The notes beneath the pieces are model-generated. The model had not been told where the DNA came from. It did not search any database and worked only from the letters and a program-made list of their open reading frames with translations. A DNA stretch of 64,000 nucleotides. It comes from Candidatus Altimarinota bacterium. GTDB lineage: Bacteria > Patescibacteriota > Gracilibacteria > UBA4473. The position numbers were made by a program, and so were the translations under genes. This document shows positions 1-64,000 of the stretch, one piece after another. The stretch lies in NCBI GenBank assembly GCA_020631075.1, contig JAHDHX010000002.1, positions 62,001 through 126,000 on the forward strand. Direction: 5' to 3'. Positions within the stretch are counted from its first letter, which is position 1. Every line of letters starts with the position of its first letter.

Positions 1-936
1 CTCAAAGGGGCTCATGGCGGATTCGTCCTCGATGAAGTCAGACAATTTTGAGTCTTCCTCTGTGCCGACGGGGGCTTCGAGGGAGACGATGTCTTGTGAG
101 ATCTTCATGATGTAGTTGACCTTTTTGAGGTCCATGTCCATCTCGGCGGCGATTTCTTCGGGGAGGGGCTGGCGTCCGAGCTCTTGCTGCAGGCGGCGTT
201 GAGTGTAGCGAAGTTTGTTGATGGTTTCGACCATGTGAACGGGGATCCGAATGGTGCGGGCTTGGTCAGCGATGGCGCGGGTGATGGCTTGGCGGATCCA
301 CCACGTGGCGTAGGTGGAGAACTTAAAGCCTTTGCGGTAGTCAAACTTTTCAACGGCGCGGAGGAGGCCGAAGTTGCCCTCTTGCATGAGGTCGAGGAAG
401 GGCAGGCCACGCCCGATGTAGCGCTTAGCGATCGAGACGACGAGACGGAGGTTGGACTCGGCGAGTTTTTGTTTGGCGGAGAGGTCACCCATCTCGATCC
501 GTTTGGCGAGGGAGACTTCTTGCTCGGCATTCAGCAACGGGATGCGTCCGATCTCGTTGAGATACATCCGTACGGAGTCGTTGGAGATTTCCGACAAGTC
601 GACGGATTGCCGCTCTTTGTCTTTCTTAGGGCTGATGGGTTCGTCGTCTTTTTTCTCTTCGCTGGCACGGATGACTTTTTTCTTGTCAGCGGCGGCGAGT
701 TTTTCTCGCCAGAGTTTTTCTTCACGGACGTCGATGACCTCCACCGAGAGGTCGAAGAGGAGCTCGTAGAGCTCATCGACGAGGTTGAGGTTGTCCTCAA
801 TGTCGGGGACGACTTTCATGAGCTCTTGCTCGGTGATGAATCGTTGCTCGCGGCCTTTTTGGATTAATTGTTGGACTTCTTTGGGGAACTTAACGATGCG
901 TTTTTGGAGGCTGAAGTTTGATTTGCCTTTTGACAT
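1..936 (-). CDS. rpoD: RNA polymerase primary sigma factor, 3' part missing
   Basis: Sigma-70 family primary sigma factor, which directs RNA polymerase to -10/-35 promoters. The frame is open from an ATG at 936 to the window edge, giving 312 codons. Residues around 120-145 carry the region 1.2 block ([15 protein letters not shown]). Region 2 follows with [32 protein letters not shown] and [16 protein letters not shown], which contain the core-binding and -10 recognition helices. Region 3 begins after that. Region 4 (-35 recognition) would lie beyond the edge. An acidic and lysine-rich linker sits at about residues 85-115. The leader upstream of the ATG is C/T-rich without a Shine-Dalgarno sequence. 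It lies downstream of pheS on the same strand, 114 bp apart, with a possible own -10 (TATATT) in the gap. Identification is secure. Confidence 0.96.
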
Positions 937-1050
937 GGGGAAGACGTGAGAGCGAAAGAAGGGGAGCAACCGACGGGGCTTACCAAAAGCGCCCAAATGA
1001 TCGAGCGCTAATATAAGCGGGAGAGGGCTGAAACGAAAACGTTTTTTTCG

Positions 1051-2112
1051 CTATTTTTGGCCGCTGAATTTCTGCAAAAAGGTGGTGTCGGTGCTAAAGA
1101 GGAGCCGTATGTCTGGCACGGCGTAGCGGAGCATGGCCAAGCGGGTGAGCCCGATGCCGAAGGCAAACCCGCTGTAGACACTGGGGTCGATGCCGCAGTG
1201 GCGGAGTACATTGGGGTGGACCATGCCTGCGCCGAGCATTTCCATCCAGTCGCTGGTGTGGGTCACGCCGTGCTCGTCGGTGCTGGTGGTGCGCATATCG
1301 ACCTCCAGCCCTGGTTCGACAAACGGGAAGTAGCCAGGGCGAAAGCGGGTCTCGGCGGTGTCGCCAAAAAGCTCTTTCATCAACTGACTAAGGGTGGCTT
1401 TGAGATGAGCGAGGGAGATATCCTTGTCGACGACGAGGCCTTCGAGCTGGTAGAATGTGGAGTCATGCGTGCGGTCGACGGCTTCGTTGCGGAAGACCCG
1501 CCCAGGGGCGATCATCCGCACGGGGGCGCCATGCTCGACCATCATGCGGATCTGGGCGTTTGACGTTTGGGTGCGGGCGACGAAATTATGATGAGGGGAG
1601 GGACTGTCTTTTTTGATCCAGAAGGTGTCTTGCATATCCCGTGCGGGGTGACTTTCGGGGATGTCGAGGGCGTCAAAATTATGCCATTCGGTTTCGATCT
1701 CGGGCGCGTCGGCGATCTCGTACCCGAGGCTGATGAAAAAGTCTTCGACCTGACTCTGGATGAGGGTGATGGGGTGCTGTGACCCGATGTGAACAGGGCT
1801 GGGGGTGGTGACGTCAAACCAGTCGGCGTCGAGCGTGGAGGCGGCTTGGGCTTGCTGAAGAGACTGACGATGGGCTTGCAGGGCGGTCTGCAGGCGTTGC
1901 TTTTGCTGGCCGATGGCGGCGGCGTGGGCGCGCTTCTCTTCGGGGGAAAGACTTTTGAGGGACTTGAAAAGGGCGGTGAGTTCAGATTTCTTACTGGTGT
2001 ATTGGCTTTGCCAAGTTTCGAGGTCGCGCTCTGACTGGGTGGTGGTGAGGGCTTGCAGGCCAGCGTCGACGAGCTGGGTGATCTGGGCCAGGAGTGGGTG
2101 AGGAGATGACAT
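1051..2112 (-). CDS. pheS: Phenylalanyl-tRNA synthetase alpha subunit
   Basis: Catalytic alpha subunit of the (alpha-beta)2 PheRS, which charges tRNA-Phe. It has 353 aa, normal for the family. The N-terminal coiled coil (about residues 1-90) is followed by the class II core: motif 2 in RVFRNEAVDRTHDSTFYQLEG and motif 3 in YSGFAFGIGLTRLAMLRY. The ATG at 2112 (MSSPHPLLAQ) is chosen because the open frame upstream is antisense to another gene and translates as low-complexity Ser/Ala. The leader is strongly pyrimidine-rich with no Shine-Dalgarno. pheT, its obligate partner, is not adjacent. rpoD follows on the same strand. Its start is divergent from the repeat protein at 2243. Confidence 0.96.
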   Translation of the reverse strand: MSSPHPLLAQITQLVDAGLQALTTTQSERDLETWQSQYTSKKSELTALFKSLKSLSPEEKRAHAAAIGQQKQRLQTALQAHRQSLQQAQAASTLDADWFDVTTPSPVHIGSQHPITLIQSQVEDFFISLGYEIADAPEIETEWHNFDALDIPESHPARDMQDTFWIKKDSPSPHHNFVARTQTSNAQIRMMVEHGAPVRMIAPGRVFRNEAVDRTHDSTFYQLEGLVVDKDISLAHLKATLSQLMKELFGDTAETRFRPGYFPFVEPGLEVDMRTTSTDEHGVTHTSDWMEMLGAGMVHPNVLRHCGIDPSVYSGFAFGIGLTRLAMLRYAVPDIRLLFSTDTTFLQKFSGQK

Positions 2113-2242
2113 GGATGGCAGAAGGGGAGGAGGGGACTTGCGGGGAGGGGAAAAAATCGGCATAATAGTGCGACACGCTGAGCGTGCGGTCAACCCACTT
2201 CGCGTTCTTGTCTTCACCACTTTGTTTAGCGCATACACACAC

Positions 2243-3748
2243 ATGGTAGAATTTAACTTCGGACTCGGGAAAAGTAAAAAAGATGACCAAGCCACGGGCA
2301 CCGCGGCGGATGGCAGCCAGCCAGCCGACGACGCAACCGTGACCGACCCCGTAGTGACCGACGACCAGAGTGGGGGCGTCGCTGGCCAAATGATGGACGC
2401 GGCGGTGGCGCTGGTGAATGATCCGTTTGGGGATGGGCAAGACGCTGGCGGAGGGGCAGCGACAGAGCCAGTGATAGAAGCGGTTGAGCCAGTGGCGGAA
2501 GCAGCGCCAGTGGAAACGGCGGCAGTTGACCCCTTTGCAGCACCAGCGCCAGCGGGGGCAGAGGGTGTGGCTGATCCTTTCGCCACGCCTGCAGCCGAAG
2601 TAGCGCCAGCCGAAACAATGGCAGTTGACCCCTTTGCAGCACCAGCGCCAGCGGGGGCAGAAGGGGTGGCTGATCCTTTCGCCACGCCTGCAGCCGAAGT
2701 AGCGCCAGCCGAAATAATGGCAGTTGATCCGTTTGCGGCCCCTGAGCCAGTGGGGGCAGAAGGGGTGGCTGATCCTTTCGCCACGCCTGCAGCCGAAGTA
2801 GTGCCTGTGGAAACGGCGGCAGCCGACCCCTTTGCGGCGCCAGCACCAGCGTTGGCAGAGGGCGTGACTGACCCTTTTGCAGCGTCAGCGGCCGAAGTAG
2901 CACCAGCCGAAACAATGGCAGTTGATCCGTTTGCGGCACCAGCGCCAGCGGAGACAACAGCAGAGGCAGCAATGCCAGCTATCGAACCCGCGAGTACTTC
3001 CCCCAGTGGGGAGCAAGCGGCGGCCGTGCTGGGCGTGTTAGCGGGAGCGGCGACGCAAGGAGCAGACAAAAAAGAAGTCGAAAAAAGTGTGGAGACGGAA
3101 ACGTCATCTGCGAAAATTGAGCCAGTGGAAGAGGTGGTTGCGGACGTGGCGCCAGCAGAAACAGCGCCAGTAGTGGTGCCTGAGACAGTGGCTGTGCCCG
3201 TGGTGGATGAACCCACGCTAGCAGAACCAGCACCAGCAGAAATGCCTATGCTGGAGGTGCCAGCCCCAATAGAGACCATGACACCAGTGGAAACACCGAC
3301 AGAATTCCCCTCAGCCGAGGTGTCGCAGAGGGAAACAAAAGACAATGCGATGGAAGTCGGAGGAGGGGATCCGTTTGCGACTATTGGGCGACTGCGAGGG
3401 GAAATAGAGGCGTACATTAAAATCCATAAAGAAGCGATCGCCACCCATGAAGAAGAGATAGAAGTGATACGGCAGGAGGCGAAGGCGAAAATAAAAGTCA
3501 AGCAGGGGGAGATCGCGGCGGAAAAAGCGCTGCTGGCGGAAAAGAATGATGAATTTAAACGGATGGTGCGTGAGCTGTCCGACTTGACGGGAATGCTGGA
3601 TGAGCACACGGCGGAAAAAAAGAAAACAACAAAAACCGATAAACCAAAAGAAGAGAAAAAAATGGAAAAGAAGTCGCTCCTGAAAAAAGGGGGTAAGGGC
3701 GGCTATAAACCCAAGGGACACCGCAAGGGTGGGAAGAAGCCGTATTAG
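2243..3748 (+). CDS. Ala/Pro-rich DPF-repeat protein with C-terminal coiled coil
   Basis: Unrecognised 501-aa protein. The start at 2243 (MVEFNFGLGKSKKDD) is preferred to an in-frame ATG at 2111, which lies opposite the pheS start. Residues about 1-90 are acidic. Residues about 94-250 are five copies of a 33-aa unit containing DPFAAPAPA and DPFATPAAEVAPAE. A Val/Pro/Glu-rich stretch follows, then another DPF copy (GGDPFATIGRLRGEIEAY) that opens a charged coiled coil at about 370-450. The end is a very basic Lys/Gly tail (KKGGKGGYKPKGHRKGGKK), which could bind nucleic acid or polyanions. No signal peptide or membrane segment is visible, so it is probably cytoplasmic. The recurring DPF tripeptide looks like a short linear motif. 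Function is unknown. Confidence 0.85.
   Translation: MVEFNFGLGKSKKDDQATGTAADGSQPADDATVTDPVVTDDQSGGVAGQMMDAAVALVNDPFGDGQDAGGGAATEPVIEAVEPVAEAAPVETAAVDPFAAPAPAGAEGVADPFATPAAEVAPAETMAVDPFAAPAPAGAEGVADPFATPAAEVAPAEIMAVDPFAAPEPVGAEGVADPFATPAAEVVPVETAAADPFAAPAPALAEGVTDPFAASAAEVAPAETMAVDPFAAPAPAETTAEAAMPAIEPASTSPSGEQAAAVLGVLAGAATQGADKKEVEKSVETETSSAKIEPVEEVVADVAPAETAPVVVPETVAVPVVDEPTLAEPAPAEMPMLEVPAPIETMTPVETPTEFPSAEVSQRETKDNAMEVGGGDPFATIGRLRGEIEAYIKIHKEAIATHEEEIEVIRQEAKAKIKVKQGEIAAEKALLAEKNDEFKRMVRELSDLTGMLDEHTAEKKKTTKTDKPKEEKKMEKKSLLKKGGKGGYKPKGHRKGGKKPY
2522..3016 (+). repeat. 99-bp in-frame tandem repeat, five units
   Basis: Units begin at 2522, 2621, 2720, 2819 and 2918, an exact 99-bp period, each starting GCAGYYGAYCC. 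Units 1-3 are the most alike. Units 4 and 5 have drifted, and the second half of unit 5 is hard to align. The exact multiple of three keeps the frame and yields the 33-aa DPF unit. Such arrays usually change copy number by slippage or recombination. Confidence 0.9.
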
Positions 3749-3769
3749 AAGACCAGAATTAGATTGTAA

Positions 3770-3800
3770 AAAAACACGGCCCGCTCAGGGCCGCGTTTTT
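3770..3800. terminator. Bidirectional terminator between convergent genes
   Basis: The hairpin ACGGCCC-GCTCA-GGGCCGCGT is flanked by A-run and T-run, so it can serve the repeat protein on + and rpsR on -. It lies exactly between the two stop codons. Confidence 0.8.
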
Positions 3801-3826
3801 TGTTTTTCACTACTATGTCACCAATG

Positions 3827-4048
3827 CTATTCGTAACGGATGAAGGGCATGAGGCCCATGATACGCGCTTTTTTGATGGCGGAGCTCAGCATCTTTTGGT
3901 GCTTAAGTGAGACACCCGTGTGGAAACGACTCTGGATAGAGCGGTAGTAGGTGATGTATTTCGACAAGAGCTTGGCGTCTTTGTAGTCGATGTGTTTGAT
4001 GCCATTTTTGGTAAAGTGGCAGATAAACTTTTTAGGCTTTGGAGGCAT
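3827..4048 (-). CDS. rpsR: 30S ribosomal protein S18
   Basis: S18, a small protein of the 30S platform that pairs with S6. It has 73 aa, with the family hallmarks IDYKDAKLLSKYIT and the basic C-terminal part ARIMGLMPF. It starts 21 bp after the rpsF stop, so the two form one operon (rpsF-rpsR). In most bacteria ssb sits between them; here ssb is at 51392. Confidence 0.96.
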   Translation of the reverse strand: MPPKPKKFICHFTKNGIKHIDYKDAKLLSKYITYYRSIQSRFHTGVSLKHQKMLSSAIKKARIMGLMPFIRYE

Positions 4049-4069
4049 GGCTCACAGGGGGTTGAAGAT

Positions 4070-4567
4070 TTAGAGAGAGGTTTTGGCGTCGGAGATGACG
4101 GAGTCAAGCGCAGCGTCGACTGGGTCGGCCGCTTTGGCTTTGGGTTCGGTTTTTTCCGCTTTCTTGGCGGTTTTGGCTGTGTCGGCGGCGACAGCGGCTT
4201 CGGCTTCGCTGATCTTTGACTCTTTCTCCATCGCGTCCCACTCCTTTTTCATGTCGGCGTAGGTCTTGGGTTCGCCAGCGTGTTTTGACACTTTAGTAAT
4301 GAGGAAGCGAACGACGTCTTTCTCAATGTTGAGCTCGGTGCGCATCTCGATGGTTTTTTCGGCTTCGATGTCAAACTGGGCGACGTGGTAGTAGCCCCAT
4401 TTTTGACCTTTAATCATGTAGGCGAACCCCTTGGCGCCCCAGAAGTCGTCAAATGACACGGTGCCGCCGTGCTCGGTGATGCGCTCGATGATGAGCTTTT
4501 TGGCAGCTTGTTCGGCTTCTTTTTCGCCGAGGTGGTTGCCGATGATCGTCATGATCTCGTATTTCAT
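4070..4567 (-). CDS. rpsF: 30S ribosomal protein S6 with long C-terminal tail
   Basis: S6 of the 30S platform. The core (residues 1 to about 105) begins MKYEIMTIIGNHLGEKEAE and includes GAKGFAYMIKGQKWGYYHVAQF and a conserved TELNIEKDVVRFLITK stretch. The remaining 60 residues are an Ala/Lys/Glu-rich tail (EAEAAVAADTAKTAKKAEK) with no family counterpart, making 165 aa against the usual 95-135. The start at 4567 follows from alignment to the S6 N-terminus, and the longer upstream frame is spurious. First gene of the rpsF-rpsR operon, divergent from truB. Confidence 0.95.
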   Translation of the reverse strand: MKYEIMTIIGNHLGEKEAEQAAKKLIIERITEHGGTVSFDDFWGAKGFAYMIKGQKWGYYHVAQFDIEAEKTIEMRTELNIEKDVVRFLITKVSKHAGEPKTYADMKKEWDAMEKESKISEAEAAVAADTAKTAKKAEKTEPKAKAADPVDAALDSVISDAKTSL

Positions 4568-4735
4568 CCTTTGTGGACAGTAAAGAAATAAGGATTTACT
4601 GACTGGGGTTTCATAGGCGGGGGGAGCAGGGCTGCCCGTCGTCAACCGCAGTAAAGTGACGCTTTTATAGAGTTTGGGCGAGGGGTGGCAAGGAAATAAT
4701 TGGCGAGATGGGGGAAAGTCAGTAGAAGGGCGGGG

Positions 4736-5596
4736 ATGACACAGACGCGCAAATCGGGATTTTTGTTGGTGGATAAGCCCACGGGGTGGACGAGCTTTGA
4801 CGTGTGTGCGCGCTTGCGGCGGGTGCTGGGGGTGAAGAAAATTGGCCATACGGGGACGCTCGATCCTTTCGCGACGGGGTTGCTGGTGGTGGCGGTGGGG
4901 AAGTGTACGAAATTTATCCCGTTGCTGAATAAAGACGAAAAGTCGTATCGGGCGACCTTTACGTTGGGGGCGACGACTGAGACGCTAGACACAGAGAGTG
5001 AGCAAATATTGTGCACAAAAGGCGTGCGACCAACTGAGGGAGAGATAGTGGAAGCTTTAGAAAAAAGGGTGGGGACGCACCCGCAGGTGCCGCCGAAGTA
5101 CAGCGCGCTGAAGCAAGGCGGTAAGCGGCTGTATGCCCGAGCCCGCGCGGGGGAAGACGTGGTGGTGGCACCGCGGCCAGCGACGCTCAAGGCGTATGAA
5201 CTGATTGAATATGTATACCCTGCGGTGGTGGTAGACCTGCAGGTGGGGGCGGGGTTTTATGTGCGTTCGCTGGCGCGGGACGTGGCCGCCGATGTGGGGA
5301 CACTGGGGCACTGCACGGCGCTGCGCCGCACGGCGGTGGGGGCCATGCAGCTGGCCGACGCGACCACGGTGGAAGCCCAAGGGGAACTGATAGACCCGCG
5401 CTTTGTGTTGCCTCATTTGCCGCGAGTGGGGATCCCACCCCTGCGGGTGGGGGACTTCAGCGCGGGGCGGGCCTTTGACCACCGTGAGCTGGTGGCGGTG
5501 CAGGAAGGTGAAAAATTCTTGGTCGAGGTGGCGGGACGCACGATCGGAGTAGGGGAGAAGGTCTGCGGGAAGGTGCAACCACGGGTGGTGATGTAA
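4736..5596 (+). CDS. truB: tRNA pseudouridine-55 synthase
   Basis: Converts U55 of the tRNA T-loop to pseudouridine. It has 286 aa from the ATG at 4736 (MTQTRKSGFLLVDKP). The TruB signature GHTGTLDPFATG contains the catalytic aspartate D43, preceded by the typical LLVDKPTGWTSFDV. GAGFYVRSLARDVA and the C-terminal part with VGEKVCGKVQPRVV match the family. An ATG at 4700 is possible, but it would add residues not found in TruB. Followed by a hairpin terminator. Confidence 0.95.
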   Translation: MTQTRKSGFLLVDKPTGWTSFDVCARLRRVLGVKKIGHTGTLDPFATGLLVVAVGKCTKFIPLLNKDEKSYRATFTLGATTETLDTESEQILCTKGVRPTEGEIVEALEKRVGTHPQVPPKYSALKQGGKRLYARARAGEDVVVAPRPATLKAYELIEYVYPAVVVDLQVGAGFYVRSLARDVAADVGTLGHCTALRRTAVGAMQLADATTVEAQGELIDPRFVLPHLPRVGIPPLRVGDFSAGRAFDHRELVAVQEGEKFLVEVAGRTIGVGEKVCGKVQPRVVM

Positions 5597-5597
5597 A

Positions 5598-5647
5598 AAA
5601 GCACCGCCATGAGATCACATAGTGAAACCAGAGGTGGGCGGTGCTTT
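5598..5647 (+). terminator. Hairpin after truB
   Basis: An 11-bp stem, AAAGCACCGCC at 5598-5608 with GGCGGTGCTTT at 5637-5647, encloses a 28-nt loop. It starts 2 nt after the truB stop. The loop is longer than in typical intrinsic terminators, but position and flanking A/T fit. Confidence 0.6.
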
Positions 5648-6376
5648 CAACAGAATGAGAGGCTCGAGTGGGTCAAAGACCGTCAACACGATGACTGGGG
5701 GGTGAATACTTTTTGTTCAAAAAAATTGTTCAAAAATTTGATTCATTGGCCCAAGAGAACGTGATCGAAGGTTTTTTGGCCTCGATCTCATCTGGCTCAC
5801 CTGACTCACGGTTTCCCGACGTCGTCATGATTTGGCGAGGTCTCAAGAGGAAAAAACAGTGTGTGTTTGTGTATGTGGATGCGGTGGCCCACAGGGGGCA
5901 CCCGCACCAGTAAGAAAGAGAAGCCGCAGGGTAAGGATGAGTGTCGATGGATCTCGGGCTGGGGGCGGGGTGACTTGCTAGGCAAGCGAGGCCCGCAGCG
6001 AGAGGCCGAAGTGAAACTCTCTGTGTGCACACAGGGACTGTGTGCGACTGCGCTGGCTCTCAGGGCCTTGAGGGTGAGTGGAAGCACTGGTCATTAATAT
6101 GAAAGAGGGGAATACTGTTTTTAAGAGTCTGGTCCTCATTCTGACGCAGTGGCCTTCATCGCTCTGCAATGGACTGGGAGGAAGTGCAGGGAGCGGCCAG
6201 TCACCATTTTCTTGGGTAGTAATAGAATTGGTGGCTCGACGCTCCTTGCACCGCGGAGAGGTGAGTGGAAATGCAAAAGAACAGTGGCTTATTGTATCAC
6301 ACTGGTGGACGGAAATCGAGAAAAGTGCAGAGAAAATTCACAGATAATGATGAAACTGGTACGGTGAATTTCGTAC
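5648..6376. other. Gene-poor stretch between truB and pyrG
   Basis: About 730 bp without a convincing gene. The short open frames present (for example a 66-codon TTG-start frame at 5713-5913) have no recognisable product or initiation signal. I looked on both strands for tmRNA (GCAAACGAC core), RNase P RNA (GGAAAGUCC and the ACAGAA..CGGCUUA core) and tRNA features and found none. GC-rich hairpins are present around 5880-5920 and 5960-6030, so an unidentified structured RNA or a decayed gene is possible. Confidence 0.4.
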
Positions 6377-7984
6377 ATGAAACAGCGATCATACATCTTT
6401 GTGACTGGGGGAGTGTGTAGTAGCCTCGGAAAGGGCATAGTGGCGGCGTCGACGGCGGCTATCTTGCGTTCGGCGGGGGTGTCGACGGCGGTGATGAAGC
6501 TCGACCCTTACCTAAATGTCGACCCAGGGACGATGAGCCCTTTCCAGCATGGGGAGGTTTTTGTGCTGGATGATGGGGCGGAGACAGACCTTGATCTGGG
6601 GCATTATGAGCGGTTTATTGACATCCCGCTGACGGGGGCCTGCAGCGTGACAACGGGAAAAGTGTATAGTGAGGTGCTGCGCGAGGAGCGCGACGGGAAG
6701 TACCTCGGGGGGACGATCCAAGTGGTACCACACATTACTAATAAAATCCGCGAAAAGGTGGAAGCGGCCGCGGAGTCAATGGACACGGATGTGATGGTGG
6801 TGGAGATAGGGGGCACGGTGGGGGACATAGAAGCGGAGCCGTTTTTGGAGGTTTTACGGCAGATGAAAAATAGCCTCGGGGGTGGGCGGGTGCTGTCGAT
6901 GCATTTGACGTTGTTGCCCTACCTCGCGGCGGCGGGCGAACTCAAAACCAAGCCGACGCAGCTGTCGGTGCGGGAGCTGCGTCGGGTGGGGATTACGCCT
7001 GATATCATCCTGACGCGGGCGGATGTGGACATCCCAGACAGTATCCTCAAAAAAGTGGCGTACTTCTGTGATGTGCGTGAAGACTGCGTAATTCCTTCGC
7101 CAACGGTGTCGTCGATCTATCAGGTGCCGTTGCTCTACCAGAAGTGCCGACTGGGGGAAATAGTGGCGGAGAAATTGAGGTTGGGGGAGCTGAAATTTGA
7201 TCTGGGCGACTTTGAGCGATATGCGGCCAACTTGGCCGCCATAGACCGTGAGATGACTGTGGCGCTGTGTGGGAAGTATACTGATCTGGATGATGCGTAT
7301 CTGTCAGTGATCGAGTCGATCAAGTCAGCGGGGGTGCACCATGGGGTGAAGACGGTGATCACCTGGATAGACACAGAAAAGCTGGAAGAAGCGGAAAACC
7401 CCGAGTGGGACCGACTGCGGGCGGCGGACGCGGTGGTGGTTCCCGGAGGGTTCGGTAACCGTGGGATAGAAGGCAAAATTGCGGTGGCGGCGCATTGTCG
7501 GGCGGAGGGCGTGCCATACTTGGGGCTTTGTCTGGGGTCGCAGATCATGGCGATCGAGTTTGCGCGTCATGTGCTGGGGATTGCTGACGCGACGAGTGAG
7601 GAGTTTGACGAAGAGGGGACGTCGCAGAACCACATTGTACACTTCATCCCTGAGCAACGGCACATCCAGCGGAAGGGGGGGACGATGCGCTTGGGGGCGT
7701 ATGACTGTCAGCTGACGGAGGGGTCGCTGGCGCACAAACTGTACGGAGAGACGGCCGTGTCGGAGCGGCACCGCCATCGGTTTGAGTTTAATAATGACTA
7801 TCGGGCGCAGTTTGCGGCGGCGGGGTTTGTGGTGTCGGGGGTCAACCCGCAGTCAGACCTCGTGGAGGTGGTGGAGCTGGCGGATCATCCGTTTATGATC
7901 GGGACGCAGGCCCACCCCGAATTCCTCAGTCGGCCGTGGCGGCCGCATCCGCTCTTTGCGGGGTTGGTGCAGGCGGCGCTGTGA
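6377..7984 (+). CDS. pyrG: CTP synthase
   Basis: Makes CTP from UTP, ATP and glutamine, the last step of pyrimidine nucleotide synthesis. It has 535 aa, full length. The N-terminal synthase domain opens with YIFVTGGVCSSLGKG (P-loop) and has VVEIGGTVGDIE. The C-terminal class I glutamine amidotransferase has GGFGNRG, the nucleophile cysteine in YLGLCLGSQ, and the His/Glu pair in AHPEF. GLCLGSQ replaces the usual GLCLGMQ, which is conservative. ATG at 6377. A lipoprotein gene follows after 68 bp. Confidence 0.98.
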   Translation: MKQRSYIFVTGGVCSSLGKGIVAASTAAILRSAGVSTAVMKLDPYLNVDPGTMSPFQHGEVFVLDDGAETDLDLGHYERFIDIPLTGACSVTTGKVYSEVLREERDGKYLGGTIQVVPHITNKIREKVEAAAESMDTDVMVVEIGGTVGDIEAEPFLEVLRQMKNSLGGGRVLSMHLTLLPYLAAAGELKTKPTQLSVRELRRVGITPDIILTRADVDIPDSILKKVAYFCDVREDCVIPSPTVSSIYQVPLLYQKCRLGEIVAEKLRLGELKFDLGDFERYAANLAAIDREMTVALCGKYTDLDDAYLSVIESIKSAGVHHGVKTVITWIDTEKLEEAENPEWDRLRAADAVVVPGGFGNRGIEGKIAVAAHCRAEGVPYLGLCLGSQIMAIEFARHVLGIADATSEEFDEEGTSQNHIVHFIPEQRHIQRKGGTMRLGAYDCQLTEGSLAHKLYGETAVSERHRHRFEFNNDYRAQFAAAGFVVSGVNPQSDLVEVVELADHPFMIGTQAHPEFLSRPWRPHPLFAGLVQAAL

Positions 7985-8052
7985 GTGACGCGAGGGGCAC
8001 TTGCGCTTCGGTGGGGGGGAGGGTAGGGTGTGGGCGATTTTTGCTGTGCGTG

Positions 8053-9384
8053 ATGATAAAAACAATGCAACGGTTGTGGGTGGTGCTGGTGATGGGGGGT
8101 GTGCTGGCGGGGTGTAGTGCCCTGACGCAGGCTCCAGCGGAAGTGGGGGAGCGGGAGACGATCAAAGGGGAGTTGTCGGCTTTCGCCACGCAGGCCAACA
8201 AGCGGATCACGCACCGATTGTCCGAAGATGGGCGGCTGGTGGCGTATCTGGCCAGTACGGGGGTGGATCTGGCCGAATATGAAGGGCAAGACGTAGAGCT
8301 GCTGGGGCGGACACGGGCGGATGCGATCCAGGATGTGTTTTGGGTGGAGGCGGTGGAGTCATTCGCAGAGGGGGCCAATGGCGACCCGAAAAACGAGCAG
8401 GCAGAAACTGAAACAGTGGATGATGAAGATGTAGCGTCAGAAGAAGAAAACGAAGAAGGAGAAGAAACGCAAACGGAGCAAGATGAGGGGGTGAAATCTT
8501 ACCGTGGGGAGTGGGCGCAGTTTGACCACCCTGCGGAGTGGACGTATGTAGTGTCGCCGTCGGGGGAGGTGCTGTTTTTGGCTGGTGGGGCGGGGGCGCA
8601 GGCCTTTATGACCTATAATGTGCAGTCGGACTATACGCTGGAGCCCGCACCGAGCACCCGCGTGCTGTATGGGCAACTGGCGGGGCGAAAGATAGAAACA
8701 GACAGTACGGTCGCGGTGGAGCTGCGCGAGAGTGAGTCTGGGCGAGTGCATCGCTTGGTGCTCAGTGACTTGGGGCAGCGGGGGACCTTTGACCGAGTGC
8801 TGCGCAGCCTGCAGCTGTCCGTTGCAGAACCCGAAGAGGAGGAAGAAGCCGTGGTGACGGAAGACGACGAGGCAGAGACGACCCTGTCAGAGCAAGATGC
8901 AGAAGACGCGGCGGAAACTGAGACAGAAGAAGATGAGGCAGACAGTGGGACAGAAGAAACAGATGAAGAGTCAGACACAGACGATTCAGCAACTGAAAGT
9001 GACGAGGTGGCTCTGAACGGTGGGGGGCTTGACCGCCCCGTGCGGTTTGGGGAGGGGTCGAGCTTTTATACGTCGAGTTACTATGGGTTTTCGGCGCAGA
9101 TACCCGTTGGGTACTGGTACCGAAATTTTGGGCCGCTGGGGGGTGACGTGACGCGGATGGGCCTGAGTGATGTGACCAACCTCGAGGTGCCAAGTGACGC
9201 GCTGGCGTGGGTGACTATCCAAAAGTCGGACAATCCTGTGACGGCGCGTGAGTCGCGGGTGGTTGGTGCGCGGTATGAAGTACTGTTGCCGCGTGATGAC
9301 CAGAGCCAGTTTGTGGTGATGGCACCCGTGGGGAAAGAGGTGCTGGTGGACGGGCTGGCTGATAACATCAAGCGGGTGGAGTAG
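8053..9384 (+). CDS. Putative lipoprotein with acidic linkers
   Basis: 443-aa secreted lipoprotein of unknown function. The ATG at 8053 gives a signal peptide ending in the lipobox LAGC with lipidated C21. Residues about 22-105 may form a small folded domain (ETIKGELSAFATQ ... RTRADAIQDVFWVEAVES). An acidic Glu/Asp linker follows (about 115-140). A middle domain contains SYRGEWAQFDHPAEWTYVVSPSG. A second, longer Asp/Glu/Thr linker comes next, then a C-terminal domain starting about residue 335 (VRFGEGSSFYTSSYYGFSAQIPVGYWYRNFG) that resembles the middle domain and suggests an internal duplication. Acidic linkers of the same kind occur in the surface proteins at 22521 and 23997. Confidence 0.8.
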   Translation: MIKTMQRLWVVLVMGGVLAGCSALTQAPAEVGERETIKGELSAFATQANKRITHRLSEDGRLVAYLASTGVDLAEYEGQDVELLGRTRADAIQDVFWVEAVESFAEGANGDPKNEQAETETVDDEDVASEEENEEGEETQTEQDEGVKSYRGEWAQFDHPAEWTYVVSPSGEVLFLAGGAGAQAFMTYNVQSDYTLEPAPSTRVLYGQLAGRKIETDSTVAVELRESESGRVHRLVLSDLGQRGTFDRVLRSLQLSVAEPEEEEEAVVTEDDEAETTLSEQDAEDAAETETEEDEADSGTEETDEESDTDDSATESDEVALNGGGLDRPVRFGEGSSFYTSSYYGFSAQIPVGYWYRNFGPLGGDVTRMGLSDVTNLEVPSDALAWVTIQKSDNPVTARESRVVGARYEVLLPRDDQSQFVVMAPVGKEVLVDGLADNIKRVE

Positions 9385-9537
9385 TGGTGGGGGGCGAAAA
9401 AAGAGTACAGTGAATCAGACAAAGCTGATAATGCTTAGAAGGTGAACTGGGGTACAAGAAAAACATTGGCCGTAGGGGGACGAGCGGAGTAGCATAGGGC
9501 AGCAATGGGGGGGAGTATTCTCTATGTGTGTGACGGC

Positions 9538-12009
9538 ATGAAGTATGACCACCGACAGATCGAGCAAACCTGGCAGCAGCACTGGGCTGAGCAAGATACC
9601 TTTGCGGTAGAGGTAGACCGAGATAAACCGAAATTTTATTGTTTGGATATGTTTCCGTACCCTTCGGGGGCGGGGCTGCACGTGGGGCACCCGCTGGGGT
9701 ACACGGCGACCGACATTATCTGTCGTAAGAAGCGCCAGCAGGGGTACAACGTCTTGCACCCGATGGGATGGGACGCCTTTGGGTTGCCCGCGGAAAACTT
9801 CGCCATCAAGACTGGGGTGCACCCAGCGGAGTCAACGGCGGCAAACATTGCGAACTTTAAGCGGCAGATACAGTCGCTGGGGTTGTCGTATGACTGGAAC
9901 CGTGAGGTGGACACGACTGACCCAGCGTATTATCGCTGGACGCAGTGGCTGTTCTTACAGCTGTACCAGAAAGGGTTGCTTTACCCTGACACGCGCCTGA
10001 TGAACTGGTGCCCAGTGTGTAAGATAGTCGCGGCGAATGAAGAAGTGGAAAATGGGGTGCACGAGCGCTGCGGCAACCCCGTCGAGAGGAGGCAGATGCG
10101 GCAGTGGTTGTTTCGGATCACTGACTATGCGGAGCGGTTGCTGGAGGATCTGGACACGCTGGAGCACTGGCCTGAGAAAATCAAAGCCATGCAGCGGCAT
10201 TGGATAGGGAAAAGTGAGGGTGTGGACGTGAAGTTTGCCGTGGAGGGGGGCGGTGAGTTGGCGGTGTATACTACGCGGGTGGACACGCTGTTTGGGGTGA
10301 CATACATGGTGGTGGCGCCCGAGCACCCGATCGTCGAGCAGGTGACCACGCCTGAGCACGCGGCGGAGGTGGAAGCGTATCTGACGACGGTGGCGAGCAA
10401 GTCAGACATGGAGCGGACGGAGCTGAATAAAACCAAAACGGGGGTTTTCACGGGGGGGTACGCCGTCAACCCAGTCAACGGCGCGAAAGTGCCAGTGTGG
10501 GTGGCGGACTATGTGCTGATGACATACGGCACGGGGGCTATCATGGCGGTGCCGGCGCATGACGAGCGTGACTACGCGTTTGCGCAGAAATATAACCTGC
10601 CGATTACCTTTGTGGTGGCGCCACCAGCGGGCGTGGTGGTGGAGCTCGACACGCCGTACCTCGACAAAGTGGGGACACTAAAAGAGAGTGGGGCCTTTAA
10701 TGGCTTGGAGTACAGTGAGGGGGTGGTGGCCATCGCTGACTGGCTAGAAGCCGAAGGGCGAGGCGAGCGGCGGACAAATTACCGTTTGCGGGACTGGATC
10801 TTTACCCGACAGCGGTACTGGGGGGAGCCGATCCCGCTGGTGTATGACGAGGCGGGTGCCGTGCACCCACTGTGTGAGAGCGAGCTGCCGTTGCGGTTGC
10901 CCAACACGCCTGACTATCAGCCGTCTGACAGTGGTGAGAGCCCACTGGCGAAGGTGACGGACTGGGTGAATGTGCAGGGGTACCTGACGATGGCGGGGAA
11001 AGTGAAGACTCTGGCGGAAGGGGAAAGTGCGCCCGCGGGCATGACGGAGCAATCTTTCCGTCGGGAGACCTCAACCATGCCCAACTGGGCGGGGTCGAGC
11101 TGGTACTGGTTGCGGTTTATGGATCCGCATAATGAACAAGAATTTTGCGCAAAGGAAGTGTCTGACTATTGGGGGCCAGTGGACCTGTATGTAGGTGGAG
11201 CGGAGCACGCGGTGCTGCACCTTCTGTATGCGCGGTTTTGGCAAAAGGCTTTTTATGACTTGGGACTGGTGGGGACGGTCGAGCCTTTTGCGCAGTTGTG
11301 TAACCAGGGGCTGATCATGGCGGAGGACGGACGGAAGATGTCGAAGTCACTGGGAAATGTGGTGAACCCTGACGAAATAGTGGAGGCGTATGGGGCGGAT
11401 ACGTTGCGGTTGTATGAGATGTTTATGGGGCCGTTTGAGCAGACGAAGCAATGGTCGTCGGGGTCGGTGGAGGGGACGCGGCGGTTTCTGGATCGGGTGT
11501 GGGCGAACTATGAAAAGCCGCTGGATGATGGGCCCGTCGATAAAGAGCTGGATGTGTTGCTGCACCAGACGATCGCCATCGTGTCGGAGCACATCGACAC
11601 GTTTCGGTTTAATACGGCTATATCGCAGCTGATGATCCTTAACAATGCTCTGACAAAGCGACCAACCCTGCCCCGAGCGGTGGCGGAGACACTGTGTGTG
11701 CTGTTGTCACCCTTTGCGCCGCACCTGACAGAGCACCTGTGGGCGGAGGTGCTGGGCGAGGGGGAGAGTTTGGCCTATGCCCAGTGGCCGACCCACGACC
11801 CGACCAAGCTGGTGCGTGACACGGTGACGTACGCCGTGCAGGTGAACGGAAAGCTGCGCGGGGAGGTGACCGTCGCGCGGGAGCACGACCAACGCGAAAC
11901 CGTGCAGCAAGCGAAGGCGCACCCGAAGGTGGCGGGGTACTTGAGCGGAAAAGAGATCGTGAAAGAGATCTTTGTGCGTGGGAAGATTATTGGATTTGTG
12001 GTGAAGTAG
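9538..12009 (+). CDS. leuS: Leucyl-tRNA synthetase
   Basis: Class I synthetase charging tRNA-Leu, 823 aa. The start at 9538 (MKYDHRQIEQTWQQHW) matches the family; an in-frame ATG at 9505 adds 11 unrelated residues. HIGH motif: PSGAGLHVGH. KMSKS motif: DGRKMSKSLGNVVNPDE. Between them lies the CP1 editing domain, with the TRVDTLFGVTYMVVAPEHP and GTGAIMAVPAHDERDYAFA blocks. The C-terminal anticodon-binding and tail regions are complete. The 152-bp gap upstream holds no gene I can support. Confidence 0.98.
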   Translation: MKYDHRQIEQTWQQHWAEQDTFAVEVDRDKPKFYCLDMFPYPSGAGLHVGHPLGYTATDIICRKKRQQGYNVLHPMGWDAFGLPAENFAIKTGVHPAESTAANIANFKRQIQSLGLSYDWNREVDTTDPAYYRWTQWLFLQLYQKGLLYPDTRLMNWCPVCKIVAANEEVENGVHERCGNPVERRQMRQWLFRITDYAERLLEDLDTLEHWPEKIKAMQRHWIGKSEGVDVKFAVEGGGELAVYTTRVDTLFGVTYMVVAPEHPIVEQVTTPEHAAEVEAYLTTVASKSDMERTELNKTKTGVFTGGYAVNPVNGAKVPVWVADYVLMTYGTGAIMAVPAHDERDYAFAQKYNLPITFVVAPPAGVVVELDTPYLDKVGTLKESGAFNGLEYSEGVVAIADWLEAEGRGERRTNYRLRDWIFTRQRYWGEPIPLVYDEAGAVHPLCESELPLRLPNTPDYQPSDSGESPLAKVTDWVNVQGYLTMAGKVKTLAEGESAPAGMTEQSFRRETSTMPNWAGSSWYWLRFMDPHNEQEFCAKEVSDYWGPVDLYVGGAEHAVLHLLYARFWQKAFYDLGLVGTVEPFAQLCNQGLIMAEDGRKMSKSLGNVVNPDEIVEAYGADTLRLYEMFMGPFEQTKQWSSGSVEGTRRFLDRVWANYEKPLDDGPVDKELDVLLHQTIAIVSEHIDTFRFNTAISQLMILNNALTKRPTLPRAVAETLCVLLSPFAPHLTEHLWAEVLGEGESLAYAQWPTHDPTKLVRDTVTYAVQVNGKLRGEVTVAREHDQRETVQQAKAHPKVAGYLSGKEIVKEIFVRGKIIGFVVK

Positions 12010-12012
12010 GGC

Positions 12013-12040
12013 TTGACGGTCGGTGAGGGGGCCCTAGAGT
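12013..12040 (+). promoter_or_regulatory. Sigma-70-like promoter for the HExxH protein gene
   Basis: TTGACG (12013-12018), a 16-bp spacer, then TAGAGT (12035-12040). Transcription would begin about 30 nt before the ATG at 12079. The leader has no Shine-Dalgarno sequence and is C/T/A-rich near the start codon. Confidence 0.55.
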
Positions 12041-12078
12041 AAGGGAACTAAGCGTTTCCTAAATTCTCAACTGTAATC

Positions 12079-12798
12079 ATGAGCCTGACACTGGGAAAGT
12101 ACATCGATGACCTAGGGGAAGTGCAGGCTGCGCGTGCGCGCGCAGAGGCAGGGAGCAAAAATGCTGAAGGGACGGAAGCGGTGGCCAAGCTGGTCACGGA
12201 GGCGCCCGAGGCGGTGCAGCGGACGATAGAGACGCGCACGGAGGCGGAAATAGAGCAGTATCTGCAGGTGATGGAAACCGTGCGCCACGGGGTGGGGTAC
12301 GCGGTGAGTGAGTTGGAAATCCGTCAAGCGGAGGTGACTGACTTGCCCGGAAACGTGGCGGGGGAGTATGAACTCAGTAGTACGGAGATAGACTTGGACG
12401 CGGTGTATAAGTACACGCCTGCGCAGGTCGCCCACACGATCGGGCATGAGTTTTTGCATAAGTATCAATTTGCACGGGCGCAGGCCCGTGGTGAAAACAT
12501 GGCAGGGGTGAGCACCGAGGTGCTGGAAAACCTGACCGAGGAAGCCAACACGCGGATGCTGAGGGGGGAGCGTGGGTACCGCCAATATGACGGGGCCGTG
12601 AACCGACTGGTGGGGCGGCTGGACAAGGTGGCGGACAAGGATGGGCAAGGGCGAGCCGTCAACCGCACGACGCTGGCAGACGCGGTGGTGGCAGGTGAAG
12701 CAGACTGGCTGATGAGAGTGGAAGCGGCAGGAGCGGAAAACCCCCCGATGGGGGGTAGTGCCAGTGCAAAAGCCGAGGGCAGAGCACTGCGGGTATAG
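12079..12798 (+). CDS. Putative HExxH zinc metalloprotease-like protein
   Basis: 239-aa protein, not assigned to a named family. Its key feature is HTIGHEFLHKYQFARAQ, in which H123-E124-F-L-H127 has the form of a gluzincin zinc site (two His ligands and the catalytic Glu). About 27 residues later, ENLTEEANTRM offers E154 or E155 as the third ligand, the spacing and E-x-A-N context seen in ImmA/IrrE-like peptidases. No signal peptide or membrane helix is visible, so it is probably cytoplasmic. The first 60 residues are charged and helical. The C-terminus is low-complexity. Substrate unknown. Confidence 0.75.
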   Translation: MSLTLGKYIDDLGEVQAARARAEAGSKNAEGTEAVAKLVTEAPEAVQRTIETRTEAEIEQYLQVMETVRHGVGYAVSELEIRQAEVTDLPGNVAGEYELSSTEIDLDAVYKYTPAQVAHTIGHEFLHKYQFARAQARGENMAGVSTEVLENLTEEANTRMLRGERGYRQYDGAVNRLVGRLDKVADKDGQGRAVNRTTLADAVVAGEADWLMRVEAAGAENPPMGGSASAKAEGRALRV

Positions 12799-12907
12799 AA
12801 AAACTGTAAAACAGAGAGGCGTGCACGCGAGAGCGAGTAGCTTTTGTGCGGGGGGTGGCTATGCTGGTGGTCGAACTAGTTTGATTTTTTCTTACAACGA
12901 CAAACAC

Positions 12908-13486
12908 ATGGATTTTATTGCGCTGGTGGAGTCACTGGATGTGGGGCACTTGGTGCTGGGTGGAGGGCTGGTGCTGGCCTTGCTGTTGGCGGGGTATGGG
13001 TATGAAACAGGGCAGCGGCACCGCCGACGCCTGCACGAGCAGAGTCGGGTGAACTCGCCTGCGCGGCAAGATTTTTTTGCGGCGGTGATGGACCTGCTGA
13101 CGGAAATCACCCTGCAGCGGAAGCCTGGGCACGGTGTGCACACGACCCCGAGCCAGCGCCAAGAGCTGACGTCGTATAATGTTGAAATCTTACTGCACGG
13201 GTCGAAGTATACGCTGAGTGCGTGGAGCAAGCTGTCGGAAATATTGACCGACACGGAGGTGCTCAAAACGCTGGCCCCGAAGAAGGTGCTGACAGCCATG
13301 GTGAACTTCGTGATGACGGTGCGCCATGACGCGGGGTATGAAGACTCGGGCGTAAACCAGAAGCTGGTGCTGCCTCTGTTGACCACGGAACAAGTGTCAA
13401 AACTGCAATGCCCGACGGCGGAAATGTGCGGTGAGAAGGCGTATAAGATAGAGTCGATCGCCACGGGTGAAGTGACGGCAGCATGA
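12908..13486 (+). CDS. Small membrane-anchored protein of unknown function
   Basis: 192-aa protein with one N-terminal transmembrane helix (about residues 12-31, HLVLGGGLVLALLLAGYGY) followed by a basic stretch (QRHRRRLHEQ), which predicts a cytoplasmic soluble part. The body is helical (ARQDFFAAVMDLLTEITLQ; LTSYNVEILLHGSKYTLSAWSKL) and matches nothing I recognise. The start at 12908 is chosen because it begins directly at the hydrophobic region. Its stop overlaps the start of the ABC exporter (ATGA), so the two are translationally coupled and may act together. Confidence 0.75.
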   Translation: MDFIALVESLDVGHLVLGGGLVLALLLAGYGYETGQRHRRRLHEQSRVNSPARQDFFAAVMDLLTEITLQRKPGHGVHTTPSQRQELTSYNVEILLHGSKYTLSAWSKLSEILTDTEVLKTLAPKKVLTAMVNFVMTVRHDAGYEDSGVNQKLVLPLLTTEQVSKLQCPTAEMCGEKAYKIESIATGEVTAA

Positions 13487-15276
13487 CGGTGCACGCGCCT
13501 GACCCGCAGCTGGCGCGTAAGACTTTGGGATTTTTTTGGTCGCATGTGCGGCCGCTGAAATGGGGGTATGGGGTGGGGTTGCTGGGGGTGGGGACGGCGA
13601 TGACGATCGACGCGTTGTATTTGCCGTACCTCTATAGCCAGATCTATGACCTGATGGCGGAGCAGGGGACAGCGGCTTTGCCGCAGATATGGCAGCAGCT
13701 GGCGTGGGCGGTGGGGTTGCACATCATCGGAGTAAACCTCGCTTGGCGGTTGGCGGGGCTGACGATGGCCCATGTGCACACGCGACTGATAGACCGCATC
13801 CGTCGGGATTGCTTTGCGCGGCTGCAGGAGCGGTCGTACACGTTTTTTGCCAATACGTTTACGGGGTCGCTGGTGTCACGCGTGACGCGGATCACTTCGG
13901 CGGCGATGGTGCTCAACGAGGTGCTGACGTGGCAGATTTGGACGGGGTTGGTGGTGCTGGTGGGCACTGTCGGGACGCTGACGTGGTGGCTGCCGTGGGT
14001 GGGGGGGGCGATGGCGGTGTGGACGGTGTTTTATGTGTGGTTTTTGTATCGGTTTGCGCGGTGGCGACTGCAATACCAACACCAACAAGCCGCTATGGAC
14101 TCTAAAGTGGGGGGGGCACTGGCCGACGCGATGACGAATTTTTTAGCCATTAAGACCTTTGCGGCGGCGGAGCGGGAGCAGGAACGCTTTGGGGTGATCT
14201 CGGAAGAGAATTGGCGGATTCATCGTTTCACCTGGTGGCTGGGGGAAGGGATGCGGGTGGTGCAGGGGACGCTGATGGGGGGGCTGATCGGGGGGGTGAT
14301 GTGGGGGCTGCTGTCGGCGTGGGGCGAGGGGACGGGGGGGCTGACGACGGGGCAGGTGATCATGGGGCATTACTTATTGTTGCGGTTGTATCGGAGCTTA
14401 TTTGATATCAATCGAATCATTCAGTCGCTGTTTCGCGCGTTTGCGGACTCGGCGGAGATGGTCGACACCATCTATGGCACGCCGCTGGTGCGTGACTGTG
14501 CGGAGCCTGAGGCTTGTCGAATTTCGCGGGGGGAAATCACGCTGGTGGGGGTAGGGTTTGCGTACCCAGATGACCCTGAGGCGGCCGTGCTGGCAGATTT
14601 CAACCTGACGGTGAAGGCGGGGGAGCGAGTGGGGATAGTGGGGCACTCGGGGAGTGGGAAGTCAACGCTGACGAAGCTGTTATTGCGCTTTGTGGAGCCG
14701 CAGGTGGGGCGGATAATAGTCGATGGGCAGGACATAAACGTGATGCGGCAAGTCGACCTGCGCCGTGCGATCGCGTATGTGCCGCAAGAGTCGTTGTTGT
14801 TTCACCGTTCGATAGCGGACAATATAGCGTATCACCAGCCGTCGGCGAACAGAGCGGCGATAGAGCAGGCGGCGCAGCAGGCGCAGGCGCATGGGTTCAT
14901 CATGCAAACGCCGCAGGGGTATGACACGCTGGTGGGGGAAAGAGGGATCAAGCTGTCGGGTGGGGAAAAGCAGCGGATAGCCATCGCGCGGGCGCTGATG
15001 AAGCCAGCGCCGATCTTGGTGCTGGATGAGGCGACCTCGGCGTTGGACTCGGTGTCGGAGGGGGCGATCCAACAAGCGCTGGGGGAGCTGATGCAGGGAC
15101 GAACAACTTTAGTGATCGCGCATCGGTTGTCGACGATTCAGCAGCTTGACCGCATAGTGGTGCTGGCGGCGGGGCAGATAGTGGAGCAGGGGACACATGG
15201 TGAGCTGCTGGCGCTGGGGGGAGAGTATGCGACACTGTGGGAGCGGCAGTCGGGTGGGTTTTTGTCTGCGGATTAA
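13483..15276 (+). CDS. ABC exporter, fused permease and ATPase
   Basis: 597-aa half-transporter of the type IV (MsbA/MDR-like) exporter class, working as a dimer in the inner membrane. Residues about 30-320 hold six transmembrane helices. The nucleotide-binding domain has Walker A GHSGSGKST (387-395), the Q-loop in AYVPQES, the signature LSGGEKQR (491-498), Walker B ILVLDEATSALD (511-522) and the H-loop in VIAHRLS. All catalytic residues are present. It overlaps the preceding membrane-anchored gene by 4 bp and is followed 9 bp later by a glycosyltransferase, so export of a lipid or glycan precursor is plausible, though the substrate cannot be read from sequence. Confidence 0.93.
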   Translation: MTVHAPDPQLARKTLGFFWSHVRPLKWGYGVGLLGVGTAMTIDALYLPYLYSQIYDLMAEQGTAALPQIWQQLAWAVGLHIIGVNLAWRLAGLTMAHVHTRLIDRIRRDCFARLQERSYTFFANTFTGSLVSRVTRITSAAMVLNEVLTWQIWTGLVVLVGTVGTLTWWLPWVGGAMAVWTVFYVWFLYRFARWRLQYQHQQAAMDSKVGGALADAMTNFLAIKTFAAAEREQERFGVISEENWRIHRFTWWLGEGMRVVQGTLMGGLIGGVMWGLLSAWGEGTGGLTTGQVIMGHYLLLRLYRSLFDINRIIQSLFRAFADSAEMVDTIYGTPLVRDCAEPEACRISRGEITLVGVGFAYPDDPEAAVLADFNLTVKAGERVGIVGHSGSGKSTLTKLLLRFVEPQVGRIIVDGQDINVMRQVDLRRAIAYVPQESLLFHRSIADNIAYHQPSANRAAIEQAAQQAQAHGFIMQTPQGYDTLVGERGIKLSGGEKQRIAIARALMKPAPILVLDEATSALDSVSEGAIQQALGELMQGRTTLVIAHRLSTIQQLDRIVVLAAGQIVEQGTHGELLALGGEYATLWERQSGGFLSAD

Positions 15277-15285
15277 GTATAAAAA

Positions 15286-16164
15286 ATGTGTTCAAAAATC
15301 GAAGTGGCGTTGTCGGTGGTGATCCCTACGGTGGGGAGAGAGACGTTGCGGCAGGTGCTGCGTGCGCTGGATGAGCAGGCGAAAGCGTCTGGGCAGATGG
15401 TGGAGGTTATAGTGGGGTGGGATGGAGCAGGGGAGTGGGAGGGGGGGAAGTATGAGCACTTGGCGGTGGTATGGGTGCGTACGCCAGCCCCGCGCAGTGG
15501 GGCGGCCACGGCGCGCAATGCTGGACTGGCACGAGCGAAAGGGGAAATAGTCGCGCTGCTGGGGGATGACACCGTGCCCGAGGCGGGCTGGCTGGCGGGG
15601 GTGCTGGGGTGGCACGCGCAGCACCCAACGCGAACCGACGCACTGCTGGGGCCGGTACGCTGGCCGTCAGATTGGGCGGATGATGCGTTTCACCAGTGGC
15701 TGGTGCGGGGGAGCTGGTGGGGGGCTGGGCCGCAGTTTGACGGGGGGAAGCTGGAGTCGGGGGAGGGGCTGACGTGGCGGCATTTTTACACCAGTAATGT
15801 GTCGCTGAAGCGGGAATTCTTAGAGGAGAAACGCTTTGACACTGGTTTCGTGGGGTGGGGGTTTGAGGACACAGAGCTGGGGTATCGGCTCACTCAGGAG
15901 GGTATGACGTTGCACGCTGCGCCCAGCCTCGGGGTGCGGCACCACCACTGGCAGACTTTGGCCCAGGTGCTGCGGCAGACGCGGCAGGCGCGTCGCAATG
16001 CGTTGTACTTCAGGCAGTTGCACCCTGAAGTGGCCCTGCACCCTCGGGGGACGTGGCGTGGGGTGGTGCTGGGGGTATGGTTGCGACTGAGCTGGCCGTT
16101 GACCCTGGTGAGTCAAAAATATGGCTGGTGGCACGCGTGGAAGAGTGTGTGGCTGTGGGGGTGA
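15286..16164 (+). CDS. Family 2 glycosyltransferase
   Basis: 292-aa GT-A fold glycosyltransferase that probably adds a sugar to an envelope glycan from a nucleotide-sugar donor. The N-terminus has SVVIPTVGRETLRQVL, followed by PAPRSGAATARNAGLARAKGEIVALLGDDT with the metal-binding GDD at 93-95. The acceptor-side block VGWGFEDTELGYRL has the catalytic-base region typical of GT2 enzymes. No membrane helix is evident, though the C-terminal part is rich in Trp and hydrophobic residues (LGVWLRLSWPLTLV) and may associate with the membrane. It sits 9 bp after the ABC exporter and probably shares its transcript. Confidence 0.88.
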   Translation: MCSKIEVALSVVIPTVGRETLRQVLRALDEQAKASGQMVEVIVGWDGAGEWEGGKYEHLAVVWVRTPAPRSGAATARNAGLARAKGEIVALLGDDTVPEAGWLAGVLGWHAQHPTRTDALLGPVRWPSDWADDAFHQWLVRGSWWGAGPQFDGGKLESGEGLTWRHFYTSNVSLKREFLEEKRFDTGFVGWGFEDTELGYRLTQEGMTLHAAPSLGVRHHHWQTLAQVLRQTRQARRNALYFRQLHPEVALHPRGTWRGVVLGVWLRLSWPLTLVSQKYGWWHAWKSVWLWG

Positions 16165-16173
16165 GTTTTGGCT

Positions 16174-16719
16174 TTAGCGGATAACATTCTCGACCGCGCC
16201 CCAGTGGGCTTCCATACCTTCGGGGAGGATGATGGTGACGGTGTCGCCGACTTCGGCTTTGTAGAAGGTGACGGAGGCGTAGAGGACATTGAAAAGGCCC
16301 TCGGGGGTGAGGACTTTGTATTGACTACCTTCGAGGACGAGCTGCCCCTGAACCAGTTTGCGGTCGATCATTTCGATTTGTTTGTAGATCATCTTGCCGT
16401 TGGGGCGGATGGTGAGTTTCATTTTGTCACCGACGCAGAGTTTGGACTTGGAGGCGTAGTTGGCGGGGACAGGGTAGTCACGGCCGTCGCAGCCGTGCAT
16501 CTCTTTGCCGTCGAAGACGCCTTCGAGGACGGTGCTGTCGTCGGTGATGATGGGGGTGGCGCAGTCGGTGGTGGCTTGCGCGCTGGGGGTGGTGATGAGG
16601 TCGGTGTCGGTGCCGGTGAGGAGGCGGAGGTAGGTCTGGGCGCTGTCGAGGGAGGATTGGGCTTGGGCGAGGGCGGTGGCGAGTTGCTGGAGGGGGGTGG
16701 AGGTGGTGTCGGAGCTCAT
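16174..16719 (-). CDS. Conserved hypothetical protein
   Basis: 181-aa soluble protein. The N-terminal 45 residues are helical and Ala/Gln/Thr-rich (LQQLATALAQAQSSLDSAQ). The rest is a compact beta-rich domain starting LEGVFDGKEMHGCDGRDYPVPANYASKSKLCVGDKMKLTI and ending in DTVTIILPEGMEAHWGAVENVI. The 'G-x-YPVP-NYASKS-LxxGDxLKLTI' pattern is one I associate with uncharacterised Patescibacteria proteins, but I cannot name a function. It ends 9 bp from the convergent glycosyltransferase stop. Confidence 0.8.
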   Translation of the reverse strand: MSSDTTSTPLQQLATALAQAQSSLDSAQTYLRLLTGTDTDLITTPSAQATTDCATPIITDDSTVLEGVFDGKEMHGCDGRDYPVPANYASKSKLCVGDKMKLTIRPNGKMIYKQIEMIDRKLVQGQLVLEGSQYKVLTPEGLFNVLYASVTFYKAEVGDTVTIILPEGMEAHWGAVENVIR

Positions 16720-16868
16720 GACAAAGAGAAGAGGTGAGTTTTGGTGTTTGGGTTTCAGACCATTGTACGCGAGAATGAAGGGGGAAGCAATGGTCTGCGG
16801 AGAAAAAACTTGCGTAAGTGACGGTGGGGCATACTATTTCTGCGAACAATTTTTTTATACTTTACGCT

Positions 16869-17969
16869 ATGCGAATTCTTGCGATGCTCCTGGTGGCCTG
16901 TGGGCTGGTTGCCTGTGAAGCGAATGTGTCGGTGCCTACCCCAAAGGAAACAGTTACGGCGGTGAAAGAGACGGTGAATGACTCGAAAGCGGTGGCTGAA
17001 AATATCGTCGAGAAAGACACCACAGCTGAAACGACCACGACCGTGGACACTGCCAAGCTGCAAAGTGATGAGGATTTTGTCGTGGTGGATGGGCAAACTT
17101 GGATGAAAGTGGACGGTCAGCCCGTGACGGTGACGGTGGTGACCGCTGCTGAATGTGGTCGGTACTGCGACACGCAGGCGCCGCTGGCGGCGCTGAAGCA
17201 ATTTGTCTCGCCAGCCTTGAAAGTCAACACGATCGACGCCAGCACGGACGAAGGGCAGAAACTGGTGGCTGATTTCGGGGTCAAAGCCTTGCCAGCGTAC
17301 TTTGCCAATGGGTCACTGCGTGACGCGAAAATGAACGGTGTCAACGTGATGGAAGCCATCGCCCCGATGGTGACCGAGGTGGGAGATGTGTTTTACTTTG
17401 AACCGACGAAGGTGGCCCCGCAATGGCGGATGACACCGCGGTATTACCTCGAAACGCCGCAATTTGCAGACATTGAAAATGAGCCCACGAAAGGGGATGG
17501 GCCGTTGCAGGTGGTGGAGTACACGGCGTACCAATGTGGGTACTGCGGGAAGCTGCAACGAGAGGTGGGGCCAGCTATCAAAGAGCTGGTGGAGCAGGGG
17601 GTGATTACCTACGCGTTGAAGGATTTCCCGATCGGCAAGCCAGACATCCACGTGGCGGCGAACTGTGCGGGGGAGCAGGGGAAGTACTGGGAGATGCACA
17701 AGGAGCTGTTTGACAACCAGTCAGCGTGGAGTCGGTCGGCTGACCCTGTGGCGTACGCCACGACGGCAGCGGAAGGCCTCGGGCTGGATATGGGGGCGTT
17801 TGAAACTTGTACAGCGGACGGTGCCCAGCTGGCCGAAGTGCAGGCTGACCAAGCGGAAGGGCGAGGGTATGGGGTGACGGGAACGCCGTCGCTCTTCATC
17901 GGGAACTTGTCTGTGCCGGGGGCGATCGGGGCGGACACGTTCCTTGACCTCGTCAACAAGCAATCCTAA
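16869..17969 (+). CDS. DsbA-like lipoprotein with two thioredoxin-fold domains
   Basis: 366-aa extracytoplasmic thiol-disulfide oxidoreductase. A lipoprotein signal (LVAC; C16 most likely, C11 possible) is followed by a Thr/Lys/Glu linker to about residue 65. Domain 1 (about 70-165) has strand VTVTVVTAAE, the pair C96/C100 in CGRYC, and a cis-proline-like ALPAYF. Domain 2 (about 212-366) is DsbA/thioredoxin_4-like with C223-G-Y-C226, the helical insert of DsbA, and cis-Pro in VTGTPSLFIG. The active CGYC resembles DsbA-type oxidases. Domain 1's CxxxC is unusual and may be redox-active or structural. The start at 16869 gives the signal peptide, and a TATACT lies 7 nt upstream, so the mRNA may be leaderless. 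Confidence 0.88.
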   Translation: MRILAMLLVACGLVACEANVSVPTPKETVTAVKETVNDSKAVAENIVEKDTTAETTTTVDTAKLQSDEDFVVVDGQTWMKVDGQPVTVTVVTAAECGRYCDTQAPLAALKQFVSPALKVNTIDASTDEGQKLVADFGVKALPAYFANGSLRDAKMNGVNVMEAIAPMVTEVGDVFYFEPTKVAPQWRMTPRYYLETPQFADIENEPTKGDGPLQVVEYTAYQCGYCGKLQREVGPAIKELVEQGVITYALKDFPIGKPDIHVAANCAGEQGKYWEMHKELFDNQSAWSRSADPVAYATTAAEGLGLDMGAFETCTADGAQLAEVQADQAEGRGYGVTGTPSLFIGNLSVPGAIGADTFLDLVNKQS

Positions 17970-18148
17970 ATCGGTTTGGTTTATCTCCTGCTGGTTGCGT
18001 AATTTGTGTGTGCCTCCCTTGCTCTGTGAGCAGACGGAGGTACACTTTTTTAGACGGGGCTGTGGCTGGGGCAGCTGCGAGAAGGGGGTGGATGACTGTG
18101 GTGGGAATTATGGGCTCGATGTATCTTAGTATCTTAAAAAAAACTGCT

Positions 18149-19531
18149 ATGAAGACGACACTCGATGAGATTGTTTCGCTCTGTAAGCGCCGTGGGTTTG
18201 CCTTCCCTGGGTCGGACATCTATGGCGGGTTTGCCAATAGTTACACCTATGGCCCGTATGGGACGGCGCTCAAGCGGAACCTAAAAGACTTGTGGTGGAA
18301 GCTGCACGTGGAGCAGCTCGACAACATCGTGGGGATAGACGGTGACATTATCCTCCACCCGCGGACGTGGGAGGCGAGTGGCCACACGGCGACCTTCAAC
18401 GACCTGTTGGTGGACAATAAGGACTCGAAAAAGCGGTACCGGGCAGATCACCTAATAGAAGACCAAACGGGGATAGACGTGGAAGGGATGACCCCAGCGG
18501 AGGTGACGGCGGTGATGGCAGAGCATGAAATCAAGTGCCCTGTGAGTGGCTCGACCAACTGGACGGAGGTGCGGCATTTTAACATGATGTTTCAAACCGA
18601 GATGGCCAAGACTGGGGACGGGGCGATGGCGTACCTCCGCCCTGAGACGGCGCAGGCGATTTTTTTGGAATATAAAAACATCATTGACACGATGCGAGTG
18701 ACGTTGCCCTTCGGGGTGGGGCAAATCGGGAAGGCGTTTCGCAACGAAATTACACCAGGGAATTTCTTGTTTCGGCGGTTGGAGTTTGAGCAGATGGAGA
18801 TCGAGTACTTTGTGCGGGAAGACGCGTGGGAAGAGGCTTTTGCGCAGTGGCAGGGGCGGATAAAGCGCTGGTGTGAAATCATCGGGTTGAGCAATGAACG
18901 CCTGCACTGGGCGGAGCACGCGGACGAAAAGCTCTCACACTACAGCAAACGCACGGTGGACGTGGAGTATGAGTTTCCTTTCGGGAAAAAGGAGCTGTAT
19001 GGGCTGGCGTATCGGACAGACTATGACCTGAAACAACACGCGGAACACAGTGGGAAGAAGCTGATATACCGTGACCCGCACACCAACGAGGTGCTGGTGC
19101 CCCATGTGATAGAGCCGTCCTTTGGGGTGGACCGTTCGGTGCTGGCGCTGCTGTGTGATGCGTACGCAGAAGAAACGCTGCCAGATGGCAGCACGCGCAC
19201 AGTGATGCGCCTGGCGCCTGTGGTGGCGCCCGTGAAGGTGGCGGTGTTTCCCCTGATGAAAAAGGACGGTTTGCCCGAAAAAGCCCACGAAGTGGTCGCG
19301 GAGCTGCGCGCGCTGGGAGTAGTGGAATATGACCAGTCGGGGGCGATCGGGAAGCGATATCGCCGTCATGATGAGATCGGGACGCCCGTGTGTGTCACGG
19401 TAGACTATGACACGCTGGAAGACGGCACCGTGACGGTGCGTGACCGTGACACGATGGCGCAAGAGCGGATCGCGCTGGGGGCACTGCGGGAGCATTTGGC
19501 GGGGAAGTACTTTGTCACGCCAAGCCTATGA
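18149..19531 (+). CDS. glyS: Glycyl-tRNA synthetase, alpha2 type
   Basis: Class II synthetase charging tRNA-Gly, 460 aa, of the dimeric single-chain type rather than the alpha2-beta2 GlyQS. The start at 18149 (MKTTLDEIVSLCKRRGF) matches the family; the open frame upstream is not coding. It has FPGSDIYGGFANSYTYGPYG, motif 2 in GKAFRNEITPGNFLFRRLEFEQMEIEYF and motif 3 in HVIEPSFGVDRSVLALL. The C-terminal HGTP anticodon-binding domain is present (APVKVAVFPLMKKDGL). Its stop overlaps the trpS ATG (ATGA), so glyS-trpS is a translationally coupled pair. Confidence 0.97.
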   Translation: MKTTLDEIVSLCKRRGFAFPGSDIYGGFANSYTYGPYGTALKRNLKDLWWKLHVEQLDNIVGIDGDIILHPRTWEASGHTATFNDLLVDNKDSKKRYRADHLIEDQTGIDVEGMTPAEVTAVMAEHEIKCPVSGSTNWTEVRHFNMMFQTEMAKTGDGAMAYLRPETAQAIFLEYKNIIDTMRVTLPFGVGQIGKAFRNEITPGNFLFRRLEFEQMEIEYFVREDAWEEAFAQWQGRIKRWCEIIGLSNERLHWAEHADEKLSHYSKRTVDVEYEFPFGKKELYGLAYRTDYDLKQHAEHSGKKLIYRDPHTNEVLVPHVIEPSFGVDRSVLALLCDAYAEETLPDGSTRTVMRLAPVVAPVKVAVFPLMKKDGLPEKAHEVVAELRALGVVEYDQSGAIGKRYRRHDEIGTPVCVTVDYDTLEDGTVTVRDRDTMAQERIALGALREHLAGKYFVTPSL

Positions 19532-20571
19532 CCACACGCATATTGACGGGCATCCAGCCGAGTGGGACGGCGCACATTGGGAATTACTTTGGGATGATGC
19601 GCCGCGCCATCGCCCTGCAAGATGACCCTCTGGGGTTGGACTGTTTTTACTTTATTGCGGATTATCACGCGCTGACCAGCGTGCGGGAGGGGGCGCGGCT
19701 GGCGGAGCACACGCGGGAAGTGGTGCTGGATTGGCTCGCGCTGGGGATAGACCCGACGGTGTCGACCTTTTATCGTCAGTCGGATGTGCCAGAGCACGCG
19801 GAGGCGATGTGGCTGATGCTTTGCTTGACCCCCATGGGTCTGCTGGAGCGGGCGCACAGTTATAAAGATAAAAAGACGCGCGGGCTGGACGCCAATGCGG
19901 GGCTTTTGACCTACCCAGTGCTGATGGCGGTGGATATCCTCCTTTATGGGGCGCACCGTGTGCCCGTGGGGAAAGACCAAAAGCAGCACGTGGAGATGGC
20001 CAGAGACTTGGCGCTGAAGTTTCATCATTACTACGGTGAGATCTTTACGCTGCCTGAAGCAGACATAGCCGAAGAGGTGATGACCGTGCCGGGGACTGAC
20101 GGCCAGAAGATGAGTAAGTCGTATGGAAATACTATAAATATATTTGAGGAAGAAAAGAGGCTGAAGAAGAAGATTATGGGGTTGCCGACGCAGTCAATCG
20201 AGCTGGGGGACCCGATAGACCCCGAAACGTGTGCGGTGATGGGGTTTCATCGGCTGTTTGCGACGCCGAACCTGGTAGAGATAGAAAATCGCTATCGCGA
20301 GGGAAAAATAGGGTTTGGGGAGAGTAAGAAATTACTACTTTCACGGGTGTGGGAGTACTTTGCACCAGCGCGTGAGCGACGCGCAGAGCTGGCGCAGAAT
20401 CCTGATCTAGTGGCGGATATATTGGCCACGGGGGCGGCTAAAGCTCGCCCGATCGCTCAGCAAAAATTGGCGGAAATGCGTGAGTTAGTGGGACTATCGT
20501 CGCTGGGTGAGCTCCGCGCGGGTCGCTCATCGCTCCCTGCTGCTTCGCTCACCGCTCCTCTTCCTCGGTGA
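19528..20571 (+). CDS. trpS: Tryptophanyl-tRNA synthetase with repeat-derived C-terminus
   Basis: Class I synthetase charging tRNA-Trp, 347 aa. HIGH-like motif: GIQPSGTAHIGNYFG. KMSKS motif: DGQKMSKSYGNTI. The tRNA-Trp recognition and dimer regions are complete to about residue 320 (AKARPIAQQKLAEMRELVGL). The last 25 or so residues (LGELRAGRSSLPAASL ...) are encoded by the first unit of the repeat array that follows, so the original stop has been lost or displaced and the tail is not family sequence. The enzyme core should be unaffected. Starts within the glyS stop. Confidence 0.95.
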   Translation: MTTRILTGIQPSGTAHIGNYFGMMRRAIALQDDPLGLDCFYFIADYHALTSVREGARLAEHTREVVLDWLALGIDPTVSTFYRQSDVPEHAEAMWLMLCLTPMGLLERAHSYKDKKTRGLDANAGLLTYPVLMAVDILLYGAHRVPVGKDQKQHVEMARDLALKFHHYYGEIFTLPEADIAEEVMTVPGTDGQKMSKSYGNTINIFEEEKRLKKKIMGLPTQSIELGDPIDPETCAVMGFHRLFATPNLVEIENRYREGKIGFGESKKLLLSRVWEYFAPARERRAELAQNPDLVADILATGAAKARPIAQQKLAEMRELVGLSSLGELRAGRSSLPAASLTAPLPR

Positions 20572-21165
20572 TCGCTGGGATATGAGCCATTAGATGCGAT
20601 CACCTCGGATGTCTGCTCGCAGCTGGGTGAGCTGCGCGCGGATCGCTGTCGCTCCCTGCTGCTTCGCTCACCGCTGCTCTTTCCTCGCGAGTCTGAAATT
20701 GTCACACACAGAGCGACTCGCTTGGATGTTCAGACATTCAGACATCTTGAATGCTGTAGGGGGCTTGATTCCGCTGCGCTCCATCGACGCGCCCTTCCGC
20801 ATTCGCTGAGGTTCTTTTGTCGCTGAGTGATTTTGCTATGGGTCGCTGTGGCTCCCAGCATACTTCGTGATCGCTGCTCTTTCCTCGGCGATCGCTGGGC
20901 CATGAGTCAGGTGGTACGATCACCTCGGAGGTCTGTAACAGACAGTCATTTTTTGGTTGGTGTAGCGAGCTGGTTTGGGTGGACTTTTGCACGGAGGGGG
21001 AAAGTCCAGTGGCAGCGAACCGTGGTTCGTTGTCGCAGCTGGGTGATTTCGCAGTGAGTCGCTTATCGCTCCCGACTGGCTCAATCACCGCTGCTCTTTC
21101 CTCGATGATCGCTGGGCAGTGAGTTAGGTGATGTGATCACCTCGGATGCTTGCAACCAGGCAGCA
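20499..21165. repeat. Four degenerate palindromic repeats after trpS
   Basis: Four imperfect units of about 120 bp begin near 20499, 20621, 20819 and 21034. Shared blocks are GCTGGGTGA, TCGCTCCC, TTCGCTCACCGCTGCTC, TTTCCTCG, GATCGCTGGG, ATGAG and GATCACCTCGGA. Each unit contains an inverted pair, best in unit 1: GGTGATCGC near 20567 and GCGATCACC near 20598. Units 2 to 4 are separated by unrelated DNA, including a GGACTTT/AAAGTCC pair near 20990 and a CGAACC/GGTTCG hairpin near 21020. The 5' end of the array encodes the trpS C-terminus. From 21166 to 21508 I see no gene or further repeat. No reading frame is conserved among units, so it is not a protein repeat. Confidence 0.75.
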
Positions 21166-21508
21166 GACATTTTGAATTTGGTGGACTGGGGGAGCGAACC
21201 ACGGTGGGACAGTTTGGGGGAAATCTGGAGCGTGAAAGTGTGTTTTGCGTCTGGGGGGAGGCGAAATGTGTGGTGTCGGGATAATGTACGAAAGGGAGAA
21301 AATAGTTTTGTGTGGGTAAAATGAAATGAAGTTTTGCTGAGCTTGAGCTGTGCGCTGTTATTTCTGTTTTAAAATCATGTTATTTGGTTTTAGCGAGGGG
21401 AAGTGTTTGCTGGATTTTTATAAATACCTAAGATGGTCTGATTTGCCCAAAAAGTGAAATATTGGGTGAAGTGGGGGGGAAGTACACAACTAACACAAAA
21501 AACAAAAA

Positions 21509-22381
21509 ATGACTGACAGTAAAAACACCAACAACAGCTGGGCGAAGCCAAGTGGGTGGCGAAATGGGGGCAGTGGGTTGCGGCTGGACCTGAGCCTGCG
21601 GGAGCGGCGGCCACTGTGGCAGGACATGGTGCTGTGGGTGCTGGCGTGTGTGGCCCTGTGGGCGGTGGTGCAGGTGGGGATGAACTGGGGGGCGTATAGC
21701 CAAGTGTGGGCGTTCCGTGCGAATGAGCTGCGGACGTCAGTCGTGATGGCGGTGGACGGAAACACGGATGCGTACTTGCCCGAGGTGCGGAGCCTGACCG
21801 TGACTGAAACCCCGCTGGCGGAACTGCGGGCGGACACCCAAGTGGAGCAATTGCTGGCTCGCAAGCGGGGTGAAATGGGGCCGCTGGCGCACAGACTGTT
21901 TGGGGAGGGGTTGCCGTATCCTTCGGATAATCGAATTATCATCCCGCGGATAGGGAAAAATGTGCCGTTGATAGAGGTGCCGTCACACAGTGACTGGACG
22001 CAGCTGGAAGAAAACATCCAAGAGGGGTTGCGCAAGGGGGTGGCGGTGCACCCAATCTCGCGGGAGCCAGATAGTTTTGGGAATTTTTTCCTAACGGGGC
22101 ACTCGTCTTATTACTTCTCGGACGAGGGGCGGTTTAAAGATGTGTTTGCGTTGCTGCATGATGTGGAGGATGGGGATCTGATACAGATATTTTGGGAGGG
22201 GAAGCAGTATGATTATCGCATTACGAGCCGCGAGGTGGTGAAGCCCACGGAAGTGGGGGTGATGAAACAGCCGAAAGATCGACGAGAGATCACGCTTATG
22301 ACGTGTACGCCTATTGGGACGACGACGAATCGGTTGATCTTGAAAGGGGAGCCCGTGGAAGGGGAAATGGTGGAAATGTAA
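21509..22381 (+). CDS. Sortase
   Basis: 290-aa membrane-anchored cysteine transpeptidase that cuts LPxTG-like signals and joins proteins to an envelope acceptor. One transmembrane helix at about residues 40-58 follows a basic N-terminus. The sortase fold has all three catalytic residues: H198 in LTGHSS, C266 in TLMTC (canonical TLxTC) and R275 in TTTNRLI. A charged extension (about 65-130) lies between the helix and the catalytic core. It belongs with the surface block to 29.5 kb; the LPVTG protein at 23997 is the obvious substrate. Confidence 0.93.
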   Translation: MTDSKNTNNSWAKPSGWRNGGSGLRLDLSLRERRPLWQDMVLWVLACVALWAVVQVGMNWGAYSQVWAFRANELRTSVVMAVDGNTDAYLPEVRSLTVTETPLAELRADTQVEQLLARKRGEMGPLAHRLFGEGLPYPSDNRIIIPRIGKNVPLIEVPSHSDWTQLEENIQEGLRKGVAVHPISREPDSFGNFFLTGHSSYYFSDEGRFKDVFALLHDVEDGDLIQIFWEGKQYDYRITSREVVKPTEVGVMKQPKDRREITLMTCTPIGTTTNRLILKGEPVEGEMVEM

Positions 22382-22463
22382 GATTTGTCTCTGGGTCTGG
22401 CATGAGAATGTGAGAATACAGCACGTTTTTGTGGTTTGGGCTACGCAAGATGAAGTCGGGGGA

Positions 22464-22492
22464 TTGCCACGGGGGGACGGGCTGCGTAGAGT
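22464..22492 (+). promoter_or_regulatory. Promoter for the SLH-thioredoxin gene
   Basis: TTGCCA (22464-22469), a 17-bp spacer, TAGAGT (22487-22492). The predicted leader to the ATG at 22521 ends in a pyrimidine tract (TTCTTTTTCCCCTTTTCTC) with no Shine-Dalgarno sequence. Confidence 0.55.
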
Positions 22493-22520
22493 GGTGGGTG
22501 ATTCTTTTTCCCCTTTTCTC

Positions 22521-23831
22521 ATGCTTCGATTGACTTCCTTGCTGGCGCTCTTGCTGCCCTTGCCAATGACGGTGGGGGCGATGGCTTTCACTGATGTGGC
22601 GGATTCTTACCCGTATGCGGAGGCGATCGAGTATGTGAAAGCGCAGAACATTGTGGGGGGGTATGAGGACGGTACCTACAAACCCGACAATAACATTAAT
22701 CGGGTGGAGTTTGTGAAAATCATCGTGGGGGCGACGACGGACACGGCGACCATAGAGGGGTGCTATACCGATGATCTGACATACACCGACACGGACAACG
22801 AGGTGTGGTATGCGCCGTACCTCTGCACGGCGACCAAGGCGGGACTGGTGGAAGGGTATGATGATAATACCTTCAAACCAGCGCAGAATATTAACTTTGT
22901 GGAGGCGTCGAAGATCATCACGCTGGCGATGGGGTATGAAACCACGGTGGGGGCGGAGTGGTTTACGGGGTATGTGCAAGCGCTGGCCGAGCGGGGAGCC
23001 GTGCCGAGCGTGACCACTGGGCCCGCGATGAAAGTGACGCGGGGGATGATGGCGGAGATGATTTATCGGTTGAAGACGGAAACGCAGACGGCTGGGGCAC
23101 TGAGCTATGAAGACCTTATGGCGGTGGCGGACCAAGCGGTGACGGATGATGAGTACACGGATGAAATGATTACGGAGGAGGAGATGTTCATTACCCAGAT
23201 GGAAGAGATGTTGGCGGAAGAAACCAACATGGAGGCGGATCTGGAGTCTGAGGATCAGATCCTTGACCAGCTGGAGGCGGACATAGAGGCGCTGCTCGAA
23301 GAGCTGGCTGGGGGGGAAACAATGCAGGATGAAGCGGCTGATGATGTGGCAGACGACACGACTGATGAGACAACCGATGACGAGACAACTGACGATGAAA
23401 CAGCAGATGAAACCACTGACAACAGTGCGGCTGACGCAGCGGACGACACGACGGATGACAGTGCAGATGATGCAGCGAGCGACGCCACGGATGACACCGC
23501 GAACACGGCGGCGGGCAATGGGGTGTATGCGGAGTATACGGCGGAGGCTTACAGTGACTTGCAGGCGAGTGGGGCGAAGTTTGGTTTGTTTTTCCACGCG
23601 CCGTGGTGCCCGTCTTGTGTGGCGCTGGACAATGAGCTGCAAGCGTATGGGGAGCTGATCCCTTCCGGGACGACGGTGCTGAAAATAGACTATGACACGG
23701 CCCCTGTGACGATGAAGTCAGACTATGGGGTGACGATGCAGCACACGTTGGTGGTCTTCGACACGGACGGGACGTATGACCAGACGGTGCTGAGCGTGAC
23801 GGGGGACCAGATCGCGCAGTATCTGCAGTAG
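22521..23831 (+). CDS. SLH-domain surface protein with C-terminal thioredoxin domain
   Basis: 436-aa secreted protein. Signal peptide: residues 1-22. SLH motifs follow: FTDVADSYPYAEAIEYVKAQNIVGGYEDGTYKPDNNINRVEF (about 23-75), a second at about 90-140 (LVEGYDDNTFKPAQNINFVEA), and a weaker third to about 185. SLH domains bind secondary cell-wall polymer. A Glu-rich coiled region and an Asp/Thr-rich linker (about 270-332) lead to a thioredoxin domain with W362-CPSC-366 in FFHAPWCPSC and a closing VTGDQIAQYLQ. It has no LPxTG, so SLH is the anchor. The ATG at 22521 begins the signal peptide. Probably a surface-tethered thiol-disulfide enzyme; redox direction is unknown. Confidence 0.92.
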   Translation: MLRLTSLLALLLPLPMTVGAMAFTDVADSYPYAEAIEYVKAQNIVGGYEDGTYKPDNNINRVEFVKIIVGATTDTATIEGCYTDDLTYTDTDNEVWYAPYLCTATKAGLVEGYDDNTFKPAQNINFVEASKIITLAMGYETTVGAEWFTGYVQALAERGAVPSVTTGPAMKVTRGMMAEMIYRLKTETQTAGALSYEDLMAVADQAVTDDEYTDEMITEEEMFITQMEEMLAEETNMEADLESEDQILDQLEADIEALLEELAGGETMQDEAADDVADDTTDETTDDETTDDETADETTDNSAADAADDTTDDSADDAASDATDDTANTAAGNGVYAEYTAEAYSDLQASGAKFGLFFHAPWCPSCVALDNELQAYGELIPSGTTVLKIDYDTAPVTMKSDYGVTMQHTLVVFDTDGTYDQTVLSVTGDQIAQYLQ

Positions 23832-23850
23832 AGTGTGTGGGGCGGTGGGG

Positions 23851-23937
23851 AAATGCAAAAAACATATGTATCTGTAGAGAAGTGCAAAACCCATATGAGT
23901 CGGAAGAGAAATACAAAAAACACAAAACCCTTCTGTG
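23851..23937 (+). repeat. Three tandem 29-bp imperfect repeats
   Basis: Units 23851-23879, 23880-23908 and 23909-23937 share an RAATGCAAAAAMCATATG start, with GAAGAG or GTAGAG ends in the first two. The third runs into the terminator hairpin. They lie in the intergenic gap before the LPVTG gene and could be an operator or a slippage product. Confidence 0.6.
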
Positions 23938-23952
23938 ATGGAAGGGTTTTTG
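23924..23952 (+). terminator. Intrinsic terminator after the SLH-thioredoxin gene
   Basis: AAAACCCTTC (23924-23933) pairs with GAAGGGTTTT (23941-23950), a 10-bp stem with a 7-nt loop ending in a T-run. Confidence 0.85.
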
Positions 23953-23996
23953 CGTGGGGGACTCGACAGTGGGGGAGAGCTGGGGGAGAATATTTC

Positions 23997-25526
23997 ATGA
24001 AAATGCGAACACTGGGCTGGCGTCGTGGATGGATGACACTGCTGGGGGTGCTGGCGGTGGGGGGGAGTGTGCTGGCCCAGCCCCTGCGGACGACTCCGCG
24101 GGTGATAGTGGAGCGGGGGCGGCCGACATCGGCGGGGGTGATGGCGGATGAGACGCTGGGGGTTTTCGTCGAGGTGCCAGCGCAGGCCTATGTGACGCGG
24201 TTGGGGCGGCCAGATGCGTGGTCGGGGGTATTGCTGCCGCCAGAGGTGCGGCCCGCGCCCACGGCCGTGCCCAAGCCAGCGGGGACGGCGGTGATGGCCT
24301 TTGAACTGTATACGGAGAGTCTGGAGGTGGTGGCTTTTCGTGAGAATCTGGGGTATGACGCGCGACGGCCCAGTGGGCACCGACCGCGCACACCCGAGCT
24401 GCCGCCTGTGCCCCCAATGGCGGGAGAAACCCAGCTGCAGGGGGAAACGGCCGATGACACGGATGAGGCAGCAGCGGCGGTGACAGACGACAATGAGGAC
24501 GAAGTGGACGACGTGACGGTGGAAGAGAATGGGGACACGGAGTTGGCGGAATTTTTGGCGGCGGTGGAGGCCGCGGAGAGTGGAGGGGGGGAAGTGACAG
24601 GCAATGACGCCACAGCGGAAGAAACCGAGACGCGCACGGCAACGAAGCGGCCGCTGACCGGGCCAGTGCAGCGGTTGCAGGTGCTGCTGCCCGTGGAAAA
24701 GCGGCACGGGGAGCTGCGGCTGTATCGGTTTGCGGAGGGGAAGTACCACGCGGTGGGCGGACAGCGCCATGAGACGAGTGATGTGGCTGAGGATGTATTC
24801 ACGGCGGTGGTGCCCGGGACGGGGACATATGTGCTGTATGACACGCGGCCACCGAGCAACCCGCAGGCCGTCAACCCTGACCGTATAGAGATGCCCGAGG
24901 GGGTGGAGCACAACACGCACCCTGAGACGCGGGCTTTGAACCTGGAAGAACAGCTGCGGCACCATGAACAGCGGGTGGCGGAAATAAAAGCGGTGCTGGG
25001 AGAAGCCGACGACACGGCGGATGTGTCAGCGGGAGAGGCGGGGGTGGTGCCGTTCCTAAACCTGTCGGTGGGGGGCGGGGAGAGCGTGGTGGCGCAGGTG
25101 CTGACTGTGCCAGCGAGTGCGCCCATGGGAGGCAGTGAGCAGAACACTGGGGCGGGGAGTGTGCCTGCCGGTGGGGTGGTGACGGTGAGTACCGATAGCC
25201 TCGTGCTGGTGCCGACGCCGACTATGCCGACGGTGCCGACTATGCCGACGATGGTGGCGCCGAGTGGTGGAGGGGTTGTGAGTTCTGTGAGTGGGGGAAA
25301 TTGGGGGGGGGAGATGGGGGGCACCCTGTCCAGCAATGATGGGGGAGGTATGCAGACTGAGCTGAGTGGAAACACGGTCGGGACTCAAACGGGGGAGCTG
25401 CCGGTGACTGGTGAGCCGAGCCTGTCGACGGCGGGGAGTGGGGGGGTGAACTTGTGGTGGGTGGTGCTGCTGTGTGGGGGGGGGCTGTGGTATGGGTTGC
25501 GGCGGATAGATGACTATGTGGGGTAG
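23997..25526 (+). CDS. LPVTG-anchored surface protein
   Basis: 509-aa secreted protein. The ATG at 23997 follows GGGGGAG at a good Shine-Dalgarno distance and gives a signal peptide (TLLGVLAVGGSVLAQ). The C-terminus is a complete sorting signal: LPVTG at 468-472, a hydrophobic stretch (VNLWWVVLLCGGGLWYG) and a basic end (LRRIDD). In between are a domain at about 25-130, an acidic linker, a beta-rich domain (about 225-300: QVLLPVEKRHGELRLYRFAEGKYHAVG ... GTGTYVLYDT) and a Pro/Thr/Gly-rich wall-spanning part with PTMPTVPTMPTM. It is the likely substrate of the sortase at 21509. Function of the exposed domains is unknown. Confidence 0.9.
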   Translation: MKMRTLGWRRGWMTLLGVLAVGGSVLAQPLRTTPRVIVERGRPTSAGVMADETLGVFVEVPAQAYVTRLGRPDAWSGVLLPPEVRPAPTAVPKPAGTAVMAFELYTESLEVVAFRENLGYDARRPSGHRPRTPELPPVPPMAGETQLQGETADDTDEAAAAVTDDNEDEVDDVTVEENGDTELAEFLAAVEAAESGGGEVTGNDATAEETETRTATKRPLTGPVQRLQVLLPVEKRHGELRLYRFAEGKYHAVGGQRHETSDVAEDVFTAVVPGTGTYVLYDTRPPSNPQAVNPDRIEMPEGVEHNTHPETRALNLEEQLRHHEQRVAEIKAVLGEADDTADVSAGEAGVVPFLNLSVGGGESVVAQVLTVPASAPMGGSEQNTGAGSVPAGGVVTVSTDSLVLVPTPTMPTVPTMPTMVAPSGGGVVSSVSGGNWGGEMGGTLSSNDGGGMQTELSGNTVGTQTGELPVTGEPSLSTAGSGGVNLWWVVLLCGGGLWYGLRRIDDYVG

Positions 25527-25551
25527 GGGAGTACAATAACAAAAAAACCTG

Positions 25552-27009
25552 ATGTGGAACGGAAAACGAAAGCTGCTGGTGATGTGCATGATGGGGCTGT
25601 TGCTGGGGATTTCGGGCTGCACGCGGCGTGACAGTGAGCCGACAGACCCGACGAGCACCGTCACCCCCACGGAAGAGAGTGGGCAGCTGCAGATGTGGGT
25701 GACAGACCACAAAGAGCACTGGCAAAATGTGGGGCGACTGTGGACGGCGGAACTGGGGCGTGACCAGCAGGTGCGGGTGACGCTGGAGGTGGTGGAGTTT
25801 GCCACGGAGGAGGAACTGCAGCAGGCGCTGCTGCGGAGCCAAGCGGCGGGGTATGCGCCTGATGTGGTGATAACCAACAGTGACTGGGTGAGCCGCCATG
25901 CTGAGCAACTGACGCCTGTGGTGGAGGGGGTGGCACTGCCGCTGAGCCAGTATGACGCGCAGTATGTGCGGGCGACGCGTGGGCACCTCGTGCAGGGGGA
26001 GACGCTGTATGGGGTCCCGGTGAGTGTGGACACGCTGGGGGTGGTGTATAATGATGATCACATCGTTAGTCGGTTGGCGGACGCGAATGTGCCTGGGGCG
26101 ACGTGGGGGCAGTTTCGCAAGGAGGTGGAGATGCTGACGCGGACGGATAACTCTTTTGACCGTTTTGAGGTGTCGGGGACGGCGCTGGGGACGGTGCAGT
26201 CGGTGCCGCACGCGGTGGAAATTGTCTGGAACATTATGCACCAGATGGGGACGGAGTTTTTTACGCCTGATGGGACGCAGGCGCGGTTTGCCAGCACGCG
26301 GGCGAGCACGGGGGAAGGGCGGCAGAACTTTGGACTGGAGGCGCTGGAGTTTTTCCTCAGTTTTGCTAATCCGCAGTATAAAAATTATAGCTGGTCGGAT
26401 GTGCGGTTGCCTGAGGGGACGGTGGCGGGGCTGGTGACTATGTTGCTGGAGGAGGAGGTGTCGATGATCATCCTGAAGGCGAGTGACCTGCAAGAGCTGG
26501 AGCGGCAAATAGCGGCTTCGGGGACGGTGGCGAGCAACTGGCGGTCGGTGCCGTTGCCGCAGTTTCAGGATCCGTCGCAGAGTAACTCGCTGACCGTACT
26601 CGCGGAGGTGCAGGCGCTGGTGGTGCCGCGGCTGGCCGCCAACCCGAGCTGGGGGTGGCAGTTCCTCCTGTATGCGACGCAGCAGTCGCAGGCGCAGGCA
26701 TTCACGGAGGCGACGATGATCCCCTCCGCGCTGGTGAGCCAGATAGCGCCCTTTGAAAATGACCCGCTGCTGGGGGCGTATGCGCGGCAGGCAAAATATG
26801 CCGAAACGATCGACTGGCCGGTGGATAGGGCGGGGACGCGAGTGGCTTTTGCCCGTGTGCTGTCGGGCGCGGGGGGGAGCCTGACCAAAGTGGGGCAGGC
26901 GATGACCGAACTGGAGGCGGCGGTGACGACGCAGCTGCGCGCGCAGGTGGAGCGAACCCGCTGGTTGGAGAAAATTAGACGAAGTGAAGTGGAACCTGAA
27001 GCGGAGTAA
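25552..27009 (+). CDS. Extracellular solute-binding lipoprotein, family 1-like
   Basis: 485-aa lipoprotein. The lipobox ISGC places the lipidated cysteine at C23. The body resembles sugar-type ABC substrate-binding proteins: ELGRDQQVRVTLEVVEFATEEELQQALLRSQAAGYAPDVVITNSDW, GETLYGVPVSVDTLGVVYND and a C-terminal helical lobe. No ABC permease or ATPase for uptake is adjacent. It may work with a transporter elsewhere or serve as a surface receptor. It follows the LPVTG gene by 25 bp and probably shares its transcript. Confidence 0.85.
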   Translation: MWNGKRKLLVMCMMGLLLGISGCTRRDSEPTDPTSTVTPTEESGQLQMWVTDHKEHWQNVGRLWTAELGRDQQVRVTLEVVEFATEEELQQALLRSQAAGYAPDVVITNSDWVSRHAEQLTPVVEGVALPLSQYDAQYVRATRGHLVQGETLYGVPVSVDTLGVVYNDDHIVSRLADANVPGATWGQFRKEVEMLTRTDNSFDRFEVSGTALGTVQSVPHAVEIVWNIMHQMGTEFFTPDGTQARFASTRASTGEGRQNFGLEALEFFLSFANPQYKNYSWSDVRLPEGTVAGLVTMLLEEEVSMIILKASDLQELERQIAASGTVASNWRSVPLPQFQDPSQSNSLTVLAEVQALVVPRLAANPSWGWQFLLYATQQSQAQAFTEATMIPSALVSQIAPFENDPLLGAYARQAKYAETIDWPVDRAGTRVAFARVLSGAGGSLTKVGQAMTELEAAVTTQLRAQVERTRWLEKIRRSEVEPEAE

Positions 27010-27020
27010 CTTTTGGGGTA

Positions 27021-27048
27021 TTGCGTCGATTGCCTGTAGTGCTAGGGT
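27021..27048 (+). promoter_or_regulatory. Promoter for the SLH-RlpA-CAP gene
   Basis: TTGCGT (27021-27026), 16 bp, TAGGGT (27043-27048). The hexamers and spacing are the same as upstream of rpsB. The leader to the ATG at 27071 has no Shine-Dalgarno sequence. Confidence 0.55.
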
Positions 27049-27070
27049 GTAAATCCTAATCATTTTTGCT

Positions 27071-29482
27071 ATGCGAAACGTTTTGATGCTCGGTTTGGGG
27101 CTGTGTCTGGGCCTGATGTGGCCGGTGGTGGTGTGGGGGCATTTCCTCGATGTGGGGGGAGACCATCCTTACTATAATGCGGTGGAGTACCTCGAAGAGC
27201 GGCAGGTGGTGAAGGGGTACCGCAATGAGGCGGGGAATAAAATCTTTAAGCCTGATGATACGATCACGCGGGTGGCGGCGCTGAAGATCCTCCTGCAGGG
27301 GAGTGAGACGGAAATCTATGACGGGGAAATAGACGGGGACTGGCCAGATGTGATCTGGGACTCGTGGTATGCGCGCTATGTGCGGACGGCGTATCACCGC
27401 AGTGTGATGAAGGGGTATGAAGACGGGACGTTTGGCCCTGAGCGGGCGGTGACGCCCGCGGAATATATGAAGATGTTGGTGCGGGCCTTCGGGGCGGAGG
27501 TTGACCACCTGACCCACCCTGGGGAGTGGTGGGAGGCGTATTGGGAGTGGGGGACGACCAATGAGGTGCTGTTGCCGAGTCTGACCCCGCACCAGCCTTT
27601 GACCCGAGGGGAGCTGGCGGAGATGACCTTCCGCATGGCGCAGCTGAAAACGACTGGGTTTGCCCGCGGGTACACCACGGTGGAAACAGGGGAGGTGAGT
27701 TATTATCACCCTTCGCTGGCGGGGAACTTGACGGCGAATGGGGAGACATATGACCCGCAGGCGATGACGGCTGCGCACCGTACGTTGCCCTTCGGGACGC
27801 GGGTGCGGGTGCGGTACGCTGACCAAGAGATCGTGGTGCGGATCAATGATCGGGGGCCGTTCCACGGGGCGCGGGTGCTGGACCTGTCTGAGGCGGCCTT
27901 TTCGGCTTTGGCGCCTTTGAGTCAGGGGATTATGCAGGTGGAGTATGAAATCATCCGCGAGGAAGCCGCCACGGTGCCGACCGTGGTGGCGGAGGTGCTG
28001 GGGGAGGTGACGGAAACCGACGTGCTGCCAGCGGGGGTAGTAGAAGTGCTGGCGGGGGAGTCGGTGCTGGAAGATAGGACGAATCGGGGGGATAGGCCGT
28101 ATATGGCGGAGCCGATCCTCGTGTATGGGGTGGACCACTATGAGGGGATAGAGTTGCAGGCGGGGCTGCCAGATGTGGTGTACGCCGGGACGGTGCTGCC
28201 CGTGCGGGGGAACCTGCAGGAACGAGGTCACGAGCTGGTGACTTGGTTTGTGCAGGATGAGGCGGGGGAGCAGCTGGCGTACACGATGGAGGTGAGTGGG
28301 ACGAAGTTTGCGGGGCAGTTGCTCTTCCCACAGGTGGGGGAGTACCTAGTGGGAGTAGTGGCGGGCGAGGGGGGACTGTCGCGGATGGCCAAGGTGACGG
28401 TGATAGCGCCCGAGGGTGAGCAGCGGTTTGGCCCGAACGGCAAGCAGTATGCAGAGCGGCTGGTGACGACGCTGTTGCCTGAGCGGGAGGTGGTGGAGTG
28501 GCGCTGGGACGCGCGGGACACGGAAACGATCGCGCGGATAGTGCTGACGCAAGGAGGCGAGCAGTGGCAGCTGCTGGTGGATGGGGGACTGGACGCGGTG
28601 GAGGTGCCGTGGGTGCTGCTGGCGGGGCTGTCGGAGGGGGAACCGCTGGTGGTGAACCTGTGGCTGGCGGAGGCGCGGGAGGGGAAACTGTGGCAGCAGG
28701 AAAGTAACTGGAAGCTGGTCGATGAACTGCGGTATGACCTGCGGCCTGGGCTGGGGGAACAGCGGAGTGACGCGGTGCGGGTGGAGTGGCCGCAGTATGC
28801 GCAACACCCGAGCACGCAGCGGTTGGAGGTGTATCAACTGGATGGAGAGGAAATCATCCGCGAGGAGGTGTCGGTGATCCTCCCCAATGGGCGGGTGGAG
28901 ACGCGGAAGCTGACGCCTGTGTCTGACGGTCACTGGACGCTTGACCTGCCAGTGCGGTCGGGCGGGGGGCACGTGGTGTCTATCCTTGGGCGGGAGTACA
29001 TCCCGCTGTGGCGGGGGGTGATATATGGGCGGGGGGCGGACGAATGGGTGCTGCCCGTGCTGCCGTGGCCGACAGTGCCGCTGATAGACACAATTGCGGG
29101 TGACCACGGCGTCGTCGCCCAGTGGGCGACCGACGCGCGGGCGGCGATGAACGTGGGGGCAATGACCCGTGACGGACGCCTGGACGAAGTGGCGCAGGCG
29201 TATGCGGAAGAACTGGCGCAACGAGGGGTGGTGAGCCACACGGACTGGCGAGGGCGGGGTTTTGCGGAGCGGATGGAGGCGCTGGGGCTGGCGGGGCCGA
29301 TCGCTGAAAACCTCGCGCTGGGGAGTGACCTTGGGCTGGCGCTGCGGTCGCTGGAGACGAGCCCGTCGCACCGCAAGAACTTGATCGATCCGCGGTGGGT
29401 GGCGACGGGGGTGGGGGTGGCGCAGGACAACCGTGGGCTGGTGTATGTGGTGCAGGTGATGCAGGGGGAGACGGTGCGGTAG
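27071..29482 (+). CDS. SLH / RlpA-like / CAP multidomain surface protein
   Basis: 803-aa secreted protein with three recognisable modules. Signal peptide: residues 1-23. SLH motifs: about 24-78, 88-142 and a weaker one to 192. Residues about 206-295 are an RlpA-like double-psi beta-barrel with GEVSYYHPSLAGNLTANGE, HRTLPFGTRVRV and VRINDRGPFHGARVLDLS. In related proteins this fold acts on peptidoglycan as a lytic transglycosylase or binds it. Beta-rich spacer domains follow (about 370-660). The C-terminus (about 670-803) is a CAP/SCP domain with HTDW, AENLALG and SPSHRKNLIDPRWVATGVGVA. The combination suggests a wall-bound remodelling or adhesion protein; activities are inferred from families only. 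Confidence 0.93.
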   Translation: MRNVLMLGLGLCLGLMWPVVVWGHFLDVGGDHPYYNAVEYLEERQVVKGYRNEAGNKIFKPDDTITRVAALKILLQGSETEIYDGEIDGDWPDVIWDSWYARYVRTAYHRSVMKGYEDGTFGPERAVTPAEYMKMLVRAFGAEVDHLTHPGEWWEAYWEWGTTNEVLLPSLTPHQPLTRGELAEMTFRMAQLKTTGFARGYTTVETGEVSYYHPSLAGNLTANGETYDPQAMTAAHRTLPFGTRVRVRYADQEIVVRINDRGPFHGARVLDLSEAAFSALAPLSQGIMQVEYEIIREEAATVPTVVAEVLGEVTETDVLPAGVVEVLAGESVLEDRTNRGDRPYMAEPILVYGVDHYEGIELQAGLPDVVYAGTVLPVRGNLQERGHELVTWFVQDEAGEQLAYTMEVSGTKFAGQLLFPQVGEYLVGVVAGEGGLSRMAKVTVIAPEGEQRFGPNGKQYAERLVTTLLPEREVVEWRWDARDTETIARIVLTQGGEQWQLLVDGGLDAVEVPWVLLAGLSEGEPLVVNLWLAEAREGKLWQQESNWKLVDELRYDLRPGLGEQRSDAVRVEWPQYAQHPSTQRLEVYQLDGEEIIREEVSVILPNGRVETRKLTPVSDGHWTLDLPVRSGGGHVVSILGREYIPLWRGVIYGRGADEWVLPVLPWPTVPLIDTIAGDHGVVAQWATDARAAMNVGAMTRDGRLDEVAQAYAEELAQRGVVSHTDWRGRGFAERMEALGLAGPIAENLALGSDLGLALRSLETSPSHRKNLIDPRWVATGVGVAQDNRGLVYVVQVMQGETVR

Positions 29483-29570
29483 AGTAGAGAATAAAAAATG
29501 TGAACAATAGAGAGGTTTTGTTTTGAGTAAATTTTGTGGTCAATTATTGGGTGATGTGAGGGTCTGAAAA

Positions 29571-29606
29571 AATCCCCGCTGACCGATGAAGGTCTGGGCG
29601 GGGAAA
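29571..29606 (-). terminator. Terminator of the 1289-aa gene
   Basis: On the minus strand, TCCCCGC and GCGGGGA enclose a GACC/GGTC inner pair and are followed by a run of six T. It lies 33 bp past the stop of the large minus-strand gene. Confidence 0.8.
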
Positions 29607-29638
29607 TATATAAGGCAACACTGCTGGTTGGTTTGGAT

Positions 29639-32600
29639 TTAGCGCATGAGGTCTTGGCCAGCGTTGAGGGCTTTGATGATGTCGCGGGGGGGGAGGCCGA
29701 GAATGTCTTTATACCACGAGTAGAAGCTGGAGTCTTGGCTGATCAAGCCGAGGGTGCTGTCGAAATAACGGCGGAATTTGGCGGTGAAAGAGGCGCTGGG
29801 CCCTGCGATGACGTTGGCGGCGATAGACCCGCCGTTGGCAAAGGTGAAGGGGGTGTCGGACTCGGGGGAGAGCTGGCTGTCGCCGCTGGCGAAGATGGTG
29901 CGGATTTTATTGATAAGGTTGGCCATGGAGATGGCTTCGACGAGGTTGAATGAGTGGCCTGGGACGCCTGCGATAGACCAGTCGTGGCCTGTGCGCGTGA
30001 GGGTGAGGGCCTGCCCCGCGAGGTCGCCCCGGCTGACGGTGATCTGGGTACCTGAGTTGGGGGTGAGCTGGAGCTGGGTCCAGTCGTTGATGGCGGAGAG
30101 GTCGTCGCCGACTTTTTGGTAGAGGTGGGTGAGCTGGTCAGGCGAAAGGTCGTCGTAGTTGAACTCGGCGGTGGGGGCGTGGTCGGCGGCGGCGGCGATG
30201 GTTTCGTCGGCGAGGGTGCCTTCGGGGGCGGAGAGGGTCTGCCCGTCGATGCCAGTGATGGTGACGGCGAGGGGGTCGCCGTTCTTCACTGTGTAGCGCT
30301 CGACCCCGCCGAGGCTGTCACGGGTGACGCTGAAGGTGAGTTTTGATTTGCACTGGTTGGCGATATTAAAGAGTTCTTCTTCGCTCATTTCTGCCACTTG
30401 TGCGTCGGTGAGGTTGAGCGAGCCGAGGTGTTTGGCCCAGATGGCTTCGTCGTCGGGGGTGGCGAGCTGGAACCCTGTGACGGCGAACTGATTGCGGTGG
30501 TTGAGCGCTTGGATGATGTCGTAGCCATTTTTGACCAGATAGCCGATGTCGTAGGCGTCTTTGACCGTGGCGAGGCCCAGCACCACGGACGCGCCCTGAC
30601 CCGCGTAAGGGACAACGTTGACCAGCAGGGTGCCTGCGCCCTTGGCGACGAGCTTGGCGCCTGATTTCGTGAGGGCGGTTTTGGTGGTTTTTTCGGTGAT
30701 CTGAATGGCGGCGGCTTGGGCGGCCTTCTGCGCGATGACGCGGCCAAGGCGGTTGGCGGACTTGCTTTTGAGGCCCTTGTAGACGGAGGCCTGAAGGAAG
30801 AGCTGGTCGACGTTGGTCATGACTTCGTCGTAGAGGCTGGTGGAGCCTGCGAACTGGGGGAGGACGCTCTCGACCGCGGCGGTGACGGTGTCTTGCCCCA
30901 CGAAGGTGACGGCGGCCCCGACAACCGCGTCCAGCCCGAGGCGCAGGAGGGGATTTTTGACTTTGTCGCCGACGAGCATGTCGGCCGTGACCGCGCCGCC
31001 GAAGTAGGTGGTCATAAAGCCGAGCATTTCGCCGATTTCTTGCTCGCCCGGGTTGCTGGTCTCAGACAGGCGCTGCACCCAGTAGGCGGCGATGCTGGGG
31101 GTGACATTGCGGCGGAGGGACGCGCCGAAGGCTTTGAGCTTGGGCGAGAGTTTGGGGTTTTTGAGGACTTCGTCGGGGGACTGAGGCTGATGACGGACGC
31201 TGCCGTCGGGCTCGGTGGGGGGGCGGTCTTGACCTTCTATTTGGCTTTTGCCTGTCTTTCCGTCAGGAATTTTGCCTTTTTTGGGGGTGCTGCCGTCGGG
31301 CTCTGTAGGAGGGGGCGTTTTTTTGTTTTCGGGGGTGGTGGATGTATTTTTGACTGAATTTTGGGCTTTTTGGGCGGCGCGGCCTAGGCCGCTCCAGCCA
31401 GTCATGGCATTGGGTTTGGCCCAACTTTTGGAGGCGGAGTCGTAGAATTCGACGGCGCTGTCGTGGAGCAGTTTGCGGGCAATCTGCTGGCCGTTTTTGT
31501 CGACGATGTAGCGGTAGTTGCCGTCTTTGCTGAGGCGGCCGCTGAGGGTGGCTTTGATGAGACTGAGGAAGCCTTTGGTGTTGCGGAAGTTGTCAGGGAC
31601 ATTTCGCAGGGCCATGGCGAAGTCGTAGGGGATGGTCAAAAAGTAGGCAGCTGAGCGCCCCAAGGTAGAGACGAGGCTGAAAGACTGGCCCTTAAACACG
31701 CGGGCGGCGGCGCCTTGGCCGAGATTAAACAAAAAGACGGGGAAGAGGCCTGTGCCGTAGGCTTTGACGAGGTTGTCGAGGTCACGGGCGTCGCCGTTAT
31801 TCGTTTCCTTGATGAGGGCGGCCCAGAAATTGACCGTAGCGAGGCCCGAAGCGACAATCTTGGACAAGCCAAAGGTGGCGAGGCTGAGCCCCGTGGCTTT
31901 GGTGGCCATGATAAGTGTGGGGACGCCGTTTTCGTCGGCGACTTGGACGAGGTTTTGTTTGGCGAGGAGCCAAAGAATCTGGCGGCGTTGCTCACCACTG
32001 AATTGGCCGGTGGATTTGAGGGCGGCGAGAAATCGGTCGATGTCTTTGACTTGGCGGTCGGTGAGGTGGATGGACTCGCCGTTGAGCGACTGGTCGCGGA
32101 CGATCTGGTAGAGGGCGCCAGCGAGGGCTTCGTCGAGGGTTTTGCCGTTGAGGATGTCGCCGACGAATGATGAGCTGGCTTCGTATTTTTCAAGGAGGAC
32201 GGTGCGGGCTTCGGTGATGTCTTCGCGGATGCCGTCGCTGTAGAGGTTCAACTTCTGTAGGAGGTCGGCGGCGGTGTCTTTGAATTGCTGTTTGAACCCT
32301 GCGAGTTGAATGGTGAGGGTGCCGAGCTGGTCGATTTTTTCTGACTCGGAGAGGGACTCGTCTGTGGCGGCGGCGGTGTAGGCGGTTTGCCAGTCACTCA
32401 GGGCGGTGTCGGACTCGGTCACGAAGGTCTGGAGGGCGAGGTGGGCTTCGGCCTGGTCAGGGTCGGCGGGGAGCACGCCCAGGCTGGCGGGGATGGCGGT
32501 GAGCCATGATTTGAGCTGGGTGAGGGTCTGTTGCAGAGCGGGGGGGAGCAGCGAATCGCTGGTGGTTTCGGGGTCGGTGGTAGTAGTACTTTCAGAGGCT

Positions 32601-33508
32601 TGATTGGCTGTATCTGTGGCGTCTTCTGAGTCTATTGCTACGTCTGGGGCCGTGTCGGCTGCGTCTAGTGGGGTGGTTGAATCTGGGTCGAGATTTAGCG
32701 CGTCTTTCGCTTTGTCTTTGAGCTCTTGGGCTTTGCTGGTGGCGTCTTGCAGGGCGTCTTGGCCTTGTTTGGCGATGTCGGTGGCTTTGTCTTTGACGGC
32801 TTCGGCTTTTTCAACCACGTCGCCGATGACCTTGCCTGCGCCCAGGCCAGCGACGATGCCCATGAAATACTTCACGACTTTGCCGGCGGTACCTTGCAAT
32901 TTTTGGCCTTGCTCGCGCAGGAAGTCTGTGCCTTTCTGGACGTAGCTGGTGTCGGGCTTGAGGCCGAAGAGTTTGCGCAGGCCGTTGGTGAGAGGGGAGA
33001 AGGCTGTTTTGAGCGCTTCGAGGTAGTTGCCAGCTTTCACACTGCCGACGATGGCTGCGCCCCATGCGGCTGTGCGGGCGGTGAACCCTGCTTCCCCTTC
33101 TTTCTGGGCGTCGGTTTCGATCTTATCAATGGCGGAGTCTATCACCTGACCGGTGGTGGACTCGACCCCGGTGGTGGCGCTGGCGGCCAGGTCGTCGAGG
33201 GGGCTGGCGGTGGTGCTGGCGGCTTCAGCGGTGGTGGATTGGTCGAGCTGGTCGAGTTTTTCTAATTTAGTAAGAGCTTGCTCGATGAGTTTGGTTTGCT
33301 CGGGGGGAGTTTCTTTTTGGGCGAGCTTAAAGGCGAGGTTGGCGTTTTCGAGCTCGATGGCGAGTGTGTCGGTGGCGGCTAGGGTTTCGGCCTTCTGCGT
33401 GGTGAGCTCGTTGATCTTGGCTTCGATGGCGTTGAGTTTGGCTTCGTTGGTGGTGAGGGATTCAACGCTCTGACGGAAACTGGGGCTGGCGGAGGTGGTG
33501 TCGACCAT
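29639..33508 (-). CDS. Very large protein of unknown function (1289 aa)
   Basis: I do not recognise a family. Residues about 1-80 are a charged coiled coil (TTNEAKLNAIEAKINELTTQKAET). A Ser/Thr-rich linker follows, then hydrophobic Gly/Ala helices (WGAAIVGSVKAG, FMGIVAGLGAGKVIGDVV), a second helical and acidic linker region, and further hydrophobic stretches (FGLSKIVASGLATVNFWAAL, LFPVFLFNLGQG, VTADMLVGDK ... VVGAAVTFVGQ). A short Pro-rich segment repeats PPTEPDGS twice (near residues 735-775). The C-terminal quarter looks like small folded domains (LNLTDAQVAEMSEEELFNIA; LSPDQLTHLYQKVGDDLSAI). No signal peptide is seen. A TATAAT on the minus strand lies about 30 bp before the ATG. The frame is intact for 3.9 kb, so it is certainly expressed or recently was. 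Confidence 0.85.
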   Translation of the reverse strand: MVDTTSASPSFRQSVESLTTNEAKLNAIEAKINELTTQKAETLAATDTLAIELENANLAFKLAQKETPPEQTKLIEQALTKLEKLDQLDQSTTAEAASTTASPLDDLAASATTGVESTTGQVIDSAIDKIETDAQKEGEAGFTARTAAWGAAIVGSVKAGNYLEALKTAFSPLTNGLRKLFGLKPDTSYVQKGTDFLREQGQKLQGTAGKVVKYFMGIVAGLGAGKVIGDVVEKAEAVKDKATDIAKQGQDALQDATSKAQELKDKAKDALNLDPDSTTPLDAADTAPDVAIDSEDATDTANQASESTTTTDPETTSDSLLPPALQQTLTQLKSWLTAIPASLGVLPADPDQAEAHLALQTFVTESDTALSDWQTAYTAAATDESLSESEKIDQLGTLTIQLAGFKQQFKDTAADLLQKLNLYSDGIREDITEARTVLLEKYEASSSFVGDILNGKTLDEALAGALYQIVRDQSLNGESIHLTDRQVKDIDRFLAALKSTGQFSGEQRRQILWLLAKQNLVQVADENGVPTLIMATKATGLSLATFGLSKIVASGLATVNFWAALIKETNNGDARDLDNLVKAYGTGLFPVFLFNLGQGAAARVFKGQSFSLVSTLGRSAAYFLTIPYDFAMALRNVPDNFRNTKGFLSLIKATLSGRLSKDGNYRYIVDKNGQQIARKLLHDSAVEFYDSASKSWAKPNAMTGWSGLGRAAQKAQNSVKNTSTTPENKKTPPPTEPDGSTPKKGKIPDGKTGKSQIEGQDRPPTEPDGSVRHQPQSPDEVLKNPKLSPKLKAFGASLRRNVTPSIAAYWVQRLSETSNPGEQEIGEMLGFMTTYFGGAVTADMLVGDKVKNPLLRLGLDAVVGAAVTFVGQDTVTAAVESVLPQFAGSTSLYDEVMTNVDQLFLQASVYKGLKSKSANRLGRVIAQKAAQAAAIQITEKTTKTALTKSGAKLVAKGAGTLLVNVVPYAGQGASVVLGLATVKDAYDIGYLVKNGYDIIQALNHRNQFAVTGFQLATPDDEAIWAKHLGSLNLTDAQVAEMSEEELFNIANQCKSKLTFSVTRDSLGGVERYTVKNGDPLAVTITGIDGQTLSAPEGTLADETIAAAADHAPTAEFNYDDLSPDQLTHLYQKVGDDLSAINDWTQLQLTPNSGTQITVSRGDLAGQALTLTRTGHDWSIAGVPGHSFNLVEAISMANLINKIRTIFASGDSQLSPESDTPFTFANGGSIAANVIAGPSASFTAKFRRYFDSTLGLISQDSSFYSWYKDILGLPPRDIIKALNAGQDLMR

Positions 33509-33584
33509 ATTTTATTTTTATATTATTTATAAGTATTATAAAGAAAGTGTGCCTGCGAAGCGAGGCGAAAAGGGAGAATGTTGA

Positions 33585-33770
33585 GGAAACACTGATAAAC
33601 TCAGAAAGTCGTGCGAATAATTGATACAGGTTCGCCATCAAAAAAGCATCTTTGGGGTGCTTTTTCACTCCAGAACCGTCACGGGGTCGAGAGACCCCGT
33701 GAGAACCTGTCGCAAAAAATCATCCCCAAATCTCTCTTTTTGTGATTGGCGAGACTTTATCAGTGTTTCC
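33585..33770. mobile_element. 186-bp MITE-like element, family 1, copy A
   Basis: Terminal inverted repeats of 15 bp, GGAAACACTGATAAA and TTTATCAGTGTTTCC. It is flanked by a perfect 4-bp duplication TTGA (33581-33584 and 33771-33774). Inside are ACAGGTTC/GAACCTGT enclosing a 9-bp hairpin CACGGGGTC-GAGA-GACCCCGTG, and an A-run/T-run hairpin with AAAAGCA/GTGCTTTT that resembles a terminator. It is the same as copy B at 43885 except for three bases. It encodes no transposase. It lies between the voltage-sensor gene and the 1289-aa gene. Confidence 0.9.
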
Positions 33771-33787
33771 TTGAAATAGAGACTACT

Positions 33788-34753
33788 CTATTGCGGGAGG
33801 TGCTGGTGGAGGTGGCCGCCTGGGCGTTGCATTTTCTTGATGGCTTTTTGGCGGTTGACGGAGATGTGGTGGACGACGTCGTGCGGGTTGGGGGCTTCGG
33901 TGAAGTGGAGGGTGCCCTGCTGGGAGGCGGTTTCGATCTGGACCTCGCCGATGCCGAAGAGCCAGTTGAACACGCCGTGGGAGCTGGGGGCGACATTGGT
34001 GATGGCTTCGTAGTGGATTTCGTTGGCGCTGGCGCCGAAGATCTCGCGGTCTTGGACAATTATGCGGCGGTTGGTGACGTAGATGACGTCGAACTGGAAG
34101 TCTATCCAGGCTTTGATGAAAAAGATGCCTGCGAAGGCGAAGCAGAGCACGGTGAAGGCGAACCCGAGCCGATGCGGGTAGGTGTAGGCCAAGACGCCGA
34201 GCCCCGTGCTGAGAAACACCAGTGGCATGATGAGGCCGATGATAAAGATGAGGGGGTGCTTCTGAATAACGCGTTCGACGCGTTCGTTGGACATGGCCTT
34301 AAAGGTACCGTGCTGTTCTTGTTCTTTGATCTGGCGGATGGCGATCTCTTCGATGCCGTGGAGTTTGACGAGCTTGAGGATGCGAAGAATACGGAGGAGG
34401 AGGAAGACCTCAAAGTAGTGCTGGAGCCCCAGTGCCGACAGGGCGCCGAGCCGTGACAAGTAGAAAGGAAGAATGGCGACGAGGTCGATGAGGCCCCACC
34501 AGCTGAGGACATACCGCGAGGGGCGGTCAGACGACCAGATGCGCAGGATGTACTCGATGGTGAAAATGCTGACGGCGATGCGGTCGAAGAAGTAGAGCGG
34601 GCCTTGGGCGCTGTCGAGCCCTGGGACCAAGTGCAGGGGGATGACGGCGATCGATAAGATGATCATAAAGGCGATGACGCCGTTGACGAGGCGGGCCTTA
34701 GGGTCGGTGACGACGTGGAAGCTCTCGTGCACGAATTGTCGGAGGGCACTCAT
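33788..34753 (-). CDS. Voltage-sensor domain fused to a bacterial PH domain
   Basis: 321-aa membrane protein with an unusual architecture. Residues 22-132 match a voltage-sensor of the ion-transport family: S1 about 22-40, S2 with FTIEYILRIWS (charge-transfer Phe/Glu), S3 with LIDLVAILPFYL, and S4 LLLRILRILKLVKL with R121, R124, K127 and K130 every third residue. No pore helix or selectivity filter follows. Instead there is an amphipathic linker, a two-helix hairpin (about 167-215) and a bPH_2-type domain (about 221-300) with VIYVTNRRIIVQDREIFG and IHYEAITNV. It may be a voltage-responsive regulator rather than a channel; that is inference. ATG at 34753. Confidence 0.85.
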   Translation of the reverse strand: MSALRQFVHESFHVVTDPKARLVNGVIAFMIILSIAVIPLHLVPGLDSAQGPLYFFDRIAVSIFTIEYILRIWSSDRPSRYVLSWWGLIDLVAILPFYLSRLGALSALGLQHYFEVFLLLRILRILKLVKLHGIEEIAIRQIKEQEQHGTFKAMSNERVERVIQKHPLIFIIGLIMPLVFLSTGLGVLAYTYPHRLGFAFTVLCFAFAGIFFIKAWIDFQFDVIYVTNRRIIVQDREIFGASANEIHYEAITNVAPSSHGVFNWLFGIGEVQIETASQQGTLHFTEAPNPHDVVHHISVNRQKAIKKMQRPGGHLHQHLPQ

Positions 34754-34849
34754 GGTTTATATATACCCCAACGAAGAAGGGGATGCAATCTGGGGGAGGG
34801 GACTGGGAGAGGGAGCTGGATTTGCCAACTGAGTGAAAGTACTGTAAAA

Positions 34850-34981
34850 ATGAGGGTGATGAAGCTGAGCAATGTGCCGATTGTCGGGGATATATATGAG
34901 GCGATAAAGGAGCGTCCGTTTGTCAGTGCGCTGGTGGCGCTGGTGACGCTGGAGGTTTTTGACGTGATAGATGTGCTGTAG
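34850..34981 (+). CDS. Possible 43-aa membrane peptide
   Basis: Short frame starting at the ATG at 34850 (MRVMKLSNVPIVGDIYEAIKER) with a hydrophobic C-terminal half (FVSALVALVTLEVFDVIDVL). Its stop codon is formed at the edge of the palindromic element that begins at 34981, so the natural end may have been altered. A family cannot be assigned at this length. It may equally be non-coding. Confidence 0.35.
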   Translation: MRVMKLSNVPIVGDIYEAIKERPFVSALVALVTLEVFDVIDVL

Positions 34982-35171
34982 GTAGTGTTAACAAATTGGA
35001 AAAAACAGGTTGATACTGAAATATAAGGAGTGATTTGAGTGAAAAAAGAATCTTTTTGGCTGCAAAATGGTGGCGCATTTTTGCCTTGATCCATCAAGGC
35101 GGCAAATACGCGCCCATTTTTCGCTCAAAAATATCTCTTTTTTCTCCTCAAACCAATTTGTGAACACTACC
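34981..35171. mobile_element. About 190-bp palindromic MITE, family 2, copy A
   Basis: The ends GGTAGTGTTAACAAATTGG and CCAATTTGTGAACACTACC are inverted repeats with one mismatch, flanked by TA on both sides (34979-34980 and 35172-35173). The whole element folds as one long imperfect hairpin with the core GCCTTGAT-CC-ATCAAGGC. No coding capacity. Copy B is at 55929. It sits upstream of the DUF389 gene, with the promoter at 35237 just outside it. Confidence 0.88.
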
Positions 35172-35236
35172 TAGGCGGTAGAGGGGTGAGGGAATATAAG
35201 AGGAAGCGGGGTGTGGAGTTTTTGTCGTGGGTGGAT

Positions 35237-35266
35237 TTGTCAGGGGGGGGAGGGGGCTGCTAGGGT
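35237..35266 (+). promoter_or_regulatory. Possible promoter for the DUF389 gene
   Basis: TTGTCA (35237-35242), an 18-bp G-rich spacer, TAGGGT (35261-35266). The gene at 35344 then has a Shine-Dalgarno-like GAGGT a few bases before its ATG. Confidence 0.4.
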
Positions 35267-35343
35267 AGGGGGGCGAAAAAAATATGCGTTTTGAGCGGGG
35301 GGACGCGCGGGGGGGCGGAAGTGAGCACTTAGCGAGGTAACAC

Positions 35344-37065
35344 ATGACTGAGACCACCAAAATAGAAAAGCCAGACCTGACCCCAGAGAAAAAACAACGG
35401 CTGGAAAAACTGAAAGAACAGCGGGCGGAGAAGGTGACGATGACGGATAGAATCAGTCGTGGGTTTGACCGCATAGCGCTGCTGCAACAAGACGGGGAGA
35501 GTAAGCAGAAGATCTCGCAGCAGATAGTAGAAGACTGTGATGCGCGGTCGCTGTATTGGATGGAGACGGTGCTGTCGAGCCTGATAGCGACGTTTGGGTT
35601 GCTGCAAAATTCGGTGGCGGTGATCATTGGGGCGATGCTGATTGCCCCCCTCCTGCGGCCGATACAGGGGATGGCGTTTGGGTTGGCGGAGGCGAAATCG
35701 CGGTTTTTTTGGCGGTCGATGCGCCTGATGCTGTGGTCGGTTTTTTGGTCGGTGCTGGTGGCCTACATTGTGGCGATGTTTGTGCCTATCCAAACGGACA
35801 CGCCTGAGATCTTGGCCCGAACGCAGCCGAACTTGTTTGATCTGTTTATTGCGATATTTTCGGGGATAGTGGCGTTGCTGTCGCTGGGGTACTCGCGGTT
35901 GAGTGCTTCGGTGGCGGGGGTGGCGATGGCGGCCTCACTGATGCCGCCGTTGTCGGTGGTGGGGATAGAGATGGCGTTTGGGCGGTTTGACTTGGCGTGG
36001 GGGAGTTTGCTGCTTTTCACGACTAACTTGGTTGCGATCCTCTTTGTGGGGGTGGTGGTGCTGTTTTTGTTTGGATTCCAGCCGCACCGTGAAGACAGCC
36101 GACGGGCGCTGAGCCGTTTTGGGGTGCTGACCCTGGTGGTGGCGACGCTGTGTGTGCCTTTATTTAGCTCTTTGATGTCCATCCGTGAGCGGGCGGAGAC
36201 TCAGCAGCTGAGTCAGCAGATGATGGAAGAGACGCTGGAGAAGCTGATACCCGATGCGGAGCTGACCCGTTTGCAGGTGATGGAGCGGCGGGAAGGGTTC
36301 ACGCGGCTGGAGGGAGAGATCCGTCTGCCTGAGCGGGTGGCGCTCTTCCAAGAAGTAGTAGAACAAGTGACGGACCAGATAGCCCAGCGACTGGGGGGGG
36401 AGGTGGATTTGGATTTGGATATTGTCCGTACGGCGTCGCTCTCTTCGCAGGCGGAGGCGGACCGACCTGACCGCCGAGTGGCGCAGAGTGTGAGTGAGAT
36501 GATGGCGCTGCACGCGCCGACGGCGACGATCATTAGTGCGAAGCCGAGCTATGACGGGTCGCAAGGAGTACTGACGGTGGTGTATACCACGCCTATAACG
36601 GCGCCGCTGACCCCCGAGCAGCAACGGAAAATAGAACAAGAGACGCGGATAGTGGCGCAGGCGCCGAGCTGGGAATTTGCCTGGGTGGCGCTGTCGCAGG
36701 GTCAACTGGAGTCGCCGCAGACGGACATAGAGTATGAAGAGCGGTATGCGCAGGTGAAGGCGAAGCTGGACAGTGCGCTGAAGCCCGTGCTGCCTGTGGG
36801 AACGGAAGTAACCGCGCTGACGGTGGAGTGGGCGGATGAAGCCCCGAAAGCGGCGGTGGAGGCGCAAGAGAGCATTAGCGCGCGGGAGGAGGCCCCGAGC
36901 TATGTGCCCGTGACCAAGCCTGTGGTGACGATTGGGTTTGATGTGTGGGCGCCAGAGGGGGCAGACCTGGCGGCGATGCGGGAAGCCATCACCGTGATGC
37001 AGGAGCGATTCCCTGAGGAGACGGTGTTTGTGCGGTACCGGGTGTTTCGGTTTGAGACGCGGTAG
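35344..37065 (+). CDS. DUF389-family membrane protein
   Basis: 573-aa protein with the DUF389 core at about residues 65-260: SLYWMETVLSSLIATFGLLQNSVAVIIGAMLIAPLLRPIQG, then several membrane helices including SASVAGVAMAASLMPPLSVVG. The family is uncharacterised biochemically. A charged N-terminal segment (1-50) precedes it. After the last helix (about residue 265-285) comes a long soluble C-terminal part (about 290-573), extracytoplasmic or cytoplasmic depending on topology, with two repeated-looking alpha/beta segments. GAGGTAA before the ATG is one of the clearer Shine-Dalgarno sequences in this window. Confidence 0.88.
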   Translation: MTETTKIEKPDLTPEKKQRLEKLKEQRAEKVTMTDRISRGFDRIALLQQDGESKQKISQQIVEDCDARSLYWMETVLSSLIATFGLLQNSVAVIIGAMLIAPLLRPIQGMAFGLAEAKSRFFWRSMRLMLWSVFWSVLVAYIVAMFVPIQTDTPEILARTQPNLFDLFIAIFSGIVALLSLGYSRLSASVAGVAMAASLMPPLSVVGIEMAFGRFDLAWGSLLLFTTNLVAILFVGVVVLFLFGFQPHREDSRRALSRFGVLTLVVATLCVPLFSSLMSIRERAETQQLSQQMMEETLEKLIPDAELTRLQVMERREGFTRLEGEIRLPERVALFQEVVEQVTDQIAQRLGGEVDLDLDIVRTASLSSQAEADRPDRRVAQSVSEMMALHAPTATIISAKPSYDGSQGVLTVVYTTPITAPLTPEQQRKIEQETRIVAQAPSWEFAWVALSQGQLESPQTDIEYEERYAQVKAKLDSALKPVLPVGTEVTALTVEWADEAPKAAVEAQESISAREEAPSYVPVTKPVVTIGFDVWAPEGADLAAMREAITVMQERFPEETVFVRYRVFRFETR

Positions 37066-37100
37066 GGGAGTGGTGACGATAGGGAGATAGCCCCCCTTAC

Positions 37101-37832
37101 CTAATCGAGGTCGACCAGCTGGCGAACGCTCTGGAGCTCTGTCTGGCCGAGGATGCGACCAGTGCCTTCGGGGAGCTGTCCCAGCTGGGTGCGGCCGATG
37201 CGGATGCGGATGAGGTCGATGACTTGCAACCCGACGGCTGCGGCCATGCGGCGGAGCTGGCGGTTGCGGCCCTCGGTGAGGGTAATACGCACGACGCGAG
37301 GGGCGATGACTTCGACCTGACAGGGGCGGGTGCGGGTGCCGTCGTCGAGGGTGAGGCCAGCGGCCATGCGGCTGATCTGCTCGGGGTGGTGGGGTTGCTG
37401 GTAGGTGACGAGGTACTCTTTGGGATGCTGGTAGCGGGGGTGGGTGAGTCGGTGGGCGAGCTCGCCGTCGTTGGTCATAAACAACAGGCCGCGGCTGTCG
37501 CGGTCGAGGCGGCCGACATTATAGAGGCGGTGCTGGCCCCAGTGGTAGTCGGCGAGGGTGGTGTATTTGGGGTGGGGTTTGAGCGTGCACTCGACGCCCT
37601 GTGGTTTGTGCCAAGCCATCAGAATCTTGGGCTGGGGTTTGCCTTGCTGGAGGACTTCGCCGTCGACGGTGATGGTGTCGGTGGGGGTGGCGCGGTCGCC
37701 GAGCTGGGCGGGTTGGCCGTTGAGGGTGATGCGGCCGTCGCGGATCATTTGCTCGGCGATGCGGCGGCTGCAGACGCCGTGCTGAGAGAGGATTTTTTGC
37801 AGGCGGATGGGGTCAGCGGAGGGGGCGGGCAT
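37101..37832 (-). CDS. RsuA/RluB/RluE/RluF-type rRNA pseudouridine synthase
   Basis: 243-aa enzyme that isomerises a uridine in rRNA; which position cannot be told from sequence. An S4 RNA-binding domain fills residues about 8-55 (IRLQKILSQHGVCSRRIAEQMIRDGRITLNG). The catalytic domain has the aspartate in NVGRLDRDSRGLLFMTNDGELAHRL, and later TRTRPCQVEVI and LTEGRNRQLRRMAAAVG, the RsuA-group signature. The start at 37832 (MPAPSADPIRLQ) is preferred to the upstream in-frame ATG at 37895, which overlaps the terminator of the next gene. Convergent with the DUF389 gene. Confidence 0.92.
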   Translation of the reverse strand: MPAPSADPIRLQKILSQHGVCSRRIAEQMIRDGRITLNGQPAQLGDRATPTDTITVDGEVLQQGKPQPKILMAWHKPQGVECTLKPHPKYTTLADYHWGQHRLYNVGRLDRDSRGLLFMTNDGELAHRLTHPRYQHPKEYLVTYQQPHHPEQISRMAAGLTLDDGTRTRPCQVEVIAPRVVRITLTEGRNRQLRRMAAAVGLQVIDLIRIRIGRTQLGQLPEGTGRILGQTELQSVRQLVDLD

Positions 37833-37884
37833 GGAAAGGGTGGGAGGAAACGGTCTGTCAGAGGGGGTATAGCGCAATGGACAC

Positions 37885-37912
37885 AAAAAAGCCACTGGGG
37901 GGCCAGTGGCTT
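37885..37912 (-). terminator. Terminator of the Fn3-like gene
   Basis: On the minus strand AAGCCACTGG and CCAGTGGCTT form a 10-bp stem followed by a T-run. It lies 28 bp after the stop of the Fn3-like gene. Confidence 0.85.
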
Positions 37913-37939
37913 GAATTTTTGTGTGAGACTGGCAATGAT

Positions 37940-39238
37940 TTAGAATGTCATGACCATGGTGCGTCGGCGGTAGCCCAGCCAGGAAGCCAAGGCGAGGGTG
38001 GCCAAGAACGGAATATAGGCGGTGGGGCCAGTTGCCGACAGGTCGCCCTGACCAGCGGCGGTGTCGGTGACGGTTTTCATTTCGGCGATGTCGTTGGTGT
38101 CGGTGTGGTCTTGAGTATCCATTTTGGGTTCTTCTTTGGTGGTTTCGACAGGTGTTTCTTTCTTCTCTTCTTTTGGTTCTTCGGCTGGTTTCTCTTCGGG
38201 TGCTTCGACTTTCTCTTCGGCTTTCTCAACGGTGAAGCTGACACTCTGGCCGTTGGATTCGTTTTTGGCGGTGTCGAAGGTGGTGATTTTCATTTCGTAG
38301 TTTTGTCCAGCGGTGACTTCGATATCGGCTTCGGTGGATTTGGGGCCGAGGTCAACGCCTGGCTCCCACGCGTTACTGCCTTCCTTGACGTAGAGCATGA
38401 TGCCAGCGAGGTCATTGTCGGTGGGGGCGTTCCACTGGAGGGTGACGGTGCCGTCGGTGGCGAAGTTTGCTTGGTTTACTTTCAGGCCAGAGACGTCTTT
38501 GGGGGCTTGGGTGTCGACTTCGGGTTCGGGCTCAGCGGGGGTGAAGTCGGCGGCGGTGAACTCGATGTTGTCGGTGAGGCCGCTGGAAACGGGGGTGCCG
38601 TCAGCGCTCTGCACGGCGGTGGTCGCGGTGACGGTGTAGGTCTGGCCGGTGGTGAGGGCGTTGGGGGTGAGGGTGATCTCGGCGGTGTCGCCGTTGGCCC
38701 GAGTGGTGCGGATGGCGACGGCTTTGCCTGAAGATTTTTCCGTAATCACAAAGGCGTCTTTGGGGCTTTTGACCTGAATGTCTTGGTCAAAGGTGATGAG
38801 GAGCTTGGTTTCTTCCTCATGCGAGGCGGCGACCACGGCGGGGCCTGTCACTTTGTCGGTGTATTGGTTGGGGTCGAGGGTGACCGAAATTTCTTTGGAG
38901 TAGGTTTCGGATTCGTTTTCGCTCTCGTCGATGGCGGTCAGGGCGAGGTGGTAGGTTTCACCTTCGGTGAGGCCCTCAAGCGTGTAGGCGGTGACGAGCG
39001 AAATGTCGAGGGTGTTGGCGTACACGTCGTCGACCTCGACCACGGGGGTGGTGCCGTAGTAAAGCTTGTAGCCGATGACGACCCCGTCGGCGTCGGTGGC
39101 TTCGTCCCACGTGAGGTCAATGGCGCCACCCGCGACTGGGGTGCCGGTGAGGCCCGTGACTTCGCTGGGGGCGGACGCAAAGACGGTCAGTGGCAGGGCC
39201 AAGAGTGACAGCGACAATGAGGTGAGTAGTGAGCGCAT
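37940..39238 (-). CDS. Fn3-like surface protein with a variant sorting signal
   Basis: 432-aa secreted protein. Signal peptide: MRSLLTSLSLSLLALPLTVFA, from the ATG at 39238. Fn3-like domain 1 (about 25-125) has APSEVTGLTGTPVAGGAIDLTWDEATDADGVVIGYKLYY. A Big_5/Ig-like domain (about 135-235) follows with KLLITFDQDIQVKSP, then Fn3-like domain 2 (about 245-340) and a Lys/Glu/Pro/Thr-rich stalk. The C-terminus has LSATG at 400-404, a hydrophobic segment (AYIPFLATLALASWLGY) and RRR. This has the layout of a sorting signal but Ser replaces Pro, so sortase processing is uncertain and a simple membrane anchor is the alternative. Confidence 0.87.
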   Translation of the reverse strand: MRSLLTSLSLSLLALPLTVFASAPSEVTGLTGTPVAGGAIDLTWDEATDADGVVIGYKLYYGTTPVVEVDDVYANTLDISLVTAYTLEGLTEGETYHLALTAIDESENESETYSKEISVTLDPNQYTDKVTGPAVVAASHEEETKLLITFDQDIQVKSPKDAFVITEKSSGKAVAIRTTRANGDTAEITLTPNALTTGQTYTVTATTAVQSADGTPVSSGLTDNIEFTAADFTPAEPEPEVDTQAPKDVSGLKVNQANFATDGTVTLQWNAPTDNDLAGIMLYVKEGSNAWEPGVDLGPKSTEADIEVTAGQNYEMKITTFDTAKNESNGQSVSFTVEKAEEKVEAPEEKPAEEPKEEKKETPVETTKEEPKMDTQDHTDTNDIAEMKTVTDTAAGQGDLSATGPTAYIPFLATLALASWLGYRRRTMVMTF

Positions 39239-39496
39239 ATGAAGCGGGGGGTTATATAATGGTATATATGTGTGTGTAGGGTTGAGAGCTCGGGACAAAG
39301 TTGTTTATGGGTTTTGTGCGTAGAGATCAGATCATTATACGCGGGTAAAAATTTTTTTCAAGTATTGATATACCAAGTAATCTTAAATCATGGAAAAGTG
39401 TAAAAAGTATGAAAATAATTTGATTGATTTATTTGATGTATATAAAAAAACATTGTTTTAGTTTTCTCCTCTCTTCTTCTTTACGAATCGGTGCCT

Positions 39497-40903
39497 ATGA
39501 AACGTGTCTTAATATTATTGCTGTTGGTTTTGTCGGGGGTGTTGCTGTATCAGCGGTATGAGCAGGCTTCGGACACGGTGACGCAAGAAGTCGCCACCAA
39601 TGCCCAGCGGGGCAAAGTGGACACGGCGGCCCAACAGAAACTGGCGGCGGAAAAGGCGGCCAGGCTGGCGGCACTGCAGGCGCAGCAAGCCCGTGAAGCC
39701 GAGCGGAAGCGACTGCAGGGGGAGTATGATGCGTATTATGCAGGGTTGCCGACGCTGGAGGAATTTGTCGGGGAGGTGGATGTGCTCAACGCGCAGACGC
39801 TGACCGGGCCTGTGCAGCGAACGGCCGAAGAAGAGGCGGAGGTGTATGCGGAGCTCTACCCCCCAGTGGAAGTGGTGGCGGTGAAGACGGAGGAGTCTGA
39901 AGTGACTGAAAAATCTGAAGCAGGGGAGTCCGCTGACCAAGCCGAGGGGGTGACAACGGTGGCGAACAATGCCTCAGAAAACACTGTAGAGAGTAATGAT
40001 GAAGTGGCGGAAGCGGAGTTGCCGAAATTTGGGGAGTACATCCGCACGGTGGACCTGTGGAATGCGGATACGAACTTTGGGCCGATAGCCAGCCTCGTGA
40101 CGATGCCGACGGTGGTGGCGGATGTGCCCGACGAAGCGGAAGCCGAAGTGGTGGTGAAAGAGGAAGACGTGCCGCCGATCAAACTGGCGGTGGAGCCACT
40201 GGCGGTGGAGCGAGAGGCATTCACGCCGTATGTGCCGCGGTACACCCCCAAGAAGAAAACGAGCACAAAGAAAAAAACTAGTACTAAAAGCACGAAGACG
40301 GAAAAATCTGCGGTGAAAGTAGCAACCCCTAAAGCAGAACCAGTCGAAAAGGCTCAGCCAGTGGTAGTAGAAAAGCCCAAAACGGTGACCAAGACCGTCA
40401 AGGCGACGGTGACAACTACGCCCGTGACATTGACAGAGCCAGTGGTGGAGCGACGGGTGCCTGAGCCGATCAAGCTGGTGGTGGTGACGGAGGCGAGGCA
40501 GCCTGCGCAGGCGGAAGTGGTGACGGTGACACCCCCTGTGAAGAGCGCCGTGCCAGCGCCGATGCAGACGGAAGACACGGAGCCAGTGGTGCAGCTGGCT
40601 GACAGTGGCGGAAACTGGACAGCGGTGCAACAGGCGACGACGAATAACCTGTTGCTGGTGAGTGAAAGGGGGATAACCCCGATGTTTGCCCAGCTGGGGA
40701 GTGGGGAAACGGAGATGGTGCTGCAAAATGTGGGGGCATTCACCGCGGAGGTGACGGTGGGGGAAGAGAGCTTCACGGTGCGGCCCGGGCAGACGGTGAT
40801 CTTGGCCGGGGTGGTGACCGACGAGGTGACGGTGACGGCCGTGCACCGACGGTTTGCCGATGTGCACACGCTGACCTTGGCAGCGGGGAACGACAAACTG
40901 TAG
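39497..40903 (+). CDS. Membrane-anchored Pro/Thr/Lys-rich protein, unknown function
   Basis: 468-aa protein with an N-terminal anchor or signal helix (MKRVLILLLLVLSGVLLYQRY). The ATG at 39497 is chosen over the GTG at 39491. A helical region (about 30-75) contains AEKAARLAALQAQQAREAERKRLQ. Two similar segments, YYAGLPTLEEFVGEVDVLNAQTLTGP and ELPKFGEYIRTVDLWNADTNFGP, look like a short duplicated motif. A Lys/Thr/Pro-rich stalk (KKKTSTKKKTSTKSTKTEKS) leads to a beta-rich C-terminal domain (about 375-468). An AT-rich 258-bp divergent promoter region separates it from the Fn3-like gene, and the leader is pyrimidine-rich. No family recognised. Confidence 0.8.
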   Translation: MKRVLILLLLVLSGVLLYQRYEQASDTVTQEVATNAQRGKVDTAAQQKLAAEKAARLAALQAQQAREAERKRLQGEYDAYYAGLPTLEEFVGEVDVLNAQTLTGPVQRTAEEEAEVYAELYPPVEVVAVKTEESEVTEKSEAGESADQAEGVTTVANNASENTVESNDEVAEAELPKFGEYIRTVDLWNADTNFGPIASLVTMPTVVADVPDEAEAEVVVKEEDVPPIKLAVEPLAVEREAFTPYVPRYTPKKKTSTKKKTSTKSTKTEKSAVKVATPKAEPVEKAQPVVVEKPKTVTKTVKATVTTTPVTLTEPVVERRVPEPIKLVVVTEARQPAQAEVVTVTPPVKSAVPAPMQTEDTEPVVQLADSGGNWTAVQQATTNNLLLVSERGITPMFAQLGSGETEMVLQNVGAFTAEVTVGEESFTVRPGQTVILAGVVTDEVTVTAVHRRFADVHTLTLAAGNDKL

Positions 40904-40927
40904 GCGAGGAAAAACAATCTTCACCCA

Positions 40928-40960
40928 AAGGCTGCCCCCTGTGCGGGGGGTGGTCTTTTT
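40928..40960 (+). terminator. Intrinsic terminator
   Basis: AAAGGCTGCCCCC and GGGGGTGGTCTTT pair over about 13 positions with G-T wobbles, followed by a T-run. It closes the gene ending at 40903. Confidence 0.8.
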
Positions 40961-40985
40961 TGTTGGGGGGATTACGCTGAAGGCA

Positions 40986-41429
40986 ATGGAAGAACAAGTG
41001 AAAAAGGCGCTGGCCGAGACGCGACGGCGAGTGGCGCGACGAGAGCAGGCGACGGCGGACATGGGGCGGGCGCTGGCCAAGCAGGGGTATGCCCCAGAGG
41101 TGGTCGCCGAGGTGCTGCGCCAAGCGACCGACGAAGGCACGCTGGACGATGGGCGGTATGCGCGGGCGCAGGTGCGGCACTGGGTGCTGACCACGACGCA
41201 GGGGCCGCGACTGATGGCGGCGAAGCTGCACGCGAAGGGGGTGAACCGTGGGGTGGTGGACCAGGCGCTGGTGGAGGAGTACCCCCATGAGCTGCAGCTG
41301 GCCGTGGCGCGTAAGCTGGCCGAGCGGGGTGGGGGACTGCCGCGGCACAAACGGCAGGCACGGCTGGTGCGGCGGGGGTTTGGGTATGAGGTGGTGGGGG
41401 AAGTGCTGGGGGAGGGTGATCTGGGGTGA
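40986..41429 (+). CDS. recX: RecX-family regulator of RecA
   Basis: 147-aa protein matching RecX, which binds and modulates RecA filaments. Helical repeats: MGRALAKQGYAPEVVAEVLRQATDEGTLDDGRYARAQVRHWV, then GPRLMAAKLHAKGVNRGVVDQAL, and RKLAERGGGLPRHKRQARLVRRGFGYEVVGEVL. The family signature (LDDxRYA ... GPxxIxxxLxxKGI ... RR.GFxxxxV) is clear. The start at 40986 (MEEQVKKAL) avoids the terminator upstream. It is short but complete. recA is not in the window. Confidence 0.9.
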   Translation: MEEQVKKALAETRRRVARREQATADMGRALAKQGYAPEVVAEVLRQATDEGTLDDGRYARAQVRHWVLTTTQGPRLMAAKLHAKGVNRGVVDQALVEEYPHELQLAVARKLAERGGGLPRHKRQARLVRRGFGYEVVGEVLGEGDLG

Positions 41430-41435
41430 GGGGGA

Positions 41436-41465
41436 TTGATTATAAATGTGATATAGTGCTATAAT
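41436..41465 (+). promoter_or_regulatory. Promoter giving a leaderless mRNA
   Basis: TTGATT (41436-41441), 18 bp, consensus TATAAT (41460-41465). The ATG of the next gene is 6 nt after the -10 box, so transcription would start at or next to the start codon. Confidence 0.65.
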
Positions 41466-41471
41466 GCGGTG

Positions 41472-41717
41472 ATGAAACGCATAATATGGCCGACGCTAGC
41501 GCTGGTGGGACTGTGGGGGGTGAGTTACCTCGTGGCGGCGTATGTGCATGATTACCGCCCAGTGGTCGTGTATGATTTGGGGGGCTTTAAGGCGGCGGCG
41601 GTAAAAGAGCAGACCGACGTGAACCCGATGAAAAAACTGTGGCGCGAAACCAGTGCGCGGGTGTGTGCGCTGCCGCACAAAGACCCGCTGGTGTGGCGAA
41701 TGTGTGGGGGGGAGTAG
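41472..41717 (+). CDS. Small membrane or secreted protein
   Basis: 81-aa protein with an N-terminal hydrophobic helix (IIWPTLALVGLWGVSYLVAAYV, about residues 4-25) and a soluble tail with two cysteines (ARVCALPHKDPLVWRMCGGE) that could form a disulfide outside the cell. ATG at 41472 directly after a strong promoter. Not recognised. It is convergent with priA and ends 14 bp from it. Confidence 0.65.
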   Translation: MKRIIWPTLALVGLWGVSYLVAAYVHDYRPVVVYDLGGFKAAAVKEQTDVNPMKKLWRETSARVCALPHKDPLVWRMCGGE

Positions 41718-41731
41718 TTGGTTTTGAATAA

Positions 41732-43882
41732 CTATAAAAGTGAGATGGGGCTGGGGTCGAGGGTGAGGCCCTGGGACTGAAACGTGGGGGCGTGTTGCCC
41801 GAACCACTGGTCGACGGTCAGCTGGTCGGGGGCCGAGAGGATGAGTCGCCAGTGGTAGAGCCCGTGCGTGCGGGGGGTGTAGGCGGGGGCGACATCGAGC
41901 CGGGCGCTGGGGGGGGCGGGGCACTGGCGGGCGAGGGACTGGGCGCGGCGGAGGCAGGTGGCTTTGTCGCGGTGGCTGATGATGACGAGGCCCTGGGCAC
42001 CAAAGGGGGTGAGCCCGAGGCGCTGGCGGTCGGTGAGTGTCTGCTGGTAAAAACCGGTGAGGTCCTGCGACAAAAACTGCTGAAAAAGGGGGTGGTCGGG
42101 TTGGTAGGTCTGGACGATGATCTGTGAGGGTTGGCCGTGGCGGCCAGCGCGACCTGCGACCTGGTAGAGGAGCTGGGTGATGCGTTCGCTGGCGCGGAAC
42201 TCGGGCAGGCTGAGCCCGACGTCCGCCTGTAGCAGCCCGACGAGGGTGACACGTTTGAAGTCGAGGCCTTTGGTGACCATCTGGGTGCCGAGGAGGATGT
42301 CGGCTTCGTAGTTGTCAAACTGCTGCGTGAGCTGGGCGAAGCTGCCTTTGGCGGCGGTGGTGTCGGCGTCGGCGCGGAGGACGCGCACGCCTGGTAACTC
42401 AGCGAGGAGGGTGCGCTGGACGGACTGAGTGCCGAGGCCTTTGAGTAAAAAATGTGAACTAGAGCAATGGGGGCAGCGCCGCGGGAACGGAGAAATGAAG
42501 CTGCAGATGTGACACATGAGGCGCTGGTGGGTGGTGCGGCCGTGAACTTTGAGCGGGGAGGCGCAACGGGGGCACTGGCACGTTTGCCCGCAGACGGTGC
42601 ACTGGGCGGCACTGGCGGCGCCGCGGCGGTTAAGGAACAGGACGGCTTGCTGGCCCTGGTCAAGGCACTGGCGGAGGGCCTGCAGGAGGGGAGTGGAGAG
42701 GCCGTTGAACGGGGTGGCGCCGTGGCCGCTGGGGCGGCGGAGGTCGACGAGCTGGATGCGGGGGGCGGGGGCGGGGTGGACGCGCTCCGACAGGCGGGCG
42801 AGCGCCCACTGCTGGGTGGTGACGGCGCGGTGGTAGGACTCCACCCGAGGGGTGGCCGAGCCGTAGACCAAGGTGGCGCCGTCGCGCTGGGCGAGGTAGG
42901 CCGCGAGGCGGTGGGTGCTGTAGCGGGGCATGGTGCCTGACTGGTAGGTCCATTCGTGCTCTTCGTCGAGGATGAGGCAGCTGAGCGGGCGACGCACCAC
43001 CCCCAGGGCTGACCGTGTGCCGACCAGCACGGGGGCGTCGCCGATGGTGAGGCGGTGGGCGATCTGGATTTTTTGGGTTTTGCTGAGGCGGGAGTGCCAA
43101 ACCGCCACGCGGCGGCCAAAGGCGCCGATGAATTCCGCCGTGAGCTGCGGGGTGAGGGCGATTTCGGGGAGTAAAAACACGCACTGATGGTCGGGGAATG
43201 CCTCTAGGCGGGCGTGAATGAGTTTTTTGTAGACTTCGGTCTTGCCGCTGCCCGTGACCCCCCAGAGCAGGGTCGGGGACTGGGCGGACTGGATGGTGGC
43301 GAGCGCGGTGGCTTGGGCGGAGGAAAGGGGATGACTGGGGCGGACGGTGGCGGGAGGGGTGAACCCGAGCAGCGGTGGGCCGAGGATGGGCTCAACCAGC
43401 TGGAGCTGCAGCAGGCGGCGGAGGCTGGGGCGGGAGAGGTGGCTGGGGAAGGACTCCTGCGTGAGGGGGGTGGGGGAGTCGATCGCCTGCAAAATAGCCA
43501 GTTGCTGGGGGCCCAGGCGAGCAGGAAGTGGCTGGCTGGTGCGGACGTAGCGCTGGGTGCGCTGGAGGGGGTGCTGGGACTCCAGCAAGATGCGGGGGAC
43601 GCACACGCTGAGTGCAGCGCCCCAGCCCGAAAAGTAGGTGCGCTGCAGCCAGGCGATGGTGTCGAGGGTGCTGGCGGGGAGAGGAGGAGCGTCGATGACT
43701 TCGGTGAGGGGCTGGGTGGCGAAGTCAGGGGGAGTGGTGTCGGACGCGTACACCACGCCCCAGCTGAGGCGACCCTGAAACCGAACGCGCACGCGTGCGC
43801 CCACGGTGACAGGCGCCTCGGAGTGCCAGGTGAGCTGCTTGGGGCACTTGGGGAGGATGATGGTGAGGTAGTGGCGTGGCAT
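41732..43882 (-). CDS. priA: Primosomal replication protein N' (helicase)
   Basis: Superfamily 2 DNA helicase that restarts stalled forks, 716 aa. The N-terminal DNA-binding region has VTVGARVRVRFQGRLSWGVV. The helicase core has Walker A GVTGSGKTEVYKK, the DEEH box in CLILDEEHEWTYQ, and GSATPRVESY. A zinc-binding region between the helicase motifs has nine cysteines (CTVCGQTCQCPRCASPLKVH, then CHIC and CPHC). Late motifs: ILLGTQMVTKGLDFKRVTLVGLLQADVGL and QVAGRAGRHG. The start at 43882 (MPRHYLTIILP) is 2 bp from transposon-like copy B, so its native upstream region has been displaced. Confidence 0.96.
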   Translation of the reverse strand: MPRHYLTIILPKCPKQLTWHSEAPVTVGARVRVRFQGRLSWGVVYASDTTPPDFATQPLTEVIDAPPLPASTLDTIAWLQRTYFSGWGAALSVCVPRILLESQHPLQRTQRYVRTSQPLPARLGPQQLAILQAIDSPTPLTQESFPSHLSRPSLRRLLQLQLVEPILGPPLLGFTPPATVRPSHPLSSAQATALATIQSAQSPTLLWGVTGSGKTEVYKKLIHARLEAFPDHQCVFLLPEIALTPQLTAEFIGAFGRRVAVWHSRLSKTQKIQIAHRLTIGDAPVLVGTRSALGVVRRPLSCLILDEEHEWTYQSGTMPRYSTHRLAAYLAQRDGATLVYGSATPRVESYHRAVTTQQWALARLSERVHPAPAPRIQLVDLRRPSGHGATPFNGLSTPLLQALRQCLDQGQQAVLFLNRRGAASAAQCTVCGQTCQCPRCASPLKVHGRTTHQRLMCHICSFISPFPRRCPHCSSSHFLLKGLGTQSVQRTLLAELPGVRVLRADADTTAAKGSFAQLTQQFDNYEADILLGTQMVTKGLDFKRVTLVGLLQADVGLSLPEFRASERITQLLYQVAGRAGRHGQPSQIIVQTYQPDHPLFQQFLSQDLTGFYQQTLTDRQRLGLTPFGAQGLVIISHRDKATCLRRAQSLARQCPAPPSARLDVAPAYTPRTHGLYHWRLILSAPDQLTVDQWFGQHAPTFQSQGLTLDPSPISLL

Positions 43883-43884
43883 AT

Positions 43885-44070
43885 GGAAACACTGATAAAC
43901 TCAGAAAGTCGTGCGAATAATTGATACAGGTTCGCCATCAAAAAAGCATCTTTGGGGTGCTTTTTCACTCCAGAACCGTCACGGGGTCGAGAGACCCCGT
44001 GAGAACCTGTCGTAAAAAATCTTCCCCAAATCTCTCTTTTTGTGATTGACGAGACTTTATCAGTGTTTCC
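43885..44070. mobile_element. 186-bp MITE-like element, family 1, copy B
   Basis: Same 15-bp terminal inverted repeats and internal hairpins as copy A at 33585, in the same orientation, with three base differences, all in the 3' third. Flanks are ATAT (43881-43884) and ATAG (44071-44074), matching at three of four positions, so the duplication is imperfect. The left end is 2 bp upstream of the priA ATG, and the right end is 80 bp before hrcA. Both genes read outward from it. Confidence 0.9.
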
Positions 44071-44113
44071 ATAGACAATGCGGGAGACAGTGAACAGTAT
44101 AGCGGGAGCTGGA

Positions 44114-44142
44114 TTGATTACGAGGGCAGGTGGGGGTATACT
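44114..44142 (+). promoter_or_regulatory. hrcA promoter, probably leaderless
   Basis: TTGATT (44114-44119), 17 bp, TATACT (44137-44142), then 8 nt to the hrcA ATG at 44151. The predicted transcription start coincides with the start codon. I see no CIRCE copy here. Confidence 0.6.
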
Positions 44143-44150
44143 CCACGGTG

Positions 44151-44855
44151 ATGAAAGAGCGCACGCGTCGTATCCTCCAAGCATTGATTCAAGATTTTGT
44201 CGAGACGGCCCACCCAGTGGCGTCGAAACGGCTGCTGGAGTCTGGCTCCTTTGATGTGTCGAGTGCGACGGTGCGCAATGAGTTTGCGCTGCTGGAAGAA
44301 GTGGGGTTGATAAAATCTCCCCATGTGTCGGCGGGAAAAGTGCCGACCGAAAAGGGGTATCGGTTTTATGTCGATAACTTCCCCGAGGCGGACGAAGAGA
44401 CGCTGGTGCAGGAAATTTTTCAAAAGCACATTGCGGACTATCGGTTGTCGAAAACAAAGGAGTCGGTGTTTGACGCGTTGCGGTTGCTGTCACGGTTGAG
44501 TGCGAATGTGGCCTTTGCGGTGGTGGAGTCGGATCAGACTTTTTATGTGGGGCTGCCCAACGTGCTGCGGTCGCCTGAGTTTGCCGGGAACCCCGAGCAG
44601 GCGGCGCAGATAGTGGAAGTGCTGGAGGGGCGGGAGCGGTTCCGTGGGTTGCTGTCGAGTCTGGCGGTGGGGGAGGAGGTGCGGGTGTTCATTGGGGAAG
44701 AGAACCTGCTAGAAGAAATACAGAGTTGTTCGATGATAGTGGGGGAGTTTGCCGCGCCGACAGGCAAAGGGGTTTTGGGTATATTGGGGCCGATGCGGAT
44801 GCGGTACTTGTATAATAAGGCGTTGATCAAAAGTGTGCGGGATATGATTGTGTAA
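44151..44855 (+). CDS. hrcA: Heat-inducible transcription repressor HrcA, short form
   Basis: Represses chaperone genes by binding the CIRCE operator and is stabilised by GroEL in studied bacteria. It has 234 aa against about 340 usual. The N-terminal winged helix is well conserved (MKERTRRILQALIQDFVETAHPVASKRLLE ... SSATVRNEFALLEEVGLIKSPHVSAGKVPTEKGYRFYVD). The C-terminal GAF-like part is present (NVAFAVVESDQTFYVGLPNVL; VFIGEENLLEEIQSCSMIVGEF; GVLGILGPMRMRYLYNKALI), but the inserted dimerisation domain is reduced. The start at 44151 fits the family and the promoter. The matching operator is at 62849-62875, ahead of groES. Confidence 0.95.
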   Translation: MKERTRRILQALIQDFVETAHPVASKRLLESGSFDVSSATVRNEFALLEEVGLIKSPHVSAGKVPTEKGYRFYVDNFPEADEETLVQEIFQKHIADYRLSKTKESVFDALRLLSRLSANVAFAVVESDQTFYVGLPNVLRSPEFAGNPEQAAQIVEVLEGRERFRGLLSSLAVGEEVRVFIGEENLLEEIQSCSMIVGEFAAPTGKGVLGILGPMRMRYLYNKALIKSVRDMIV

Positions 44856-44926
44856 ATTTTATCTTTGTGTATTTTGCTTACAAACAAAAACCAAAAAATT
44901 TAATTTTCTTAAATATCCCGTTAAAA

Positions 44927-46162
44927 ATGTTGGTTTATGCAGAAATAGGAAAGTCAGACTCTGAGAGTAATTCGGTTTCTTTTATTAGGAATGAAGATGA
45001 ACGTGATGGTCTGCACTATGATTTTCAGTTAGATGAGAATGCGGTTTTTGAAAAAGTTTTAGAAGTTATTATTTATGCAGAAAAAGGTTATGCCTATGCG
45101 AAGGAAGTGAGTGGTAGTATAAAAAAATTGATTGCAATGGCCTCTCGTGAGGGACATTTTTTGAGTGATGATATTAGACCACAATCTTACAATATTTCGA
45201 ATGGACTTAATAATATTGAGAAAGATTACATAAATGAAGCCGTGATAGATTCTTTTAAATCGGATGAAAATTACTCTGCAATTACAGATAACTTTTCGAT
45301 TGAGTCTTTTTCTGAATTTAGAGAAAAGAAGGTAAATCAAAGTAAAAAGAGTGTTGAAGACCTTTTTGACTCTTTAGATTTTGGGATTTCGTATGATCAT
45401 TTCCGCGAAAATGGACATAGCACAGTTCATGTTTCTGTTTCAGAAGAAAAAGATGATGTGATTACTTACAAACATGGGCTGAGCCATGAACAAGTGACTG
45501 AATTTGAAGAGAAGGAAGAAGGCTTGTTAAAGGAATGGTATCAAAATTTCTGCAGTGAATTTGAGAAGACTTTTGGGCTTCAACTTGATGATTTTAATAG
45601 AAGATATGAAGTGAAAAAGATTGAAGAATTTGAAGAAATCATTGTGCGGAGAAGGGGGTATGAACTGAGGGATTTGTTTGCATATTTGCGTGAGATGGGA
45701 GAGGGGTTGATGATGGAGGATATAGAAAATGTTAAAGAGGAAAAAGAGATGAGAGTAGAGTTGGCTGAATTTTTTAGCGAAAAGAAAGATGAAAGAACTG
45801 GATTTGAGAATTATAATGATGCAATTGATTTCCCAGAAGATTTTGCTCCGTTCTTAATACAGCAATTGCTGGTAGAAACTTTTAATGGAGAAAGGTCAGA
45901 AGCGTTGCGGGGCATAATACAGGGATGTAAAGAAATTAGAGAATTGCATCGTGATGCATTGCTTTTAGAAATTGAATCACTGTCTTCGTCTATTATGGAT
46001 GACAATGGAGGAGAAAAAGCAGCCAAAGAAGGGATTGCGAGCAAAGAAAATGAGATAAATGAGGCGCTGAATAATTTAGGACAATTGCTCGAAGGGATAG
46101 ATTGGGCGGGGGTGCGCGCGCGAACAAAACCGATTTATGTAACTGAAATTCCAAAAATGTAG
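44927..46162 (+). CDS. AT-rich orphan gene, charged helical protein
   Basis: 411-aa protein, not recognised. The start at 44927 (MLVYAEIGKSDSES) is preferred to the ATG at 44867, which lies 12 bp after hrcA and would add an unlikely Lys/Phe-rich leader. The product is acidic and helical with several coiled-coil stretches (KKIEEFEEIIVRRRGYELRDLFAYLREMGEG; IENVKEEKEMRVELAEFFSEKK). There is no signal peptide or membrane helix. Base use is far more AT-rich (AAA, GAA, TTT, ATT codons) than all its neighbours, which favour GTG, CTG and GGG. This suggests recent acquisition or weak amelioration. Followed by a terminator and a long gene-free stretch. Confidence 0.7.
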   Translation: MLVYAEIGKSDSESNSVSFIRNEDERDGLHYDFQLDENAVFEKVLEVIIYAEKGYAYAKEVSGSIKKLIAMASREGHFLSDDIRPQSYNISNGLNNIEKDYINEAVIDSFKSDENYSAITDNFSIESFSEFREKKVNQSKKSVEDLFDSLDFGISYDHFRENGHSTVHVSVSEEKDDVITYKHGLSHEQVTEFEEKEEGLLKEWYQNFCSEFEKTFGLQLDDFNRRYEVKKIEEFEEIIVRRRGYELRDLFAYLREMGEGLMMEDIENVKEEKEMRVELAEFFSEKKDERTGFENYNDAIDFPEDFAPFLIQQLLVETFNGERSEALRGIIQGCKEIRELHRDALLLEIESLSSSIMDDNGGEKAAKEGIASKENEINEALNNLGQLLEGIDWAGVRARTKPIYVTEIPKM

Positions 46163-46204
46163 TTGGGTTACTTGGATTTTAACCTTTGTTTTTCCTTTCA
46201 ATAG

Positions 46205-46237
46205 AAGGCTAAGCGTGTGAAGCGCTTGGTCTTTTTT
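46205..46237 (+). terminator. Terminator of the AT-rich orphan gene
   Basis: AAGGCTAAGCG (46205-46215) pairs with CGCTTGGTCTT (46223-46233) using two G-T wobbles, followed by a T-run. Confidence 0.75.
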
Positions 46238-47440
46238 GATTGCTGGAATAAAAAGTTTGACAAGTGATGAGTGGCTGCCTACTATGATCTGAAGTTTGCA
46301 CCACTCGAAAGAGGGACTGGCTCACTCAAAAAACTCGAACAAAAAGAGTGTGATGAGTCTGGAGTCTGTCCATGGATAACTTCTCACCATTGCTCTTCTA
46401 CTCACTTACTCAAGCGTCAATACTGACACACAGCACTCATAAAAACAGTGCCGAGGCCCCCCCAGGCTGGCAGGAGAAACCTTCTACATATACTTTCCTC
46501 CGATCGCTGCCTTATGGCTTCCCCACTGCGCTGAGTTGTCCTTGACCCTAATGAAGAGAGCAGAGAGACCCCGAGAAGCCCGCTGGAGAGTAAAACTTCA
46601 AATATAAGAGACCTGACTGTGGGCCACCTGTCTGAGCAGTCATTAAACAAATTCAGAGAGGTGAGAGAAGACAGCAAAAGAGTCAATCCGGATTGCATTT
46701 TGCCACTCAGTCTGCTACAATAATTCGATCTTTCACAACCCTACGAACTCAAGATATGTGAGTTTTGACGCCTCTGGTGCATTACACCTCTAAGATAATA
46801 AAAAGGGAGTAAAGTGCCCATAGGGAGCGGAAAAAACTTGCAACTGACGAGACCTAACAAATCAACACGCGAAAATGTTCTTTTTGCTTTCTCAGCCCGT
46901 TGGCTGAGCAAATAAAAAGGCACAACACTGTGGAGAGTGATGAGAAAATGGCGCCATTGTCAGAGGAAATGAGGGAAAAATTACTCCGTGGTTCTCCCAT
47001 TTTCTCTTCTCTCTCCGCTTTGCGATGTCGCTGTTGCCAGCCCTAAGACGACTGACAACGGTGCACCACAAGACGCGGGGAGACTGGTGAAGAGCCTCCG
47101 AAAGGTAGACGACTTGTTCTTTTTGCCCTACCAAAAGCAAAACCCAAGCCGCCGCCCCCGGGTACGACTTGTGGTCTTCGATCTCTGTTCGCACTATGTA
47201 AAGACACGGCTGACTTGTCAAATGTGCCTCTGCGCTACGGTGCACCCATGAACTCTGACCGGTGACGCAGTATAAAGTCCACCCAAGCAAGGCTATGAGA
47301 GTTATTTTTGGAGCTCGTCACTCCCTGAGAACCCCTGATCTCGATCGTTATACCAAAAGAACCTGGTTCCTAATGATGCTGAGAGAGGGGTTTTCGTCGT
47401 GGGGGGCGGTTTTTGGATTCTTATATAAGAAGTGTTTTCC
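46238..47440. other. 1.2-kb region without a convincing gene
   Basis: Open frames here are short, overlap on both strands and give no recognisable product. Base composition differs from the G-rich + strand genes around it; the stretch is C/T/A-rich on +. Many CACTC/GAGTG blocks recur around 46300-46440. A hairpin CTCAGCC-CGTT-GGCTGAG lies at 46891-46907. I looked on both strands for tmRNA, RNase P, SRP RNA and tRNA cores and found none that I can support. It may hold an unknown structured RNA, a decayed gene or part of the island that includes the orphan gene. Confidence 0.45.
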
Positions 47441-48349
47441 CTACTCCCAAACTACTTTTTGTCCTTGGGGGTCGTAGAGTTGGATCTCTGGCTGGAGGGT
47501 GATGCCGTGCTGGTCTGTGACCGCTGCACGAAAGTGGGTCATGAGGTGGAGGAGGTCGGCTTGGGTGGCGTTTTTTTGGTTGATGAAGAAATTAGCGTGG
47601 CGGTCGCTGATCTGGGCGCCGCCGTGGGTGAACCCTTTGGCGCCGACGGACTCCAGCAGGCGACCAGCGAAGTCGCCGTTGGGGTTCTTAAACACGGAGC
47701 CGCCGCTGCGGCCTGGGGGGTACTTGGCCCAGCGTTCTTTGTATAAAGTTTTTGTTCGGGTGAGAGCGTTGGTGGGGTCAGAAACCTCGGTCAGGAGCCA
47801 GCCAGCGCGGAGGATGACCCAGTCGGGGTGGGACTTGAAAATGCTTTCGCGGTAGGCGTAGTGCGCGTTGGCGGCCTTGAGCGTGTGGCGGCGGCCGTCG
47901 CGGTCGGCGTACTCAACCCACTGGAGGCGGTCGGCGGTCTCCGCCCCGAAAGCGCCCGCGTTGCCCCGCAGGTGCCCGCCGACTGTGCCTGGGATGCCGC
48001 TGAGTGAGCACCAATCACCGAAGCCTGCGTGGTTGGTGGATTCTATCAGGCGCTGGAACTCGGCCCCAGCGTGGGCCACGACGGTGAGTGACTGGCCGTC
48101 GGGGGAGGGGGTGAGCTGGCTGTGCTGGTCGGTGACCTGAAACACGCGGCCGCTCAGACCACTGTCTGCCAGGGCGGTATTTGACCCTTTGCCGATGACG
48201 ATGACGGGGACGCCCTGGGCCCATGACTCGGCCCAGAGTTCGGGCACGGTGGTGATGTCGTCGATCTGCCAGACTTCGGCGATGGGGCCGCCGATGCCGT
48301 AAAAGGTGACTTTGCGGGTGGGGACGTTTTTGCTGATGGAGACGGTCAT
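47441..48349 (-). CDS. murB: UDP-N-acetylenolpyruvoylglucosamine reductase
   Basis: FAD enzyme that reduces UDP-GlcNAc-enolpyruvate to UDP-MurNAc with NADPH, in the second step of peptidoglycan precursor synthesis. It has 302 aa. FAD-binding part: PVIVIGKGSNTALADSGLSG and SGIPGTVGGHLRGNAGAFG. Active-site region: YRESIFK, GSVFKNPNGDFAGRLLESVGAKGFTHGGAQIS and HANFFIN. The GSVFKNP form has Phe where many MurB have Cys. Type with the short substrate-binding loop. ATG at 48349, with a C/T-rich leader. It implies the cell makes at least part of a murein wall, consistent with the RlpA-like and sortase proteins. Confidence 0.96.
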   Translation of the reverse strand: MTVSISKNVPTRKVTFYGIGGPIAEVWQIDDITTVPELWAESWAQGVPVIVIGKGSNTALADSGLSGRVFQVTDQHSQLTPSPDGQSLTVVAHAGAEFQRLIESTNHAGFGDWCSLSGIPGTVGGHLRGNAGAFGAETADRLQWVEYADRDGRRHTLKAANAHYAYRESIFKSHPDWVILRAGWLLTEVSDPTNALTRTKTLYKERWAKYPPGRSGGSVFKNPNGDFAGRLLESVGAKGFTHGGAQISDRHANFFINQKNATQADLLHLMTHFRAAVTDQHGITLQPEIQLYDPQGQKVVWE

Positions 48350-48474
48350 GTGGGGGGGGGGTGTCTGAAGAGAAGACAGGGGAGGGGACTGGGAACTTTA
48401 CTCTCTTGGGGGAGGGCGCCAGTGTGGGGGCATTATGAAACTGGGGCCATGGGGGGTAAAGGAAAAAAGAAAAG

Positions 48475-48502
48475 TTGCGTGCGGGCGGAAGATGGCTAGG
48501 GT
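48475..48502 (+). promoter_or_regulatory. rpsB promoter
   Basis: TTGCGT (48475-48480), 16 bp, TAGGGT (48497-48502), the same hexamers and spacing as at 27021. The rpsB leader is about 130 nt and ends in a pyrimidine stretch (CCTAACCCTTTCTTCCC) next to the ATG. It is long enough for autoregulation by S2, though I cannot identify a structure. Confidence 0.55.
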
Positions 48503-48640
48503 GCGGGGGATCTTTCAACTCGACGCAATAGACGGCACTGGGTGGGGTTATCATCAGTGGTTGTCCTTCATTGCGGTTGAGTTTGACTGTTTCTTTATCT
48601 CTGTGGCTGAGCTTTATCGGTCGCCTAACCCTTTCTTCCC

Positions 48641-49306
48641 ATGGCTGACGCCAAAACCCTCTTCGCGCAAGATGTCCACATCGGGCATCGGACTTTTAAG
48701 TGGTGCCCACTGATGGCACCGTACATCCACGAAAAGATGGATGGTGTGCACGTGTTTGACCTGACCAAAACCGCCGAAGCGCTGGAGAAAGTAACCAAGC
48801 TGATGGAGACACTGAAAAAGCAGGGGGGGAAGGTGCTCTTTGTCGGGACGAAGCCCCAAGCGGCCCATGTGCTGCAGCAACAGATGGGGGATGACAGCAA
48901 GTTTTACTACATCGATCAAAAGTGGTCACCTGGGCTGCTGACCAACTTCACGGAGCTGCGACGACGGATTGACTTTTACCTGAACCTGAAGTCGCAGTTT
49001 GAGACTGGGGAAATCAACAAGTACACCAAAAAGGAGGTGGCGAAGTTTCGCAAGGATTTGGATAAGCTCCATGCGTCTTACCACGGGGTAGCGGAAATGC
49101 GCAAGCGGCCAGACATCGTGGTGGTGCTGGACGCGGTCGGGAACCGACTGGCGATTGCCGAAGCCAACAAGTGCAACGTGGGAGTAGTGGCGGTGTGTGA
49201 CAGTAACGCTGACCCGCGGGGGGTGGATTATGTGATCGGGGGGAATGATGATTCGGTCAAGTCGTTGGGGGTGATAGTAGAAACGCTGACGGCGGCGCTG
49301 CGCTAG
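48641..49306 (+). CDS. rpsB: 30S ribosomal protein S2
   Basis: S2 of the small subunit, 221 aa. Motifs: GVHVFDLTKTAEALEK, KVLFVGTKPQA, KWSPGLLTNFTELRRRI, the central coiled hairpin (TKKEVAKFRKDLDKLHASYHGVAEM), PDIVVVLDAVGNRLAIAEANKCNVGVVAVCDSNADPRGVDYVIGGNDDSVKS. It is slightly shorter than the usual 230-260 because the C-terminal extension is absent. tsf, the usual neighbour, is not present. A strong terminator follows. Confidence 0.97.
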   Translation: MADAKTLFAQDVHIGHRTFKWCPLMAPYIHEKMDGVHVFDLTKTAEALEKVTKLMETLKKQGGKVLFVGTKPQAAHVLQQQMGDDSKFYYIDQKWSPGLLTNFTELRRRIDFYLNLKSQFETGEINKYTKKEVAKFRKDLDKLHASYHGVAEMRKRPDIVVVLDAVGNRLAIAEANKCNVGVVAVCDSNADPRGVDYVIGGNDDSVKSLGVIVETLTAALR

Positions 49307-49354
49307 GGGGAGTGAGGGGACAGGTGGGGGAGTGGGGGACATGAAAAGCGAGAG

Positions 49355-49388
49355 AAACCAAGACTCACATTTGAGTCTTGGTTTTGTT
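49355..49388 (+). terminator. Strong intrinsic terminator after rpsB
   Basis: A 13-bp perfect stem, AAACCAAGACTCA (49355-49367) with TGAGTCTTGGTTT (49372-49384), has a 4-nt loop and a T-rich end. Confidence 0.92.
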
Positions 49389-49494
49389 TGTGTGTATACT
49401 ACCGGTGATCAGGAGTCAGAGTCGATTCGGCTGTAGTCTGTTTTTCCTTTGGCTCCCCTCGATTGTCTTTCCATTATTTCACCACCCACTGACT

Positions 49495-49842
49495 ATGACG
49501 ACCCCCACCCCGAACCAAACTGAAAAATCCGCCGCGGCGGCGGCGTATGTGCCGCTGCTCTTTTGGGTGCCCTTTGTGGTGGCGCCGCAGAGTGGGTATG
49601 CCAAGCGCCATGGGGTGAGTGGGGCGGTGTTGTTTTTTGGGTATGTGTTTCTGAAAGCCTTACTTAGCTTCTTATCTCTGGGGATATTTGGCTATCTGCT
49701 GTGGTTGATCTACTTTGCGGTGTGCCTTATGTCGGGGTATCTGGCGTATATGAATGATGCGTCGAAGCCCATCCCCGGGCTGACGGAGGCGACTGACTGG
49801 GTGGTGGAGACCTTTGACCTGAAAAATAAGCTGAAGCTGTAG
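49495..49842 (+). CDS. Small membrane protein, DUF4870/Tic20-like
   Basis: 115-aa protein with three or four hydrophobic segments: AAAAYVPLLFWVPFVVAP, GVSGAVLFFGYVFLKALLSF and LGIFGYLLWLIYFAVCLMSGYLAYM. The layout (AYVPLLFWVPF ... YAKRHGVSGAVLFF) resembles the DUF4870/Tic20-like family, in which a short basic loop (GYAKRHG) precedes the second helix. The start at 49495 (MTTPTPNQTEKS) begins after a pyrimidine-rich leader with no Shine-Dalgarno. Function unknown in bacteria. Confidence 0.75.
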   Translation: MTTPTPNQTEKSAAAAAYVPLLFWVPFVVAPQSGYAKRHGVSGAVLFFGYVFLKALLSFLSLGIFGYLLWLIYFAVCLMSGYLAYMNDASKPIPGLTEATDWVVETFDLKNKLKL

Positions 49843-49989
49843 GGGGACGTGTGGGAGAGCAATAATGAAAAAGCCCTGCCTATGTGGCCTGTGTGGTGGG
49901 GCTTTTTAGTGGGAGTAGAAAAAATTTACAAAATATACAAAAAAACCCCTCGAAGAGAAGGGGGGCACCATGTACGCAGGAAACATACA

Positions 49990-50067
49990 TGGCGGGACCG
50001 ACGGGACTCGAACCCGCGACCTCCGCCGTGACAGGGCGGCACTCTAAACCAACTGAGCTACGATCCC
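49990..50067 (-). tRNA. tRNA-Asp (GTC)
   Basis: On the minus strand the sequence folds with acceptor GGGATCG/CGGTCCC, the D-arm around TAGCTCAGTTGG, anticodon stem-loop CGCCC-TGTCACG ending in GGCG with anticodon GTC, T-arm GGGTTCGAGTCCC, discriminator G and an encoded CCA. The short frame antisense to it is spurious. Confidence 0.95.
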
Positions 50068-50203
50068 GATATGTGAAGTCAGCCGTGAGAATATAGGGAG
50101 GGTGTGGGAGGGGGTCAAAACTTTTTTGCGGACAAATTCTTCCCAACGGAAAAGTCGTGAGATTGGGCTGGAAATCAGAGTGGGGGCGTGCTATAATACG
50201 ATG

Positions 50204-51271
50204 ATGGAACTTGAAAAACTTATCGCTTACGCTGTGGAGGAGGGGGCATCGGATATGCATTTTGTGCCGCATCTGCCGCTGCACATTCGGGTGCATAAAG
50301 AACTCAAACCCGTGGGGGAGCCGCTCGACCCCAAGAGCATACAGGATATGCTGGTGCAGATCCTCAAACCTGACGCGAAGGGGCGCCTGCAGAAAGATCG
50401 GCAGGTGGATTTCCTCCATGTGTCGGGGAATGGGGTGCGCTTGCGGGGGAATGCGTTTTTCCAAGATAAGGGAGTATCAGTATGTTTTCGGATCATCCCG
50501 AAGGACATCCTCCCGATGGAAAAGATTGGGTTTCCGAACTTTGTGTATGAGAAGCTGATGAACCTGCAACACGGCCTCGTGCTGTGTGTGGGGGCGACAG
50601 GGCAGGGGAAGTCGACAACCTTGGCGGCGATCATGCAAGAGCGGATCAACCAGAAAACGGAGCATTTGATCACGCTGGAAGACCCGATCGAGTATTTGCT
50701 GGCGTCTAACAATGGGATCGTGCAACAGCGGGAGCTGGGGCGAGACATTGTCGGGTTTAAGCAGGGGATCAAAGGTGCCCTGCGGGAAGACCCTGATATG
50801 GTGATGGTGGGGGAGATGCGTGACTTGGAGACGATTAGCTCGACGCTGACGATCGCCGAAACGGGGCACGTGGCCTTCGCCACGCTGCACACCAACAACG
50901 GGCCGCAGACGATTACGCGGATTATCGATGTGTTTCCTGCGGATCAGCAGGCGCAGATACGCTCACAGCTGGCGGCGACGCTGGCGATGGTGATCAGCCA
51001 ACGGCTCATCCCCCGAGCGGATGGACAGGGACTGGTGCTGGCGTATGAAATCTTGACCAGTAATTACGCGATTAAGAATTACATCCGACAGAATAAAATT
51101 TTCCAGATTCCGAATGTGTTGCAGACGGATTCGAGTGGGGAGATGATCCAGTTTGAACAGTCGCTGGTGGGACTGGTGCTGGCGAATCAGATCACGGTGG
51201 AGCAAGCGGAGAAAAACGCCCACGACACGGAACAGTTGCGGTCAATCTTGGCGGCGAACGGCGTGCAGTAG
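50204..51271 (+). CDS. pilT: PilT-type type IV pilus retraction ATPase
   Basis: Hexameric ATPase of the secretion/pilus superfamily that powers pilus retraction and twitching, 355 aa. An N-terminal PAS-like domain (ELEKLIAYAVEEGASDMHF) is followed by the core: Walker A GATGQGKST (130-138; Gln replaces Ser in GxxGSGKST), Asp box in LEDPIEYL, Walker B in EDPDMVMVGEMRDLETI, and the His box AETGHVAFATLHTN. The C-terminal AIRNLIR-like element is visible as YAIKNYIRQNKIFQI. The start at 50204 fits a TATAAT ending 6 nt upstream, giving a leaderless mRNA; the ATG at 50201 is equally in frame. No other pilus genes are in the window. PilU is an alternative name. Confidence 0.92.
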   Translation: MELEKLIAYAVEEGASDMHFVPHLPLHIRVHKELKPVGEPLDPKSIQDMLVQILKPDAKGRLQKDRQVDFLHVSGNGVRLRGNAFFQDKGVSVCFRIIPKDILPMEKIGFPNFVYEKLMNLQHGLVLCVGATGQGKSTTLAAIMQERINQKTEHLITLEDPIEYLLASNNGIVQQRELGRDIVGFKQGIKGALREDPDMVMVGEMRDLETISSTLTIAETGHVAFATLHTNNGPQTITRIIDVFPADQQAQIRSQLAATLAMVISQRLIPRADGQGLVLAYEILTSNYAIKNYIRQNKIFQIPNVLQTDSSGEMIQFEQSLVGLVLANQITVEQAEKNAHDTEQLRSILAANGVQ

Positions 51272-51319
51272 TTTATTTCTTATTACCATATCTGAGGATT
51301 TGGTGAAACTTAAAAATGT

Positions 51320-51370
51320 GACCGACACTATAGGCAAAGCTGGGGGGAGCTCTATGGTGTCGGTCGTACT
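51320..51370 (+). terminator. Long hairpin between pilT and ssb
   Basis: GACCGACACTATAG (51320-51333) pairs with CTATGGTGTCGGTC (51352-51365), 14 bp with one wobble, around an 18-nt loop that contains AGCT twice. The tail is AT-rich but without a clean T-run. It may terminate pilT transcription or act in the ssb leader, as the ATG of ssb is only 26 bp away. Confidence 0.6.
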
Positions 51371-51391
51371 ATTAATCTTAATTAAAATAGC

Positions 51392-51853
51392 ATGAATTCA
51401 TTGAATCGGGTGCAGCTCATCGGGAACGTAACGCGAGAACCAGAACTGCAACACACTAAAGCGGGGCAACCTGTGACGACCATTGGGGTGGCCACCAACC
51501 GTAACTGGACCGACGGAAACGGCACCCGCCACGACGATGTGGAATTTCACAATGTGGTATGCTGGGGACGGTTGGCGGAAATCGCTTGTACTTTACTGCG
51601 GAAGGGGGCGAAGGTGTTTTTTTCGGGGCGGTTGCAGACACGCAGCTGGGTCGATGATGGTGGGGTGAAGCACTTCCGTACGGAAATCATCGCTGAAGAT
51701 ATGATCTCGTTGACGCCGAAGGGGTACACGGGGCATGAGAGTGGCTTTGACGGGCACGCTGAACCGACGAGTCAAAACTATGACGCGGAAGGGGGGGAAG
51801 CGAGTGAAATAGAGGGGCACTATGGTGAGGAAGATGATGGGATAGACATCTAA
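51392..51853 (+). CDS. ssb: Single-stranded DNA-binding protein
   Basis: 153-aa OB-fold protein that coats single-stranded DNA in replication and repair. MNSLNRVQLIGNVTREPELQHTKAGQPVTTIGVATNR is the typical SSB N-terminus, followed by DDVEFHNVVCWGRLAEIACTLLRKGAKVFFSGRLQTRSW and TEIIAEDMISL. The C-terminal tail is acidic (HYGEEDDGIDI) and ends in Ile rather than the usual Phe of DDDIPF, so partner binding may differ. It stands alone rather than between rpsF and rpsR. Confidence 0.96.
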   Translation: MNSLNRVQLIGNVTREPELQHTKAGQPVTTIGVATNRNWTDGNGTRHDDVEFHNVVCWGRLAEIACTLLRKGAKVFFSGRLQTRSWVDDGGVKHFRTEIIAEDMISLTPKGYTGHESGFDGHAEPTSQNYDAEGGEASEIEGHYGEEDDGIDI

Positions 51854-51921
51854 TTTTCAAAAATTCTCTTACTAAAAAAAGCTGCTGAGGGGGGGAGTGG
51901 CTTTTTGGGGTTGTGGGGAAA

Positions 51922-53214
51922 CTAGAGGAGCTGGGTGCTGACTGCGAAGGCGACCAGGCCACCGAAGCTGCCAGCGAGCGTCGCGCCGATGGCCACCTGT
52001 CGGGTGAGGGTGCGGGGGCCGAGGAAGGCGGTGTAGGCGATCTTGACGAAGGTGTTGACGAAGAGGGCGAGGGTGATGGCGTTGGTGGCGAGGACGACGG
52101 GGAACTCGCCCAGGCGGATGGACTCGATGCTGGAGAAAACAATGGCGTCGATGTCGACCACACCCGAAAGGGCAGCGGCACCGTAGACCCCTGCGTCGCC
52201 GAGGTATTGCCGGCCGACGGCCAGCGCAAACAGCACGATGACAAAAATGGCGCCGAACTCAAGGGCGGGGATGAGCTCGAAGGGGGACTGCAGGGAGACG
52301 TCGGCTTCTTTGGGGGTTTCGATGGGTTCGACGGTCGCGCGGCGGAGGTAGTAGGCCCCGACGATGCCACAGCCGACCGACAGCCCAAGGGGGATGAGCA
52401 GGTAGGCGACGGGGATGATGTCGAATGCGAGGCCGTAGATGACCAAGGCGACGCGGGACTGCATAGTGGCGAGGCCGATCATGATGCCAGCGGCGAAGAT
52501 GGTGCTGCGCTCGGTGGAGCGTTTGGCCTGGGCGGCGAGCGAGGTGGTGACGGCGGTGCTCGAAACGATCGACCCGAGGAAGGACACGACGGGGATGCCG
52601 CCTGCGGCGCCGAAGTATTTGATCAAAAAGTAGCCGATGAACTCGATGCCGAGGATGAGGATGACGACGAGCCAGGCCTTGAACGGGACGAAGACGCCCC
52701 AGCTGTCTATGGGGGTTTGGGGCAAGAAGGGCAAGACCATGGCTGAGAGGATCAGCAACTGGAGGGCGCCGCGCCACTCGGGCAGGGTGAGGGACTCGAC
52801 GAAGGAGTGGAGCTCGTCGCGGAATGAGTTGAGCGAGCCGATGAGGATGACGAGGGCGGTGGCGGGAAGCAAGTAGCCGTAGCCCACGAGCAGACCACAC
52901 AGGTAGGTGATGATGGCGGAGGTTTCGGTGGTGATGCCGATGCGGTTCATGCCGAAGGCACCGTGGGCGTAAGCGATGCCCACGAGCATGATTACCCCAG
53001 CGAATGACACCGCGGGCAGCCACGGAATAGCGGGGAAAAAGGTGGAGATGGTGCCGAGCACCATGAGGAGGATCATGGTGCGCATACCCATGAATGACCG
53101 ATGGGAGGGGGAAGACTGGGCTTCCATCTCACGCCTGATGCCCAAGAAGGCCCCCAGCACGAAGCTGATGATGAGCAATACAAGGGGGGACTGTAGGGGG
53201 AGGGCTTCAAGCAT
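51922..53214 (-). CDS. MgtC/DUF4010-family membrane protein
   Basis: 430-aa polytopic membrane protein. The N-terminal part is MgtC-like (LIISFVLGAFLGIRREMEAQ ... SFMGMRTMILLMVLGTIS), with the IGxERE-like motif changed to LGIRREME. The remaining helices match DUF4010 (GGIPVVSFLGSIVSSTAVTTSLAAQAKRS; GAAALSGVVDIDAIVFSSIESIRLGEFP; ATNAITLALFVNTFVKIAYTAFLG). Biochemical role unknown; Mg2+ or ion homeostasis is often suggested for MgtC relatives. It is 18 bp after the P-type ATPase on the same strand, so a shared ion-related role is reasonable. Confidence 0.88.
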   Translation of the reverse strand: MLEALPLQSPLVLLIISFVLGAFLGIRREMEAQSSPSHRSFMGMRTMILLMVLGTISTFFPAIPWLPAVSFAGVIMLVGIAYAHGAFGMNRIGITTETSAIITYLCGLLVGYGYLLPATALVILIGSLNSFRDELHSFVESLTLPEWRGALQLLILSAMVLPFLPQTPIDSWGVFVPFKAWLVVILILGIEFIGYFLIKYFGAAGGIPVVSFLGSIVSSTAVTTSLAAQAKRSTERSTIFAAGIMIGLATMQSRVALVIYGLAFDIIPVAYLLIPLGLSVGCGIVGAYYLRRATVEPIETPKEADVSLQSPFELIPALEFGAIFVIVLFALAVGRQYLGDAGVYGAAALSGVVDIDAIVFSSIESIRLGEFPVVLATNAITLALFVNTFVKIAYTAFLGPRTLTRQVAIGATLAGSFGGLVAFAVSTQLL

Positions 53215-53232
53215 GGGGAAGGGGGGTGGGGC

Positions 53233-55854
53233 TTAGATGGCGAAGCGGAGTTTTTTGGCGAGCTCGACGTAGGCGAGGGGGATCAGGCTGACGATGGCGA
53301 CGACGCCCCAGTCGTGGAGGGTGAGGGGGGTGGTCTTGAGTAGGGTATTAAAAATGGGGACGTAGAGGATGACGCTGACGAGGAGGGTGGAGGTGAGGAT
53401 GGCCCAGAGGATGAAGTGGTTGGCGAAGATGTCGCGGCGGAAGACTGTGCGGGTGAATGACCGCGCGGAGAAGGTGTTGACCAGCTGGACAAACACCAGC
53501 CCCGCGAAGGCGACGGAGGTGGCGTGGAACCACTCACCCGAGATGCCGTCTGCCCAGACCCAGCCGTCGCGCATGATGGTGTAGAGGAAGCCGCCTGTGA
53601 CACTCAAGCCGATGACGAACCCTGTGACGACAAAATTTAGTACAAATTTTTTGTTCATTACTTTGGCTTTTGGGTCGCGGGGGGGCTCGGCCATGATGTC
53701 ACGGGGGGCGGGGTCGATGCCCAGCGCGATGGCGGGGAGAATGTCGGTGCCGAGGTCGATGCACAAGATGAGCACGGCGGTCAGCGGTGCGGGGAACTGA
53801 AAGAGGAGGGCGGTGAAGATGGTGACGAGTTCGCCGATATTACACGCGAAGATGAACCAGATGAATTTGCGCAGGTTGCGGTAGATGCGGCGGCCTTCCT
53901 CGACCGCGGTGACGATGGACGTGAATGAGTCATTGAGGAGGATCATGGTGGCGGCCTCTTTGCTGACTTCGGTGCCAGTGATGCCCATGGCGATGCCGAT
54001 GTTGGCTTTTTTAAGAGCGGGGGCGTCGTTGACCCCGTCGCCGGTCATGGCGACGATCTCGCCGCTGTCTTGCAGGAGGCTGACGATGCGCATTTTTTGT
54101 GCGGGTTGGCTGCGGGCGAAGATGACGGCCGTCTCACGGTCACTCAAGGCGGTGAGGAGTTGCTGGTCAGAGAGTTCGGCGACCTCGTGGCCCTCTATAA
54201 CCCTGACGGCGTCACCTTTGACGATGCCGAGCTCCTGCGCGATGGCTTTGGCGGTGAGGCCAGCGTCACCCGTGATGACCACCACGCGGACACCCGCGGT
54301 GCGGCACTTGGCCACGGCGGCTTTGACACTTTCACGCGGGGGGTCGATCATCCCGACGAGGCCGACGAAGACGAGGCCTGTTTCGGCTGTCTCCGCGGTG
54401 GTGGGGGCGGTGCCCGCCACGGGGCGGTCAGCAAAAGCCAGCACCCGCAGGGCCTGCGTAGCGAGACGCTGGTAGTGGGCGAGGATGGCTTCGCGTTTGG
54501 CGGAGTCGAGCGGGTGGGTGGTGGTGCCGTCTGACCAGTGGGTGCACTGGGCGAGGAGCTGGTCGGGGGAGCCTTTAACCAAAACGGTGTCGTCGTGGAT
54601 GACGGACATCATCTTGCGGTCAGAGTCGAAGGGAAATAGGGCGGCGTTGGGCACGGGGGCCTGCTCGGCGTGCTTGGCGGCGAGGGTGAGCAGCGCGCCT
54701 TCGGTCGGGTCACCCATGACGCTCCAGACGCCGTTGGTGTCCTTGAGGGTGGCTTCATTACACTGGCGGCAGATGGTGATGAGCCGTTGCAGAAGGGGGG
54801 AGTTTGACTGGCGGAGGTCATTGCCGCCTGTGTAGTTGATCTGGCCTGCTTGGGGGTCATACCCCACGCCACCGACGCTGTAGACGGAGCGGTCGGCGAG
54901 GTAGAGGGCGCGGACGGTCATTTCGTTGCGGGTGAGGGTGCCCGTCTTGTCGCTGCAGATGGTCGAGACGGCGCCGAGGGTCTCGACAGAGGAGAGGCGC
55001 TTGACGATGGCGTGTTTGCGGGCGAGGACGGCCGCTCCGAGCGCCAGGGCGATGGTGACGGTGGTGGGGAGGCCTTCGGGGACGGCCGCGATGGCGACCG
55101 AGACGCTGAAGAGGAGGCTTTCGACCAGGGTCGAACCACGCACGAGCCCGATGCCAAACAAGAAGACACAGATGACGCCTGTGACCTTGGTGACGAAGAA
55201 GCCGATGCGTTCGAGCTCGAGCTGGAGGGGGGATTTGGCTTGGGTGGTTTCGGTGGTGAGGCGGGCGATCTCGCCGAATTCGGTGTTCATCCCCGTGGCG
55301 GTGACGGTGTAGACCCCTGAGCCGTGCACGACGGACGTGCCCATGGCGAGGGTGTCGTCGATGGCTTTGTCGACGGGGACGGACTCGCCCGTGAGGGCGG
55401 CTTCCTCGACCCTGAGGCTGTGGCTCTCAGCCAGTAAACCGTCGGCGGGGATTTTGTCGCCTTCGCCGAGGAGGACGATGTCACCCGGGACGAGGTCTTC
55501 GGTGGCGAGGGTTTGGGTTTCGCCGTCACGTCGAACCCGAATGGTGGGGTGCACCATGCTCTGCAGGGCTTGGAGGGTTTTTTCGGTGCGGAATTCTTGG
55601 AAGAAGCCGATGGAGGCATTGAGCAGAACGATGCCGACGATGACGAGGGCGTCGGGGACTTCGCCGACGTAGAAACTGACCCCAGCGGCCAGCAGCAAGA
55701 TGACCACGAGCATGTCGGTGAACTGGCGCCAGAGGATGGCGTACCAGGGTTGGCCGTTTTTGGCGCTCAGGACATTGGGGCCGTGTTGGGCGAGGCGAGC
55801 GGTGGCTTCAGCGGTGGTGAGGCCCGTCAGTGGGGCGGGAGGAGTGGTCGTCAT
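53233..55854 (-). CDS. P-type cation-transporting ATPase (P2 class)
   Basis: 873-aa ion pump. It has the N-terminal actuator domain (LTTAEATARLAQHGPN; LTGESVP), the phosphorylation site DKTGTLTRNEM, the nucleotide-binding domain (FPFDSDRKMMSVI, VLVKGSPDQLLAQC) and the hinge motif MTGDGVNDAPALKKANIGIAMG. M4 reads AAVPEGLPTTVTIALALGA as in P2 pumps. M6 reads LCIDLGTDILPAIALGID, closer to the Na+/K+ (P2C) pattern than to SERCA-type Ca2+ pumps, and is followed by DIMAEPPRDPK. The transported ion is uncertain: Na+, K+/H+ or Ca2+. ATG at 55854. First gene of a pair with the DUF4010 protein. Confidence 0.95.
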   Translation of the reverse strand: MTTTPPAPLTGLTTAEATARLAQHGPNVLSAKNGQPWYAILWRQFTDMLVVILLLAAGVSFYVGEVPDALVIVGIVLLNASIGFFQEFRTEKTLQALQSMVHPTIRVRRDGETQTLATEDLVPGDIVLLGEGDKIPADGLLAESHSLRVEEAALTGESVPVDKAIDDTLAMGTSVVHGSGVYTVTATGMNTEFGEIARLTTETTQAKSPLQLELERIGFFVTKVTGVICVFLFGIGLVRGSTLVESLLFSVSVAIAAVPEGLPTTVTIALALGAAVLARKHAIVKRLSSVETLGAVSTICSDKTGTLTRNEMTVRALYLADRSVYSVGGVGYDPQAGQINYTGGNDLRQSNSPLLQRLITICRQCNEATLKDTNGVWSVMGDPTEGALLTLAAKHAEQAPVPNAALFPFDSDRKMMSVIHDDTVLVKGSPDQLLAQCTHWSDGTTTHPLDSAKREAILAHYQRLATQALRVLAFADRPVAGTAPTTAETAETGLVFVGLVGMIDPPRESVKAAVAKCRTAGVRVVVITGDAGLTAKAIAQELGIVKGDAVRVIEGHEVAELSDQQLLTALSDRETAVIFARSQPAQKMRIVSLLQDSGEIVAMTGDGVNDAPALKKANIGIAMGITGTEVSKEAATMILLNDSFTSIVTAVEEGRRIYRNLRKFIWFIFACNIGELVTIFTALLFQFPAPLTAVLILCIDLGTDILPAIALGIDPAPRDIMAEPPRDPKAKVMNKKFVLNFVVTGFVIGLSVTGGFLYTIMRDGWVWADGISGEWFHATSVAFAGLVFVQLVNTFSARSFTRTVFRRDIFANHFILWAILTSTLLVSVILYVPIFNTLLKTTPLTLHDWGVVAIVSLIPLAYVELAKKLRFAI

Positions 55855-55928
55855 GTTTGTGTGTAAGTTTGTCAGTTATCAGTGTATTATACCCCAAAGT
55901 GGCCGCCAAATGCGAGGGGAAGAAATTC

Positions 55929-56118
55929 GGGAGTGTTCACAAATTGGAAAAGTAGATTGATCCTGAAATATAAGGAGGGATTTGAGTGGAAAAAGAATCT
56001 TTTTGGCTGCAAAATGGTGGCGCATTTTTGCCTTGATCCATCAAGGCGGCAAATACGCGCCCATTTTTCGCTCAAAAATCTCTCTTTTTTCTTCTCAAAC
56101 CAATTTGTTCACACTCCC
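55929..56118. mobile_element. About 190-bp palindromic MITE, family 2, copy B
   Basis: The ends GGGAGTGTTCACAAATTGG and CCAATTTGTTCACACTCCC are inverted repeats with two mismatches. The central 130 bp is almost the same as copy A at 34981, including the GCCTTGAT/ATCAAGGC hairpin. Flanks are TC and TA, so a TA duplication is not intact. It lies between the divergent P-type ATPase and LysE-type genes, upstream of both. Confidence 0.88.
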
Positions 56119-56190
56119 TAGCTTAGTGAGGACTTGCATGAGGGGGGAGAAGAATTAGAGTGAGTGAAAAAACTTCTGAAGCAAAAAAAT

Positions 56191-56820
56191 ATGGAGACTT
56201 CTTTCTGGGCGCTGGCGTCGACGGTTTTGCTCGGTCACTTGCTCGCGGTGATGAGCCCTGGGGCGGATTTTTTCATTGTGCTGCGGCAGACGCTGAGCAA
56301 CGGCCAGCGGGCGGGGCTGATGAGTGCGGCGGGGGTAGCGGTGGGGGTGCTGCTGCACGTGGCGTATTGTCTGGCGGGGATTGCGCTGGTGATCTCGCAG
56401 TCGATAGTTTTATTTCAGGTGATAAAATGGCTGGGGGCTCTGTATCTTATTTATCTGGGGTACCAAGTCTATACAGGGGATCCGACCCCTTTGACGACCA
56501 CACCAGAAACGCCTGCGGAGGGGAGCCTGTGGGGGGCGTTTTGGTCTGGTGTTTTAACGAATGCGCTTAACCCGAAGGTGACGTTGTTTTTCTTAGGGTT
56601 GTTTACGCTGGTGATCTCGCCTGAGACGCCGCTGGGGGTGCAGGTGGGATTGGGGCTGATGATGGCGGTGGATACGTTCTTGTGGTTTGCGCTGGTGGTG
56701 GGGTTGTTTTCACGGTCCCGTGTGCGGGAGGGATTTGGGCGTTGGCAGGGGGTAGTCAATAAACTGTTTGGTGGGGTGTTGGCGGGGCTGGGGGTGAAGG
56801 TGGGGCTGGACCAAGTGTGA
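56191..56820 (+). CDS. LysE/RhtB-family amino-acid exporter
   Basis: 209-aa inner-membrane exporter. Signature near the N-terminus: HLLAVMSPGADFFIVLRQTLSNGQRAGLMSAAGVAVG, then ALYLIYLGYQVY and GVLTNALNPKVTLFFLGLFT, all typical of LysE/RhtB. Six hydrophobic segments. ATG at 56191 (METSFWAL) is preferred to a GTG at 56164. The substrate (amino acid or homoserine-like compound) cannot be read from sequence. Confidence 0.92.
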   Translation: METSFWALASTVLLGHLLAVMSPGADFFIVLRQTLSNGQRAGLMSAAGVAVGVLLHVAYCLAGIALVISQSIVLFQVIKWLGALYLIYLGYQVYTGDPTPLTTTPETPAEGSLWGAFWSGVLTNALNPKVTLFFLGLFTLVISPETPLGVQVGLGLMMAVDTFLWFALVVGLFSRSRVREGFGRWQGVVNKLFGGVLAGLGVKVGLDQV

Positions 56821-56843
56821 GGGAAAGACTGAAGCGGGGAGGC

Positions 56844-56871
56844 TTGCAGTGCTGGCGGGGGGCACTACACT
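56844..56871 (+). promoter_or_regulatory. eno promoter
   Basis: TTGCAG (56844-56849), 16 bp, TACACT (56866-56871). The roughly 70-nt leader is a striking pyrimidine tract (CACTCTCTTTTTTCTTACTT and similar) on an otherwise G-rich strand. Confidence 0.55.
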
Positions 56872-56947
56872 CGCGCCTGAATAAGGTTTGATTTGTTTCA
56901 CTCTCTTTTTTCTTACTTCTCACTTCTCAATTTTACCCCTCCAGACT

Positions 56948-58183
56948 ATGACGACTATCACGGATGTGCGGGCTCGGCAGATACTTGATTCACGCGGGAA
57001 CCCAACGGTGGAGGTAGAACTGACCGCGGGGGAGCACACGGCCCGCGCGGCGGTGCCCAGCGGGGCCAGCACGGGGGTGCACGAGGCGCTGGAGCTGCGG
57101 GATGGCGACCAAGCGGTGTATGGCGGTAAGGGGGTGACAAAGGCGGTGGCCCATGTGACGGGGCCGCTGGCCGAGGCGGTGCGGGGGCTGGACCCGACTG
57201 ACCAAGGGGCGGTCGATGCGGCACTGCTGGCGGCGGACGGCACGGACAACAAGTCGCAGTATGGGGCGAATGCGATCTTGGGGATTAGTCTGGCGGCGGC
57301 GCGACTGGGGGCGATGGTCAAGGGGGTGGCGCTGTGGGAGCACATTCAGCAGCTGTATGGCGTGGACACACCGACGTTGCCGCGGCCGATGATGAACATC
57401 CTCAACGGGGGGGCGCACGCGGACAGTGGGCTGGCGATCCAAGAATTTATGGTGTTTCCGAAGCTGGGGAACTTTGCGGATAACTTACGCGCGGGGGCGG
57501 AGATCTTCCACGTGCTGAAGCGGAAACTGTCGGCGGCGGGGTACGCGGTGGGGGTGGGGGACGAAGGTGGGTTTGCGCCGCACATCCCGACGGTGGATGA
57601 GGCGTTGAAATTCATTATGGAGGCGATTGAGGAGGCGGGGTACAGTGCGGGGGAAGAAATAGAGCTGGCGCTGGACGCGGCGGCGAGTGAGTTTTATGCG
57701 GGGGGGAAATACACGGTCGATGGGCGGACACTGACGGCGGCAGAGCTGGTGGATTTTTACCTTGACCTGATGAAGCGGTATCCGATTACGTCGATTGAGG
57801 ATTCGCACCATGAAGATGACCTGGCGGGGTGGCAGCAGATGCGGGCGGCGACGGCGGACATGGGCCTGCAGCTGGTGGGGGATGACCTGCTGGTGACCAA
57901 TGTGAACCGCCTCAAAATGGGGATAGAGCAGGGGTTGGCGAATTCTATCCTTGTGAAAGTGAACCAGATCGGGAGTCTGACCGAAACGCTGGCTGCTATG
58001 CGGATGGCCCACGCGGAGGGCTGGACGACGGTGATCTCGCACCGTTCGGGGGAGACGGAAGACACCTTCATTGCGGACCTGGCGGTGGGGACGGCCGCTG
58101 GGCAGATTAAAACTGGGTCGCTGTGTCGGTCTGAGCGGGTGGCGAAGTATAACCAGCTGTTGCGGATCGGGGAGAGCCTCTGA
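56948..58183 (+). CDS. eno: Enolase
   Basis: Interconverts 2-phosphoglycerate and phosphoenolpyruvate in glycolysis, 411 aa. The start at 56948 gives [25 protein letters not shown]. Conserved elements: [88 protein letters not shown] and [20 protein letters not shown] with the catalytic Lys and His. [10 protein letters not shown] has His-Glu where the loop is usually YEA, conservative. Its stop shares one base with the next start. Confidence 0.98.
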
Positions 58184-58893
58184 TGCGGGGACTGCTGAAG
58201 GGTTGCCTGTGGGGTGGGGGACTGCTGGCCCTACTGCAGGGGGGGCTGTGGTGGGGGGCGGGGGTGTGGGTATTTACTTCCTGGCGGGGTCAGGCGGTGC
58301 ACGCCTGGCCCGTCGACGCGGTGACGGGTGAGCGGGTGACTGAGTGGTCATTGGTGAGAAATCCTCGTGATGGGATGGCACCGCTGCGCCAGACGCCGTA
58401 TGACTGTGGGGGGTATGTGCTGCACTATGCGCTGGGGCTGCTGGGGCGGGGGACGCCACTGGAGCAAACGGTGGCCCTGAACCGTGAGAAAATGTTGCCC
58501 GAAATAGGGGTGACACCCGAAACGATGGTGCGGTCGCTGGGTGAGCTGGGGGTGGGGGCGGCGGCGAGGACGTACCGCGGGATGAGTGATGAACAAGCGA
58601 CCAACACTTGGCGGGCGCTGTTGCAGATGAACCACCCAGTGGTGCTGCTGGTGGAGCGGCATGGGTACTGGCACTATGTGCTGCTGACGGGGTACACGGC
58701 TGGTGGCTTTGACCTGTATGACCCGATGCTGCCCCGCGCGGTGGCGGGCGGCGCCCAGACGGTCGACCGCAATGGGGCGCGGCCCGGGAATGACACGCTG
58801 ACCGATGAGCAGTTGCTGGCGCTGTGGGACAAGGTGTCGGTGGGGGGACTGTATGAACGGATGAGTGTGGTGCTGCACCCGCATGAGGAGTGA
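58183..58893 (+). CDS. Membrane-anchored C39-like cysteine peptidase family protein
   Basis: 236-aa protein with an N-terminal transmembrane helix (about 8-33). The body resembles a papain-like C39 fold: PLRQTPYDCGGYVLHYALGLLGRG with a possible catalytic C75, HGYWHYVLLTGYTAGGFDLYDPM with H164 and D180, and the helical part between them. The Q before C75 (Q70) could be the oxyanion residue. The topology would put the domain outside the membrane. It begins on the last base of the eno stop (TGATG), so it is co-transcribed, though no functional link to glycolysis is apparent. Substrate unknown; bacteriocin-type peptidases have similar domains. Confidence 0.8.
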   Translation: MRGLLKGCLWGGGLLALLQGGLWWGAGVWVFTSWRGQAVHAWPVDAVTGERVTEWSLVRNPRDGMAPLRQTPYDCGGYVLHYALGLLGRGTPLEQTVALNREKMLPEIGVTPETMVRSLGELGVGAAARTYRGMSDEQATNTWRALLQMNHPVVLLVERHGYWHYVLLTGYTAGGFDLYDPMLPRAVAGGAQTVDRNGARPGNDTLTDEQLLALWDKVSVGGLYERMSVVLHPHEE

Positions 58894-58896
58894 AGG

Positions 58897-60684
58897 CTAC
58901 TTCTCGCCGCGGGCGTGGCCGAGCTGCACGACGCACTTGGAGATGAATTCGTCGGGGGTGTAGACGGGGGATTCCTTGGAAGTCCAGTCCATGGACAGGC
59001 CTGCGGACATGACGCAGAGGGGGTAGCCTGATTCTTTGAGGCGTTTGAGGTGGTCGAGGCCACCTTGGGCTTTATTATAGGATAAGCGGTCGACGCTCTT
59101 GGCGTCTACCCAGCGGTAGAGCACGGCGTAGTTATTATTGGGCGGGGCGTTTTTGTCGGCGCCGTGAAACTTAAGGTAGCTATTCCAGAGGCCGTTTTTG
59201 ACCAGCCATTCTTTGCGTTTGAGGATGCCGTCGATCTTCCAGTAGCCTGGGTCGTCTGTCGGGATGCCCATTTCATTACAGGCATTTTTGAGGTTTTCGG
59301 CGTGCTCGATCATTTTTTCGTAAAACTCGATTTTCTTGGCTTTCTCGACGTTTTTCTCACTACTGGTGGCGGCGGTTGCTTCTTGGTCTTGGTCAGACTC
59401 GGGGGCACGAGCGGCTTGGGCGCGTTTGACCTCAGCGAGGCGACGCTGGCCTTTGGTGGTGTCATAAACGGTGAGCTCTTTGGCGGCGGACTGGGCTTCG
59501 GTCCATTTCTCGGCGTGCTGCAACCGACTGATCTGTTGGTCGAGCTGGGTAGCGCGCTGGGCGTTGTCGGCTTTATTTTCGGCTTTGAGCCCCTTGGCGG
59601 ATTGCTGGTCGAGGCGGCCGAGCTGGTCGATGATCTGCTGGCGTTGGGTGCGGTCGGTCAGGGTGTCGAGTCGTTTTTGCAGGGACTTGACTTGTCGGCC
59701 TTTTTTCTTGATCAATATTTGTGTTCTACGGAGGCCATTTTCGTGGGCGGATTTTTCGCCGTATTGTTTGATGAATGAATCGATTTTTCGCTCGGCGACG
59801 CTGTTGTTTTGGGCTTTGAAGAGGGCGTTGATCTCACGAACATCACGCCGAATGGCGGGGCTGCGTTTGCTCTGTTCGGTTTCGATTTCTTGGCAGACTT
59901 TCAAGAGATCAGCCAGTTGGCTGGGTTTGATTTTCTGTAATTTTTTGAGGTATTTGGCTTGGTCGGCGGGGCCGAAATTGCGCTGGAGCTGGACTTTCGC
60001 GTCATGGATGAGACCAGATTTCACCCCTGCGGGGACGCTGGTGAGTGAGTCGAGCGTGTGGAGGCTGAGGAATGAGAACTGGTCGGTGGAAAGGAGGGTG
60101 GAGTGAAAGGTGGGGTAGTCGTTGGGGGACATGTGCGGGGTGAGGCGCCAGAAATCTGGGGTGAAGATGGAGCTGTAGACGCGTTTGAACCGCTCCAGGT
60201 CGGGGGCGTTCATTATCTGGGTGATGTCGCGGGTGAGCTGGTCACGCGAGAGGGCTTGCCCTGTGGCGTAGCGGACGGCGGATTGGTTGCGTTTGGACTG
60301 CTGGACGAGGGTGCGGATGCGCTCCAAGGAGAGGCGTTTCCACCCGCGGCCTGTGCCCGCGGTGGGGCGGTCGAGGATGTCGTTGATGTATTGCAAGAGC
60401 TGGGAGCGGAGCCCAGTGGGGGCGTTGTAGAGGATGTCCTTCCTGATGGCGGCCATCTCGCTGTAGAATTCGTATTTGTCTTTGAGCTCGGGGACTGACA
60501 GCCCCTCCTTCAGGAGGTGGGCGGCATCGGCCTTGGCCCAGGCCTTCTCGGCCGAGGTCTGGTAGGGGAGGGCTTGAATGAAGGCTTCAAGCTCGGTGGT
60601 CTGGTCACGCAGCTGGGTGCTGGCGTCGCGCGTGGTTTCGCCTGACTCGGTGGGGGCAGCGTGGCCGAGGACAGAAGGAGGCAT
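58897..60684 (-). CDS. Coiled-coil protein of unknown function (595 aa)
   Basis: Soluble, highly charged helical protein. Residues about 15-120 are helical (TTELEAFIQALPYQTSAEKAWAKADAAHLL). A middle region (about 140-290) has LERFKRVYSSIFTPDFWRLTPHM and similar. A long coiled coil follows (about 300-420: RRTQILIKKKGRQVKSLQKRLDTLTDRTQRQQIIDQLG). After a Gln/Ala/Ser linker, a C-terminal domain (about 450-595) contains FYEKMIEHAENLKNACNEMGIPTDDPGYWKIDGILKRKEWL and a Trp/Tyr-rich segment. No signal or membrane helix. Not recognised. Convergent with the C39-like gene, 3 bp apart. Confidence 0.8.
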   Translation of the reverse strand: MPPSVLGHAAPTESGETTRDASTQLRDQTTELEAFIQALPYQTSAEKAWAKADAAHLLKEGLSVPELKDKYEFYSEMAAIRKDILYNAPTGLRSQLLQYINDILDRPTAGTGRGWKRLSLERIRTLVQQSKRNQSAVRYATGQALSRDQLTRDITQIMNAPDLERFKRVYSSIFTPDFWRLTPHMSPNDYPTFHSTLLSTDQFSFLSLHTLDSLTSVPAGVKSGLIHDAKVQLQRNFGPADQAKYLKKLQKIKPSQLADLLKVCQEIETEQSKRSPAIRRDVREINALFKAQNNSVAERKIDSFIKQYGEKSAHENGLRRTQILIKKKGRQVKSLQKRLDTLTDRTQRQQIIDQLGRLDQQSAKGLKAENKADNAQRATQLDQQISRLQHAEKWTEAQSAAKELTVYDTTKGQRRLAEVKRAQAARAPESDQDQEATAATSSEKNVEKAKKIEFYEKMIEHAENLKNACNEMGIPTDDPGYWKIDGILKRKEWLVKNGLWNSYLKFHGADKNAPPNNNYAVLYRWVDAKSVDRLSYNKAQGGLDHLKRLKESGYPLCVMSAGLSMDWTSKESPVYTPDEFISKCVVQLGHARGEK

Positions 60685-60772
60685 GGGGACGCCACTGTAG
60701 GCTGGTGTGTAGAAGAGGCAAGCTTGGGCGTGTCACAAAAATTACAAGTACTAGAAAAATTACTACAAAAAA

Positions 60773-60806
60773 CCCCCGCGGTGTGAAGGTGGTCACACCG
60801 TGGGGG
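60773..60806 (-). terminator. groEL terminator
   Basis: On the minus strand CCCCCACGGTGTGA pairs with the complementary TCACACCGCGGGGG with one mismatch, followed by a run of T. It lies 28 bp after the groEL stop. Confidence 0.9.
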
Positions 60807-60833
60807 AAGATACTAGCCTGAGGGTGGAGGGGA

Positions 60834-62504
<1,671 letters not shown>

Positions 62505-62807
62505 TTAGGCTTGCTCGACGGCGAGTACGGACTTGGCGTCGAGAATGTAGAGGTCCTCGCCGTTGACTTTGAGCTCGGTGGGGGCGTATTTAGTAAAATA
62601 CACGGTGTCACCAGCGGTGATAGCGCGTAGGGTGGCGCCAGAGACGCTGTCGTCGCCCTCCGCGGGGGTGGCCGCGGCGATGACGGTGCCTTTCATGGGT
62701 TTTTCTTGCGAGGCGGTGTCAGGGATGACGATGCCAGAGGCGGTCATGGTTTCGGCCTCTATGGGTTTGATGAGCACGTTGTGCCCGAGGGGAGTCAGAG
62801 AACTCAT
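62505..62807 (-). CDS. groES: Co-chaperonin GroES (10 kDa)
   Basis: Heptameric lid of the GroEL chamber, 100 aa. Start LTPLGHNVLIKPIEAE; the mobile loop is EAETMTASGIVIPDTASQEKP with the usual GIVIP, followed by KGTVIAA and DTVYFTKYAPTELKVNGEDLYILDAKSVLAV. First gene of the operon, with a CIRCE-like operator and promoter about 42-70 bp upstream. The leader is pyrimidine-rich with no Shine-Dalgarno. Confidence 0.97.
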   Translation of the reverse strand: MSSLTPLGHNVLIKPIEAETMTASGIVIPDTASQEKPMKGTVIAAATPAEGDDSVSGATLRAITAGDTVYFTKYAPTELKVNGEDLYILDAKSVLAVEQA

Positions 62808-62845
62808 ATGAAAAGAGGAGATAAGGGAAATAAAAACACGGCGGA

Positions 62846-62875
62846 ACTTTAGCAGTCTTATGCCGAGAGTGTCAA
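62846..62875 (-). promoter_or_regulatory. CIRCE-like operator overlapping the groES promoter
   Basis: On the + strand TTAGCAGTC-N9-GAGTGTCAA (62849-62875) matches the HrcA operator consensus TTAGCACTC-N9-GAGTGCTAA at 8 of 9 and 7 of 9 positions with the exact 9-bp spacer. On the minus strand the same DNA carries TTGACA (62875-62870), an 18-bp spacer and TAAAGT (62851-62846). Bound HrcA would cover both promoter boxes. Confidence 0.85.
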
Positions 62876-62952
62876 AAGGTCTTGTTGGTTTTTCGGCTGA
62901 GAGGGGGGCATTTCGGGTTGTGAAATTTGGGCAGGGCTTTACATTACGCGGT

Positions 62953-63042
62953 GGAGGCGTGCCGGAGTGGTCGAACGGGCTTGTCTCGAAAACAAGTGTG
63001 CCGGCAACGGTACCGAGGGTTCGAATCCCTCCGCCTCCGCCA
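62953..63042 (+). tRNA. tRNA-Ser (CGA)
   Basis: Class II tRNA of 90 nt: acceptor GGAGGCG/CGCCTCC, D-arm region GCCGGAGTGGTCGAACGGG, anticodon stem-loop CTTGT-CTCGAAA-ACAAG with anticodon CGA, a long variable arm, T-arm GGGTTCGAATCCC, discriminator G and encoded CCA. It reads UCG codons. Confidence 0.96.
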
Positions 63043-63115
63043 CCAGCGTGACGCTGGACGTAAGTTGGGGGGATGAAACAGGTTTGTTTCCAATGTTAAA
63101 AAAATTGAAATTGCT

Positions 63116-63562
63116 ATGACGATCTCACATATATTTGTCGCGTCTGACCATGGGGGGTATGCCCTGAAGGGGGAAATTATCGACTATCTGCGGGGGGAGG
63201 GGTACGCGGTGACTGATCTCGGGCCAGAGACTGACGCGAGTGTGGATTACCCAGCGTATGGTCAGCGGGTGGGGCAGATGGTGACCGTCACGCCTGACTC
63301 GCTGGGGGTAGTGGTGTGTGGGTCGGGGGTGGGGATTTCTATTGCGGCGAATAAAATAAGCGGGGTGCGGTGTGCGCTGGCCAACAGCACAGAGCTGGCC
63401 CGACTGAGCCGCGAGCACAACGGGGCGAACGTGCTGGCGCTCGGGGCGCGGACGCACTTTGTTGACCCGTGGGTGAAGATAGTGGGAACTTTCGTGACGA
63501 CGGACGTTGACCGTGCGGAGCGGCACGAGCGGCGGCGGTCTCAGCTGGATGGGTTGTGTTAG
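63116..63562 (+). CDS. rpiB: Ribose-5-phosphate isomerase B
   Basis: Interconverts ribose-5-phosphate and ribulose-5-phosphate, 148 aa. RpiB/LacAB motifs: FVASDHGGYALKGEIIDYL, YPAYGQRVGQMV, VVVCGSGVGISIAANKISGVRCALANS (Cys in CGSGVG is the usual catalytic base), SREHNGANVLALGAR. The final His/Arg-rich part (DVDRAERHERRRSQL) matches the family. Its stop overlaps the next start by several bases, which suggests an operon. Confidence 0.96.
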   Translation: MTISHIFVASDHGGYALKGEIIDYLRGEGYAVTDLGPETDASVDYPAYGQRVGQMVTVTPDSLGVVVCGSGVGISIAANKISGVRCALANSTELARLSREHNGANVLALGARTHFVDPWVKIVGTFVTTDVDRAERHERRRSQLDGLC

Positions 63563-64000
63563 CGTTTGGAGGCCTGTCGCTGGGGGAAATAGGGCTGACG
63601 CTAGCGGGTGGTGTCGCCAGTGGACTGGTGGGGGTGCTGTGTGGGGGTGGGGGAGCGCTGGCGGCGATGGTGGTGTTGCTTTGGTTAGGACTCCCTCTGC
63701 CGACCGTACTGGCGACGCTGAAGTGTAGTGAGTTTTTTGGAAAGTTGTCGGCCTTGCATCGGTTTGCCCAACATGAGCTGATAGACTGGGGGGCGGTGCC
63801 GAGGCTAGGGGGGATGGCGGTGGTGGGGGGCGCGGTGGGGAGCTATTGCCAGGTGGCGCTGTCGCCCGACTTGCTGGAGTGGGTGATCGTGGTGATGTTT
63901 ATCGGATTGTGGTTGTATCTGACGCTTTTTAAGCGGGTGGTGGATGGCCTAAACCTCGACCAGCCGTGGCTGCTGGATGTGATGTTCTTGGGGACGTGTA
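63556..64000 (+). CDS. TauE/SafE-like membrane protein, 3' part missing
   Basis: Open frame from GTG 63556 (overlapping the rpiB stop) to the window edge, 148 codons. It begins VLAFGGLSLGEIGLTLAGGVASGLVGVLCGGGGALAAMVVLLWLGLPL, where the small-residue GGVASGLVGVLCGGGG block resembles the TauE/SafE sulfite-exporter family. PLPTVLATLKCSEFFGKLSALHRF also fits the family pattern P-x-x-V-x-AT-K. Further hydrophobic helices follow. The GTG is the only plausible start in frame. Assignment is moderate because about half the protein lies outside. Confidence 0.6.
   Translation, partial: MLAFGGLSLGEIGLTLAGGVASGLVGVLCGGGGALAAMVVLLWLGLPLPTVLATLKCSEFFGKLSALHRFAQHELIDWGAVPRLGGMAVVGGAVGSYCQVALSPDLLEWVIVVMFIGLWLYLTLFKRVVDGLNLDQPWLLDVMFLGTC

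Follow-up and report, generated by a model that had tools for sequence, protein, structure and literature searches.

In bacteria and archaea, voltage-sensor domains (VSDs) have been described as parts of ion channels. A 2023 review concluded from database searches that no prokaryotic VSD is known without an attached K+, Na+ or Ca2+ pore, and gave RxWRxxR as the S4 motif of the voltage-sensor proton channel Hv1 (PMC10377628). Pore-less sensors are known from eukaryotes. In Ci-VSP the VSD is followed by a phosphatase, and the linker between them is a precedent for coupling of S4 to an effector (PMC4322731). Bacterial PH (PHb) domains have been studied separately. They oligomerise in crystals through exposed strand edges (PMC2817789); in DdE/DdF, PHb pairs act together, and PHb proteins of the YdbS/DdE kind are needed for the export of a leaderless bacteriocin (PMC8657885). 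Here we describe a protein family in which a VSD is fused to a PHb protein of this kind. Judged by its sequences, in which the sensor residues are kept, the VSD-PHb family is a conserved counter-example to the statement of the review, and searches of the open-access literature brought up no earlier description of a bacterial pore-less VSD or of a VSD-PHb fusion. An initial reading of the DNA made from the sequence alone, referred to below as the sequence-only reading, had called the arrangement unusual for bacteria, a judgement that the review bears out.

The window, that is the whole stretch of DNA analysed, comprises 64,000 nucleotides from a Candidatus Altimarinota bacterium, whose genome (1.46 Mb, 50 contigs) is 95.9% complete. 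The gene is a single ORF at 33788-34753 on the minus strand and encodes 321 amino acids; the sequence-only reading had given these limits exactly and had left the strand unstated. TGA is a stop in the window; certain related families within its class have stretches in which TGA is read through, as is the case in Gracilibacteria/Absconditabacteria, and the class is probably one of the Patescibacteria (CPR) that takes in those lineages. A chance ORF or an artefact is ruled out by orthologues in 32 genomes; the gene lies far beyond chance because full-length orthologues with 27-51% identity are found across four families of the class, labelled f1 (the window's), f5, f158 and f159. Pfam assigns residues 22-130 to Ion_trans (E=1e-15), at profile positions 3-110 of 241 and thus S1-S4 only, and residues 225-297 to bPH_2 (E=2.5e-5, above the cut-off). 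Ion_trans is matched in all 29 full-length members and bPH_2, a weak Pfam model, in 16 of them; besides Ion_trans and bPH families, Pfam reports among the 29 only a weak YlaC match in two. Rfam gave no RNA element near the gene. The features, with their basis in brackets, are these:

33788-34753, minus strand: VSD-2TM-PHb fusion gene, 321 aa (single ORF; Pfam Ion_trans and bPH_2; orthologues)
34646-34702, minus strand: S1 helix, residues 18-36 (AlphaFold2; S1 acid count over 29 members)
34532-34615, minus strand: S2 helix, residues 47-74, with D57, F64 and E67 (AlphaFold2; conservation 29/29)
34451-34501, minus strand: S3 helix, residues 85-101, with D90 (AlphaFold2; D90 in 29/29)
34322-34423, minus strand: S4 and its cytoplasmic extension, residues 111-144, with R121, R124, K127 and K130 (AlphaFold2; conservation)
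34262-34279, minus strand: strand ahead of the hairpin, residues 159-164 (AlphaFold2 DSSP)
34091-34231, minus strand: transmembrane hairpin, residues 175-221 (AlphaFold2; homology to the hairpin of free-standing 2TM-PHb proteins)
33827-34087, minus strand: PHb (bPH_2) barrel strands and C-terminal helix, residues 223-309 (Pfam bPH_2 225-297; Foldseek 3dcx and 3hsa)

The AlphaFold2 model of the window protein, built with 29 family sequences, has a pLDDT of 90.5 and a pTM of 0.85. It presents a four-helix VSD, a 34-residue S4 helix that includes the cytoplasmic extension without a break, a strand, a tight two-helix hairpin and the remainder of the PHb barrel. The hairpin helices (175-191 and 195-221) are joined by a short turn without a re-entrant loop, and the PHb strands span residues 223-288, with the C-terminal helix after them. 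In the model, strand 159-164 probably joins the barrel as its first strand. A second model, made from nine f5-type sequences for an f5 member about 30% identical to the window protein, shows the same order of elements (pLDDT 78, pTM 0.73), with the equivalent strand at 153-157. Foldseek with the window model retrieved Kv channels, Kv2.1 being the best of them (E=1e-4), as well as 3dcx and 3hsa, which are bacterial PH structures (E=2e-4); a profile search of solved structures placed Kv4.3 at the top (E=1.7e-20). Over the whole chain the rmsd to the Kv channels is large, as it should be if the VSD is all that is shared.

Sensor residues were counted over the 29 full-length members. The outer acid of S2 (D/E57) and each residue of the charge-transfer centre, F64, E67 and D90, are present in 29/29; R124 is found in 28 and a basic residue at 127 in all, and at least three basic S4 residues at every third position occur in 28. 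In the window protein this series is R121, R124, K127 and K130. In the numbering of the Kv gating charges R1-R6, alignment to Kv2.1 equates these residues with R3, R4, K5 and R6, and R1 and R2 with E115 and L118. As the outermost two gating-charge positions are thus missing in the window protein (P0001), the total gating charge may be small. The f5 S4 has three arginines and a lysine, one step further out than in the window family. The single exception to the S4 pattern is L069, the VSD-PHb orthologue of genome G531, in which R121 is replaced by L and R124 by Q; with two of the three core S4 charges gone, sensing may be dispensable in L069, which constitutes a natural test of the need for voltage sensing. 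S1 is devoid of an internal acid in 27 members, the other two having one D at its cytoplasmic end, and the central position 34 is S in 28, T in one and an acid in none of the 29. By every sequence test applied the N-terminal half is a true Kv-type VSD, and it may respond to voltage. The sequence-only reading is upheld on these points: S1-S4 are complete (Ion_trans match, Kv4.3 profile, Kv2.1 in Foldseek), the Kv-like S2 motif FTIEYILRIWS occupies residues 64-74, D90 is the aspartate noted in S3, and the four basic residues of S4 are those listed above. Profiles do not assign the N-terminus to an unrelated four-helix family, the outcome of which that reading had warned, and the model is a voltage-sensor bundle.

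The absence of a pore loop, also proposed from the sequence, was confirmed: a TxGYG-like filter is found in none of the 29 members and in 8 of 11 channel or VSD-only comparison proteins, and the tight hairpin of the model has no re-entrant loop. The two helices and the bPH_2 domain that had been recognised downstream are both there, and their description can be refined: together with a first strand, after which the hairpin is inserted, they make up an entire YdbS-like 2TM-PHb protein, which forms the C-terminal half. Searched with an HMM of this half, other CPR genomes gave 20 free-standing 2TM-PHb proteins, most of them matched over the full length of the HMM and the best at 3e-29. The corresponding VSD HMM matches channels at 1e-30; there are no cross-matches between the C-half HMM and channels or between the VSD HMM and free PHb proteins. 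A degenerate Kv channel is ruled out by the homology of the hairpin to that of free 2TM-PHb proteins, by the failure of the C-half HMM to match channels and by the missing filter motif. In a tree of the C-half all 29 fusions form one clade (support 98/89), and in the VSD tree they fall on one side of a branch (71/85; 93/84 without four long branches). Both halves group as one clade, which fits a single fusion but falls short of proof for the VSD half. The free PHb proteins compared were drawn from matches to P0001 and sample PHb diversity in part.

How does the fusion relate to the described systems? It resembles the Kv VSD (Kv2.1/Kv4) in its S1-S4 fold, its F-E-D centre, the outer acid of S2 and the basic residues at every third position of S4. 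Unlike Kv, it has no S5-P-S6 pore, the outer one or two S4 charges are missing, and S4 leads into a PHb protein, not into an S4-S5 linker. Membership among Kv channels was rejected on the lack of a pore, on the absence of TxGYG in 29/29 and on the short turn of the modelled hairpin. With 2TM-PHb proteins of the YdbS/DdE type (bPH_2, COG3402) it shares a short N-terminal strand, a transmembrane hairpin and a PHb barrel, but it differs from them in its N-terminal VSD and, usually, in having no adjoining YdbT-like multi-PHb gene. The likeness to Ci-VSP, in which S4 likewise links a VSD lacking a pore to a cytoplasmic domain that is not a channel, is an analogy of working; in contrast to Ci-VSP, the fusion is bacterial and has an anchored PHb effector in place of a phosphatase domain, and outside the VSD fold no sequence relationship between the two was detected. 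Pfam found no PTEN-like phosphatase domain in the 29 members, and membership among VSPs was rejected. Hv1 is likewise a VSD without a pore, but the fusion has neither its S1 aspartate/glutamate selectivity residue nor its S4 motif. Membership was rejected on both: the central S1 position, presumably equivalent to D112 of Hv1, is S or T in 29/29, RxWRxxR/K is absent and no S4 of the 29 members contains W. A close analogy to Hv1, which the sequence-only reading had named among the pore-less sensors, is not supported for the same two reasons, and overall the interpretation given in that reading is partly supported.

An alignment-based search found the fusion in 32 of 353 genomes of the class, a match-table count that includes three copies cut by contig ends. 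The fusion occurs in 18/20 of family f1, in nine of f5, in four of f158 and in one of f159. In a sample of 380 genomes of the phylum five pass E<=1e-30, all from the window's class, and the fusion was found in none outside it. The Ion_trans matches in 287 phylum genomes comprise full channels, pore-only proteins, the VSD-PHb family and two small VSD-only proteins. A genome collection scanned with one protein yielded a single full-length relative, whose sequence is the same as that of L048. A viral or plasmid origin was dismissed, as phages, plasmids and viral contigs contain no full-length match; matches to viral structures involve the PHb part only or are meaningless. Three genomes (G166, G188 and G234) carry the fusion and have no Kv match at E<=1e-6, so the fusion can act without a detectable Kv channel.

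At f1 loci dnaK usually lies head-to-head with the fusion gene and a large poorly conserved gene tail-to-tail. The window locus has no adjoining dnaK, and a divergent DUF389 gene is located upstream. At four f5 loci a dGTPase-like HD gene closely precedes the fusion gene, and in two f158 genomes the fusion gene is followed after 4-9 bp by a free 2TM-PHb gene, an arrangement that suggests a PHb-PHb partnership. Across the f1, f5 and f158 neighbourhoods no operon partner is common to all; nor does a YdbT-like partner adjoin the fusion, the only adjoining free PHb gene, that of f158, being single-PHb. The lack of a common partner indicates that the protein probably works by itself, or perhaps together with PHb partners, and means that the neighbourhood does not pin the output. 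In the window genome there is one bPH_2 match only, by a weak model that may miss divergent PHb proteins.

We propose that the fusion is a pore-less voltage-sensor protein, conserved in one CPR class, that acts through an S4-driven, voltage-dependent PHb contact, a reading that we hold with even confidence. By analogy with the wider family, a change in membrane potential would move the S4 charges through the F64/E67/D90 constriction. The long cytoplasmic extension would travel along with S4 and tug the first PHb strand, while the hairpin would hold the PHb domain at the membrane. In the model the S4 helix continues to about residue 144, some 15 residues before the hairpin-pinned strand, and S4 motion should therefore shift the pose of the barrel. 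This pull would alter the packing of the PHb domain with itself, with a partner PHb domain or with other proteins, so that the protein would answer voltage with a change of protein contacts on the inner side of the membrane and not with an ion current. Given that PHb domains oligomerise and that DdE and DdF pair, a voltage-dependent PHb contact would be the most economical output. Our leading guess for the physiological role is a control of assembly or transport of the YdbS/DdE kind. The protein might, with rather less assurance, be the first prokaryotic voltage-controlled non-channel protein, a bacterial VSP analogue in which the potential directly controls a PH-like domain. If voltage is sensed, voltage-to-protein signalling free of ion flow arose in bacteria independently of Ci-VSP. 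The family would then provide mechanistic work and protein engineering with a voltage sensor that is small and whose output is not a channel, and PHb proteins of unassigned function would gain a possible regulated state to assay.

The charges of the VSD could be kept for folding instead of sensing. The domain might be a non-sensing scaffold, a Kv-derived anchor or oligomerisation module, leaving the YdbS-like half to do the work; we regard this as unlikely, although it is the most serious rival. The loss of core S4 charges in L069, the absence of outer S4 charges and the self-sufficiency of the C-half module elsewhere all agree with a scaffold, but the 2TM-PHb half is already anchored in the membrane, which makes an extra anchor needless, and neither the buried charges nor the charge-transfer centre vary among members down to ~27-30% identity. 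There is a small chance that the VSD conducts protons or cations, in the manner of Hv1 or of the isolated Shaker VSD, and that the PHb half regulates or assembles it. The Shaker VSD becomes a proton-preferring cation channel when severed from its pore (PMC5092046), and the missing outer S4 charges could leave the gating pore open. Against conduction, no member has an acid in mid-S1, where position 34 is S or T in 29/29, and S4 is without RxWRxxR; moreover, a proton leak would be costly for a small cell, and prokaryotes are stated to have no Hv channels (PMC10377628).

Smaller still is the chance that the fusion works in export or immunity, as a factor of the YdbS/DdE kind whose VSD senses depolarisation by membrane-active peptides. 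Its C-half is YdbS-like, with 2TM and one PHb (PMC8657885), and the free PHb gene adjoining the fusion in f158 would fit; however, a bacteriocin, ABC-transporter or YdbT gene is not among its conserved neighbours, and the weak bPH_2 model gives no second match in the window genome. An auxiliary or silent subunit of the genome's own 6TM Kv channel is very improbable: the window genome does encode a Kv channel (G000:C45), but the three fusion-bearing genomes without a Kv match at E<=1e-6 argue against such a role.

A few further observations were made in passing. Two VSD-only proteins from other CPR families (L160:1501-1803 and L156:1501-1851; genomes G094 and G179), with an open frame of ~144-150 aa, have S4 basic residues and neither pore nor PHb domain; they form another type of putative bacterial voltage sensor that lacks a pore. 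In genome G129 a six-helix Ion_trans protein (L145/L015) has LLGGVSLY in the filter region instead of TVGYGD; the protein is channel-like and its pore degenerate. An 827-codon open frame at G393:C35:2158-4413 has at least four bPH_2 matches and is a YdbT-like multi-PHb protein; its genome also has the fusion. In the window, the minus-strand ORF adjoining the fusion gene (29639-33508, 1289 aa) has no Pfam match, and large poorly conserved ORFs hold the same place in relatives. A protein of 803 aa encoded on the plus strand at 27071-29482 looks exported and combines S-layer homology, lytic-transglycosylase-like DPBB and CAP domains. Finally, a MITE-like element of 195 bp, whose terminal inverted repeats measure 21 bp, is present at 34979-35173, between the fusion gene and the divergent DUF389 gene, and again at 55927-56120; the genome contains 24 matches to it, of which 21 are near full length with identities of 86-100%.
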